Below are positions 1 through 64,000 of a stretch of 64,000 nt of DNA, one piece after another. The notes under the pieces were generated by a model. That model was not told the origin of the DNA. It ran no database searches and saw only the letters and a list, made by a program, of their open reading frames with translations. The DNA comes from Bryopsis sp. KO-2023 (lineage: Eukaryota; Chlorophyta; Ulvophyceae; Bryopsidales; Bryopsidaceae). Positions within the stretch are counted from its first letter, which is position 1; the number at the start of each line of letters is the position of its first letter. The translations under genes were made by a program, and so were the position numbers. The stretch is from positions 744,001 through 808,000 of the forward strand of contig BSYQ01000015.1 in the NCBI GenBank assembly GCA_030272585.1. The letters run 5' to 3'.

Positions 1-559
1 AATTTTATCTCGAAAAATATTCATGAAAAAGTGTCTGTGGTTTGTGCAGTTCTCGAAAATGCCAGCGGCTGCGGCACTCTCCATCACAGCGGCACTGAGT
101 GCGGTGTCACTCCGGATCCAAGCACTTGCCAGGCTTAAATCGCTTTGATTATCGTTTCCTTGTTGAAAAATGAATGATACACAGGTTCCATTGGGAGGTT
201 TTTGACTAAAGCAATTGATACATGGGTTTTGAGACTTCTTTTTTGTTCCTTTTTTGTGAACTTTATTTGCATGGCAATTGTAGTGAAATGGGACAGGGGT
301 GCTTTACTTGCTTTTGCTTCTTTTAATCTGTTAGTCATGTTTCAATAGCATTTGTGACCACTACATGCAAAGAAGGAGCACAAATTGTTGGAAGTTGGGT
401 GAGCCTGGTCAGCAGGGTCACACTGATAAAGCCCAAGATCAGTCCAAATTTGCTTCAAAAAAATAAAAAAGTGACAAAAAATAAAAAAAAGCAATAAAAC
501 TACAAAGACAATCTTGCAAGCTGTATTTGTATGAACCTAGTGATGTGGTTGCGATTTTG
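1..559. other. Left-edge spacer, no supported gene
   Basis: A/T-rich DNA with A-runs near 470-500. The minus strand has a short open stretch around 60-130, but I see no domain and no matching splice pair, so I do not call an exon. It lies downstream of the F-box/LRR stop codon and probably contains that transcript's 3' UTR. Confidence 0.4.
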
Positions 560-3500
560 TTAATGCCGCCTCCAATCCAACGATTTTCCCCGCAGAACTC
601 CGCACATGCGCTCCACTATGAAATATCGAGATTGCACGGCTGCACTCAATCTTCTGAAACCACTTTCCGTGATTCTGGATCGAGTACCAGGTGGCATAAC
701 GATATTGAGATACTCTATTTCGTGGCATGTATTTAAAATTCCATCAACGACTGCGTCTGACACAGCTGTCACTTCATAGAATTTTACCTCCTGGATTTAG
801 AAAAACAAGAGGAAAAATAAAATTAAAACAGGATGCTGAATTTCTTGCTCGCCGCGCTCATCGATAAGATTTAAAACAAAAGATAAAATCTGCAAAGAGT
901 TGCAAGAAAGCGAAAAAAAAAAAAAAAAGACTCTTTCGACCTGACCTTCAGTTTCTCAGTTTCTTTTTTTATATATAGATTAAACTGTATTTTACAGATA
1001 ATAATGTTACCAAACATACAAACTGTTTATGTTAATTGAGATGATGACAAACAGCCACCAGGAAAAAAAAAAAAGAAACAGTTCAAAAAATAATAATAGA
1101 ATACCTGCCAATACTGTCCAATTGCTTTGACGGTTTTCTCCAACCCCTCAGACGAAATGTCATTGCAGCACGAAAGGTCAATTTGTCTGATGTGGATGTT
1201 GGCATGTATTAGAGATTTCAGCCCGTCATCGGTGAGGTTGGTTTTTGACAGACTCAAACAGGTCAGAGAATTTCTCAAACTGCTGATTGCACGAGCGACC
1301 TGTGTAGCAATACGTGAATCTGTATTTGTTTCAACAGCAACAAATTCCATCATGCATCCCACTCACTTTACCTTTTTGTTCAACGCTCCCCCTAAGAAAA
1401 TTTGATACTCTTTCCCTGCCCCCCCCCCCCCCCCCCCCAAAAAAAAAAAAAAAAGATAAACGAGAATACAAAAAATATATATATGTATATATATGCATGC
1501 AAGGGGTAGAGAGCTTTTAGATATGGACATTGTGATGATATGGTGGTTTCTTTCTGAGTCAGTCTATAACACATTTCCATGAACGGGCTGCACTCCACTG
1601 TTTTTCGCCTTGTGTAAAACTAAAATTTCATTTCAATGGGCGTGAATCAACATTGCTGGAGAAAAAAAAACTTGATCAGTGATTCTCACCGTATCAGCAT
1701 TCCCAGGATAGCTTTCCATCCGCAGAGACCTCAGATTTCGGCACCGGCACAGACAGCCCCCCACCTCGACACCATCCCAATCATAACTCCCATCGGGTTT
1801 GCGCAAATCACTCCAGCTCAGACTCAAATTTTCCAACTTCTCGGTTAAATCGGAATTCAAAAGGGATTCCACCTCTGAAACTGGAACCGTCGATAAACCC
1901 TCGACCTCGACTGAAGTGAGGGATTTGCAATTCTTAGAGATGTCTGGTAAAAGCGGGGAAAGGTATTGTTGCATCGAGAGTGTAATAGATTGCATATTTC
2001 GACAGGGCCGCTTTCCTGTCGGCACAGAAAAAGGCCTATTTAATGGAGATAAAATAACAAACAGATTCTGTTTTGAAAGGGTTCTTGCATGTACATTTCC
2101 AGTCCCCCCCCCCCCCCTCTCAGAAATACATATTACTTTTTATTTTTCTTATTTCTTTATTTTTATTCGAACTGTTCATTTCTTTTTCCAGTAGCGTAAC
2201 TGCAGAGAGAAAAACACACACACACACACACACAAAAAAAAAGAATAATAAAGAAATAACGAACAAGCGGAATGAGAATTCGTCCAGCCACCCTTGCAAT
2301 TCTGGAGTAGGAAAATTCTTCTACTTTTTTTTTCCGTTCCTTGTTTTTTTTAATCGGTCAGTCATGGACTCACCGATCAACTTTATCTCCTTGATATTCG
2401 GACACTGCTGGGTCAAAAGGGTCAATCCTTGGGAAGTAACTCTGGAACTTTTCAGAATCAAGGATTGGAGACCTTGGCAGTGGGCAGCAATCTACAATGC
2501 CAAACCAATACCATCCTTTCACTTGAAAAAACAAGCAGCAAAAAAAAAAACACCACCACCAAAACAGCATAAACTCAATTTAAGAATATAATCAGTTGTT
2601 CGAAAAAATAACAATTATTATTGCCAACTACCAATTTTATTCTGAAAAGAAAATATGATTACGAACTACCCATTGGATTCTCTGTGGATGAAAGTCAAGA
2701 AATTACAGAAAGAATCAGCGCATATAGGCGTTGAAATACCATGGTGAGGATTTGATCGGTCACTAGATGGCCATGCAGCTCCACACTCTCGAGTTTCGTT
2801 GCATCGGAGAAAAACTGAATTAGGGACGCCTTCTCGAACCTGCAACCTTTTTTCAGTCGAATTTCCTGAAAGGTCCAATCATGGAGAAAATTTTTAGACT
2901 TATAAAATTTAATTTTTGTTGACCAATTTTCCCTCAACTCTTTTTCCAAAGAGGATATTTCGGAACAGCTGAACATGAACTCCATATCCGTTGAAGCAAA
3001 GTCTTCCATTGCGCAGTATTCACGCACGCAAAACGTAAATCGCATTATTTTTTTTGTTCGTTTTTCCCTTCTATTTTCTGATGCTTGAAAAAAAAGAAAA
3101 AAATCAATATCGGTTTCTTGTCTTCCACAAAAAAAATAAAATTGCGGACACTCTTTCTCCACGATTTTCTGAAAGTAAAATGCCGGCGGCTGAAAACTAG
3201 GCCAACATATATGTTTTTTTGTATCGATGAGATTTACAATTTAATCACTCAGGGAAAATAAACTAATGCTTCTGCCAAAAAGCAGCACCTTCAGGTTTTT
3301 TGAGAAAGAACTCCATATTTCGGAGACATCCTTGACCTCGCCCAGAAGGAGCCTCATCCCTGCCAGATCGAGAAGTTCCAGATCTTGACAGAGATTTGCA
3401 AATCCGCTTAATCCAAATTCCGTTATCTGAGAAAAAAAAAAGAAAAAGCTTTGGAAACACGCATGCACAGACTCCTCTCCTTAGAGCAAAAAATTAATTT

Positions 3501-5057
3501 TTAAATTCAAAAAAGATTCTGGTGGCTAAAAATAATCATAGAAATCTTTCAAAAAAGTAAATCAATTGAACCAATTTCAATTAATCTGATTAAGGATGTT
3601 TGTTTTCCAAATAAAAAAATGTCGAAGAAGTGGAAGCACCAGCAGAGAGAAGTCCCATTCAATGGTTCAGTGAAAAGAAGTGCATTTTCTTTATCTTGTT
3701 TTTTTCCCCATTTTTTTCTTGGTTAAAAAAGCCTCACATGTGGACATGCATTGAGCATCAATTGTTTCATCCCCTTGCAACACAACCCCATAGCATTCAA
3801 AAAATGATCGCTGCAGCCGCGACATTGAACCAATCCCACCGACTCCAACTTCGAGCATCTTTCCACGATGGCAATCATCCCCACATCTACAAAAACGCAC
3901 CAAACCTTTCAAAATCATGAGTTGAGCTTTTTTTCGACTGCTCCTCCACGTTGCCTGCGCCTAGCTCATAAGCAAAAACGCTTCGAAAACCGCAAACCAA
4001 AGCGAAGGACCATTTGCCCAACCAGGAAATACTACCTGTAAACAACCGGACGCAAAATGACTAATCACATAATGGCAAATAATAAGTATTTCCCACCAAC
4101 CCCCATTCTAGTGGAAATTTCGCCTTGGAGGCATTTTGAAATCTCACCTCCGAAGCTGTTATTCGGAACCAAGGGATTGGTGCTGCCCAGCATGATGTGG
4201 GCCAGGTTGGGGGCTGCCCAAGAGATCGCCACGAGGGCCCGATCGTTCAAATCGATGTTGACCAGATTCAGCTCCACAAGGTGAGATGTCTTGTGTGCAA
4301 GCATCACCATCGTCTCCAGTGCAATACTGGAAATACAGCCTTGGCCGGGAAGGGACACCGAAAATGTTTCAAGACTGAAACAGTGCTCTGCAATGAATCT
4401 GACATGAAGGAATGAAAAAAAAAAAAAAACATTGAAGAAAAAAGCAGGGGTGATAATATCTGTAGTTAAAAATGTGAAGAAATCGAAAATCGAAAACTGT
4501 GGTCCGGAAAAAGGGTGAAGCTGGGTGGTATTTTATTTTATTTTATATTTTTATCTGAGCATATAGGAGGGAATCTTGAAATCTGATCAACATATATTGG
4601 GTTTTTACCTGAAGAAAGGTTCCTTATTCCACATGCAAGGGTTAAATCCTTTTCTGAAAAGCCTGACCTGATAATCGCAATGTTCCGGGCAGTTGATGAT
4701 GTCATAACATCTTTATTAGTAATGGATGAGCGGGCACTCAATGCACGCTGCAATGACAGACACACTCATGTTACAGTCCATTATGTGTTGGGTTTGACTG
4801 GAAGGCAGGCAGAAAAAGGTCAGATTTTCAGTGCATGAGGTGGAATGAAACTCCCCACAGATCCGTCACCGGCGTCTTTTATCGAATTTCAAAATTGAAA
4901 CATCGGATGGACGCCCACTCACTCGAGAAACCCGTAGAGCATCTCGACTAGTGCAACTGAAGCGTGCAATATCGAGGATACTGCAAAAACGCAGCGCATG
5001 GTCGGCTACCTCTGGCGGCAGGTCTAGAAAACTATGAACAGGTGCAGAAATTGACAT
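560..5057 (-). CDS. F-box / leucine-rich-repeat protein, multi-exon
   Basis: Likely substrate-recognition subunit of an SCF ubiquitin ligase. The first coding exon (4923-5057, ATG at 5057) holds an F-box with core LDLPPEVADHALRFCSILD and ends at a clean GTGAGT donor. Phase-consistent exons follow at 4668-4747, 4148-4398 and 3738-3886. Approximate exons lie at 3255-3428, 2680-2870, 2370-2505, 1680-2010, 1110-1325 and 560-766. They contain LRR-type segments such as LVELNLVNIDLNDRALVAIS, LESVGLVQCRGCSDHFLNAM, LQSLILKSSRVTSQGLTLL and IRQIDLSCCNDISSEGL, as in FBXL proteins where each repeat pairs a strand with a helix. The reading frame ends with a TAA at 560-562. The 5' leader holds a hexanucleotide repeat and an overlapping upstream ORF. 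The F-box and LRR assignment is firm; the exact exon chain in the 3' half and the true C-terminus are less certain. Confidence 0.75.
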
Positions 5058-5218
5058 TTTCTCTCTTTCAATGGTGGGGGAATGTGGCTGCGCCGATTGA
5101 AGCAGTCTGGCGAAATCTGGTGGAAAATTAGTGGAGAAAATGCTGCACGCTTTCCTATCAATATCAATATCAATATCAATATCAATATCAATATCAATAT
5201 CAATATCACCCTTCTCAT
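5024..5218 (-). other. Upstream ORF overlapping the F-box start codon
   Basis: An ATG at 5218 opens a 64-codon frame through the hexanucleotide repeat, giving alternating Leu-Ile, and stops at 5024, past the F-box ATG at 5057 in another frame. If it is in the mRNA leader it would tend to reduce initiation at 5057. The F-box frame itself stays open upstream through the repeat as alternating Asp-Ile but has no ATG there. That the leader is transcribed is inferred. Confidence 0.4.
5156..5208. repeat. (TATCAA)n hexanucleotide microsatellite
   Basis: Nearly nine perfect copies of TATCAA on the plus strand (ATATTG class on the minus strand) in the interval between the divergent F-box/LRR and helicase genes. 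A length not divisible by three would be needed to change frame; 6-bp steps change only peptide length in any frame. Confidence 0.95.
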
Positions 5219-5423
5219 CTGGATCCAACCTTGATAGAAGCGCGCAGTCATTTCGTCGTGCAGATTAATTGTGAAGTGTTGGAGACAAATGAACGAGATC
5301 GATGCTACAGGGTAGCTCCCCAGAAGCCAGAGATTCGAATTTATCCCGATAAGTGGATGCGTTTTCGCTTCACCGATACGAGAAGAAGAAAACAAAGTCT
5401 GATTGCTTACACAAAAACAGCTT

Positions 5424-6619
5424 ATGCAAAGGTCACTGGAAGTGATCAACAATTCGAACACAGCCCACGCGGAGCAAGCTGACCAAGATGTCGAGAGCTT
5501 TTCTTCTTTCGACTCTATGGGCCTCTCCGAACACGTGCTGCGGGGACTCTATGCTTACGGCTTTGAGCAGCCTTCAGCTATACAGCAGAAGGCTATCGTG
5601 CCGCTGACCAGAGGATACGACGTCATCGCCCAAGCACAATCAGGGACTGGAAAAACTGGTGCGTTTTGTGCTGGAGTTTTGAACAATGTGGATCCCACGA
5701 TATCCACCTGCCAAGCCCTGCTCCTTGCACCAGCAAGGGAGCTTGCAATGCAAACCGCGGGGGTGATTCGCTCGCTGGGAGAGTTCTGCGACTTTTCATG
5801 CCTATGCTTCATCGGCGGAAGCAGCGTTCGGGACAACTTGAGAGAGTTGCAGGAAGAAGCTCAAGTCGTTGTTGGTACACCCGGGAGGATTTACGACTTG
5901 ATGCGGCGTGGATATCTGACCACGGACACCGTCCGGATGTTCGTTCTGGACGAAGCGGATGAGATGCTGTCGCGAGGGTTCAAGGACCAGATCTATGATA
6001 TTTTTCAGTGCATTCCTCCTGGCGTCCAGACGGCCGTCTTTTCGGCGACGATGCCCCCCGAAGCTTTGGAAATGACCAAAAAGTTCATGAACAAGCCGCT
6101 CAGGATTCTGGTGAAGAGGGAGGAGGTCACTCTGGAAGGGATCAGCCAGTACTACGTGAACACTCAGAGGGAAGATTGGAAGCTGAGCGCCCTGTCCGAC
6201 TTGTATGATAAGCTGGCCATATCGCAGAGCGTTGTGTTCGTGAATACGCGCCGAAAGGCTGAATGGCTGACGGAGAGAATGGCGGAAATGGACCACACGG
6301 TCTCTACAATTCACGGCGATCTGGAACACCACACGAGGGAGCTTGTGATGCGAGAGTTAGGTCAGGCTCGAGCAGAGTTTTGATCACAACGGATCTGTTG
6401 GGCAGAGGAATCGATGTCCAGCAAGTCTCGCTGGTGCTGAACTATGACCTGCCTCGACAACCGGAAAGCTACATACACAGGATTGGGCGGAGCGGGAGGT
6501 TCGGGAGGAAGGGAATGGCAATCAATTTCGTCACGGGTGAGGACGCGCACGTTCTTACTGGCCTCCAAACGTTCTACGACACCGTTATCGAAGAGTTGCC
6601 AAAGAGCATCTTGTCCTGA
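5424..6619 (+). pseudogene. eIF4A-like DEAD-box RNA helicase with a one-base frame break
   Basis: ATP-dependent RNA helicase of the eIF4A group, which unwinds mRNA leaders within eIF4F. All core motifs are present in order: Q motif ([11 protein letters not shown]), Walker [26 protein letters not shown], then in the second half RGIDV and [13 protein letters not shown] 5424 is the first in frame. The frame runs to about 6358, where GAGTT is followed directly by AGGTCAGGC; one base is missing from the expected Phe codon of the MREF-RSGSSR segment. Reading continues one frame over to the TGA at 6617-6619. The gene has no intron, unlike most neighbours, which suggests a retrocopy, but the motifs are otherwise intact and a sequencing or assembly error would explain the break equally well. 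I type it as pseudogene only because the frame as given is broken. Close relatives in the family are about 400 aa; the joined length fits. Confidence 0.7.
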
Positions 6620-8051
6620 ATATTTGTTAGCTGATGGGGTTTTCGACACGCCCACACTCAATATGGTGGTGGATCGGTTTTTATTCGGAGGAATGGAAAT
6701 TGTGTTGTGTTTCTATTAGAGGGATGGAAATTTTCACGTACGACATGTGGTGGATCTGGTAGGCTCTTGTACACACTTGGATTGAAGTGATTGATTGATT
6801 GATTGGGGGGAAATTGTTGCTTGAGCCGATTGTACAGTTGAAATCCTTTCAAGAATGCACACTCTCTCAATTCCAAGTCCACCTCTGAATTTCAAGTGAA
6901 TCCCAGCGATTGATATTTTGTTTCACTTCTGTTTCCTTGCTATTTCCTTGCTATCGTTTTGAACCTCAAAGAGGTCAAATTTTCACAGCCTTGTATTTGT
7001 GGCATTCTCATTAACAAATGCAATTTTTTTACATATGTCCGTATTTATTCCGAAAAACAACAGAAAACAGACAAGCTGAATGCACAGATCCCACTAGGGA
7101 AAAACAACAGGGAAACCCAACCTCTTTCAAATGACAATGTAATCGAACGTTCCTTCGTTTGTATTTGCTATCGTTTTCTGTGGCCAGTTGAATGATTTAT
7201 TTATTGATTATCAACCCACCAACCCACCAACCCACCCCCTTTCTTCCTTCTATGAGAACCCACACTCTGTCTCCTTTTTCTTCAATCATCAAGTGTTGTC
7301 TCAGGAAAAACTTCGTTTCCAGAAAAAAACGTCTTACAACAAGAAGACAACACGAAGTCTCGTTGGACAGCATTTCCTTCCCGACTCACTCAACTCTCAC
7401 TCTACTACCATTCCTCTTACTCATACCTCGTACTCCCATCGTAAACCCCAATATCAGACCAACCTATCTCATCCCATTATGTAATTTTCTGAGACTGGTG
7501 TTGTGAATGAGTTTTCTGTGATTGATTGATTGATTGTTGATGTGATGTTATTGTGTCTGACTCCCCTTTGATCATGTTCTACACCAATCGTACCAGTGCA
7601 CAAAATACAAAAACAAAACAACAAAGAACAGATTATTCCTCGCAAAACATGAAAAAAAAAATCACGAATCAACTGACATTCGAAACATTCTTTAAAATGC
7701 CACCACACGGAGCAATCCACAACATTACACAATGTGCCTTACATATTTGTACATAGAAGAGGTAAGATGACTTTCCTCTAAGAATATAACATCCATCCCC
7801 TCCTACCCAGATCCAAAAACGACCATCAGTCACTTACTTAAAACATCACTCAAAATTCAAGATAATAATACATCACGAAGGTTTTCCCAAAAACACAACT
7901 CATAACAAAATATATCTGATAATCACACAAGCGAATCAAAAAAGAACATAGGAATAATTGTAATACTATGCAGATGATCACTATTACTGCAGGCAAAAAA
8001 TAAATCAAAATGGACCGATTTTTGGCTGAATTAATCCTGGAAGCAACTGCT
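6620..8051. other. Spacer between convergent helicase and A2M genes
   Basis: No coding signal on either strand. Contains TGAT tetranucleotide tracts near 6787-6805 and 7521-7537, and a short CAACCCAC tandem near 7209-7236. It should hold the 3' UTRs of both flanking genes, which point towards each other. Confidence 0.6.
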
Positions 8052-8411
8052 TCACGCCTCCACAATTTCACCACAATCTTTTCCACTAAACCCAACATCA
8101 CAGTGGCAATTCCCCTTTCCCAAATCGCACGTTCCAGCACCGCTGCAATTGTTTGGGCATCCTTTCACTGGGACCTTATTCCTGTCTGACATACTGCCAC
8201 TCCTCTTGGCTTTGCAAGTGGGGCCATCGCAAATAGTGATTTTCCCCCCTGAGCTCAACCCCATGACTTCCGGTTGCTCCACAGAGAACGCATGCACCGG
8301 TGGAAAAATCCAATCACCGACACTGGCTGCAATGGCCTGGAAAGTGATGGAATTCGTTCCAGCCCTCAATCCACCAACATATTCAAATTTCACTTCCGAG
8401 GGGTCCGTGAC
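8052..8411 (-). other. A2M last exon: terminal beta domain plus EGF-like module
   Basis: This 119-codon exon starts at a TTGTTACAG acceptor. It first encodes the final beta-rich part (YVGGLRAGTNSITFQAIAAS, then FPPVHAFSVEQPEVMG). After a short linker it encodes six cysteines spaced C-x3-C-x5-C-x6-C-x1-C-x8-C with GFSGKDC at the end, a teneurin/EGF-like pattern. The stop is TGA at 8052-8054. Confidence 0.75.
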
Positions 8412-11400
8412 CTGTAACAAAACCAGCCACAACCATCAACGAGACGCCAATATATACATGTGTTACTTAAGCAAAAAGAATCCTCGCAGGGCACTCTCAG
8501 TAATTATAGTTTTTTAAACTAATCGATTCATAATTTTGAGCAATCCACTGTGTTTATTCTTCAGTTTTTTTTACCACCAGCAGAACTAGAATTATTTCGA
8601 TTTGTCACACTTTCAAAAGTGGTTTTCAAGAAAACATGAAAGACCGAAAAATTTTCCTCAAAGTTTAAGTAACTTTGGAAACAAAAACGGAGGCTTTGAT
8701 AGCTCCGGAAAAAACGAACGGACCCCATCGATGAGCTGAATCCCCTCACTAGCCTGCATAAATTCCATTTCATATTCCGGGTTTTTTGAGTACAAAACAT
8801 ACCAAATCGGGGGGCATTGTCTGTCATACCTGTTCTGGACACAACGGCCACCTCCAAGAAATGAATTCAACTCCGATGTCATTCAGTACGCATGTAGTGG
8901 ATGAGGTTTCGCTCAATTTGGGATCCACCGGCTCAATTCCTCCAGGCATCAATGCCCGAACGACAACTTCCCCCAAATCGTCCGGACTTGTCACCTGATT
9001 ACAGAAATCAGTAATGAAAACCCATAAGTCTCTATAAAACATAATGAATATCGATTAAATTGATTTTTATAGCATACCTTTTCCTAGACATTCATCCATT
9101 GAAAATCAGAAATATGTGCGTAAAAAAATATAAAAAAATATAAATATGTACCAGAATCCATCGAGCCTACTTCCTACCTGGATGGTGATTGCAAGTTCGG
9201 AGCCCAAGGGAATAACGCTGAGCTCCTTTCCGACAGGTTCAGCCATTTTGCTCAGCTGAACAATCCTCTCAATATAGATGCCACGGTAGCTAGGGAAAAG
9301 CAAAACTTCGGCAGGCACAAAGTCCAGCAACGTGACCAAGGAAACCTCCCCTTTGCCTTTCGCTCGAATCATGATAGGATCCGGAGGACTGGCAAGCTCT
9401 TCGAATGATGTTGAGTTGGTCACCACAGCAACCTCCTTCTCCGAGCCATCGAATTCAGCCTTTATCAAAAAAAAACACCACTAGAATATCAGTTGGAGAT
9501 CCGGATGCTTGGAAGTGCACTGAAATGCGGACCATTGTCTTTTCGTTTCTTTTGTTTTTTTTTCATTTGTGTTTCTATGGGGATTGGATGATGGGTTGAT
9601 GTTATTTAACCTGCACAGAAAATCTTCACCGATCGATCCACTGCATGGCAAGCTCACTCGACCAGTGATATGTAATTCTGCTGACCTTTATGAGGGATGT
9701 CTTTCCACTTTTGGCTTGGACCGAGACGTCGGGGTTGGTGCTTTTCGTAGCTTGATCATAGGCCGACAAAGCCAGAAGTTTTGCAATGCACGACGAGGGG
9801 TAGCATGAGGATCCGGAGGCCACACGATTAGCAAGTTTTTCAACCAGGGGTCCATCTTCATCAGCATTGACAAGAGCAAGCAATGCCAAAGCTTGACCTT
9901 TGGGTCCTGGAATACAATGAAATAACAGCCCATTAGAAACATCGATTCTGGGGGAAGCTTCAATGGAGTTCTAACCCCCTCCCACACCTCTTCTGTTTTG
10001 TAGTATCCCTTTTTTTTCCCTGAAAATAAATCAACAGGGCTACTCTGTGCTGTGCAGCTTCAATTATTTGAAAATTTCTGTACCAACACGTTCATGTCTG
10101 TTTGTTTTTCACACATTTTCTTTTTCCCAATAAGGTGGGGTTTTGTGGTGGACATGTGGTTGACTCACCTGCAGGGCTGACTGACTGGGAGCTGGTTGGA
10201 ATGAAAGCTGTCCTGCCAATCACTCTGATATCATTCAGGAGAGAATCCACTGCTACCTTTGCATATTCAGCACCCCCATTTTTGGCATCTTCCATCCAGG
10301 CAATCGCAATCAAGGCCCGACTCTCCACGGATAAATCTGTCATGTTTGGAAAAAGCTGGCTTCCAGAGAGGGAGTTGGACACCGTTTCATCCGTGCAAAA
10401 TGCAGTCTCGCTGGAAGGGCACAGTGGAGGTTTCCATGACAGCCCCACGGCAGCTCTGTGAATTGTAAGCATATTTCGATAAGGACAGAAAGAAATGGTA
10501 GCAAGGAAAATTTCAGGGATTGTTATGAACTATGCATAATTTCTTTGTTTCTTTCATTGATTTTTTTTGCGACTGATTATCGAAGTACGTTTCTCGAAAG
10601 AAGAATTGCTCTAAATCCTTCCATCCAAATTTCTTTTTCTTCATTCTTTTTTGTACTTGAATAATATTCACTCAAATTTCCTCTGTATTCGCTTCATTAT
10701 TCTTCATTGAATGCATCTTCTTTGCTTCCCTTTTAAGTATATATATTTATATTTTAAAAAGGGGCCAGTTTGCATCAGGGTTCACCTGGCAGCTGCAAGA
10801 TAATCCAGGCCTAAATCAAAATCCTCCCGTCTGGCATTCTCTGCATCTTCCACAAGCTGCTTTTGCAAATTTTTTGTCCATGTAGAAGCCATGTTTTTCA
10901 ACACAGCCAAAGCTCCACCCATCATGGTCTAATCCCCCCCCCCCCCCCAAAAAAAACACACACACACATTGAATACTCCTGTTTCGTCAAAAATTGTTCA
11001 GTGTGTGAAAATCAATCTAGTAGTGATCGGCCGAATTTCTCATTTTGTGACCGAAAAGAATAAAGGGAAAAAAAAAACAAGCAGCCGTGTATGATTATGA
11101 ATCACTGCAGCCTTCAACTCCAGACACTCCATAGTTGATGATCGAAACAGCACATACTCAAAATCCTGGTCAGACGAGTAGTCCACTGAATCCACAGAGA
11201 CCTCCCTGAATTCTCAAAAAAAACTGCACTGGAGTTTTGAACAGGTAAAAGTGCTTGTATAATTGGTGTGCTCACCTTTTTCTTGGGCTGCCCATTTTTC
11301 CGAATTCGATTGGCCACTTGCTTGCCCACCCAGACCCCCCAAGAATTCAACTCAACATTCACACGAGAGGAATCAGAAGCGGCTGAATACATGAGCCCAA

Positions 11401-14400
11401 ATATTTCATCTGTTAGTTCATTTTCCAAGGCATTCATGGCCTCCACAAATGCGTTGCTCGACTTGTTGAAGGTTGGATTTCCGGGGCCAAGGTCATAACT
11501 CTCCAAAACAGGCAACGCTGTGGCAAGGGCTAATGCTCGGTGTGCGTTGAGAGTCGAGTCAATCCTTCAAAAAAACAACACAAGGTTACATTCATGTACA
11601 AGGGTATGTGTGTGTGTTCATGCAATAGCCCGGAGTCTTACCCAGTCTTTGAAAAGATAGTGGGCTGCTGAGCGCTTTTCAAACTGGAAAAATGCCCCTC
11701 TCCTCAAAAGGAAATCGAAGAGGCAAACCAACCAGGCATAATTACTCACAAGATTTACTAATATTTCCCAATTACCGTTTTGTTTTTCAATTTTTGGGTG
11801 CACATCAAACAATCAGGTGGTTAAATATAAGTGCTATTTCACATTGTTACTGAATTTAATTTTCTTCTACCCCCCAGTGTATTTTTCTCACTCTTCCTCA
11901 AGCAGGTGATTTATGATCGACAATACAGAAGGCACTCTCCCCACTCCAGCCGAAATCTCGATGGTCCCAGTGCCAGGCAGGGCATCTGGAAGTTGCAACC
12001 CTTCGCTCCAGCTGTTTCTGGAGCTTTTTCCCCTGACAGTAAAGGAAGTGGCAATCTGTACAGGGACCTGCTGCTCCACCACTGGAAAGCTCAACTCCAA
12101 AGCATCGCTCATACCTGGAGCATCTGTGAGGAAAAAAAAACAAAAACAGAACGTCAAAATTGAAGACGGCATGGAAAAAACATAGAGTCTTTGAAAGAAA
12201 GAAAAAAAGTTATCTTTCAGGGTAAGGATGGTTAAGAATGGGTTCCAGTAGCTGCAAAAATCGAACAGGTTTGTAGGAAAGAAAAATTTCCCAGTTTAAA
12301 CAAAAAAAAGTGTGTGTGCTCAACATGAATTGAAAGAAGAGACAGATTCTTTTCTTTGGGGGGGGGGGGGATTTTTGAATGTGAATACTTGAATTATAAA
12401 ATATTATGTCGGGGATAATTGGTATTTTATTACCTGCCCTTATTGAGACGGTTGCATTTCCCACTCGAGTGGCATTGAAGCGGAACCTCACTTCAGCTTG
12501 CCCGTCGGAATCGGTTTCGAAAACTTTTTTCTCCAAGGTCACAAGGCAATCGACGCCATCTAAAAAATAAAATGAAAATATACATGTGAAAAAAATATTA
12601 ATTGAAAAGTTAAACTTTTAAATAAATAAATAAATAATGTTTATTCATGATACGAATCTTTGCTGCCATCTGCATCAAGGTATAGATCTCATTTGCTTAG
12701 TTAGAAATTCAACACGATGAAAACCGCCTCCAATCATAGCTCTTTAGGTTTTTCTACCAATTCAAATTCTTTGGTTTAAAAAAAAATGAAGAAAAAATTT
12801 ACTAAAGCCATTTTGACCTGGTGAACAAGCATCGGCCCCTCGGACGCTGGGCTTTCCAGAATCATCCGATGGAATGTACTCGATACTGTTGGATGCTGTT
12901 GGATCTGTCAAAAGGGTGACTGTGACTGGCAGTCCTTCTGGTTCTTTCCCAGTAGCCGTCACCACAGCTCCAGCTTCAAAGGAATCCCCCACTCTTACTA
13001 ATCGGGGGGCCGAAGCAGATAATGAAAGAGGCAACCGAACCAAGATTTCTGTCTCATTGCTGCCACGCTGAAGGGTATCTTTCCAAGAAAAAAAAGAAAA
13101 AAGCTTGAGGGAATTGAAGGAAAGAAAGAAAAAAACAGCCCTGAAGTCATGTGAATTAAAATAATTTCTCAAAGACCTGGAATGATCGGTGACGGGTGCA
13201 CGCCTGTATTTTCCCTCAATCGCTTTTTCATTTGGACAACGTTCTATGAGTTTTTTTTTGTATTGTTTTTTAATATCACACAAGCAGACAAGCACAATAC
13301 CAAGCATCTGCTTCAAAAAAAAAAAAGGAAAGTGGCACCAAGTCAATACAAAAAAATACAATACACACACTTTCAAAGTTACAATTTTATTTTTTTTTGA
13401 ATTATTATCTCACCAGATGCAGCATAGGCCCGAATAACGAAGGTCCCCAAATTGTCTGGGGCGATAAAATCGATCTGAGCCTCTCCATTTTCGTCGGTTT
13501 TTACCGTTTTGAACAGCGGAGTGACCTTGAAATCGCTTTGGGCTCTAAGATCTGGGGAATTGAATTTCTCATCAGGTGATCTGGCAGAAGGACCTGTCAG
13601 CTCGCTTGATGGCTGCTGAAATTCTCGGCCCAAAAATGAGAGGAAGGATGGATCCAGTGAAGGAGGTTGGTGCGTTATGCTGGTGGGAAAGCTTTCGATT
13701 TCCTCTGGGTAAAGAAAAGAGCTCGACTGGCCAGAGTAAAAAGAGCAGCAGTAAGGTTCAGACAATCAAGACAAAAACCCAATCAAGACTTCATACGCCG
13801 GGAAAAAATAAAAGTAAAGCCAAATCAGAACTAGCTTCCGAAATAACTTATCTTAAAACGTGTTTGAAAATGCTAATTATGGCTATTAGTAATATCGATG
13901 ATTAGTCACTGCATTCTTTAAAGGCCAATAAAATGACCGAAAGAATTGATGCATAATCGGAACCAGTTCTGGCACTCAGTAGAGAGATGAGCAACAGATC
14001 TATTTCTCATATTTAAGAAATAAAATATCCTATTTATATTTTCATTAACAGCCATCGACATTTTTGTATTGTAGTTGTTTTTTTTGAAACGATTGATGTC
14101 CAGATTCTCACCAAACTTCTAAACATTCTGCTGGTCACCCACGGATCGACCTCCATCAATTGAATAGCATTTTGCACAACTTCATGCATTCTTCCAGTGA
14201 CCTCATAGATCGAAATTTCACTTCCTCCATTGCGGGTTAACTCTGGAGTCTCAGCGTCTGCCAATTCAAAAAAAAAAAAGCTGAAAATGTCAAGTCCTAT
14301 TATGGGAATCACAAGAAATCTTTGGTAGGACCCTCCAAAAAAACCAAAAACGGGACAGATACTGTGCATTTAATTTTTCTGGGAAAACCCAAAATATGTT

Positions 14401-17400
14401 ATTTTCGTCAGACTACTCGCAGTTCATTTTTTCTTATTGAATGAATGCAAAAAACGAATAATGGAGTGAAATCACCTGGAGCGATATTTTCCAAAGAGTG
14501 TCCTCCAAGTTGCAAATATGCCTTATCCACAGCCATCACCAGAACTTCCACATTTTGGGCAGGAAGAGTTTTCTTGCATTCCGAGGTCGATGTTCCACCC
14601 AGATCATCCTCACACTTTCTCACTCTTACAGTAACCGTGGTGTTTTTCCCCGACTCGATGGTTTCATCCTCGGTTGCCACAGTTACATTCAAAACTTTTC
14701 CCTGAAGAGTGTAAAAAACAAACAAATAGAAAAAAATGAAACCAACACAGCGTAAAAGGAAGAAAAAACCAATATCATATACCTCGAGAGCATACATGAT
14801 GTATATTCTCAGAGGATTCAGGGGGAAAAAAAAAAAATGAAAAAATCCAGTTATTGAAAAAATTGAACTCCACGTTGTTGATTCACTGTTTGATATGGAA
14901 TTTTTTGAAAAAGATCATAATTAAAAGAAAATTTGAATAGAGGAATCGGTCGCTTACTTTCTTGCTTAGCGTCACTGGTGAAACCCGTTCAAGCCTATGG
15001 AAGGAGGGTTTCTGGTGGCCTCGCCTGGGAATAATGATATTGGACCTGATTTCGCAGCCATACATGCAGTGATCTCCCATCTCCAAGTCAAATTTTTGCA
15101 TACCCTCCTTTTCGAAGTTGAAGATCTGTTGGGTGTTATTTTTTAAAAGCAAAACATGACAAGTGACAGGTTCAGAGGATGCTATTAATATATTCAACAG
15201 AATATATATGGATACATTCATGGAAATTTTTGAACTATCTGGAACCAGGGTGAAAAAGTGTCTTTTTTTTCACTCCTTAGCATTAAAAGAACCCTAAAAG
15301 TACAAATTTCAAAAAAAGAGTGGCTCCTGAACAAAAAAAAAATCTGAAAAGAATCAAAGACTGTACCTGTCTTTTCATACTGAAAGCGTTTCCCCAACTC
15401 ATCAAGACTGTTGTATCATTTCCTGGCATATCGATAAATACTTCTGCATTTTCCCCAGGCTCCAGCTCCAGAGATTTCACAATGATCTCAGGTCTTTTCA
15501 TCCAAAAAATAAAGAAAAACAAAAATTCACAATCTCATTTCTTCCCCTCCAAATTTCTCATTCAAGCATTACAGTAACTTCAAAAAAATAAAATAATATT
15601 GTGAAGCTTAAATGAGAATTTTGAAGCGACCATAATCCATCAGAGCAACATACTTTTTTTTTCTGCTAAGAAACAGAAAAGTGTGAATTCGGGGCAAATT
15701 ATTTCGAAAATGTTTCAATTCTAGAAATGAGTTATTTCTGAAAAAGCGATTTCAAAAATTCCAAATAGTTCCCATTTTTTGAGTATCATACTTTTTTTCA
15801 AAAAGGAGAACATGAATTTTTTTTTCCTCGGTCAGCAGTGCAATGCATATCAATCAAATGAATTGGGCAACTTACACTGCGCCGTCATCTCTTTGCAAAT
15901 AGATACCATTGTCGACAGCACATGAAAACTCGTCTTTGGTTTTGAAAATGCACGCCCTTACATGATATCGACCAGAAGATCGGTTTGGAATCTTGAAACG
16001 GCACTTTTCCAGAGCTGAAAAATCACCTGAGCAATTTGAAAAATAAACAAATGAAACCACCTGACTGTGCTGTCAACATTTTTTTTCCGCTAAAATTTGC
16101 CAAAAAATCCTCCAACCCCCCCCCCCAAATCACCAATACAGTTCATGAATACAGCACCTGGCTATTGGTTTTTGATCTTGATATTTATTTTATGAGCAGC
16201 CTGGTTGGTGCGTATTCTCTTCGAAAAACAAGAACAAGAAACAACGATTGGTAGCAGAAATCTGCTACAATTGTTCTGCACCTGATTTCACGTTGCAACT
16301 GTCGATCAGAGTAGCTTCTTTTTCAATGGATGAGTCTTTTCTTCTGAGCAGGAGATTTTCATGCCTATTACTATAGTCATCCCTTGTTAGAAATTCCCAG
16401 AACTCTATTTCCACATCGACACCCTCAACATGCTCTGTAGGGAAAACGCCAACCTGGAGATTAAAAAAAAAGAAAAACACTTGAAATTATGTTGAAAACA
16501 ATATATATATTATAACCTCAAAGCTGAACTGTATCTTGAAATCCATTCATTTTTTTTGCGCAGTCTAGGTGAGAGGTGATAACTTTTTTTTCAGAAGCTT
16601 CAAATTTGATTTTTTTAATTTTAATTTTTTAATATAAATTTTTTATGTTCTTTTGGCCAACAGTAATAGAACAGTTGGTCAAATGGAAGGGTACTTTGAA
16701 TAGGGGCAGAGCCAAAAATTAAATCTGAAAAAAAGTGGTAAAGAAATTAATCAGGAAGGCTCCCCGAAAAACAAAAAGAGAAACGTTGAGAAAGAAAGAA
16801 AGAAAGAAAGGTAATTTTGAGCACCTCCTCGACTTTTGCCATTGCGCCAAAATCTTGTCCAGGAAGAAACCAAATCATATCTTTGGAAAGCAGCAGATTC
16901 ACACTTTGACTCATCAGTTGAATCCTGTCAGACAAAAAAATAAAAATAAAGATGGGCAGCAAGAACTTTCTCCAGTGATTGACAAGCATAATAATCAGAC
17001 TCCATTTCAAAATAAATAAATAAATGATGCGGGTGGTATATTTCAAAATAAAGAAAAAACCAATCCAGACAGCATTACTTTATGTCGTGAGTGCTTTCCA
17101 GTTTTTCTCGGGTGGGGCCGATCCATGTTGCAACCAGACTGATTGAAGCCCCAATGTCTGGTTTTTCTGAGAAGCTTGACCTGGACTCTTTCAAATCGAT
17201 AGTTGCGGAGCCTCTTCCAAATTCGTCTGTTGTTACAATCTCTTGGCCACTTTCTGTTCAAATGGCCCCAAAAAAAGGAACAAAAAAAAGAAAAGAAGAA
17301 AAAAAAACACTTTATTCAAAAAATACTGAAGATCCGAAATCGTTGAAAGGAATTCCAGCTGTTGAAGACGATATGGCATTGATTCGATTCAGAAAGAAAA

Positions 17401-20400
17401 AAAACAGAAGAAAAGTATTACAAAGCAAAAAAACTAGATTTCAGAGAAACTTAATGAGACTTAATGTTTCATATTTTTCTAAAATATGAAACAGAAAAAT
17501 GAGTAAACACGATTTTTTCTCCAATTTCACTGACCTCCAAATTGGATCGTCACTTCTGCATTCGCAACATTGGTCCCAAGACGAGTCGAAAGCACAACAG
17601 AGACTTCAAATGTCGAATTTGGCTTCACCTGTATCGATTCGATTCAACCGAAAAATAAAAATAATATTATGAAAAAAAGTTATGAGCGTTTCTGAAATAT
17701 TCCCCTCTCTGACTGTCTCCTCTCAAAAGGAAAGCAACAGGATGGAAATTCTCCAAATCGTTGGGAGTCTTATAAGACTATAGCCATCAGAAAAACTCTT
17801 CACCATCAATCCATTCAATTTACAGTGGATGGATACATGTATATACATGTATCAATGGCAACTCAGCATCAACAGCACCCCACCCCCCATCCCTCGTCTT
17901 TTACTTACCCAATCTGGACCGGTGAGCTCCAGTTCAGCGATTGGAATTCTTGGCTCCCCCACAGTCAGTCCGGCATCTGGCCATGAGAAAGCTTCGTCGG
18001 AAAATCCAATAAAATAGTCACCGTTCTCCATATCGGCTGGAATCCTGAGTTTATGGGAAAAAGTACCGAACTGGGGTTCCACCGAGACGTTGAACGAGAG
18101 GATTGCTGGGGAATAGCTATTTATAGTGAGATTCATTTGCAGAGTTGAGTTTTCTCCAGGAGCTCCGTAGGGCACCAGACTTCCGTTTGAGGTGAATGTA
18201 CTGATGAAACCTGCATAGGAAATCACAGGGGAAATGTGATGTGTTTTTTTCTTTTTTTTTTTTTTTGGGGGGGGGGGGATTTGGAGTGAAAAATAAAAGG
18301 TTCGGACATGAATTGCCATTTTTTTTTGTTCACAGCATTTTTGTTTTTTTTGGGGGGGGGAGTTGAGTGTCAAAGAAAATAAAAATAAAAAAATTGAAAC
18401 GAGAGCAAGAGTTCTTTTTGCTTTTTATTTCTCGAGAATTGAGGAGTAAAAAATATACATATATTTTTTCATAAATAATTTTTATTATGATGAATATAAT
18501 TTATGGTTCATGGTGCCACTAGCATGGAAATTAAAAGAAAAAAAAAACTGAAGTTTTTTACTTTTGCTTTTTTTTTCCCCTCCAGGCCCCCCTTATTTCA
18601 ATTCATTCATATATACGTATCAAGCGGAGACATTATTGAAAATATATTTCAAAGTCTTAATTAAAAGGTTTAAATTCTAAAATTATATAGTAAAAACGAA
18701 AGAAAAGAATATTCAGTATCACAAACCTCCTAGATGAACGACGTCCCCTGGCTCCACGACGTTTCTATCCAAAACAATTTTCCCTTCGTTCATCTTTTCA
18801 TGAATCCAAGACTCGATGCCTCGAGAAACCTTTTTAATTCTGTCCCCCTTTTTCCAGTAAGAAAATCTTTCCTCTTGTTGTTCGCAAGCTATGATATTTT
18901 GACAAGCATCACCCAAGAAAACTGCCATTCCATCGGCATCCGTCTTAACAGTGTCGACTCTTTTCTGTATAAGAAAATAACCCCCCCCCCCCAAACAAAA
19001 AAAAAAGAAAAGAAACCTCATGAGAAAAGAAAATTTGAAAAAAAAAATGAAAAATGAAAAAGTGATGTGTGGAGATTCCGCAAGTCTGACTGAATTTTGA
19101 GCAACACTTGATATTTGCCTTACAGACAGTGGCATCGATGAATTTAAAAAACAATCATGATACTATTTGTAAGATACTCTTAGATATCCCCCCCCCCCTT
19201 TTTTTTATCCCCCAGAAAAACTTACCAATTTTTTACTGGCTACTTGTTGACCTTCGAATTGTTGTTGCTTGAGAATTTCGATGTCAACATTTTTGACAGG
19301 CTTTCCAGTCTTGAAGGAAACTATCCAAAACATGATTTCGATTCGCATGGACCCATCCTCTTCAAATCTTATTCTTGTCATGGTAAGGTCGCTGTTTTTG
19401 ACCTCTCGGAAGTAATTCCAAGTTTCCTCACCACCCGGACTACAATTTTTTTTTAAAAACAACATCACTTAGATTTTTTTTTTTTTTTTCACAGCAGAAT
19501 TTTCATTTTATTTTTTCAAATGTATTGCGTCAAGGCCAAAATCTGGATGGAAACGAGTACTGTTGAATTTCATTGTAGCATCCTTGTTTTCCTTGGTGAT
19601 TTTTAAGAAATCAAAAAAAGACATCTGGGTGCAACACACATACATACACGCTCCATAATTCGGAACAATTTTTTCAAAATGAATATTTTAGAATCCATAC
19701 AAGAAAAAATACACTGAAGAAAAAAAAAATCTGTAAATGATCTAATGACCTCTACATGCAACTGCACACCACACCAGACCACACCGATTTTTAAATTTTT
19801 TTAAATTTTGACTATCAAATACATGTATCAAAACAGGTATAATAACTTCTGTTAATTTATACAGGTCTTGACACATTTTTTTTGAAATCAAAGGCATCCT
19901 CTTGACAGCCATTGTATCGATACAGAAACTATACTTTCTTTCTTTTTTTTTTGGAATTTAATTTAATTCTAGAAAAAATACTCACAGAGTCCGGTGGATG
20001 GCAACGTATCCAGTTTCCTTCAACAAATCTTTCAAATCCATCGTCGTTACAGAAACCTCCATTGTGTCTGGAATATGCACCACCAAATCTGAAAAAAAAG
20101 GAAGAAAAAAAAGATGCATACTTGTACCCAATATAATTTCTGAAAAAAAAAAAAAAAACGACAAGAAACCCACAGAAAAAAAAAATAATAAATAATAATA
20201 ACAATGTTGACAAATGGGTGCATTGATGAAATCAGAAATCCACAGCAAAAACAATTCTGAGCAATTCATTCAAAGCATATCAACGGAGCCTCAAGGAAAC
20301 GCATTCATGATGCGCTCGAATTTCTTGAATTTTCCTTTCCTTCCTTTTTTTTTGGCATGTTTCGATTTTACTGTTTTTTTTTTTTTTTCCTTCCCAAACC

Positions 20401-23400
20401 TGGTTTTTGCTTTTCCAGCACTTCTTCCAAATTATCAGATGAGCAATGTGGAAGACACTCCTCGTCAAAAACGCTCAAGGTCCCCTCCAAGGTTTCATAA
20501 AAATCAACAACATATGCTTTCACAGCACGAACTGGAGGTCGATATCCTCCTGATAAGATGGGCAATTTTCCGTCCCAATCCATTCCTTCATCATAGAAAG
20601 TTCTGAATACAAACACACACACACCACCACCACCTCCCTTTAATTTTTTTTTCTTACACAATAATAACAAAATATGATTTTCTGCTACCATCGAATGTGA
20701 AAAAACTTACACCGCTGAGAAACGCAAAAAAAGAAAAAAAAAAAAAAAAGGAGAGATCAATGCACTGTTGATGAATTTTTTTTCGATTTTTTTTGTTTCA
20801 ATCCAATAAACTGAAGACAGTTTTTGCTTTGTGCTGCTCAATTTTCTCAAAAATGTTTTTAATTAATAACACTTTGTTTGAAGCTCTATTTATTTTCTTC
20901 TAGTTCTTTTTTCAAGGGTATAATAAAAGGTTCAAAAATTGTGCGTGGAAAATGATCAAAAGCCAATCAACTAGCAAATAAGAAAATAACATATTTTTGA
21001 AAAGTTATTGCACCAAGCTGCTCACCCCCCATGATAACTCCACCCATCTGGGATTGCAACAAAATTGATCAAGTTTGAGGTCGCAAATTCAACTTCAGAA
21101 AACTCCAAAGGCAACCCAAAGCCATCAAGAATATCATCTCTGGCAGAAACCGTCAACCTGGAGAAAAGACAAAATGAGAAAGTAATGAAAAACCCATCCA
21201 AAAAATAGCAATTCACACTGTAATGACAAAAAATTGCATAATATACATATCCTATATGTATATTAGACCCACCACTCGTTGTGCTCATCACTAGGAAATA
21301 GAATCATATTCTTTTTGACACATCTCTGTATGAATCATGTTTGTTTTTTTTCCCTCATTTTTTTATTCCACAAGAATCCGGTTACATCATGCAGCTTCCC
21401 TATCAAAAATAAAAAATAAAAAAAAAACAGGAACATAAAAAAAGAGTTTGCAATTTATCTAGCTTTTTACCTGTACTTTTGACCAGGGTTAATTTGTGCA
21501 AACATCGATAAGGTGCCCTTGTTGATTCTCATCAGCTCAAAAGGCACCTAAAGCCAGAAAAAAAAAAAAACAAGAAAAACATTGCAATATTTCTGAGGGG
21601 GGGAAAATGACGTATCGAATGTGAGAAGATTTTCCGGTGATCTTCTCAAAAAGCATTGTTAAATTCTTAATTTTTTGTTTAAATTTCAACAAAAACAAGC
21701 CACAAAACAATCAACAGTAGAATGATGACAATATATGCCAAAACAAGAAAACAGAGGCCGAGCAAAGAATTACATCTGTATCTATATCAATATCTATACA
21801 ATTCAAAATTTTTTGGAATTTCATGTTATTCTTCAATTATTGTTTGTGCTATTTTAGTTTATCGAACCTGTTCCACATTGCCGGGGTTTCTCCACGGAAT
21901 GTGCTGCAAAGCCACCGCCGATTGCAAGTCAGACATAGAAACACCATCTGAAAGACCGTGAGGTAGCCATATTGTCATGTTGCGAGAATTCACAAAGCTC
22001 CTGGGATGCACCAACAAAGGGGACAAAAAAACATATCAAATGCATATCTCTGTGAAATCTTGCCATTTCTCACCATTTTTGGTTGTTTTTATTCTTCCCA
22101 AGCTTGGAACTTGATACAAGGTACCCAGATAGCTTTGCAGAAAAACATCTCAACAAAACAAGAAAATTAATGTTGAGAAATTAGTCATTCACTTTTGCTT
22201 GAGGATAATGTGGCTGATTTCTGTCCGCGGTGGCTCAGTGAACGCTGATTTTTGTTCGGCAGAAAAATCCAGTTAAAGGAAATTCTCGGCTGCTCCAGGG
22301 CAAACCAACATGATGACTTTGTTTTTTTTGAGGAAAAAAAAAACCATGGTGTTTTACTCTTCTCGATGAATCTATTCGTTTTATTAGTTCACAAAAAGAC
22401 AAAGAAAAGCCCATCAATGCACTCACTCATCTGCTTCTCCCACATATTTTTGGCTGCTTGGCGTTTCGAAGGTTTCCAAAAATGGGAGCTTGAAAGGCCT
22501 GAGGCCAAAAACCTCGAAATGAATATCATCCTTCAAAACCCCAGCTTTCTTGTTGTATCGAGTTCCTTTCGGCAAAACCACATCGTATCTACGACAAAAA
22601 CCAAAATCATCCTCAGGAATCCCTATTCCGGCCGCCGAAGTCCAGCTCAAAATTCTCAAGCAGTCGCATATTATGCCCAGATCCTAAACTTCCACAGGTA
22701 TTTCTATAACTGTTTTTGCTTGCAAGATAAATCCTTGGCAGAATGATTTCAATTTGCATTTAGCAAGTATGTGTTTATTATGTGCATATTGCATGCATGC
22801 ATGCATTTGATTTGAATATCAACCTGACTCCATTTTCCAGCTCTCCACCAATGATTTGGGCGATCGCACAATCTCGAGCGATGGGCTCATCCTACCCAGC
22901 CAAAAAATGATACTCAGAAAAACAGGAACAGGATTGGAGCAAGTGCAATTAATTTTTGGCCTTGCAAATTCTTCTTAAAAGGTGAGCCGCCCATATCGCC
23001 CATTTCCACACAGTGCACGGAATAAAGGACGCTCCAAAAAAATAAAAAAAAGAAACAATAGTGCTCGACACTGTCTATTTTTCCAACATGTATTTTGCAC
23101 AGAAAAAGGATTGTTTTTTTTACCAGTTTTATACAAATACTGAAAAAAATACGGTCAAAAAGTGAAAACTTCACCCCTGTTCAAAACATCAAAACATATA
23201 TCATAAAGCTGCTCGGCTTTTAACATCCGACCTTTCACTTGCTTGTAAGTATGTCTTGCAAACATCTATCAAAATAATCAATGCACCAGTACTAATCGAA
23301 GGACTCAGCTTCTTACATTTTCATCCACAAGGGTTTCGTTCAGAGTCGCACATCTTCTCAGTTTGATGGATAGGCTTGTGGGATCCACCTCTTGGGAAAC

Positions 23401-25211
23401 AGCATCTCCAACTTTCAACACCTTGAATGCTTTTTGAATGACACTAAGCTCCACAGGATAAGGAAACTTCAAAACCATCAACCCTGTCCAAGCCGCCACC
23501 GAAAAAAATGCACTTCAAAATGCAAGAAACTTGATTTTTTTGGCTAGCTTTGTGCGGCATCTTTTTGAAAGATTATCCAGCATTGGATATTAAAATTACC
23601 ATCTGGGGGTAGTTCGGGGAGGTTGTCGATTTCGGATCCAAGTTCTCCATCCCAATGCCCGTCCGTCAATTCCCGAGCTCGATCGGAGCCCACACCCAGG
23701 AGCTGTATCTGACTGAAGCTGGTGGTTTTCATTGGAACTCTGGCAGGGGTGGCCAAAGTCAAAGGAACCCCTGTTCAATTGAAAAATCGTATTCAGTTTT
23801 TGGGACATCATTTTTTGTGGAGAGTCAATTTACGCACACAACCTGAAGTTTGTGGATATTTGATTGTGACTGTTTTTCTTTGTGGAGTTTATGCTGTTTT
23901 CTAGGGAAAAAAGCCACAGGTTCTAGAGTTAAGCGGAAGGAGGGGGGAGTCTCAGCATTGTGAATGGGCACTTATCGTTCAGTTTTCCAGTGGAAAACCA
24001 GTTTCGAAAATTAGTTGTTGTTTTTCGCTTTTTTCATGTTTTGGGGGACTTTCGTACAAGAAAGCAAACATATGCGACACTGGATGATTGCTGATTTTTC
24101 AAAAACAGCAGTGGAGCAGGTGTGTGGAACTGACCATCATGGGTTTGCAGATCTTGATTCCAAACGAGGTCGAAGGATAGATCTGGAGCCCACTCTCCAT
24201 CGGGGCTCCATGTGAAAACGCTGGTGGTCACCCATCGAAACTTTCCATGAAGCATTCCGGGACTGCTGAAAGTAAAGGGAGCCTGCAGAGGATGCACAGT
24301 AAACCAATTGCCTGGAGGAGGACACTGTGATTCGATTGGACCATTCAAAATCATTCAATGTGAAAATGGATCGCACAGGAGCTGAGCTGGAGGATAAAAA
24401 CGGATGTCTGCCTGACGTATTATTATTAAACATATATATAAATAATAACAGTGATGACAGGGGCATCGCCCACGTGATCCTTGAAGCGCCTATATCCTCA
24501 CCACGATCTTTGTGACGTCCGTTTCGTTTCCAAAATCGCTGCCCAATGGAACCACGGCTCGGGAAAACACTATCTGGTCAGAGAACACATCAAATGCATA
24601 CATCATATCCCACACCCTCATTCGCCGCAACGAAAAGGATGCCCATTACGAAACAGACCAGTACTAGCACAGACAACCTTGGCGTCCCGCCTCCCCCCCC
24701 CCCAAAAAAAAAACCCTGCCAGGCCAAAGAATATGTCGTAGGTAAGCCCGTGAACGGCAGACTCCATCCAAAAAGGTCACGAAGCCTACCAATTTCACAG
24801 TTGAACCAAATTTACATGCACACGTGCACTTATCCCAACGAACACAGCCGTGTTTAAAGCACATTTCGCCAAATGGCAAACACGCTACTGTCGCATACCG
24901 TTATTGAGTCCGATCCTTCCAGCTCGACTGTCGAGCCATTGTTCGCGACAATTTCGATTGGCGTCGACGCCACGATCGTCAGGGGCAACTCGGCTTGCAA
25001 AAATCCTTGTTCCGACGCAACACAACCAACCAGCCACAGAGCGGAGAAAAATAGAAGTGCGCGGGCATGTTCTTTGAAGGAGTGCGATCCTTGAACAAAG
25101 GCAAACCATCTTCAAATTCAAACCGACCACCCAAAACACAGAAAGCTCTTTTTTGAGCCAGATCATGTTTGGCGAGGGAGGAAGTTTCAATCTGTGCTTC
25201 TTACCTTCCAT
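8052..25211 (-). CDS. Secreted bacterial-type alpha-2-macroglobulin with C-terminal EGF-like module
   Basis: A very large protease-trap-family protein in about 40 exons. Exact 5' exons: 25205-25211 (ATGGAAG only), 24899-25089, 24502-24573, 24135-24324 and 23600-23770; exact 3' exons: 8830-8994 and 8052-8411. The N-terminus has a signal peptide with hydrophobic core ALLFFSALWLVGCVA. Macroglobulin-like segments follow in order across exons near 22.4-24.3, 21.0-22.0, 19.2-20.6 and 12.4-18.9 kb. Recognisable steps are a DR-type strand followed by EPGDVVHLGG (18.7 kb), VEVLVMAVDKAYLQL (14.5 kb), and APDNLGTFVIRAYAAS (13.4 kb), the PDNL..R signature of the family. The helical thioester-domain region spans about 9.7-12.1 kb. 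C-terminal strands (EVVVRALMPGGIEP; FPPVHAFSVEQPEVMG) match the end of YfhM-like proteins rather than animal receptor-binding domains. Middle exon limits are approximate, and a small exon near 8690-8780 is possible. Family assignment rests on motif order seen by eye. Confidence 0.8.
9680..12130 (-). other. A2M thioester-domain region with substituted thioester motif
   Basis: Exons near 11893-12130, 11640-11683, 11270-11563, 10785-10930, 10168-10455 and 9680-9908 encode the helical domain. The segment TIEISAGVGRVPSVLSIINH leads, as in the family, to the place where Cys-x-Glu-Gln is expected. Splicing 11893 to 11683 and 11640 to 11563 in phase gives DLKSAQQPTIFSKTG there. The aligned tetrapeptide is S-A-Q-Q, so both the Cys and the Glu are replaced and no thioester could form. 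The tiny 44-nt exon carrying it is flanked by good splice signals (TTTTTCCAG and GTAAGA). Confidence 0.6.
24899..25211 (-). other. A2M 5' end: 7-nt first coding exon and signal-peptide exon
   Basis: The start codon lies in a tiny coding exon, ATGGAAG (25205-25211), followed by GTAAGA. The next exon begins at 25089 after a pyrimidine-rich acceptor (GTTTGCCTTTGTTCAAG). Joining them restores one frame that begins MEGSHSFKEHARALLFFSAL and runs through a hydrophobic core to a likely cleavage site after CVA. Without this splice the signal-peptide frame has no Met before an upstream in-frame TGA, which decides the start. Confidence 0.75.
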
Positions 25212-26614
25212 ATTTTCGCGTGGTCGCTCTTTTTGCTGGTAGTGAGTGGGGTTGGGGGATTTTTATGTGTTCTTCCATCTCCACGTAGCGAACTGAAGAG
25301 ACTGGGTGGCGGCGCGGTCTCCTCTTAACTTCGCTCGTGATGCGGACGACTCCTAGGCACAAACGCCGAATCGAGTGATGTGCAGTTTAGTTGCCATCCC
25401 ATCATGATCCGGTCACATCCATTCTCGTGTCCGGTCCCGTCAAGTTTCCTGCCACCTCTTCCCCCACTTCATTTCCACTTCAGGTTAGAGCCCTAGAGCA
25501 ATCCTGCAGGGCCCTACATCTACATCTAGCCAGCTGCAGCATAAGGACATGATACCCCTTTTCGGACAAATCACACCCCTCCTGGCACCCTCCCACCCCA
25601 AAGAATGCCCGAAGTACCATTCTTTCGTCCAGTGTTTTCATCGATTAGAGGGGGTCTTTTTCGGTTTGGTTTCACATTGATTTGTTTCGTTCATTCTGAG
25701 AAACGGGTTGTTCCAATTCTTTTCCGTTCTCAGGTTTGATTGAGCGACAAGATTCTGTGAGGTGTAACACTTCTTTTTCCAGTCTGCACGATTCCGAAAA
25801 CGTCTAGCCCCCCTGAAAAGAAAAAGGAGTCCAAAATCATCTTTGAAATGAGTGCGCTCATTATTCTTATATTCATTTAATTACAAGTGGTCCAAATCCT
25901 TCTCTTCTTCCCTGCTGCCCTTTGAAAACAAAAAAACAAAACTACACAACATAAACTACACTCCTCCAAATCAAAATCAACCACATTTCGTCAAACAACA
26001 TCATTCCACACAACAAACGATTCTTCGATCTCCATTCACACTTTCCCTCACACTTTCATCATAAACCCCCAGATTTCTTGTCCGAAACCCTTTTTTTTCC
26101 CCAGGCAAGCATTATGGGGCTGTTGTACAACACTTTTTTAAAGACCACGAAAAACACCCCCACCGCTAGCACCATCGCCTACCTTTCAATCCGCGAACTC
26201 CCCTTCTTGATTTTTTTTCTCATAAAGTTACAAAACGTACAGGATATCTTGGATATACTCTGTAACCAAACCTGGAATATCATAGTCAAAGATTGTACAG
26301 TCTTCTCACCAATTCCAACTTTCCTTTGATCTCACTTTTCTCACTTTTCCCTCTATGGGCACTCACTCTTCCATCGACCCAAAAAAGAGTGATATCTTAC
26401 TACCATTGCAAAGAGAGATGCTAAGAGAAAAAAAATAAAAATGCTACTTTTTTTTTCCAAACACCCTCCAAAGCTCCGGCCCCTTTAAATCGTTCACTCT
26501 TTCCGAATAAACCCGCCACAAGCCCAGCACTCCCAGAAAACTTGATCCGTCTGTCTGTCTGTCTACCCACAGACAGACCCGCCTGTCAGAAAAGGAAGAG
26601 GAGCAGCTTGGTTT
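25212..26614. other. Spacer upstream of the A2M gene
   Basis: Contains the A2M 5' leader and promoter and the 3' UTR of the CTLH gene. The central part (25850-26330) is A/C-rich on the plus strand and has only short, compositionally driven open frames. A CTGT tetranucleotide tract lies at about 26550-26565. No gene supported. Confidence 0.55.
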
Positions 26615-29600
26615 CTATTGGACTACGTTTTCCACTGCCGACAGGAGGTTTCCGTTGTGTTGGATGAGAAGGTCGATCGCTGCCCCTCTTGGTAAAGCCA
26701 AGATGTCCATTATCTGCAAGACGTGTTCATCGTTGACCAGCAGTTCGCTGTCGTCCCCGCTGGGTTCGCTTAACTCCATTGGATCTGGAGGTTTTTTTCA
26801 AAAAAAAAAAAAAAAAAAGAGTGGAGTGGAGTGGAGTGAGAACTTACAACCCGGCGAAAAACAAACAAACAAGCATTAACATTATTGGGGGGATTAAAAC
26901 TACTAGCTTTTTTTTACCATCGATAGATGAAAAAAACCCAATTGAATTGAGCTGAACAGAACAGTAACATTCAGGTCGAAAAAAAACCCAAAAAATAAGA
27001 AAACCTCCACATTCACGACGCAGGATTAACTAAAAACGAAACAGGGCCATCCGGCCTTATGCTGATCGTTCACAAAAACAACAAATATCAGGACCAAAAC
27101 GGGGAAAAAAAAGTCTACAAAAATTTATGTGCCCACCTGCCCCTGCTGCTGCCCCCATCCCTGCTCTAGCAACAGCTTCTGCCTCTTCGATACCAGCCAG
27201 CAGTTCAATAACTTGCTTATGGACCGGCGAAACGCCCTCCGAATCGTCTACCTGATGCAACACATCGATGCCCAGATTCTTTGCAAAAATATCCTGGCAG
27301 TGCTGCTTTTTGAACCACTCTCTGTGTGCCACCAGAAGGGTTCTGACCAGGGAGGCCAGGGATGGCCCCGGCAGGCCGAACGAATCTTGGAGGGCCGTTT
27401 GGATTGCCGAACACAGGTCCGTGGGGGAAGGCATCTCCGGTTTTGTCGACATTATCTGCGACACGGTTTCCTGAAATCGAAAAAAAGACATTCAAATTTG
27501 ATGCCGATTTGCATGTTAAAACCTCTTCAGAAAGCACACTCATATATCTACATATATACACTCATATATATATTTTTTTTGAAATTTCACACCCACTTGA
27601 AGGGATTTGACGAGTCGATCTTTGTGCTGGGTTTCCATGTTTGCACTGACGATGGGTGTCAGTTTTTTTCTGACGAGAATCAGAGCAGCATCGTGGGCTC
27701 CCCCCGTCGCCATTCGCAGCACTTCGAATCTCCACAGCTCGAACAATATCTGGGGCTGCCTTTTGAACAACTCCGCATCGATTTCAGAAATGCTTTCCAT
27801 TGCCTGTGTAGAAAAAAGCGATCGCTAAGAAGTTTGGAAGTTTGGAAAGCAAACAGCCGTGGAATAAGAAAAATGCCCCTGTTATGAGCAGTAATAAAAT
27901 CCACGCAGGTCTATGGATATTCTATAAATTGATGTCCGGCGAAAACGAAACCTCATTTCAGCATTCCATGGATATTCAACGTCTGTTCCCCCAACCAGCC
28001 TTGCATAAAATTTTCAAAAACATTTTCAACCATCAAGAATCTACCTTTAATTCCACCTTCGATTTATTTTTCTTTCAACCGACTTTATTCAGTTTCAGCA
28101 ATCGTTTTTCTGGTTGGTATCCTATTTTCACCTGAATATATTTTCCATCTTTTACCCAGCGAACGAGCCTTAAAATCCGTCGGAGCTTGGGGTCGCATTG
28201 ATAACTCCTGCTTGCCCTTGCATTGTTCGAATCCTGCTCCAATTTGGCTGGAATTGTCGCTGCCTCACCGCCCCCAGCTGTTTTTTGAGACTCGTTTTCC
28301 CCAGGCACAGCCTCGTCTGCCTAAGAAACATACACCCGGTGGTTTTCACTTTTGCTGGATCGTTTTCAACTTCCCCACTGGACTGCGTGCAGTGGTTGAT
28401 GATTGACAATGCTGGATAAATGCCGTCTTTCAAACTGATTTTGCTCCCATAGCGTTTCCTGTGTTTTCTTCAAAAAATTTAATTAAGCAGTGCAGAAGGT
28501 TATGTCTGACTGTTGATACACACATGCTCCCTCGAGTCTAGATTAGAGTCGATTTCCATATCGTTTGAGTCGGAGTCCTGATCCGAAATTTGCAGCAAAC
28601 CCCTGGCAAACGAACAAAAGCAATTCTTCTTTTAAAATAAAAAAAATGTGAAGGCACGCATAGCGAAACCTGCCAATTCTTGAAAAAAAACAAAAAAACA
28701 GCACAACTGCAAAACAATACTGGATACTGAATACACAGGCATTTGACTTCGCATATCTTGGGGACTGCCAAAAAAGTAGTTCATTACTTTTTACTTTCTT
28801 TATTATAAAAAGTAACAATTCAACCACAATATAATAAATATACACCCTCCTCCCCCCCAAAAAACAAGAAAAAAAAAAGCTTAGGGAGGAAAGGAGGATG
28901 TCTCGTGAATGCCCTACCTGTAGCCTGCATATTCCATGACCAGTTGATTGAGCTCTTTCAGATTAATTTGAATTCGGCCCAATTCGTTTTCAAAGGCAGC
29001 CGCCACGTCTCCGTTGGTGTGTTTCAACGCATCCATAGCTTCTTGCCTTGGGATATTCACTGCTTGAACAATAGCCTGTGCGCATTAATATACCATTCAA
29101 ATTTTCCAAACATCCACCCCACATTCTCCAATTGAAAAATTTCCGCCAGAAACACCACTTTATTTTTAAAAATTAAAATTTTCATTTTTTTTCACTGTTC
29201 CCCAAATAATACTCAACACTTGAACAAATCCGATTTTTCCAAAATGAAATCTTTTACCAAATAAAGACGCAGCCTTAAAAACAGAAAAAAAAGCTTCCGG
29301 ACACTTGGCATTATTTTTGTTAAACCTTCTGGGTTTTTTCCTCAAGCTAAATTTAGAAAAACTGCAAGAAATTATAATGAACGAAAAAACTGACCTGGAT
29401 ATCTCTTTCTTGAAAATCGGCACTTCTTTCTTCTGGAAGAGGTCCAGGCCATCTTTCTTCCACGACCAGCTTTGGAATGATATCAGAGTCGGGGGTTGGC
29501 AAATCGAGGGAGGAATGGATACAATTTTGCTTGTGAATAACCAACAAATATTTCAACAAATTTAACAGGTCGGGGTCCTTAAAACCTGCATTTTTTCCAA

Positions 29601-31191
29601 AAAAAAACAAAAAACAGAAGATGTAAAAAGAAGTTGAATGATTCCTTCATGACATGCGGTCTCATTCCGCAATCCATTTTTATGAAAAATAAAATGAAAA
29701 CAAATAATAAAATTAAACACATGTCAGACGATAACACATTTTTTGCGAGAAGGGCTGCACTCAGCAATTCTTAACCTTGCGCAAAGCATTTCACAATAAG
29801 AAAAAAAATTTCACTATTTAAAAAAAATACACAAAAAACGTGTGGACCTACCGGTGGCTTTTCTGAGGGTTCCAAATATTACACTTCCCAAATGCTGCCT
29901 GGCTTTCAAAGACCACTGTTCCGCCACTGGGCTTTCCGATTGATCTTGGTCGTACAAAAACATCAACAAGGTTTTCTTGAATTCGTTGTAGGCATCCGCG
30001 TATGCGTCCAAAGCCAGCGGAGCCAGCTGTTTTCTCACCCAATCTTTAAAAACATTCAAACCCACAAAAAAAAAATCATTCAAGAAAAATTTCGTGTATC
30101 TGCAACGTATGCAAGCAGGATATGCATGACTAATCGAATGTTGTGGATGGGGTTCAATAATGGATGCTTTCATGTGAAGCCGAAATTCAATCCTAAAAAG
30201 CACCACTTTTGAACACAACGATTTTGTTTCTTGAAGAAGCATAGGGAAAAAAAAGCAAATGTCAATTTTGTCGAGAGCCAAAAAACAATAAAAAAATGCT
30301 TCAGTGTATATCAATAATAAAGAATTTCTTTTAAATTCGACCACTTGCAGAAAGTTGTTTTCCTTGTGAAACAAAGTCATGATGGTAATTACCGAGTGCT
30401 GCTTGATCTCCAGAGCTGCCTCCAGCCCTCAACAGCTCTATGAAAACTTGCCTTTTTAAATGAAATTCAAGCCGGGTGTCCTGCACACATATCAAAAAAT
30501 AAGCAATATACACAAAAAACCAAGCAAAACGATGGAAAAATTTTGCTGTTAAAGCCCATATCAATTATGGCATAGTGGACAGGCTGTATATAGCTCCAGT
30601 TCTATTTTTAGAAGCCACCCAGTCTGACTAACAAATTCACTACATTTCTCGACCATTTTTCCATTGGAATGAATGTCGGAAGGGTCAAAGGAAATAAATA
30701 AATAAATAAATAAAAACAAAAATCAATTCTGCTATTTTACTGGTCTTTACCGTCAAAACTTCGTCGCAAATTTCTTGGATCAAATTTCTGGCCTCCACCA
30801 CAGCGCCTTCGCCGATTTTTTGCCGCACGATTTCGCATCTCCGTTTCATTACCCACGAAGAATCCGGCTGACCTCCTTCCTGTGAAATTATTACAATTGT
30901 TTATTTATTTGTTTTAATTTATTTTTATTTAATTATTAGCTTCACACACCAGCACGACTGTGCAACCATCTCTCTTCTAGATTACGAAAAACAAAAAAAA
31001 CACGAAAAAAAGGGAAAGAAAAAACAATAATATAATATAAAACATGAATATATATACACATATATATATAAAACAATAAAATAAAATATGAATCGCACCT
31101 CCAACAGTCCTTCGAAGGCCATATAACTGGTCACCATACTATCCAGAGCTCCAAGGTTAACCCCACCTTGGGATTGAGCCAGGGACGGCAT
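26615..31191 (-). CDS. Protein with duplicated LisH/CTLH-CRA/UBA-like unit (GID/CTLH-complex related)
   Basis: Twelve exons, all in phase, give about 639 aa: 31099-31191, 30751-30879, 30393-30480, 29852-30043, 29395-29585, 28918-29075, 28522-28602, 28371-28458, 28132-28320, 27597-27803, 27137-27470 and 26615-26784. First unit: LisH-like LDSMVTSYMAFEGLLE, CTLH (CEIVRQKIGEGAVVEARNLI then LEFHLKRQVFIELLRAG), CRA helices (WVRKQLAPLALDAYADAYNE), then a UBA-like stretch (IPRQEAMDALKHTNGDVAAA). Second unit: LNQLVMEYAGYRGLLQ, an acidic linker, CTLH (KLRRILRLVRWVKDGKYIQA, LFKRQPQILFELWRFEVLRM), CRA (ALILVRKKLTPI), then a UBA-like end (LPRGAAIDLLIQHNGNLLSA). Known GID8-type proteins have one LisH-CTLH-CRA of about 230 aa. 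A role in a CTLH-type E3 ligase is inferred from family only. The exon 7/8 and 8/9 junctions (28371-28524) are the least certain. Confidence 0.75.
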
Positions 31192-31646
31192 GACGAAGCC
31201 CTAACAGAAACACCAGGAAGAAAAAAAAATAAAAAAAGAGGCCTGGCTGGTTATGTAAGAAATGGGGAATATTATTTAATAAGGCGTGCTGCTGTTTATT
31301 CTTTTGTCCACTAAGCAAAATGCCCTCAAATGTCAAGCTGCAGTATTATTATTTATGTAAATATAAAGAATCCAGAAATGGCATCAATGCAGAAAGACAA
31401 TGCTGAATCTGGCCATTTCTATTCTTAATTTGGGTCGAGGAAAAGATAAGTGTCGCAAAGCATTCCACGTTTTGAGGTCGAACCGTTTTTCGTTTTTCGT
31501 TTTTTTTCCCTTATCAATTTATTCCGAGTTTGGACCGACGTCGAACCTTGTTCGATATACCGACACCAAGTTTTCTTTCGGATGAAAAACACTCTCTTTC
31601 GTTGTTTCGCGCGTCAACGCCGATACGGTGGTGGAGTGGTGAGTAT

Positions 31647-32273
31647 TCAAACTGAAATCCCAGCCCAGGTTCCTGATGACTTCTCTGTTGCAATGACAAT
31701 TTGGCTGTTGTCGTCAAATGGTTTGAAATTTCGGTGCGGAAAATCAAAGCGAACCGTAAAAAGGCGTACGACACCTGGAAGGATGATTTTTATTGATAAT
31801 TCATTCTTGCGTGGCACAATTCATTCATTCACTCCACTTTCATGTTACATATATGTTTCAATCAACCAATAATTCAACCCACAGCAAGAGAAAGCCACCC
31901 CCCCCCAAATATATGAGGTCACACATGTTTCGCTTGTTTGTCTGGCTTTGTGCTTTCCAGTATGTCAAGTAGCTTTTTTTGATGAGGTGATTGTTGGTGT
32001 TGGGTTAATATAGGAGCAAAAAGTGGCCCCTCAGGCAATTGTCCAATCACTGATTGATGGAAAATAAGCAAGACTGGCAGGTTCCCAAAAGAGCATCCTT
32101 GCTGCAGTGTAAAAAGTGGGGTTGGGTTTGATATGTTGGTGGGCTGGGGTGGTGATGGAGGGGGGGCGGGGGGCGTCCCACATGGGGGAGCTGGGGGTGT
32201 CGTACGAGTTGGCGCTTTCAATCAAGGCCTTACACATTGCACCCCCATTCTCCCTGTGACCGCTCCTTGCCAT
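31647..32273 (-). CDS. Possible small two-exon protein, 55 aa
   Basis: An ATG at 32273 opens MARSGHRENGGAM, then a GTAAGG donor after 32234. An acceptor (ATCCTTCCAG) at 31774 resumes in phase and runs to a TGA at 31647-31649, encoding DNSQIVIATEKSSGTWAGIS near its end. I recognise no family. The exon pair is supported only by matching phase and decent splice motifs; further 3' exons are possible if GTTTGA is used as a donor. It lies between two minus-strand genes and just downstream of a GC-rich, CpG-containing stretch. Confidence 0.25.
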
Positions 32274-32279
32274 CTTCTA

Positions 32280-33460
32280 TAAGTCGTTTGGTCGGTGATC
32301 ATTCATCGCACCTTAGGCCCACCCATCCACGATCGTCGCAACCCTCACGGCTCGGAAAACGCGCGTGCTGCAGCATCGGAACGGACAGCACACAGCGCCC
32401 ACCTCCCCCCCCCCATTCCACCCCCTCCTGTCTCCGCCCCCTGCCACCAGAAAAAAAAAGAGAAAAAAAAGAGAGGAAGAAGAAGAAAACAAAAAATTGC
32501 GGCCTTTGTAGCACCCTCGCGCTTCGACGCGAAAAACGTGTGGCCAGGGGACGATGAGCGCGAGAAGGGGTGACGTCCTGCGAGACAATAAGGTTTTCTC
32601 GTCAGGGGCGGAAATGGGCGCAATCGTCGATACCGAGTGCCATTGTACATGCCGAATTTCTTGCTGCACGTTCGGAGGTAATTCCAGGCCCCCCCCCCAG
32701 AAAAAAAAAACGTGCGGTCAACATCTCGACGAGAAATCGTAACCGCCGGTGGGAAGGGTTAATTGAAAAAAAAAAAAAAAGGAATACAGAGTGGCGGAAG
32801 TGCTACAACTTCCATGTCAGTTGCGTGGGCGATTAGTATGTTCACGATGCTCGTTTTCTTTTTGCTGGTGGATCGATTGACGTGTGTGGCGATCGGCAGG
32901 GATTCGCAAGCTCGCTGGGCTGTTCAGATGCCCCCTGAAGCGTCGCAAAGCGAAGCGATCGAGCGAAAACGAGTCTTTTCATCAAATTGTGGCGCTCCAG
33001 TCTTCCGAAAATGTGCGCAAAATTTATTCGTACTCTTGATCGACCACTGCTGGCCACGCGGGTGCACCTGAAATTCGCAGGCCGCGTGGCTGTCCCTCAC
33101 TCTTGGTCGATTAATATTCTGCCTGCATGGTGCCGGGTCTGACACTCCTCCTCTGCCCACGTTTTGACTCGTCAGGTAGGAACGCGATCGAATGCAAACC
33201 GGATCGAATTGAAACCGCCACGCACGCCGCCGCCACCGCCGCCGCCAGGTCATAACACCGCTCGTGACTCGTCTCCCAGACTCCGCGCGAGCTTCGTGCC
33301 GACGGCTGATATGCTGGTGGATGCGAAATCTAAGCTCAAGTCACTCCAAGCCGCAAGTTCCACTAAGGAGGATGCCGAGGTCGACGAGCGGTGACTGTGC
33401 TGTGGCAGGCAAAAAAAAAAAGAGAGAGAGAGAGAGAGAAATGGGTTTGGGATGAATGTG
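32280..33460. other. GC-rich, CpG-containing stretch with weak ORFs
   Basis: Clearly richer in G+C and CpG than the surroundings and bounded by an AG dinucleotide tract at 33420-33439. It may be a promoter region. Many overlapping open frames exist on both strands but none shows a domain. Confidence 0.4.
33311..33394 (+). CDS. Possible terminal exon or small ORF, 27 aa
   Basis: ATG at 33311 opens a charged helical peptide (DAKSKLKSLQAASSTKEDAE) ending at a TGA. The frame is open upstream to about 33164, so this may be the last exon of a plus-strand gene whose earlier exons I could not place. An AATAAA signal lies at 33578-33583. No family recognised. Confidence 0.2.
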   Translation: MLVDAKSKLKSLQAASSTKEDAEVDER

Positions 33461-34314
33461 TTTTTCGATGCTCGTGGACGGAAGCCCTGTGCGAGCCAGG
33501 AGAATAGCCTCTAGATTTTGGTTAATATGTACACTGAATGATTATCATGGAAATTGGCTGATTTGTGTATACCATGGAATAAATAAAGGGAGCGCTAGGC
33601 GATGGCGCCCAGCATCTGTTTGAACTTTTGCTTTTTTTTTGGCTCAGTTTGGAGTGTTAATTACAGTCTTGTGGTTATTTATGTCAGCTGGGAAATTAAT
33701 TGAATGTGAAACACAGAAACAGGAAGGAAATAATTACAAAATATCATGCTGTAATTCGAGTGTGCTTTGCTTTTTGCTTTTTTTTGCTTTCTCTCTGGAT
33801 GGTAAAAACCAAATGTTTGCTCGTGTGCAGTCACTCCCCAAAAATCTCACATGATGTGTCACTCTTTTTTCTTTTTTTCGAACCTTTGCCAGATTTCATA
33901 ATGAATTTTCAAAGTCCAAAATGTTCTGCTGCTTACTGCCTTCGCAATTGCGACTAATTTTCCCCAAACTTTGCGTTCAAAATATATACATATATATATC
34001 TTCCCTCTAAACCAAAAAAACCTAAATGAACGAATAATTCAACGATCATCCCGATGAATCACTAACCAAAAAAAAAAAAAGAAGAAAAAAAATCAAAAAA
34101 AAAGAACTTTCCATCATATATATGATCAGTTCGACTAAAAGGATTATATTTTTTTTGTCTTTTTTTCTTCCCCGACTCTGTTTTCTCCCTCGAGAAAACA
34201 AAGAATCAAAAAAGCAAGTACTCCTTTTTTCCTCATCCTCTATTTGGCTTTGCTGTAGAAACAAAAAAAACACAACCCCAGTTTTTGGTGTTTTTCTCGT
34301 GTTATTTGGTTTTG

Positions 34315-35745
34315 CTAGGAATCCTCTCTATCTGAATCGTCGCTGTCCTCCCTGACATCATCAGTAGACTTTGTGGTGACCGTTTTGAAAGCCACCCTAA
34401 GAATCATAATCGTCCAAATGATGTGACATACAAACAGGAGCCCCAAAAACCCGTTTAATATGGAATGATGCGGCTGCGGATGCACACCATAAGGCACCGC
34501 CACCATTTCGATCGTTTCGAAATACGCGCTGCGTATTATGTGGAGCGGGAAGTAGTACAAACGCGTGCCTGTCCACACACACAAAAACACCAGGAATCCC
34601 CCCGTCGCTGCGTTTTCCTGCTTGGCGTACTTAGCCAATTTCGCCAATTGCAGAAAAACATCGCACACGTCATGGAGTAGGAATGTCATGCAGCCGATCC
34701 GGGTCATGTTAGTCGCGTATGAGTAAGCGATCAGGGCCATCGTGGTTGCATGGTGAATCAGCATTTGATTATGATCCTTTTTCCTCGGGCCGAATTTGGT
34801 CAGCATGGAATATGCAGACTGCATATACCATCCGAACTCCAGATTGTACAGTAGGTTCACTGGCGTCGTCACTTCATAATCGCATGGCAGTTGGGTGCAT
34901 CCCAGCCAAAAATAGCGAGTGTTGGTGAACCACTCCTGTGTGACGCTGGCTAGGAGGCCAAGGCAGCAGAATACCAAATAAGATGAAAATTCCCAGCATG
35001 AATCCATCCATTTCATGGTCACCAAAGTGCGCTTTTTTCGATCCTTCGCTGAGCTACCCTGAGGAAGCTTCAGATATGCTTTGCCAAGAGGCTGGAGAAA
35101 ATAAAAAAAATAAAAAATGAGAAGAATACAAACAATGAGAAGAATTACTAATTTCTACTGTGGTGGGTGGCAGCACCAGGCTGAGCTGTTTGAAAAGCAC
35201 CCCCCCCTCCCCCCCCCTTAAATAGCAATTGGATTTGCTTGTTAAATTATTGCTGCAATGATGTCTGAGCCTGTGGTTGAGCTGTGAACATAGCATTAAC
35301 ATTTCCCTCCGTTGTGCAAATAAATTTGATCAATTTCCTTGCGAAACCACAGTTTTTCGTTTCGGGGCAAGGATTCCCCCTCGAACGAATTCCACCCTCA
35401 GTATTTCGTCTTTCGCTCAACTCAGCGCTTCAATCTATCACTGAACGCCCGCGAGTGGACGTCTATATTTAAACGCTCGATGACCAGGGGGGTTGCAAGA
35501 CTGATTGCGTCGTAGGGGAAAGTAAAGGTAAAGGTCCTGTAAGAGTCACGACTCGATAACACAAGGCGCAGATTGCCGTAGGCCTCTTTTCTGGAGTTTA
35601 CCTCGAAAACAGAGACCTCCATGAGCTTCCGCACTTCCGGGAGGAACAGGGCCATCGGCAAGAACAGGCAGCCGGCCCAAAAATTGACCCCACCAAAGTT
35701 AACTGTTCTGAACAGCGGCGATATCTTCAGTTGCGGGTCCTCCAT
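34315..35745 (-). CDS. Ceramide synthase (TLC-domain, LAG1 family)
   Basis: N-acylates sphingoid bases with fatty acyl-CoA in the ER membrane. The main exon (34315-35091) encodes 258 aa with several membrane spans. It carries the Lag1 signature: KKDHNQMLIHHATTMALIAY supplies the paired histidines, and MTFLLHDVCDVFLQLAKLAK follows with the conserved aspartates. It ends in an acidic tail (DDSDREDS) like the phosphorylated tails of other ceramide synthases. The exon begins after TTTTCTCCAG with PLGKAYLKLP, the usual lead-in to the TLC domain. A 5' exon starts at ATG 35745 (MEDPQLKISPLFRTVNFGG), has one span near WAGCLFLPMALFLP, and contains FPYDAISLATPLVIERLNID, which fits the family's first conserved segment. 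Its donor is unclear: GAC|GTCCAC near 35479 keeps phase but is weak, and another small exon could lie between. Total length near 345 aa is normal for the family. Confidence 0.85.
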
Positions 35746-38418
35746 TTTAGCGCCGCGTCTCGGGGAGCCTTCGTTGGTCGCTCCAGTTGCAAAAAACAAA
35801 AAGAGAGCTGTCGGGAATGCGATTTCGCGTGCGTTTCATCCAACATGCGTTCACCCTTCAGATTCACAGTGTGATATCACTCCCCAAGCAGAACCCCCCG
35901 ATTCACATCTCTGCAGCGCCCAAGGGGAGCTTCCTTTCCACAGCTGGACCTGCTTCTCGGAAGCCGAGCTGCCGTCATTTTGATTGTTAGCTGACCACCA
36001 AGTTCCACTGTTAACCAATGAAATCGACCTGCGCCATAGACTGGTTTTGTAAGTTTGCCCAAAATTCGTACGAATGCGGAGGATGCGTGAATCGATTTCG
36101 TTTGCAAGTTCCTTGCACGTTCGACAACACACTGGTTACGTAATCTCCTTTTTTCGGTCGCTTTTTTTTTCTGGAAATGGTCGTTTCCCTTTTTTTTACC
36201 TTGGGACTAGTATCCAGGACCTTAACAAATCAAATCATGGTTACACACAAAGTAGCCTTCATAATGGTATTGTTGAATTCACATTCTTACATTCTCATAC
36301 AGTGTGAACACAACACACTGTAAAAAGTATGACTCATGTTCCAACTAAAGTCCCTTCAAATACCACAACCCAGAGTCCTAACAGTAGCAACTGCCAGCAA
36401 CTACCAGCTGAATGACTCCTTTCCACAGTAGTGGATTTCTTACAGCCACACACACTCAGCAAAAATTCAACAGCCATCAAAATTCATTCAATTGTAGGAG
36501 GTGTCCAGATGCATCTCAAAACCTTTTACTGTGAAATTGTTAATGCTGGGTGGGCCCCCTCTTGCTAGAACAAAACCAATGCTCAAAAAAAAAATAAAAG
36601 GATCAAGCCATGCAGCACAGATTTCACTTCACTTCTTTTCTCTTTCCTCCATTCATTCAACAATTGACTTTCTGGAGGGAAGTTCAGAAACACTCATTCC
36701 AATTCATGGCTGCATTCCGTGTATTGCACCATCTCTGAATATTGTTGTGGAGTCATGGAGTGACTGGTTTACTGGAGGATTGGTTTCTGACAACTGTTGG
36801 TTAGCTTGGATAGGATAAACTACTGGCGGATATCAACTTTTCCGTTGAACCTTACTCTACAATACGTTTAAACATATCTGCTGAACTTCAAACTCAGGAA
36901 AAACACCAATTGTTCAATGGTAGTTTTGTGTGCCACAATATTTAGAATTCACCACAGCAGCGTAAACAACCGCTTTGACAACGGGATGGATCCCTGGAGA
37001 ATCAGAACATAAAGCGATATGGTTCCTGGAGAATCGGATGCACACAACAAGCCCCTCTGGCTCAGTCACAAAAGAAACGGGAAAGAAAGTTAGCTTCCAC
37101 GCTTGAGAAATTCCCTTTTTCACCAGTGAAACTGGGCCTGGAGATGCAAGTTGGGAGCCAAATCGTGTCGGAGATCGCATTGGCGTGCCAGGTGGGCTTC
37201 GCTCGCATCCGATCGCGGCTCAGGATTCGCTGTCGGGTAATGGATTGTGCAGATGGCTGTGATTGGGTTGACGCACCCCCACATCAGCGGGGTGAAAGGC
37301 CAAAAAGCATGCTGGGATCTTCAACGCCACGCCTTTCGTCTTCTCAACGACCACAGGGTGGAGGGTTTCGTCGTTGCGTCCGTCGACCTTCTCCAATTCT
37401 TTTTCGAGGTAAATGGCGGCTGCGTCCGCGACTCCGCGACCGTTCTTCCCGTGTTCTCGTTTCTGGGAGTTTTGACAACGGCGAGGTTTTGCCTTGATGT
37501 GTTGCGCGTAATCGGGATAGTGTCATTGCGTTCGCCAGTCGAGGGCGTGGAGCGTAGCTTCGTAAAGTACTACATTTGGGTGCACAGAAGGAATGGCAGG
37601 TCTCTCCCAACACCCCTACGTACGATTCGTGGTGGCGGTTGGACAGAAAAAGTCGCCACACTCCGGACCTGGTAGATCTCGTGACAGTGACTAGCGTAGC
37701 TCCTGTGACATCTCTGTCGTCCCCCTCGCAAGTGGCCTTAAAATAATGAACCGACAGTGTTGTCGCGCTCCGACGACCTGCGAACAAAAGTCATCGTTGG
37801 CACAGTGCGCTACTGAATCAGAGCGCTGTGGCGGGACTGCCCGCGCGCGTAGCGAAAAACTTTACACCTTCTGCCAACCCACACGACGTAGCTCTCAATC
37901 GAGTTTCTGGTTGGCAGGTTTTGTGGTTATTGGGGCAAACGCCCTCTACTGAGACCGCCACACAATATGGCTCGCCAACTCTGCAGTCAGTCAGTCACTC
38001 ACTCACTCACCTGTAGTTTTGCTGTATGTGCTTTGGTGAGGGCACAGCACAGGTTATTGGCGAGGGAGGTCTCTGACTTTTGTGTTAAAAAACGCTGTCA
38101 ACATGTGTTTGGGTGTGGTAAGTGCTCCACATCTGAAGTGTTTATGTCTATGACTGCAGGGGTAAATTGTTGCATTCACTGTCTCATTAAAACAACACAT
38201 TTCTTTTCAGTTTAATTAATTGGAATATAAAATAGATCAGTGGCAGCAGCTATCACACATCCCAACTGATTATGAAAGCCTTTAGCCCCCCCTGCCTTAT
38301 GTTTTTCTTAATGGAGGGACGAATTCTGCTGACTGGTGGGGTCACTGAATGCTGACGATCTTTGTTGATCTTGCTGTGGTGCAGTTATTCTTTCGCTTGC
38401 TGAGTGGCCGATTTTTCC
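35746..38418. other. Long spacer upstream of ceramide synthase and aminotransferase
   Basis: Holds the 5' regions of two divergent genes. The 37.1-37.9 kb part is GC-richer and has several open frames on both strands without domains. A short inverted repeat CAGTGTGAACACAACACACTG lies near 36301-36321. A TCAC tandem tract lies near 37995-38010. No gene supported. Confidence 0.45.
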
Positions 38419-40565
38419 ATGATGAAGTCTGCCACATTCGGCTCCGTATTGGGAGGCCGGCCTCTCGTACTTTCCCATCGGGCGGCAAAGAGAGTTCTTG
38501 CCCAGCCCACCACCAGGGCTGCGTTGTCCGTTGAGGAAAACGCTGCTGCACCAGCCGAGGTATTCACTCCAGAAATTTGGCATTTTATGATTTCGACTCA
38601 ACTCCCTCTCCTGGCCTTAGCTTTCCTGTAGGGATATGATTTCGACTCAACTCCCTCTCCTGGCCTTAGCTTTCCAGGGGATAGGAGGTGACCTGCACTT
38701 AAAACCTTTAGATATTTCTGCTTATTAGTCACGCAATCAAGGATGTGAGGAGGTGGATGTGTTGGCACTGCCACAGCATTGGTAGTTCAATTTTTTTTAT
38801 GGTGGCTATGCTGTGGTGAATAGGTCGACTCTACCGGTCCAGTCATCACCAAGAGTTTTTGCGCACCATGGAAAGTTCCTGAGGAAGCCGAGGCGCTGGC
38901 TTTGGACATCATGAGGTCTGGCGATTTGTTCAGATACAACAGGGATGACAACGATTCCTTGGTGTCGAAACTGGAGGTGGCCATGGCGGAGTACACCGGA
39001 CACAAGTACTGTGTCGCGGTCAACTCTGGTGGTTCAGCTTTGTTCCTCGCGCTTATGGCTGCTGGAGTCAAGGATGGGGACAAGGTAGCTAACCAACCAA
39101 ACTCTGGTAGATTGGTGGCAGTTTGGATAGGAGACCCTGGCAGTTAAGAAACAAAGCAAAGGCCGATTTTGGCTGATGTTGGCATGTTTTTTGGCGGATG
39201 GGAGTGGAGTGAAGTGGAGTTTGAAGAATTCTGGAAAATATGGTCCATAACGATGTGGGGTGCTGGTGTGTTGCAGGTGTTCTCCAATGCTTTGACATTT
39301 GGAGCCGTCCCTAGTTCAATCCATCATGCCGGTGGCGAGACAATTTTGATCGATTCGGCCTCCGATTTTGTATGCGATTTGGAGGATCTGGAAGAAAAGT
39401 GCAAGAAGAACCCTGACGTCAAGTTCTTCCTGATTTCTCACATGCGAGGGAAGCTTGCGGACATGGATGCTGTTGCCGACATCTGCGGCAGATATGGAAT
39501 CACTCTCATCGAGGATTGTGCCCATTCTTTGGGGGTGTTCTGGGGAGACAAGCACTCCGGACACACCGGCATCGTGTCGTGCATCAGCACCCAAGCCTAC
39601 AAAATGCTTAACTCTGGAGAAGGCGGTGTCGTTGTTACCAATGATGAGGTACGGCCAGTTTTCCCACACCTGCCCCTTCTCAAGCAGCACACAAACTCAC
39701 AAATTATATATATATGTGTATTGACATGTATTAACATATATAATATATTACATGTCTGTACATATATACTCGCAGACTTTGGTTGGAGAGATATTGATGC
39801 AGGCTCCTGAAGCATTTTCCATGACTGTTTGCCAGTTCCGAGGTTTTTGTTTTTCAGTTGGTGAACTGCAAGGGTTGACCAACTTCTCTGTCTGTGTTTT
39901 TTTTTTCTCGATTCCAACAGCTGATTGCTGCAAAGTGCATCATCGCCGCTGGTGGCTACGAGAAGCTTTACTTGAAGCACAAAGCCACTCCTTCTGCAGA
40001 TATTTTTGAGAGCTGTGGGAAACTGAAGATCCCAAACTACAGCATGCGAATGAGCAACTTGAGCGCCTCCGTTCTCATCCCCCAGGTCGACCTGGTGGAG
40101 GAACGAAGGCAACTGTGCAACCGCCGGTACGACATGGTTGCAGAAATTCTGGAGACGGGAGCTGCTGATGTGGGTGCCTGCATCGAGGTCCCACCTCAGC
40201 ATCCCAAGGTCGACCCGTGCAACGACTCCATCCAATTCAACCTCAGCGGATACACCTTCGAGCAAGTCGAGACTTACGTCGCAGCCGTCAGGGCTCGAGG
40301 TGTTCCTGTGTCAATTTTTGGTTCTCCGGACAATGCTAGGAATTACCGCACTTGGCATTTCCTTGGGGATTACCCCATGATGCCCAAGACTGACATGGTG
40401 ATCAAGTTCGCCATCGACGTCAGGCTTCCCCCTGAGTTCACCGACGAGGATTTCGAGTTGATGTGCAGATGTTTAATTGCTGGCTTTGAAGCAACAGGTC
40501 CTCCTGCTGCGAAGACTGTTATTTCAAGCAATGCTGTTTCAGCAGGAACGACCGTCCATAGCTAA
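38419..40565 (+). CDS. DegT/DnrJ/EryC1/StrS-family PLP aminotransferase
   Basis: Four phase-0 exons (38419-38559, 38824-39084, 39277-39648, 39921-40565) give 472 aa. PLP-dependent fold-type I enzymes of this family aminate keto-sugars or make 3-amino-5-hydroxybenzoate. Seen here: the opening SGDLFRYNRDD, the cofactor-phosphate loop NSGGSALFLALMAAGVKDGD, LTFGAVPSSI with an HHAGG insert, the aspartate in LIEDCAHSLG that contacts the pyridine nitrogen, and the catalytic lysine in STQAYKMLNSGEGGVVVTND. The first 45-50 residues (MMKSATFGSVLGGRPLVLSH, Arg/Ser-rich, few acids) look like an organelle transit peptide. ATG 38419 follows an in-frame stop. Substrate cannot be deduced. No sugar-nucleotide or antibiotic genes adjoin. 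The family is mainly bacterial, so an acquired gene is possible, but its introns show long residence. Confidence 0.88.
38586..38675. repeat. Direct tandem duplication in aminotransferase intron 1
   Basis: A 41-bp unit beginning TATGATTTCGACTCAACTCC occurs at 38586-38626 and again at 38635-38675, period 49 bp, apparently without mismatch. It lies wholly within the intron, 3' of the exon-1 donor. Confidence 0.9.
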
Positions 40566-43500
40566 GAGGGCTCAAGAAAAAGATTCTAAAAAAAAAAGAG
40601 AAGATTAGCTAGTGTTGAGCTGGAAAGAAAGCTGTTTTTTTTTTCTGCTGCATTGACTTGGTCCGGTTCGATTAGAATCAAAAAGGGGAAGAAAAAAAAC
40701 CATCAGTCTGGTTTTGAGGCTCTTATGGAAGAAGCCAGTTCTGAGACTGTATGTATCTTTACGCAAAAAGAAGTTCTGTATGTGGGGAATTTGGTTTTTT
40801 TTTCTTTTTCCTTTCTTTTTTTGGAGGTGGGGGAGGAACAGGCAATCTAGGGCTTGGGTTTTGGATGGAGAGCAGCTTTGCAGTCGACAAATTGTCGGCT
40901 CGATTTATGTATTCTTTTCTCTTCTGAGGGCACCATTTAGTTCGAACCCCACAGGCTTTCTTTCGGTTGGTGGGGGGTTGGAGAAGAGCTGAAAGGGTGT
41001 CATTATCTGTTCATATATATACATTTTTACACTATTTTGCAGATAATCATTTGACCATCAGAACGAGGCAGACATCTATTTGACGATTTGGGATGGATAC
41101 AGTGTAGAAAGAAGAGTGGAAAATATTTGTTTTTTTTTGGTGGAAGATTATTACTTTTCTGGCTTTATATTATCAAAGGGGAAAAGAGAAGTGGGGGGAG
41201 ATTTCAGGGGGGTTCGGGGGAAAAGGAGGTGGGTTTTTTTGCCTTTCGTGCAATATTTTTTTCCGTTTTTTCTGAAGCATTTTTTTTACACATAGAATGG
41301 TTTCGGGCACTTGTACTGAAATCGGTGGAAAAAGAAAAAAAGAAAAAAAGAAAAACAGAAAAACAGAAAAGTGGTACGAAAGGAGAGGAGGGGGGAAAAA
41401 AGAAGAGGAAGAAAATCTTTGGTTCATCATGTTTTTTATATTTCTTTTATTTCAAAAGCAAAATATTTGAAATTCAGGGAACTTGATCGAAATCATTTGT
41501 ACCGGATTGGATTTCCTGTTTTTCCCAGGTTTGCATGTAAATATTGGAGTGTTTCTTTTAGAGACGGTGTTTGTTGCATTGTTCATTTGCTCATAACATA
41601 CCCATAGGTAGATCGCTCTACAAACATTACAGGAAAAATACTCGCCTTTTTCAACAAAAGCCTTTTTCAGCAAGAAAAACCTCCCGGGGCCAACTCTGTC
41701 GTCCCTTTGTATGCATTCAACTAAAAGTCCCCAACCGAAATGCATTGCTGCCACCCAGCATGCAAGGAGATCAACCAGTTTTCCATTACAATGGACCAGC
41801 CAAACTCCCCCATCCTTTCTATTTCTTTTTTTTCCAGAGCTTTCACTTTCACTACTTACTTGGCCCGTGCTTGCGTGCATCGACTGAGTGTCTCGGGATG
41901 CGTCATGAACCCAGCTGAGTCTTCCCTCGTTGGCGTGTTTAGAATGGAGGGTTGGATTTGTCTCGCGTGAAACGATTGGTTCACTGAGTTGCTACTCATA
42001 TCTCTCATGAAAGTTCCCCCAGGGACTCCCAATCCCAAAGCCGAACTGCTCCTCAACCACGACCAACTCCACGTAACTTACTACTGTCTATATACTCGCG
42101 ATCAATAAGGCGAGGAGCCGGAATATATATCATAACTCACCAAAACTTAATCTAAAGTGCAGCTTTTCTACGCCAAATCGCGATGGTGGTCGCGATCGTA
42201 ATGTGCAGCAAGTGTAACGCCTAGTATTGGTGAGGGGCAGCCAATATATATATATATACTTAAGTATATTGGTTGGGGGACTGCGAGAAGGATGATTGTT
42301 CCTGTGGCAACGGAGCGTTGGTGTCCCTCGAAGATTTTTTCGAGGAGAGGGAAAAGCTAAGTGTGTGGTCGAGTCATTTTTCTTTCAGGAAAAAACAAAA
42401 TATGAAAAAAACGTTGGGGATTTCCCCAAAATTTTCTGACATTTGCCTCCAAGCTTTTGTAACGGGGGGAACTCTGTTTGAAATGATTGTTGGTGTCCAG
42501 AAGAAAAATCTAAGGAAACTTGACACGATTGCAACTGAAATTTATATATATATAAATTTATATACCTGCATCACTTCACAGCATGGGCGCAACCAGGATT
42601 TCAGGAAAGGGGGGGGCCAAAATAATTTTGGGGGGGCGCAATTTTTTAATTTTTTTTTGGGGGGGACAACTAGGTTGAGGCATGGTGCAATAGATTTCTG
42701 GGGATTTTTTTTTTTGTGCTCGCTGACTATTTTTTTTGGGGGGGGGGGGTTGGAAAAATTTCAGGGGGCCTCCCCCCTCCCAAAAAAAATACATAAATAA
42801 AAAAAGATGTAAATGTAAAAAAAAATATAAATATATTTAATTATTAAATTATATATTTATTTTGTAAATGTACAAATCAAGGTGCGTTGCCAGACACCCC
42901 ATCACCACAACATAGTCTTGACCATTCTTCTTGACCGTTCGAGGGAGAAGTCGGGGGTCGAAAAAAAAAGCAGCGTTCCAAAAATAGAAGAAATGTTTCA
43001 GCCCAACTTCTTATAGACCAAAAATGCATTAGCTCTGGAATGCTAGGCAACCCATCCACCACACTGTGCATTCTGCAGAGTTGTAGGGACAGGGCAGTTA
43101 CATTCTGTTCAATTTTTGGCACACCTGCTTGTTATGAATCATTGCACATCATGGTAGAGCGAAACCAACTGTGTGGTTTTTTGTTTGTTTGTTTTTTATT
43201 GGAATCTTTTTTTTTTTTTTTTAGGGGGGTGGGTGGGGGTTTTCCAGTCGTTCAATTACTCAAGGCTGCTACATTTTCCCTCTGCCACTCCGCTTTTTTT
43301 ATCAAGACAGCCATATGTTCTAAACGAACATAAGAAACGCATTGGCCCCCCCAGAAAATAAAAAAGAAATAGAAGACAAATGGCAAACAGGTCATATCAC
43401 TAATTTTCTGTTTTGAGGTCACCCTCTTCATATCAACCTCAAATCAAATCTAGGAAAGCCAAGAAGACAAACATGGTAACTGCAACTGTTAGAAGAATAA

Positions 43501-43863
43501 CAACTAAAGTATACCCCATCTTGTCCTGTTTTTTTTTTTTTTTAAAAGTTCACATAACTGCAATTTGTGATTTTCTTTTCAGCTATTTTCTCTATTACTT
43601 CTGCTTTACTTTTGCTCATTTTCCTTTTCCTTTTTTTTTTTCAACGACGAATTTTTTTATATGTACCCTCCAAGACACTCTTTTTTCAAATAGCAGAACT
43701 TTCTTCCACCAAAACTATTGAAAAAAAAATAAAAATAAGTAATAATTTTGACCAACAAGAAAAAAGAAAAAGCGACATTCTGCCATCGAAAACAAATCCG
43801 AAAATAAACATGAAAGAACAAAATATATACATATATTAAAAAAACCATCCCAGTCTTGTTTTT
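40566..43863. other. Spacer between aminotransferase and ZIP relic
   Basis: Begins with the aminotransferase 3' UTR. The rest is rich in T, A and G homopolymer runs. Apart from the repeat at 42585-42790 I see no gene; open frames here are short and compositionally biased. Confidence 0.5.
42585..42790. repeat. Interspersed-repeat fragment starting GGGCGCAACCAGGATT
   Basis: The segment opens with TGGGCGCAACCAGGATTTC and continues through several G-runs separated by A/T stretches. I associate this opening with dispersed repeats seen in many invertebrate and protist assemblies. No matching inverted end or target duplication was found, so it is probably a fragment. Classification is from memory, not search. 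Confidence 0.4.
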
Positions 43864-44303
43864 TTAATGATTTTTATGAGGCATCAACTCCAGGAACGAA
43901 ATCATGGCGGCTCCAGTAAACACAGCAATATATTTCAACAGTTTCAGATCCTTCCTATCGTGGTGGTCATGAAATTCTTCGGCAATCACTCCATAGGCCC
44001 CCACATAAATGAAGGTTCCAGCCGCCAGCCCATCCAAAATCAGCAAAATCACAGCATCAACGTTGCCAGATGCCCAGCCGATCAAAATTCCGAATGTAAT
44101 ATTGATTGATTGATAAAATTCCGAAAGGAGTGTTGTGAACTAAACTCTTTTACACGAAGAGTTGTCCAAAGTTCCACAAAGTTCCGTTATATGCTTACCC
44201 CAGTTTCTGTCAAGCATGCGAAACGCCACACGATTTCGTCCAAATTGATCAATTACCTAACAAGGAGCTATCAAAGCAAAGGCAACCATGAAAACCAAAG
44301 CCT
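43864..44303 (-). pseudogene. 3' fragment of a ZIP (SLC39) metal transporter, decayed
   Basis: The last exon encodes the terminal membrane spans of a ZIP zinc/iron permease: LIGWASGNVDAVILLILDGL, AAGTFIYVGAYGVIAEEF, and AVFTGAAMISFLELMPHKNH, ending in TAA at 43864. An upstream exon just below 44303, after a TTTTTTTCCCCGCAG acceptor, encodes ALVFMVAFALIAP, an earlier span. Using the donor CCTT|GTTAGG and the acceptor near 44140 would join them as an APF-HNTPFG-type turn. However, a 31-bp duplication bounded by two copies of TTCGGAATTTT (about 44087-44130) breaks the frame. No exons for the first five spans exist between here and the squalene epoxidase start 290 bp away. I therefore read it as a truncated relic. 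Confidence 0.6.
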
Positions 44304-44591
44304 GCGGGGAAAAAAAAACCAAAAAACGCAGTTGGAAGAAACATACACACGAACCGAGAAAAACAAATGAATGCGAAAACAATTGTTTAAAACAAAATTT
44401 GTATCTCAAACAATTCCGTGCGTTTTGTCAAATCGTCGCACGTGGATCTTGTTCATTACGTAACAGAAACGATGACGGAAGACAAAATCGAAAAAACGAC
44501 TCTCGTTCGACAATTCTCTCTTTACCCTGCTGCCCGAACGCAGTAACACCAGCCCAACACAAAGAGTCGCTGTCTTCACCCCTGTTGCGCG

Positions 44592-47716
<3,125 letters not shown>

Positions 47717-49092
47717 TTTTGACCTGAGGGATCAATCTCCAGAACGTCGACGGCATTCATTGGTTCACTCAGGGAGTTTAACTGTCCTGTGTGGCGGGGG
47801 TCAGGTGGGAAAGATAGGTGTTTAGGATTGACCTTGACAATTCTTGTCGGAGAAGTGCAATGATTTTGGTGAAGCCAGCGTCACGTGATTGGGTTGTGGG
47901 GGGAGAGGAAGGGTTTCATATTTTTAGAAAAGAACATCAAAAGAGCTGGAGATATTTCAAGGACAGGCCTCACAGATTTTTGATAAGGCGAATTGGGTAT
48001 AAAAGGGAGTAAAAAAGGGGAAAAAAAGGGATGATTTTTATTCTTGTATTGTTTGCTGGCTGGGCTGAGTTGGGCTAGTGGAAGGATTTATGATTTTAAA
48101 CCATTGATACATTGTAGTTAATGAAAGAAGGCAAAAGTAAAGAATAAGGAATATAGCATTATTCAGAGTGTTGCAAACTTAAAACTGAAATTGAGATATT
48201 CCAGCCTCAACCCCCCCCTACCTCTCTGATCTTGTGGTCTTGGAATAACTTCCAAAACCAAAAAAGGCACCATCATTTCTGCTGGAGAAATTACCAGCTT
48301 GCTCATACTTCTTTGTGCACAGCAAAATATCAAATGCAGCGGTGATATCGAAATCACTGATTTTGATATCACTGGAGGATCGTTGAAATGCACTTTTCTT
48401 TTCTTGGCTTTCAGGCTATTCGGTGTGACATCGCCGAATAATCTGACTGTCGGTCTGTCTGACTGTCTAGCCTTGCACACAACACACTTCAAAGGGTCCT
48501 TGGGTCACCTCACCAAGCCCTGAGTCAAGACGCAACCGGATTCTACAGGCAACTCCCACACAATTATCAAGTTCTCTACCCTTGTCTATGATCTGCACAT
48601 AAATTGCCCCATCTGCGAGGCACCCCCCTCTTTAATAATAACAAGCTATCGGCCACATGGGTGCAGCAGAACTTATGCAATGCTGCTTTCAACACCTTCC
48701 ACTCTTGTTTTATTCACACAGCTGGTTCAGCGATTAAAGCATGATTCACATCTCGAGGGCTGCCAGAAATGAGCCCTTTCTGCTTAAATATGAAAAATTA
48801 AAGTGACGAGGTCGGTGCCATATCCATGTCCAATGCCCACGTTCGGGAAAAGTGGTTTCAAGACCATCACTGACCATTAATAAGTTAAGAGATAAAACAA
48901 CAACTAAAAGAAGTGAAAAAAACACAGGGTTCGTACGTTTTTGTAAAACCCTCCAGTGGTTGGTGCAACATATTAATACCTTTCCTTTTGTGAAAAGTCA
49001 TATTTGAAAGAAGAAATAAAAAACGTCGCTTGTCCGGCTCGACTGATCGAAGATTTGTCATGCCCCCAAGAAACACCCCCGCATCTCTTTCG
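47717..49092. other. Spacer between convergent squalene epoxidase and MFS genes
   Basis: 3' UTRs of the two convergent genes plus unassigned DNA. A near-palindromic segment with two GATATC-type halves lies at about 48343-48374. A minus-strand open stretch at 48163-48492 shows no domain. Confidence 0.5.
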
Positions 49093-50529
49093 TTATATTT
49101 CAGCATCAGCTTGAGCAATTTCCCACATTCTTTTGGACCCCTTACGCAGTTTATCCTCTACGAACATAAACAACAGTCCAGAGAGCACAGTCATTCCACC
49201 AACTGCCCAAATCCCAGTTTTATACGACTTCGAGGCATCTGCCAGAATTCCTATCAGCATCGGGCCCACCACACCGTTCAGATTCCCGATCGAATTGAAC
49301 CAAGCCATTCCAAAGGCTTTGCTTTCATTTGCCATGCATGAGGAAGCTAGGGACACAGTCAGTCCTGCGGCGCTGTTCACCCCAACATGTTCCATAGTCA
49401 ATGCAAAGAACCCCAACGCAGCATGGACATCCACCAGCCAGGGCAAGAATGCAAACACAGCCCCAGAAGTGATAAGCAACCCCAGACAATGGTACACCCG
49501 ATCATTCAGCTTCGTTGAAGTCCAACCGAAAAGGCACCCTGCAACGGCAGCCACCCCATACGGAATCGTTGCGAACAGAGCAGCCTCGACGCTGGTGGAC
49601 TCTTCTTTCCCCCAACCTAAATCACCCCCATCCAACATCGAAGCAATCCAGAGTGGGGTCCAGAACATGGCAATAATGTATCTGGCCATGCCGAAAAGAA
49701 AACAAATGAACAGCAGCAACCACAAGCGTCCGTTCAGAAAAGTCGTCTTAAGCTGGTGATATAGGTCACGCCGGGTGGAGCCCTGAGGATTTCCCTTGTG
49801 GTCTTCTTGCAAAATCTCAATTTCCCTCTCTGTCAGAAAAGGCTTGCAACAAAGGGGTTTGGAAGTGGGGTCCTTGGGCAAGAACATCAACACCACCACC
49901 CCAAGTAGGACCGAAGGTAACCCTTCCAACAAAAACAGCCACTGCCATCCATGCAAATTCAGCAACCCATCCATAGCCAGAAGTCCAGCTCCGAGAGGCG
50001 AGGAAAGCCCCATGCCAGCTGAAGCTCCCGCAAACAAAATTCCATAAACGATGGACACTCGAGATTCTGGGAAGAACACGGTGATGTAGTATTGAATGCC
50101 CGGGATTGCCCCTGCCTGGAACAACCCCAAAAATAGCCGGAGGGTGTACAGCTGAGTCACATTTCGTACGAATGCAGTGAGGGCAGAGACCAACCCCCAT
50201 CCGATGATCAGCAATCCAAGCCAAATTGGACCACCCACCCTCACCAAAGCTATGTTGCTTGGGATTTGGAAAAGCATGTAAGTCACGAAGAACAGGCTGG
50301 ATACGGTCCCGATTTCTGATTTTGACAAGCCGATGTCATCAGCCATGTCCATAGCCGCCAGACCAACATTGGCACGGTTCACAGAGCAACTCAATGACAC
50401 GGCGAACGAGACAGGACCGAGCAGGAAAGCCAATTTGCGATAGAGCGCATCGATTTCCCGTTGTTTGGATGATTGGCTCGAATCCAAGAGGGGTGCTTCC
50501 TCGCTTGCTTGTCCACGGCTTCGTCCCAT
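49093..50529 (-). CDS. Intronless MFS permease, anion:cation symporter (ACS) type
   Basis: 478-aa, 12-span transporter in a single exon. ATG 50529 (MGRSRGQASEEAPLLDSS) is the first in frame; the longer open frame upstream lacks an ATG. Seen: a cytosolic N-tail, span 1 ending in SCSVNRANVGLAAMDMADDI, the NRxNxG motif typical of ACS carriers, followed by LSKSEIGTVSSLFFVTYMLF and QIPSNIALVRVGGPIW. The span-4/5 segment LRLFLGLFQAGAIPGIQYYI and VFFPES also match. Family members in bacteria and fungi carry tartrate, phthalate, allantoate, nicotinate and related organic anions; the substrate here is unknown. The lack of introns among intron-rich neighbours and the strongly bacterial/fungal motif set suggest possible gene transfer or retroposition. 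A dileucine-like N-terminal motif (EEAPLLDSS) could direct endosomal sorting. Confidence 0.88.
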   Translation of the reverse strand: MGRSRGQASEEAPLLDSSQSSKQREIDALYRKLAFLLGPVSFAVSLSCSVNRANVGLAAMDMADDIGLSKSEIGTVSSLFFVTYMLFQIPSNIALVRVGGPIWLGLLIIGWGLVSALTAFVRNVTQLYTLRLFLGLFQAGAIPGIQYYITVFFPESRVSIVYGILFAGASAGMGLSSPLGAGLLAMDGLLNLHGWQWLFLLEGLPSVLLGVVVLMFLPKDPTSKPLCCKPFLTEREIEILQEDHKGNPQGSTRRDLYHQLKTTFLNGRLWLLLFICFLFGMARYIIAMFWTPLWIASMLDGGDLGWGKEESTSVEAALFATIPYGVAAVAGCLFGWTSTKLNDRVYHCLGLLITSGAVFAFLPWLVDVHAALGFFALTMEHVGVNSAAGLTVSLASSCMANESKAFGMAWFNSIGNLNGVVGPMLIGILADASKSYKTGIWAVGGMTVLSGLLFMFVEDKLRKGSKRMWEIAQADAEI

Positions 50530-52577
50530 ACTTGTCGGGTTGGTGGGCCGTCTAATTCCGACTTCGGGCTCGCTGAATGACCTCGGCGGTGAGAAAACCG
50601 TAAGGAAAAGTCTGCTCACGCTCTTGCATGGTCCGTACTGCTGCTGGGAATTTTACAGGGACGTGTGTAGTTAAGAACTGTCGACCTCTGAACCCAACCT
50701 CGACCTCCAGCGAAACGTACCTTCACGGGTAAAACTGGTTTTTATAGTTGGTACTGGTACTGAATCGAGACCTGTGCTAGATCAAACAACAAATCATAAC
50801 ATAACATAATCACAGGAGACCATCGGGAATATTTTTCAAGACTCGTTTTCCAAAGAAACGAAATGTCCGGTCCCCATACCACCGCACCCAGCCCCATCAA
50901 GGCTACATATTCCACACCGTCCGTTTTTTCTTTCAATAATTCGTTCAACAGAATTTGTTGGCTATTCTTCTTCAGCTGGTATATAAAGTTGCACTTGACT
51001 GCTTTGGATCATTAGGAAACCATTGCATTCTCGAGTGCTTTTTAGCAACTTGGTGTGCTTCGGGGGTTTGTTTTGTTGGACACTGCACAGTGACTCGCTA
51101 GACTGGGACCAAATACGGGAGGTGTGGAACACTTGTGTGAAATTCTGCGAGTCATAAATCGCGTACTGGGTGGATCGAACCCAAATTCGATAAACCGGCA
51201 CTCGAAAAGGAGGCAACAAATCGAAACACTGTGTGTTGTTTGTTGGACAAAATCGTATGCAAAGACTTTCTTTGGCGTGCGAGGGGGGGGGGGGGGTTGT
51301 GGAACGATATTCCATTCTGCTCCCAAGACTTTGTTTCCAAAACCGCTGCACTGATGTTCCCCTCGATTGGTTTAGAATGTTGCACCGTCAGTGGTTATGG
51401 TTGGGAGTTGATACTGTTAGATCCGTTTTTATTTGGGACACGAACTGCAGGATTGGCAACTTTTTGTATATTCATTGTTGTGGAGTGGTCTTAATTTCAA
51501 TAAACTGTGCATTCACGTTGGAACCTCGACAACGCACAAACCAGCATCGCGTAAAGGGCACTGTCGCAGCAACTGATCTAAGGCATTCAGGTTCGCTCGA
51601 GCCATTTAGTGGGCAGTTTGGGTTAATGCATGCGCAGTCGGACATAGGGGATGGCTTGGCGGCCACAAACGTGCACTTGCGGACAGGGTGAACAGGCCAG
51701 GACGTAGTGCGAAGGGTCGATAGGAAGTGCGAAGAGTATGTGAAGGGTGCTAAGGGTTTGAATCCATGTTTGAGTTAGGAGGGAAAGGTGCTTGCAAAGG
51801 CCCTTGAGGTCGAGTATTTAAAGGGGCAGAACTTCTGTAAAGAGAACTTGGATTCAGTGTTTGTGTCTGTGTGGGTTCCTGTGTGGTCGTTGGCCTGTGT
51901 GGCTCTGTTTCTGAAAACACTTCGATATTCATACCAGACCGGTAGATAGTGTGTCTGTCGGTCTTAAAGGACTCACTCGACAGCACTCACCGATGAAGAG
52001 TGCATCATTAACGTTGGTGCTCCGGTAATTCTTCTTCTATGGCAGTCGAGTTTATAAACTAATTAACGCCAGAACACGTGTTTTGGCGTCGCTCTTGCCC
52101 GTGTCCTCGGAACCCCAGTCGAACCAAAGAACCAAAGATTGCACTCGCTGTCCTATTGAAAATTGAACGCACATCTTTTCCTTTGCAACGGTTGAAATTT
52201 GAAAAACATGTGTTGCGACGCCAGAAACTTGAGATTTTCATTGAGGTGACTGAGAGGGAACCTTTCTGCTGGTAGGGTAACACAAAAAAACCGCCAGAGA
52301 ATATTTTATATCAGTTCCACAATTTTGACAACGCAGTTCTTCTGGACGTCAACAGCAATGACGTGGTTCAAGAGGAGGGAACAGGGTTCCAAAGCGACAC
52401 AAAACCACTCAGCACACAGTTCATAAATTTACACATATCCCCGGTTGAATCTTGAGCCCGGAACAAGAGCGCTGCGAGTGCCTTGGTCAAATTTGGATCA
52501 AGCAAATGAATCACGTAGACAGTGTGTATACAGTGGATAAGGAGGGATTCCTGGTGAGCCTTTTAAGCCTTTTCTCG
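50530..52577. other. Spacer upstream of the MFS gene
   Basis: Holds the MFS promoter. No coding signal beyond short open frames. Includes a G-run at about 51283-51296. Confidence 0.5.
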
Positions 52578-53014
52578 ATTATGGGCCTCTAAAAAGGGGT
52601 CCAGAAAACAGCCGCTATGCTTTGGCTTCGGAAAAAAAAATGAGATTTTCAAAGGAACCCTTTTTTTTTATGATCAATATGGGGCCTCTAAAAAGGGGTC
52701 CAGAAAACAGCCGCTATGCTTGGGCTTCAAAAAAAAAATGAATGAGATTTTGGAAGGAACCCTTTTTTTTGGATGATCATTATGGGCAGACATGGGCTGA
52801 GACCTCTGTGCACAGGACAGGACAGAACAGACTGTCTGTTCTATGCACAGGGTCAGACCTGTGCTGCACAGGTGCACAGACCTGTACAGCACAGCACAGA
52901 CAGGGTCTGTGCAAAATCTGTGCAGTTTCTGTGCAGATTCTGTGCAAAATCTGTGCAGATTCTGTGCAGTTCTGTGCAGATTCTGTGCAGTTCTGTGCTG
53001 TGTTGTGCAGGTCT

Positions 53015-53479
53015 CAGAGATAGGACTTGGGCCAAATTTTTGGTCCGACTCCGGTCCGGTCCGGTTACGGTCGGGTTACGGTCACCGTACTACGGCCGTA
53101 ACTCCGTACCGTAACCGGAGTAATATGTTGTTTTTACGGTACGGAACAGGTACGGTATAACTACGGTAGGCCCTAAATCACCGTGAAGTAGCGTGGTTCA
53201 GTGCTAAAGCGTTAGGCTGCAGTCAGTAGGGTCGCGGGTTCGAATCCCCCTGGGTTCCTTTGGAATCGCGGGACCCTGCGGGGGTCACTTTCTACGGTTT
53301 ACGGTTGTTACGGCCGTTACGGTCGTTACGGTCCGGTACGGAGCGGTACGGAGTGGTACGGTGCTACGGTTACGGCCGTAAAAGTACGATTTTCTGACGA
53401 AAATTGTACTCCGGTTACGGTCCGGTTACGGTGGTTACGGTCCGGTTACGGTGACCGTAACCGTAAAGTCCTATCTCTG
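53015..53479. mobile_element. hAT-like nonautonomous element, 465 bp (nested inside the outer one)
   Basis: Perfect 14-bp terminal inverted repeats: CAGAGATAGGACTT at 53015-53028 and AAGTCCTATCTCTG at 53466-53479. Flanked by the 8-bp duplication GCAGGTCT at 53007-53014 and 53480-53487. The interior consists largely of short ACGGT / CCGGTTACGG repeats on both sides of a tRNA-like segment. No transposase is encoded. Its insertion postdates that of the outer element. Confidence 0.9.
53187..53258 (+). repeat. tRNA-like segment with A and B boxes
   Basis: TGGTTCAGTGC at 53194-53204 fits a pol III A box and GGTTCGAATCC at 53237-53247 is a perfect B box, at tRNA spacing. The presumed acceptor strands do not pair and I could not fold a standard anticodon stem, so it is more likely a tRNA-derived SINE head or tRNA relic than a working tRNA gene. 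CTACGGT occurs on both sides (53161 and about 53293), a possible target duplication, but similar words abound here. Confidence 0.6.
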
Positions 53480-53960
53480 GCAGGTCTGTGCACCTGTGCA
53501 GCACAGGTCTGACCCTGTGCACAGAACAGACAGTCTGTTCTGTCCTGGCCTGTGCAATTCCGCTGCACAGGACAGGACAGCACAGGGTGCACAGAACCTG
53601 CACAGAACCCTGTCCTGTGCGATGCACAGGACAGGGGTCTGTCCTGTGCAGCCCATGACTGATTATGGGCCTCTAAAAAGGGGTCAGGAAAACAGCCGCT
53701 ATGCTTGGGCTGTGAAAAGATCGAATTGGGGCAGGAATTTTTTTGCTGATGGAGATTATGGGACCTCTTAAAGAAGGGGTTCGAAAAACCAGGTACTTGG
53801 GCTGCCAGAAAAAATATTTGGTGGGGCTTTTGGTGAACTTTTTCTTTTCTGATGATATAGGAGCCCTTAAAAAAAAGGTTTTTGAAAAACAGCCACAATA
53901 CTTGGGCTACTTATTTGAAGCGATTTTCTGGTGGATCCTTTTTTTTATTTCGGGCTTTTA

Positions 53961-54787
53961 GTTTTTTTGGCTTGAAAAAGGGATTGAAGCTTGATGGGAA
54001 ATTTTGGAACTTTCGTGGGGTACTTTTATCTAATTTTTTTTGGTGGATATTCAGGTTTCTTTGGGCGACGGAAACACGGAAGTTTACGCGAAATGTGAAT
54101 CCCTTTGAAAGAGAGAGCTGCGAAAATTATGGGTTTTATGTACTTTCATATCAGTTTTTAATTTTACTTCCATTCTTGCCCTTGTCAAGTTCTTTTTTTT
54201 TTTTGCTGTGTGTTCATTGTACTCTTCCAAACTTGATAACCACCAATCTGTGATCAAAGGAGATTCCTGGTCAGATGTTCCCATAAATATTTTTATTTCA
54301 TATTAAGAAAATGTTAATAATGTTTCGTTTTTCACGAAACCTTTATTCGGACAGTACATTGTTCAGTGAATGAGTCTGACATGGCAGAATTTGCCCTCAC
54401 ACCCCTACAGGAAGCTTTCAAAAGCGTTATTGGCCTCTTTTTGTTCCTTAGAATCTATCGAACCGGCACATTACAAATTGACACATCAGCAGCAAGACAG
54501 AGGCCATGCCAGTACTGAACGGATGGTGCCAATTTCTCCAGGGAAAAAACAACATGAGTTCAGTGATCTGCATGTCTGTCAGCTTTTTGTTTTCATGGAT
54601 CTCACACTCTGCCTCACAACAGTAGTCAAATTTGTCTGTCGAATACTAATTTCTGCTATTCTATTTACAATCTTGAAACGCCCCCAACAGGACATGTGGA
54701 AAAACCGATGCTTGATAAACTCCCTTAAACCCCCCCCCCAAAAAAAAAACACTATAACCCAACTCTGCAAATTTCCTAATTTCCTAA
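53961..54787. other. Spacer right of the tandem array
   Basis: Further decayed array sequence to about 54060, then A/T-rich DNA without coding signal. It should contain the 3' UTR of the GYF-module gene. Confidence 0.5.
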
Positions 54788-55684
54788 TTACCACGCCTCC
54801 ATTTGTTTCAGCAACTCTTCCTCAAGGGTGGTGAATTCCATCCAGCTGATGTCAGTGCTTTCCCAGTCCTCCTCCGCTGGGGCCACCTCCCTCCCAGATA
54901 TTTCCAGGGTTTCTGGCAATTTTCCCAACGCGAACCAGCCATACATCTGCTGCCAGTTATAAGGACCATACACCCCCAGCGGATTCCGAAAGAACCACTC
55001 GTGTTCGATCGACCGAGACGGCCTGAACACGTGGAAGGCGTATTTCGCCAGTTCCGCCAACGAGTAGTCCTGGACCGATTTTTCCTCGTGGAAATCGCCG
55101 GGCTCGCCAGGGTTGGCGCTCGAGAAAGCGGTATTGTTTTCCTCGCTGCTGGTGGGCGTCGCGACTCGTTTCTCCCTTGCAGTCAGATATCGCAACAAGC
55201 CCCGTGGAGATTGCGCGTCGTCCAGCAACTGGGCTTCGATCAGTTTCGCCAGCGGCGCAAACACCATCTCCCCCTCGTCGTAATCCTCCCCCTCCCTCAC
55301 CGCCGAGACTTTCAAACCCTTGTACAGCGTGCCTCCTTCGAACCAATCCCACATTCTTTGTCCAGGAAATGGGCCCTGCACCATGTCCGACGGGTCTCGA
55401 TACAACCACACCAGGGGAGGCTCCTGACTGAACAGCTTCCATGCGACTCGAGCGGAAGCCCGTTGCCTCAACACGCTCTCCCTCGATGCCAGCACAGTCC
55501 ATGTGACCGTCCCAACCTCCCGCACCAATTGTTGCCCACGCAGCCGACCCTTCAGCCTCCATTGGAACATGAGCTCCGAAGGAAAACTCCCTCTCACAGC
55601 ACCGCTGCTGTCACGGTATTCCCAACCGCGCTCGACGAGGGGGTTGTCCAGCTCCTCGTCGTCGATATGCCCCCGTCGATCCAT
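54788..55684 (-). CDS. Intronless protein with three GYF-like modules
   Basis: 298 aa, ATG 55684 (MDRRGHIDDEELDNPLVERG), stop TAA 54788-54790. Three segments follow the GYF pattern W-x-Y/F-x-(D/N)...G-(P/S)-(F/Y)...M-x-x-W...G.L: residues about 20-50 (WEYRDSSGAVRGSFPSELMF), about 93-125 (WLYRDPSDMVQGPFPGQRMW) and about 232-262 (WFFRNPLGVYGPYNWQQMYG). GYF domains are small adaptors that bind proline-rich peptides, for example in CD2BP2/Lin1 and GIGYF proteins, linking to splicing or mRNA repression. Known proteins usually carry one. Between modules 2 and 3 is an acidic, serine-rich linker. No other domain is visible, so a pure GYF adaptor is inferred. It starts back to back with RPS23, about 375 bp between the two ATGs, so a shared bidirectional promoter is possible. 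Confidence 0.72.
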   Translation of the reverse strand: MDRRGHIDDEELDNPLVERGWEYRDSSGAVRGSFPSELMFQWRLKGRLRGQQLVREVGTVTWTVLASRESVLRQRASARVAWKLFSQEPPLVWLYRDPSDMVQGPFPGQRMWDWFEGGTLYKGLKVSAVREGEDYDEGEMVFAPLAKLIEAQLLDDAQSPRGLLRYLTAREKRVATPTSSEENNTAFSSANPGEPGDFHEEKSVQDYSLAELAKYAFHVFRPSRSIEHEWFFRNPLGVYGPYNWQQMYGWFALGKLPETLEISGREVAPAEEDWESTDISWMEFTTLEEELLKQMEAW

Positions 55685-56059
55685 TTCGCAAAAAAACAAC
55701 GAACGCTTCCGCTGTAATCAGAAACGGCAAACGCAAAGGGACCGTTTTTCTCTTTGCACACCTATCCAGGTAACCGTACAACTGTCAAAAAAGAGAAAGC
55801 CACTCTTTGCGCGCGCTGGAGGGAAAGAAACTAACTCACAGACATAGTCACACAAATTTTTCCAAGGAATTGAGGGTGTCGTACGCACGCTTGTACGAGA
55901 ATACCAGCTTCGCACCAGAAAACCAGGTCGCCCTCAATAAAAAAAGACTGTCTTGATTGGCGGCTGGAGGGACGAACGACACCACGGGTCGGAAGCGGAG
56001 TGTTGGCAGCGCTTGGATTGTGTCGAGGCTATTCTCTTTTTCGAAAGACGTGAGCAAAG

Positions 56060-56834
<775 letters not shown>

Positions 56835-59800
56835 ACAGAACGATCACCACAAGGAAAAGGAAAAAAAACAACCCTTTTTTGGGGGGCATTGTTCAAATTG
56901 GATTTCGAGTAATGAAAGGGTGGCATCTAGTTAACTGGGGGCGATCGATCGTTTCTCTCGGAATCTCAATGAAACATGGGCTGGTGGGGGTGGGGGATTT
57001 CAGTGGAGCCTGAGGCAAGGCCTGTGGAGGGTTGCTCAAAAGGCATGTAAACTTCGCCTCGTGCAAGAAAAAAAAAAATAGAGAATCCAAACAAGGGAAT
57101 GGACTATATATGAACAAGATTGTGGAAGCATCATGTCTGGCTGTTTGAGAGGGCCATCGACGAGAATGTCTTTCGAGGATTCTGGCCAGAATTATTAGTA
57201 AAAACGCTCTTTTTTGTTTATTGGATTAATCGATTATGAAAAAAAAAATTATGAACTCGATAAGTGAATACGGGGTTCCCCAGATTCTGGCTGTGGAGAA
57301 AGAAAGAACTTGAGGCGAAACTTGCCAGTTTGGGGTGGGGTAGAAATGTCAGACGGGCTAGCCCCCTCAATCAATCATGCCAAGCAAACCCAAGCCGATC
57401 ATGGTTGAAATTAATCGATGGGAAGCACTTGGGATGAGAATGGTGCATAGTGGAGGAGGACCTCTGATTGAGCATCTGGGAAGGCAAGGGGTGGAAAATG
57501 GCAACCCCCAAAACATCCAAAAGAAAACAATGCACTGCAGGGAGGGCTAGATTTGCGATGAAAGTGCAATGATAGGAACCACCTGCCATGATGGTAGGTT
57601 CTTCCTATCATTATGGCATGATCGGAGGGGATAGTTGTGCTGGGAAACATCGACATCAAAAAATCGTGGGAAAGGAGTGGGGAACAGAAGATATAGTGCA
57701 AATCTCCAAAACACTCGATTACATGCTCAGCCAAATCACGCAATTTCTGCCAGGGGGCAGGGAAACATTTCAGCTCTCATATCAAAACCATCTGCTCAGT
57801 CCCTTGAGGAAATAAAACGATAAAATGAGTGGGAAAACTCCTCTACCAGGCACCTAAAACAGACCAAAGCAACTCTCCATCAAGCCGCGAGACAAAAAAT
57901 TCCTCCTCCCCATCTATTCCCAGTTTTTTTTTCCAGCACAGCCCACTCTTTCCACCCATCCCGGCCGATTGTAAAATCCTGTGTGATCCAACCCATCCAA
58001 CCCATTAGCCAGGCAGACCACCACAGAGAGATGAGGCTGCCCCATATCCAACCAAACAATTTCCAGGACAAATACAGCTTCAATGGAAACGATCCTCAGA
58101 TAGAACGACTGGCGAGCAGTGTATTTTTTTTCAATTTCACTGGCCCCAAAGTGGCCCTAAATTTGGCCGTTTCATCTAGTTGTGGCCCTTTTGTGGCCCC
58201 AATTTGTCCGGAAAAAAATAGAATGTGGCCCCAACTTCAAAAACACAAATTACAAGGCTTGGTGTTTATATAGCATTTACTTAATGTTGATTTTAATTTT
58301 TGTGGAAACTCGATTGATTTCTTGGATGTGGCCCAGGCCTTACAAACTTCGGGGGAATGTGGCCCTTTCGTGGCCCCAAATTCATCTTCTATTAAAACGT
58401 TTTGGCCCTTTTGTGGCCCCAAAATTTGCCATTCTGATTATTTGGGGGGCCAAAATGGGCCACAAAAATATACACTGCTGGCGAGTGAATAAAACAAGAA
58501 AAGAGGGAGGGGGGGAAACAAACCGAAAGTGGGCAAAACACCAAAAATAAAACTTGAGAAACGGAGATTTCCCCCACCCATGATCGGATTTCAACCTGTT
58601 TTTCTTTTCAGTTAGTTTTTTTTTTCTTTCTTTCCTTCTGGTGTTGAGAGGCATTCATTTGAAGACATTTTTTTTCCCTCTTTGAAAACGTGTTTTTTTT
58701 CCTTTGTTCATTTCCCCCACCCAAGCGGCTTTTTTTGGAAGCTTTCATTTCTGATTCAAGAAAATTCTAAAATTCTATTTTTGCATGGCAAAAAAAAACA
58801 AAATCATGAAGGTGAAAAATTGTGGAAAAAAATCTCTTGAAGATACCGATAAAAGAATCAAATCTTTCAAAGGATGCAAAAACTCTAACACAGAAAAAAC
58901 GCCAAAATCAACTCTGCTCTAGGAAATAGACGTGAACAGGGTATTGTTTTCTTTTTTCTTTCTTCTTTTTTGAAATCTCTACATTTTTGTACCCCTTCCA
59001 AAAGCCCATTTGAATTTAAAGACAAGAAAAAAAGATCGAATAAAAAAAGAGCTCCAAACCTCCCTCCTTTCAGCAACAAAATCTTAAATTTCATGATTGT
59101 TTTTTTTTCAAACCTAAAGGTGAAAGAAAACGAAAACCCCCTCATAAACAGAAAACACAGCATCAAAACCAAAGTCACCGACCACCTCCAAAACTTGAAA
59201 GAAAGAAAAAAAAAACCTGGCTGCTCCATTCAATTATATCTTTTCTCCTTTTTTTTGTTCCCAAACCCCCCTTTCCCCTAAAAAAAAATCAACTACCGCA
59301 CGTTACGAGCCTTTTCTATAGTCCGATTTGAAAAGAAACAACAAACACCACACTGGAGCTTCCCTCCCCTTCTGTTTTTTTTTTTGCTTTTTTGAGCCAT
59401 ATGCCAATCATGTCTGAAATCGAGGAAATCCTAATGGAACCAAACCAACCCTCCTAACTAAGCAAAAAGAATTAAGAAGAAAAAAAAAAGCCTCAATATA
59501 AGTCCTCCAACAGAAAGTAACGTAAAAATTCTATGACTAATTGAAAACACAAACATGGAGGGAAATAAACACCAAAAAAAAAACTGCACCCCAGCCGCCA
59601 TCATCGAAACAGTAACCAGACCTTCCGATGTTTTTTTTTCCCAACTCCCTGTTCTTTTTCTTTACCTTTTTCTTTCTGCATGAATGCGAAAATCCAAACA
59701 AATTCTTTCAAACATATTGAACCCCAAACCACCCCTGCCAAACAGAATCAACCCCACAACAAACGGGACTTTTTTTCCCCCATTCTCCCCTCAAACACTC

Positions 59801-59933
59801 GGAAACGAAAAAACCAACTCCACCACTCGCTCAGTTGCAGCCCCACACTCAAAACCTTGGATTCCATACAAAAACCAATCCATTTCCTTTTTCGTTCTCC
59901 CCCTCACACCCGAACATACGAACTTCCGGATAT
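56835..59933. other. Spacer between convergent RPS23 and transportin
   Basis: Apart from the mobile element at 58117-58477 I see no gene. The 58.6-59.9 kb part is A/C/T-rich with long A and T runs. Short open frames here are compositional. Confidence 0.55.
58117..58477. mobile_element. hAT-like nonautonomous element, 361 bp
   Basis: Ends CAGTGTATTTTT on the left and ATACACTG on the right (terminal inverted repeat CAGTGTAT). Flanked by the identical 8-bp duplication CTGGCGAG at 58109-58116 and 58478-58485. The interior holds at least eight GGCCC / GTGGCCCC words in both orientations, many as TTTTGTGGCCCC, resembling hAT subterminal repeats. Codes for nothing. Confidence 0.88.
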
Positions 59934-62900
59934 TCACAGTGCACCACACATGATCTGAATTTTCGATTGAACAGCGTCTGGGACGTGACTCCACACGGCA
60001 ACCCATTGACCCTGCGCAACCAGGGCTTCTTTGTAAGACTGAACAATGGAGGTCATCTCGAACTGCAGCTCCTCGTTTTGGACTCGGTGCCAAGAAGACA
60101 CAGCCTCGCAAAACGATTGAAAAGACGCCAAAGAACCCGCTGGATTCAACCTGATTTCACAACAAACCCCCCCTCAACCATAGCTCAAGATTCTATATCA
60201 GGATGAGTAATGTTCACCTAGTCCTAACAGGAGCTGGACACTAAATTCAACATGTAAATCACCATTTGAATCAAGTCAGACATACCGGATCAATCGGAAG
60301 AGCCCCATGAAGGCATGCTCTTTCTCGGTGTCGTCCCGGATGCACCTCAGAGTCTGACACCAAGGTCCCATGAAATGCGGCAAATATTCGGCCAGCTGTT
60401 CGGGGCTGACTAACGAAACCCTCCCCAAGGTGATCGCAGCGTTTTCCAACAGGCTCCGTTGCATGGAATGCGAATTCAGCAAAATGTTTACACAATTGTT
60501 CAATGTTTGTAAAGCAATCGGCCGGATCGTCTCCACGGGAAGCTGCAGAACACCACGGCCAAGCGTCAAAAATGCAGAAATGCATCCACACTTCAGAAGA
60601 AAAAAAACTACCAACACCAACCCCCCACCCAAAATGAAACAATAAAAAGGCTCTGCTACTTTTGACTCACCTTCATGGCCAATTCACCAAGACACCAGCA
60701 AGCATTATTGCATGCCGATAAATTATCTCGCACCACCATCCCGGGCTCCATGTTCCGCACAGCCAAATCACAGAACTCCTTTCCAGAAGGTAGCAGTTGC
60801 TGCATGCAGCTCCTGGCTAAATCGCCAACCAAAGCGAACGCTCCCTGTCTGACATCCGGGGCCTCATCCTCGCAGCACTCCAACAGCAGTTCCCGTAACC
60901 TGCTGACTCCGACCAGGGATGCCATGGAGGTACCCAAGCCTTCCACCAACCCTGAAAGCAAATCCAAGCTGCTGACAATGAAATCTTTGTCCCACGGGAT
61001 GGATGTGGGCTGGGCGGCTTGGATCGCATGTTTTGCCTCCAATTGCATGCTGATAATTCGCACGCACCTGCATTGTATCAAACGCAAACCACATTTTTTA
61101 TGCTGGCTGATAACACCTGGATAAAAAAACCCAAATATGATGCACCAGCCAAAAAAAACAAAGCCTTCCTGTATTGTTTCTAAGTCGTTGCCTCTGCAAG
61201 CTTTCCGGATTCGTTTTTTGCCAGACATTTTTCAGCCTCTGCAAGTATTCCTGATTCGTTTCTCGCCAGACGTTTTTCACAAGCTGTTGTTGGCACTGCT
61301 TCTTGCCAGTCACATTTTTTGCAAAGAAAAAAAAAAAAAATCATGAACAGACAGTCTGACCCTACCGCTCGAACATTGGTTTCGCATATTCTTCGAATCC
61401 ATCCCTGCAAGCCATTGCTAGTGCCATAAAGCATTCCAACAAAGGCAACAGCTCTCTGTCTGTATCATCAAAAATTTGCCACTTTTGCAGAAGGGGGGGC
61501 ATAATGATTCCTCTATAGGCTGGAGTAGCCAATACCAACCCAATCTGATCAGCCAAGGTTCTCAAAGAATCGTACAGTATCCGGAGGTTCTTTCTTGTGT
61601 ATCTCTGACATGCTAATGCCAAATGCTCGAGAATTATCTGAATCAAAACGGTAATTTTCCTTTTTTTTTTTCACAGAAACCCATAGCTATTATTAAGTAT
61701 ATTTCTGCTTCCCTCTCCTGTATTTCACTGATCTGAAAAAAGTGTTTTTATCAACTTTTTTTTAATTTCCGGCCGAAAAAAGGTGCTTGCATCGAAAATA
61801 AATAAATAAAAGAAGAAACAAAAAAAGAACAAAAAACCATGGGGTGGCAATGTTCCCCCCCCCCCCTATTTTCTAAGGTGTGTCCTGAGTTTCTTGAATT
61901 GTATATTTCTAAATGCTAACTGTGGAGTGTGCAAAAGCTTAAAGAATTACAAACAAACAAAAATGTTTTTTTTTGGAAAAAAAAATGAACGGAACCTTTT
62001 GTATTTTGATTGGTTTTTCTACCAGAAGCATGAATTACCTGAGTTTTCTGGCTGAGCAAATTTGTCCCTGCGAGTTCCTCCACCATAGCCAAGGCACTGC
62101 ATGCAGCTTTTTGCACTTGTTTATTTTTGTCCAAAACACACGTCAACAGCCCCTCAAAGATAGCGTCAACCTGTATTAGACAGAACAAAAAAACAGTTAT
62201 AAAGCCTCTCTTAGTTTTTTTTTTGCTGGCTCCTGACTATTTTTAGATTCTTTCGGGGGAGGGGAGGGGTGGTTTGCCAATGAAAAAGAAACTACCAACA
62301 GATGTCCACAGGCGTTCGGAAAAAAGACGCACATCTGCCAATTAAAAGTTTAATTTGCAGCTTGTTATTTCGAAAGACGCATTACCTGCTGGCCACCATT
62401 TGCTGGGGCACCCCCGTTAGCCGCTCTCCATATAATTCTTTTGCTGTACCTCCCGAGAGCCCAGCAAGATATTATCCGAACCAGCGGCTGTGTGTCCTTC
62501 AATTTGGGCAGGAGAATGCTCAGCATTTCATCCAAAAAGGGTTCCAGGCCTTGCCGACAGCCTTCCGCAATTGCCCCCAACACCAAGATTGCCGATTCAC
62601 GAGCTTTCCAATCAGAATCCTATATATAAAAAAAACATTAAGGAAATTACGTCCCTTCATTATCGACCTTAGGTCTTCCTTTTTGGGGCTGAGCCTCTCT
62701 TCCCAGTTTGTCTTTCAGTCTTTTGATTTTTTTCGCTCCATATTTTCAAAAAATGGACAATCAAAGGCCAGCAAAATAAGCAGTCTCACTTGTAGCCGTT
62801 GCCACACTATCGGCTGCAGGACCGTCAACAGCTCATCCCCAAAAACCTCGGAAAGCAAATCCAGGCCAGCTGCACTACATTTCCTCAACGTCCAGGAGCC

Positions 62901-63623
62901 ATTTCCTTCCTCGTCTTGGAAACCGTTGGCCTCGGCCCCCCCTCCCCTCTCCTCAGCCCGTCCCGCATGGAAGGGCTGCATGTCTTTTTCGGTTTCTTCC
63001 ACCTCGTTTTCAGCATCCCGAGCCTCAGCCACAGCCTCGTCATCGTCACTGTAAATCTACAGTGAAAAAGTTGAAAAAAAAATCAACAGTGCTCCCCATT
63101 TATTTTATCAATGCACTTCAAACAAGAGTGCAGAACAAACATACCAAATTGAAAGATTTGGATTTGCACTAACAAGCAGAGCACGAAGGTTTGGCAAATT
63201 AATAGTAAACGTCGAGAAAACAAAAAACACAGCAACGGAATGCATGTAAACAACATATTGAGAAAACCGACAGTGGTGAAATCCTCCTTTTTTCTGTTTT
63301 TTTGCCTTGACGCATTCATCCTGTACTCGTTTTTAACACTCACCATATTCTTCAACAAAATGGGGACCACTTCAGGTAAAAACGGCCGCAGCACATCAGG
63401 TTCGATCTGAGCCTCGACAAAGGCCGTCCAGAATTCACAAGACTCCAAAGCCACATGCTCATCGGCGTCTTGGGTCGACTGCAACATGTACTTGATGATG
63501 TCTTGCATGAACGGCCTCAGCATGTTGGGTCTATTCACCATCAATCGAATCATCCCAGCACACACTTCCTTTCGAATTTCGCTGTCTCGATCGTGTGCCA
63601 AAGCAAAAAGCCCCTTCAGGTAC
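59934..63623 (-). CDS. TNPO1: Transportin / karyopherin-beta2 nuclear import receptor, 3' part
   Basis: HEAT-repeat importin that carries PY-NLS cargo through nuclear pores under Ran control. Exons, mostly approximate: 63345-63623, 62790-63060, 62385-62620, 62040-62175, 61365-61640, 60670-61070, 60286-60540 and 59934-60150 (exact). Family segments in order: RDSEIRKEVCAGMIRLMVNR, DADEHVALESCEFWTAF, the acidic loop region YSDDDEAVAEARDAENEVEE (the Ran-responsive H8 loop place), LRKCSAAGLDLLSEVFGDEL, ILVLGAIAEGCRQGLEPFLD, LVRIISCWALGRYSK, RKNLRILYDSLRTLADQIG, then the C-terminal AITLGRVSLVSPEQLAEYL and FMGPWCQTLRCIRDDTEKEH. The stop is TGA at 59934-59936. The first HEAT repeats lie beyond the right edge. 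The symbol is by orthology to animal transportin-1/2. Confidence 0.9.
61188..61282. repeat. ~46-bp imperfect tandem duplication in a transportin intron
   Basis: Two copies of a unit like CCTCTGCAAG...GGATTCGTTTTTTGCCAGAC with a few mismatches, starting at about 61189 and 61236, lie within the intron between the 60.7-61.1 and 61.4-61.6 kb exons. A third, weaker GCCAG-containing stretch follows. Confidence 0.7.
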
Positions 63624-64000
63624 CTGGTATTTCATTACCCAGACAACGTAACCAAGTCAGACCAGCAAACACCCGAGCGGAGTGCCAGAAAAAACCAGAC
63701 AATGCTGATCTCCTGTTTTCAGGACCTCGAGACAACCTCCTGGTAGAAATGAAAAAACATTTTTCTAATCCTCTATTTTGAAAAAGCTTTGCACTTCCCC
63801 ACAAGGCCTGATGTTAAAAAAACCCACATCTGTATCATCAAACTATTACTGTTTTCTGGCATGCCAGATTCCTCTATAGTTTTTTTCAACCCAAAACATT
63901 GGCTTTACTCATCATCCAGCCGAATCCCACCACTCAAAGCACCACCACACTCTTTCTTTTCTTTTTTTTCTTGTTTTTCACAACAATGAGGGTGGTGTTG

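Follow-up and report, generated by a model that had tools for sequence, protein, structure and literature searches.

Does one gene of the alga Bryopsis sp. KO-2023 encode two divergent LisH-CTLH-CRA-UBA units in a single chain, as a preliminary description of its sequence proposed, and what might such a protein do? In the portion of PMC13061415 available to us, core CTLH subunits are described as carrying one LisH-CTLH-CRA module each, with the order of the ring explained by which modules pair, and a natural two-module chain would offer a test of ring order set by covalent linkage. We analyzed the gene within a 64-kb stretch of genomic DNA (the window) and searched the 91 Mb genome, which comprises 28 contigs (labelled C1–C28). 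At the sequence level, the spliced gene is predicted to encode two homologous units in one open frame, each consisting of CTLH-CRA with a LisH-like block before it and a NAC/HYPK-type UBA after it, and the second unit appears eroded and much less recognizable than the first.

Gene structure and domain content

The gene lies on the minus strand between a start ATG at position 31191 and a stop codon ending at position 26615, which are the two ends given in the preliminary description, and our splice model contains 11 exons and 10 introns that all have GT-AG ends and create no frame conflict. The modeled protein is 601 aa in length, and the earlier figure of 639 aa is not upheld. Introns range from 126 to 352 bases, GC content is 50.3% in exons and 33.1% in introns, and the three codon positions have GC values of 59.0/37.4/54.7%. 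Four donors, at introns 1, 7, 9 and 10, begin with GTG, so the exon boundaries at these introns could move, and the gene may have a further 5′ exon ahead of the ATG.

All exons are on the minus strand, and unit 1 begins in exon 1 (31099..31191, aa 1–31) with the start ATG and a LisH-like block. The CTLH domain of unit 1 occupies exon 2 (30751..30879, aa 32–74), where the Pfam match begins at aa 45–49, and exon 3 (30393..30480, aa 75–103), and is followed by the N part of CRA in exon 4 (29852..30043, aa 104–167), with exons 3 and 4 each covered by both Pfam and solved-sequence matches. Exon 5 (29395..29585, aa 168–231) encodes the presumed C-terminal CRA helix of unit 1, a linker and the first residues of the first UBA (UBA1), with a GID8 match that runs to aa 188 and a UBA match that starts at aa 229. 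Exon 6 (28918..29075, aa 232–283) carries most of UBA1 and then the opening half of the unit 2 LisH-like block, which is completed on exon 7 (28524..28602, aa 284–310) ahead of the start of an acidic insert. The insert continues in exon 8 (28156..28320, aa 311–365) along with the first CTLH helix of unit 2, which is placed by MAFFT alignment only and lies outside the Pfam match, and exon 9 (27597..27803, aa 366–434) carries the CTLH domain of unit 2 as defined by alignment and by a Pfam match to aa 366–446. Exon 10 (27137..27470, aa 435–545) encodes the CRA-like part of unit 2, assigned by alignment to unit 1, and a linker, and exon 11 (26615..26784, aa 546–601) encodes the second UBA (UBA2), assigned by Pfam, and the stop codon.

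The profile scan of the spliced protein proposed in the preliminary description recovered Pfam CTLH twice and UBA_HYPK twice. Across the whole 601-aa protein, CTLH scores 60 bits (3.6e-16) in two stretches and UBA_HYPK scores 33 bits (3.9e-8; cut-off 27) in two stretches, the further Pfam matches are weaker UBA families only (UBA_4, 0.0023; UBA_HOIP, 0.016), and Pfam detected no WD40, SPRY, RING or NAC domain. Unit 1 alone matches CTLH with 43.6 bits (4.2e-11) over profile positions 5–124 of 146. The second half of the protein, where it had been considered that profiles might fail to detect CTLH, does match: unit 2 alone reaches 20.3 bits (6e-4) at aa 366–446 over profile positions 20–91, a weak match below the curated cut-off of 26, and no CTLH profile match is seen when the CRA half at the C-terminal end of unit 2 is scanned by itself. 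UBA1 and UBA2 alone match UBA_HYPK with 25.2 bits (1.1e-5) and 17.8 bits (0.0021), both below the cut-off of 27. The LisH profile has no match in unit 1 or unit 2 at E up to 10; among controls from the same genome, it matches GID8 at 1e-8 and does not match the presumed RanBPM.

When the exons of the genome were searched one at a time for CTLH, seven matches at four places came up and the doubled-unit gene was missed; its CTLH domain is visible only once spliced. The UBAs of the gene account for two of the eight matches at E up to 1 in an exon-wise UBA_HYPK search (E values 0.125 and 0.218, neither reaching the cut-off), ranked behind a presumed HYPK on C14, a presumed NAC-alpha on C13 and one more match. 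AlphaFold2 models exon 10 alone with low confidence (mean pLDDT 54) and, without an alignment, models exon 11 alone (UBA2) as two helices (mean pLDDT 77), where a UBA fold has three.

Within the 64-kb window, no Rfam match was found at gathering score. Other features of the window include an open frame encoding three GYF domains in one exon (54791–55717, minus strand; PF02213, 1.5e-23, three stretches), a DegT/DnrJ/EryC1-type aminotransferase exon (39148–39810, plus strand; 5e-27), and an exon with a weak alpha-2-macroglobulin match that is unexpected in an alga (12765–13409, minus strand; 3.4e-4, 20.8 bits, cut-off 21). Positions 17855–18424 on the minus strand, which had no match, could be part of the same gene as 12765–13409 or of another.

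Internal duplication

Direct comparison of the two halves supports a shared origin of the units. Unit 1 and unit 2 align with a score of 80 (shuffle mean 32.1, z 9.3, reached by 0 of 1000 shuffles), UBA1 and UBA2 align with a score of 52 (shuffle mean 20.8, z 7.4, reached by 0 of 1000), and a single local alignment spans CTLH, CRA and UBA in both halves. Intron positions, judged by eye, seem unshared between the two units.

The LisH-like block comprises 32 residues in which aa 11–42 align with aa 268–299 without a gap and with 11 identities. The second copy is divided between 16 residues on exon 6, the exon it shares with UBA1, and 16 residues on exon 7, whose first codon is split by the intron. 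In fixed register, the fraction of 100,000 shuffles that reaches this similarity is 4e-5 for the exon 6 side and 1.1e-3 for the exon 7 side, and with the register left free across the N-terminal 45-residue stretches of both units the best ungapped score of 49 (mean 19) is reached by 0 of 2000 shuffles. Alignment of unit 2 to a GID8 and RanBPM profile with hhalign selects the LisH region with a score of 25.0 at an hhalign probability of only 6%, relative to a mean of 13.1 and a maximum of 21.2 in 60 shuffled controls and 12.1 for the reversed sequence. Upon addition of unit 1 to the profile, the alignment of unit 2 shifts to CTLH-CRA (E 2e-6, probability 89%); with the profile lacking unit 1, the CTLH core of unit 2 scores 16.1 (E 0.11) and is indistinguishable from noise. 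The proposal of two divergent LisH-CTLH-CRA-UBA units in one chain therefore stands for homologous units in which CTLH, CRA and UBA each occur twice, with the reservations that LisH is seen on alignment only and that unit 2 is badly eroded.

Relatives of the units and their UBA domains

The preliminary description suggested a search for a separate GID8 gene, and an ordinary GID8 is present on C4 (CTLH 134 bits, LisH 1e-8). The genome further encodes a RanBPM-like protein of 525 aa on C16, uninterrupted in a single open frame (CTLH 68 bits, with SPRY and LisH recognized by eye), MAEA- and RMND5-like proteins on C1 and C11 (CTLH matches, with RING-like ends recognized by eye), a presumed WDR26 on C5 (LisH_WDR26 60 bits, with WD40-like ORFs recognized by eye) and a presumed GID4 on C12 (68 bits). 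Near WDR26, at about 6.0–9.0 kb of C5:6226500-6235500, two open frames of 488 and 533 aa resemble parts of retroelement polyproteins by eye.

Against the GID8 of the genome, unit 1 scores 123 (shuffle mean 32); with the presumed RanBPM its score is 55, and the core of unit 1 alone scores 95 against GID8, 45 against MAEA, 42 against RanBPM and 22 against RMND5. Unit 2 aligns best with unit 1 (80), followed by GID8 (61, a score that one shuffle in 1000 attains) and RanBPM (41, attained by 62 in 1000), and the CTLH core of unit 2 scores 35 against the GID8 core, a value reached by 33 of 500 shuffles. Solved sequences compared with the whole protein at E up to 10 give four matches, each to a GID8 homologue and each lying over unit 1 (best 8e-8). 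Together, the nearness of unit 1 to GID8 and the presence elsewhere of an ordinary GID8 and presumed RanBPM, MAEA, RMND5, WDR26 and GID4 genes argue that the doubled-unit protein is an extra, diverged GID8-family paralogue and not the GID8 of the alga.

No close second copy of the gene emerged from a whole-protein query of the genome, where each of the 11 matches (E up to 10) falls on an exon of the gene itself, in a search too blunt to show even GID8. In viral contigs, exon 10 gave 12 pattern matches and exon 4 gave five, and exon 10 gave 273 pattern matches in genome contigs, none confirmed in either set; these queries with exons 4 and 10 covered viral and prokaryotic collections and are uninformative on distribution among algae. 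The genome carries a green-type rbcL on C28, for which the best PDB matches (60 of 61) start with 8q04 and 1gk8, the latter of which we take to be from Chlamydomonas, and has 107 exon-wise matches to chlorophyll-binding protein. These rbcL and chlorophyll-binding matches point to a green alga as the probable host. Polyubiquitin repeats in the genome lie 228 bases apart, equal to 76 codons with no inserted residue; an insertion of this kind marks Cercozoa, and its absence led us to reject a rhizarian host. A cluster of ubiquitin domains occupies about 134.9–198.2 kb of C17 (325 kb), with 10 of the 48 matches listed, nine of them in open frames of 279–355 aa; in C17:183500-193400, three long ORFs encode a ubiquitin-like domain ending RLRGG or RLHGG and then a conserved domain with the motif FGRGIY(S/T)TPD, which by eye presumably resembles an ADP-ribosyltransferase-type fold.

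The earlier assignment of a HYPK/NAC-type UBA after each unit agrees with the two UBA_HYPK matches and can be refined, as UBA1 is nearer to the UBA of the presumed NAC-alpha (58, z 10.3, reached by 0 of 1000 shuffles) than to that of the presumed HYPK (33, reached by 6 of 1000). UBA2 is nearest to UBA1 (52), then to NAC-alpha (33, 6 of 1000) and then to HYPK (21, 128 of 1000). An NCBIfam archaeal NAC model also matches at UBA1 with 25.4 bits, far under its cut-off of 80. Canonical UBAs carry an MGF-type ubiquitin-binding loop, which was not seen in the UBAs of this gene. NAC is a ribosome-bound chaperone with a similar small docking domain. In the excerpted text of PMC11372111, the UBAs of NAC-alpha and HYPK dock the NatA subunit Naa15, and the NAC-alpha UBA also docks SRP54.

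CRA interface residues

According to the available sections of PMC13061415, subunits of the CTLH ring form one dimer through LisH-CRA-C and another through CTLH-CRA-N, and an aromatic residue two positions past the core Leu at the CRA interface is the class given for CTLH-complex members. Alignment of unit 1 with solved GID8, read by eye, places Phe132 at the presumed conserved core Leu position and Tyr134 two residues on, and the alignment of the two units, also read by eye, shows unit 2 without the aromatic. With the core Leu replaced by Phe132 in unit 1 and the aromatic absent in unit 2, CRA interfaces may be lost. Leu129, Tyr134 and Val143 of unit 1 occupy the places of mouse L147, F152 and F160 in the pairing code, where RanBP10 has Phe, Tyr and Val (PMC13061415, same sections), a weak hint that unit 1 may mix the two pairing codes. 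By eye, the GID8 of this genome has Val, Phe and Val and its RanBPM has Met, Tyr and Gln at these places, which leaves the Tyr/Phe position as the sole informative one.

Proposed function and alternative explanations

We favor, with a probability of about one half, a model in which the gene is a diverged GID8/TWA1 paralogue whose doubled unit and UBA would form an accessory two-module CTLH scaffold with NAC-type docking UBAs. The first step may have been the gain, by a GID8-type unit, of a UBA akin to the NAC-alpha UBA, followed by duplication of this unit and its UBA together within the gene. TWA1 alone dimerizes, as reported in PMC5234100, and the two LisH/CRA-C elements of a single doubled-unit chain could pair mutually or with a second chain. 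One polypeptide would thus supply what normally takes two subunits and could present a fixed order of interfaces. Unit 1 may retain a partly usable CTLH-CRA face and serve as an accessory scaffold in the CTLH ring of the alga or in a side assembly, and unit 2 would have lost the pairing signature. We infer a place for the protein in CTLH ligase, though one in which it would not be required in the ring, because presumed ordinary subunits already exist. Judging from domain type, the NAC-type UBAs might dock a helical partner, as with Naa15 and SRP54, or ubiquitin, and bring a client to the ligase.

CTLH ligase reads N-terminal degrons, and the presence of NAC-type UBAs on a CTLH scaffold would hint that the ligase is connected to N-terminal processing. 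In a bolder version that we consider a long shot, a self-paired chain would take a place in the CTLH ring, with both of its UBAs contacting Naa15 or SRP54 and so linking the ligase to the machinery that processes N termini at the ribosome exit; if true, an N-terminal-degron ligase would be coupled directly to nascent-chain processing.

The alternative that survives best, which we regard as possible but doubtful, is a LisH-CTLH-type protein outside CTLH ligase, comparable to SMU1, WDR47 and TOPLESS, whose doubled helical scaffold and UBAs would serve another assembly, perhaps one located at the ribosome exit. Such a role would fit the strong divergence, the erosion of unit 2, the changed core CRA Leu, the NAC-like UBA1 and the presence in the genome of presumed ordinary CTLH subunits, but unit 1 is nearest to GID8 among the genes compared (GID8, MAEA, RanBPM and RMND5), and among solved sequences it matches GID8 chains only, with no WD40 or other domain detected by Pfam. 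A GID8 duplicate that is decaying or unexpressed, as the far weaker recognizability of unit 2 might suggest, is improbable given that the 11 exons are free of stops and keep their reading frame, splice sites and bias across codon positions, and that both UBAs and both CTLHs can still be recognized. Least of all do we expect two adjoining genes, with the first stopping just past UBA1 and the second beginning in exon 7 or later without LisH: retention of intron 6 would bring an immediate stop where its donor forms TAG after EYAGYR, exon 7 contains a Met, and intron 6 has one AATAAA (a signal also found in introns 1, 5 and 8), yet intron 6 is 315 bases long with GT-AG ends, exon 6 joins most of UBA1 to the first half of the unit 2 LisH-like block, and this block carries on in frame across the next splice junction into exon 7, still aligned gap-free with unit 1, which makes two separate genes unlikely.

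Comparison with known systems

No architecture combining CTLH/LisH with UBA was found in the literature searched, though the combination may be annotated elsewhere, for instance in algal protein databases, and HYPK is unmentioned in the papers on CTLH/LisH/GID complexes among the matches listed. Doubled CTLH/LisH wording occurs in the accessible text of PMC3797097, in a passage on the Lis1 dimer, and of PMC6294250, and the accessible main text of PMC3797097 and PMC3464593 contains no word starting with UBA.

The doubled-unit protein combines features of several known systems and differs from each. With RanBPM/RanBP9, MAEA, RMND5 and WDR26, which carry the LisH-CTLH-CRA module, it has CTLH-CRA and a LisH-like block in common, but Pfam finds none of their SPRY, RING and WD40 domains in it, and presumed genes for each of these proteins lie elsewhere in the genome. 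TOPLESS, SMU1 and WDR47 carry WD40, whereas the doubled-unit protein has no WD40 found by Pfam and has two modules per chain. These three are LisH-CTLH-CRA folds outside the ligase in the available sections of PMC13061415, and the likeness to them in module type is by that description only. A UBA of the UBA_HYPK type is common to NAC-alpha and HYPK, but the doubled-unit protein has no NAC domain found by Pfam and places its UBA behind CTLH-CRA units, twice. GID8/TWA1 is the closest comparison, with the CTLH-CRA order of unit 1 and a best match to a solved GID8 homologue at E 8e-8; the doubled-unit gene is not the GID8 orthologue of the genome, given the far better GID8 on C4, and where GID8/TWA1 is a single unit of 228 aa (chain 9soc_B), the doubled-unit protein has 601 aa, two units and two UBAs.
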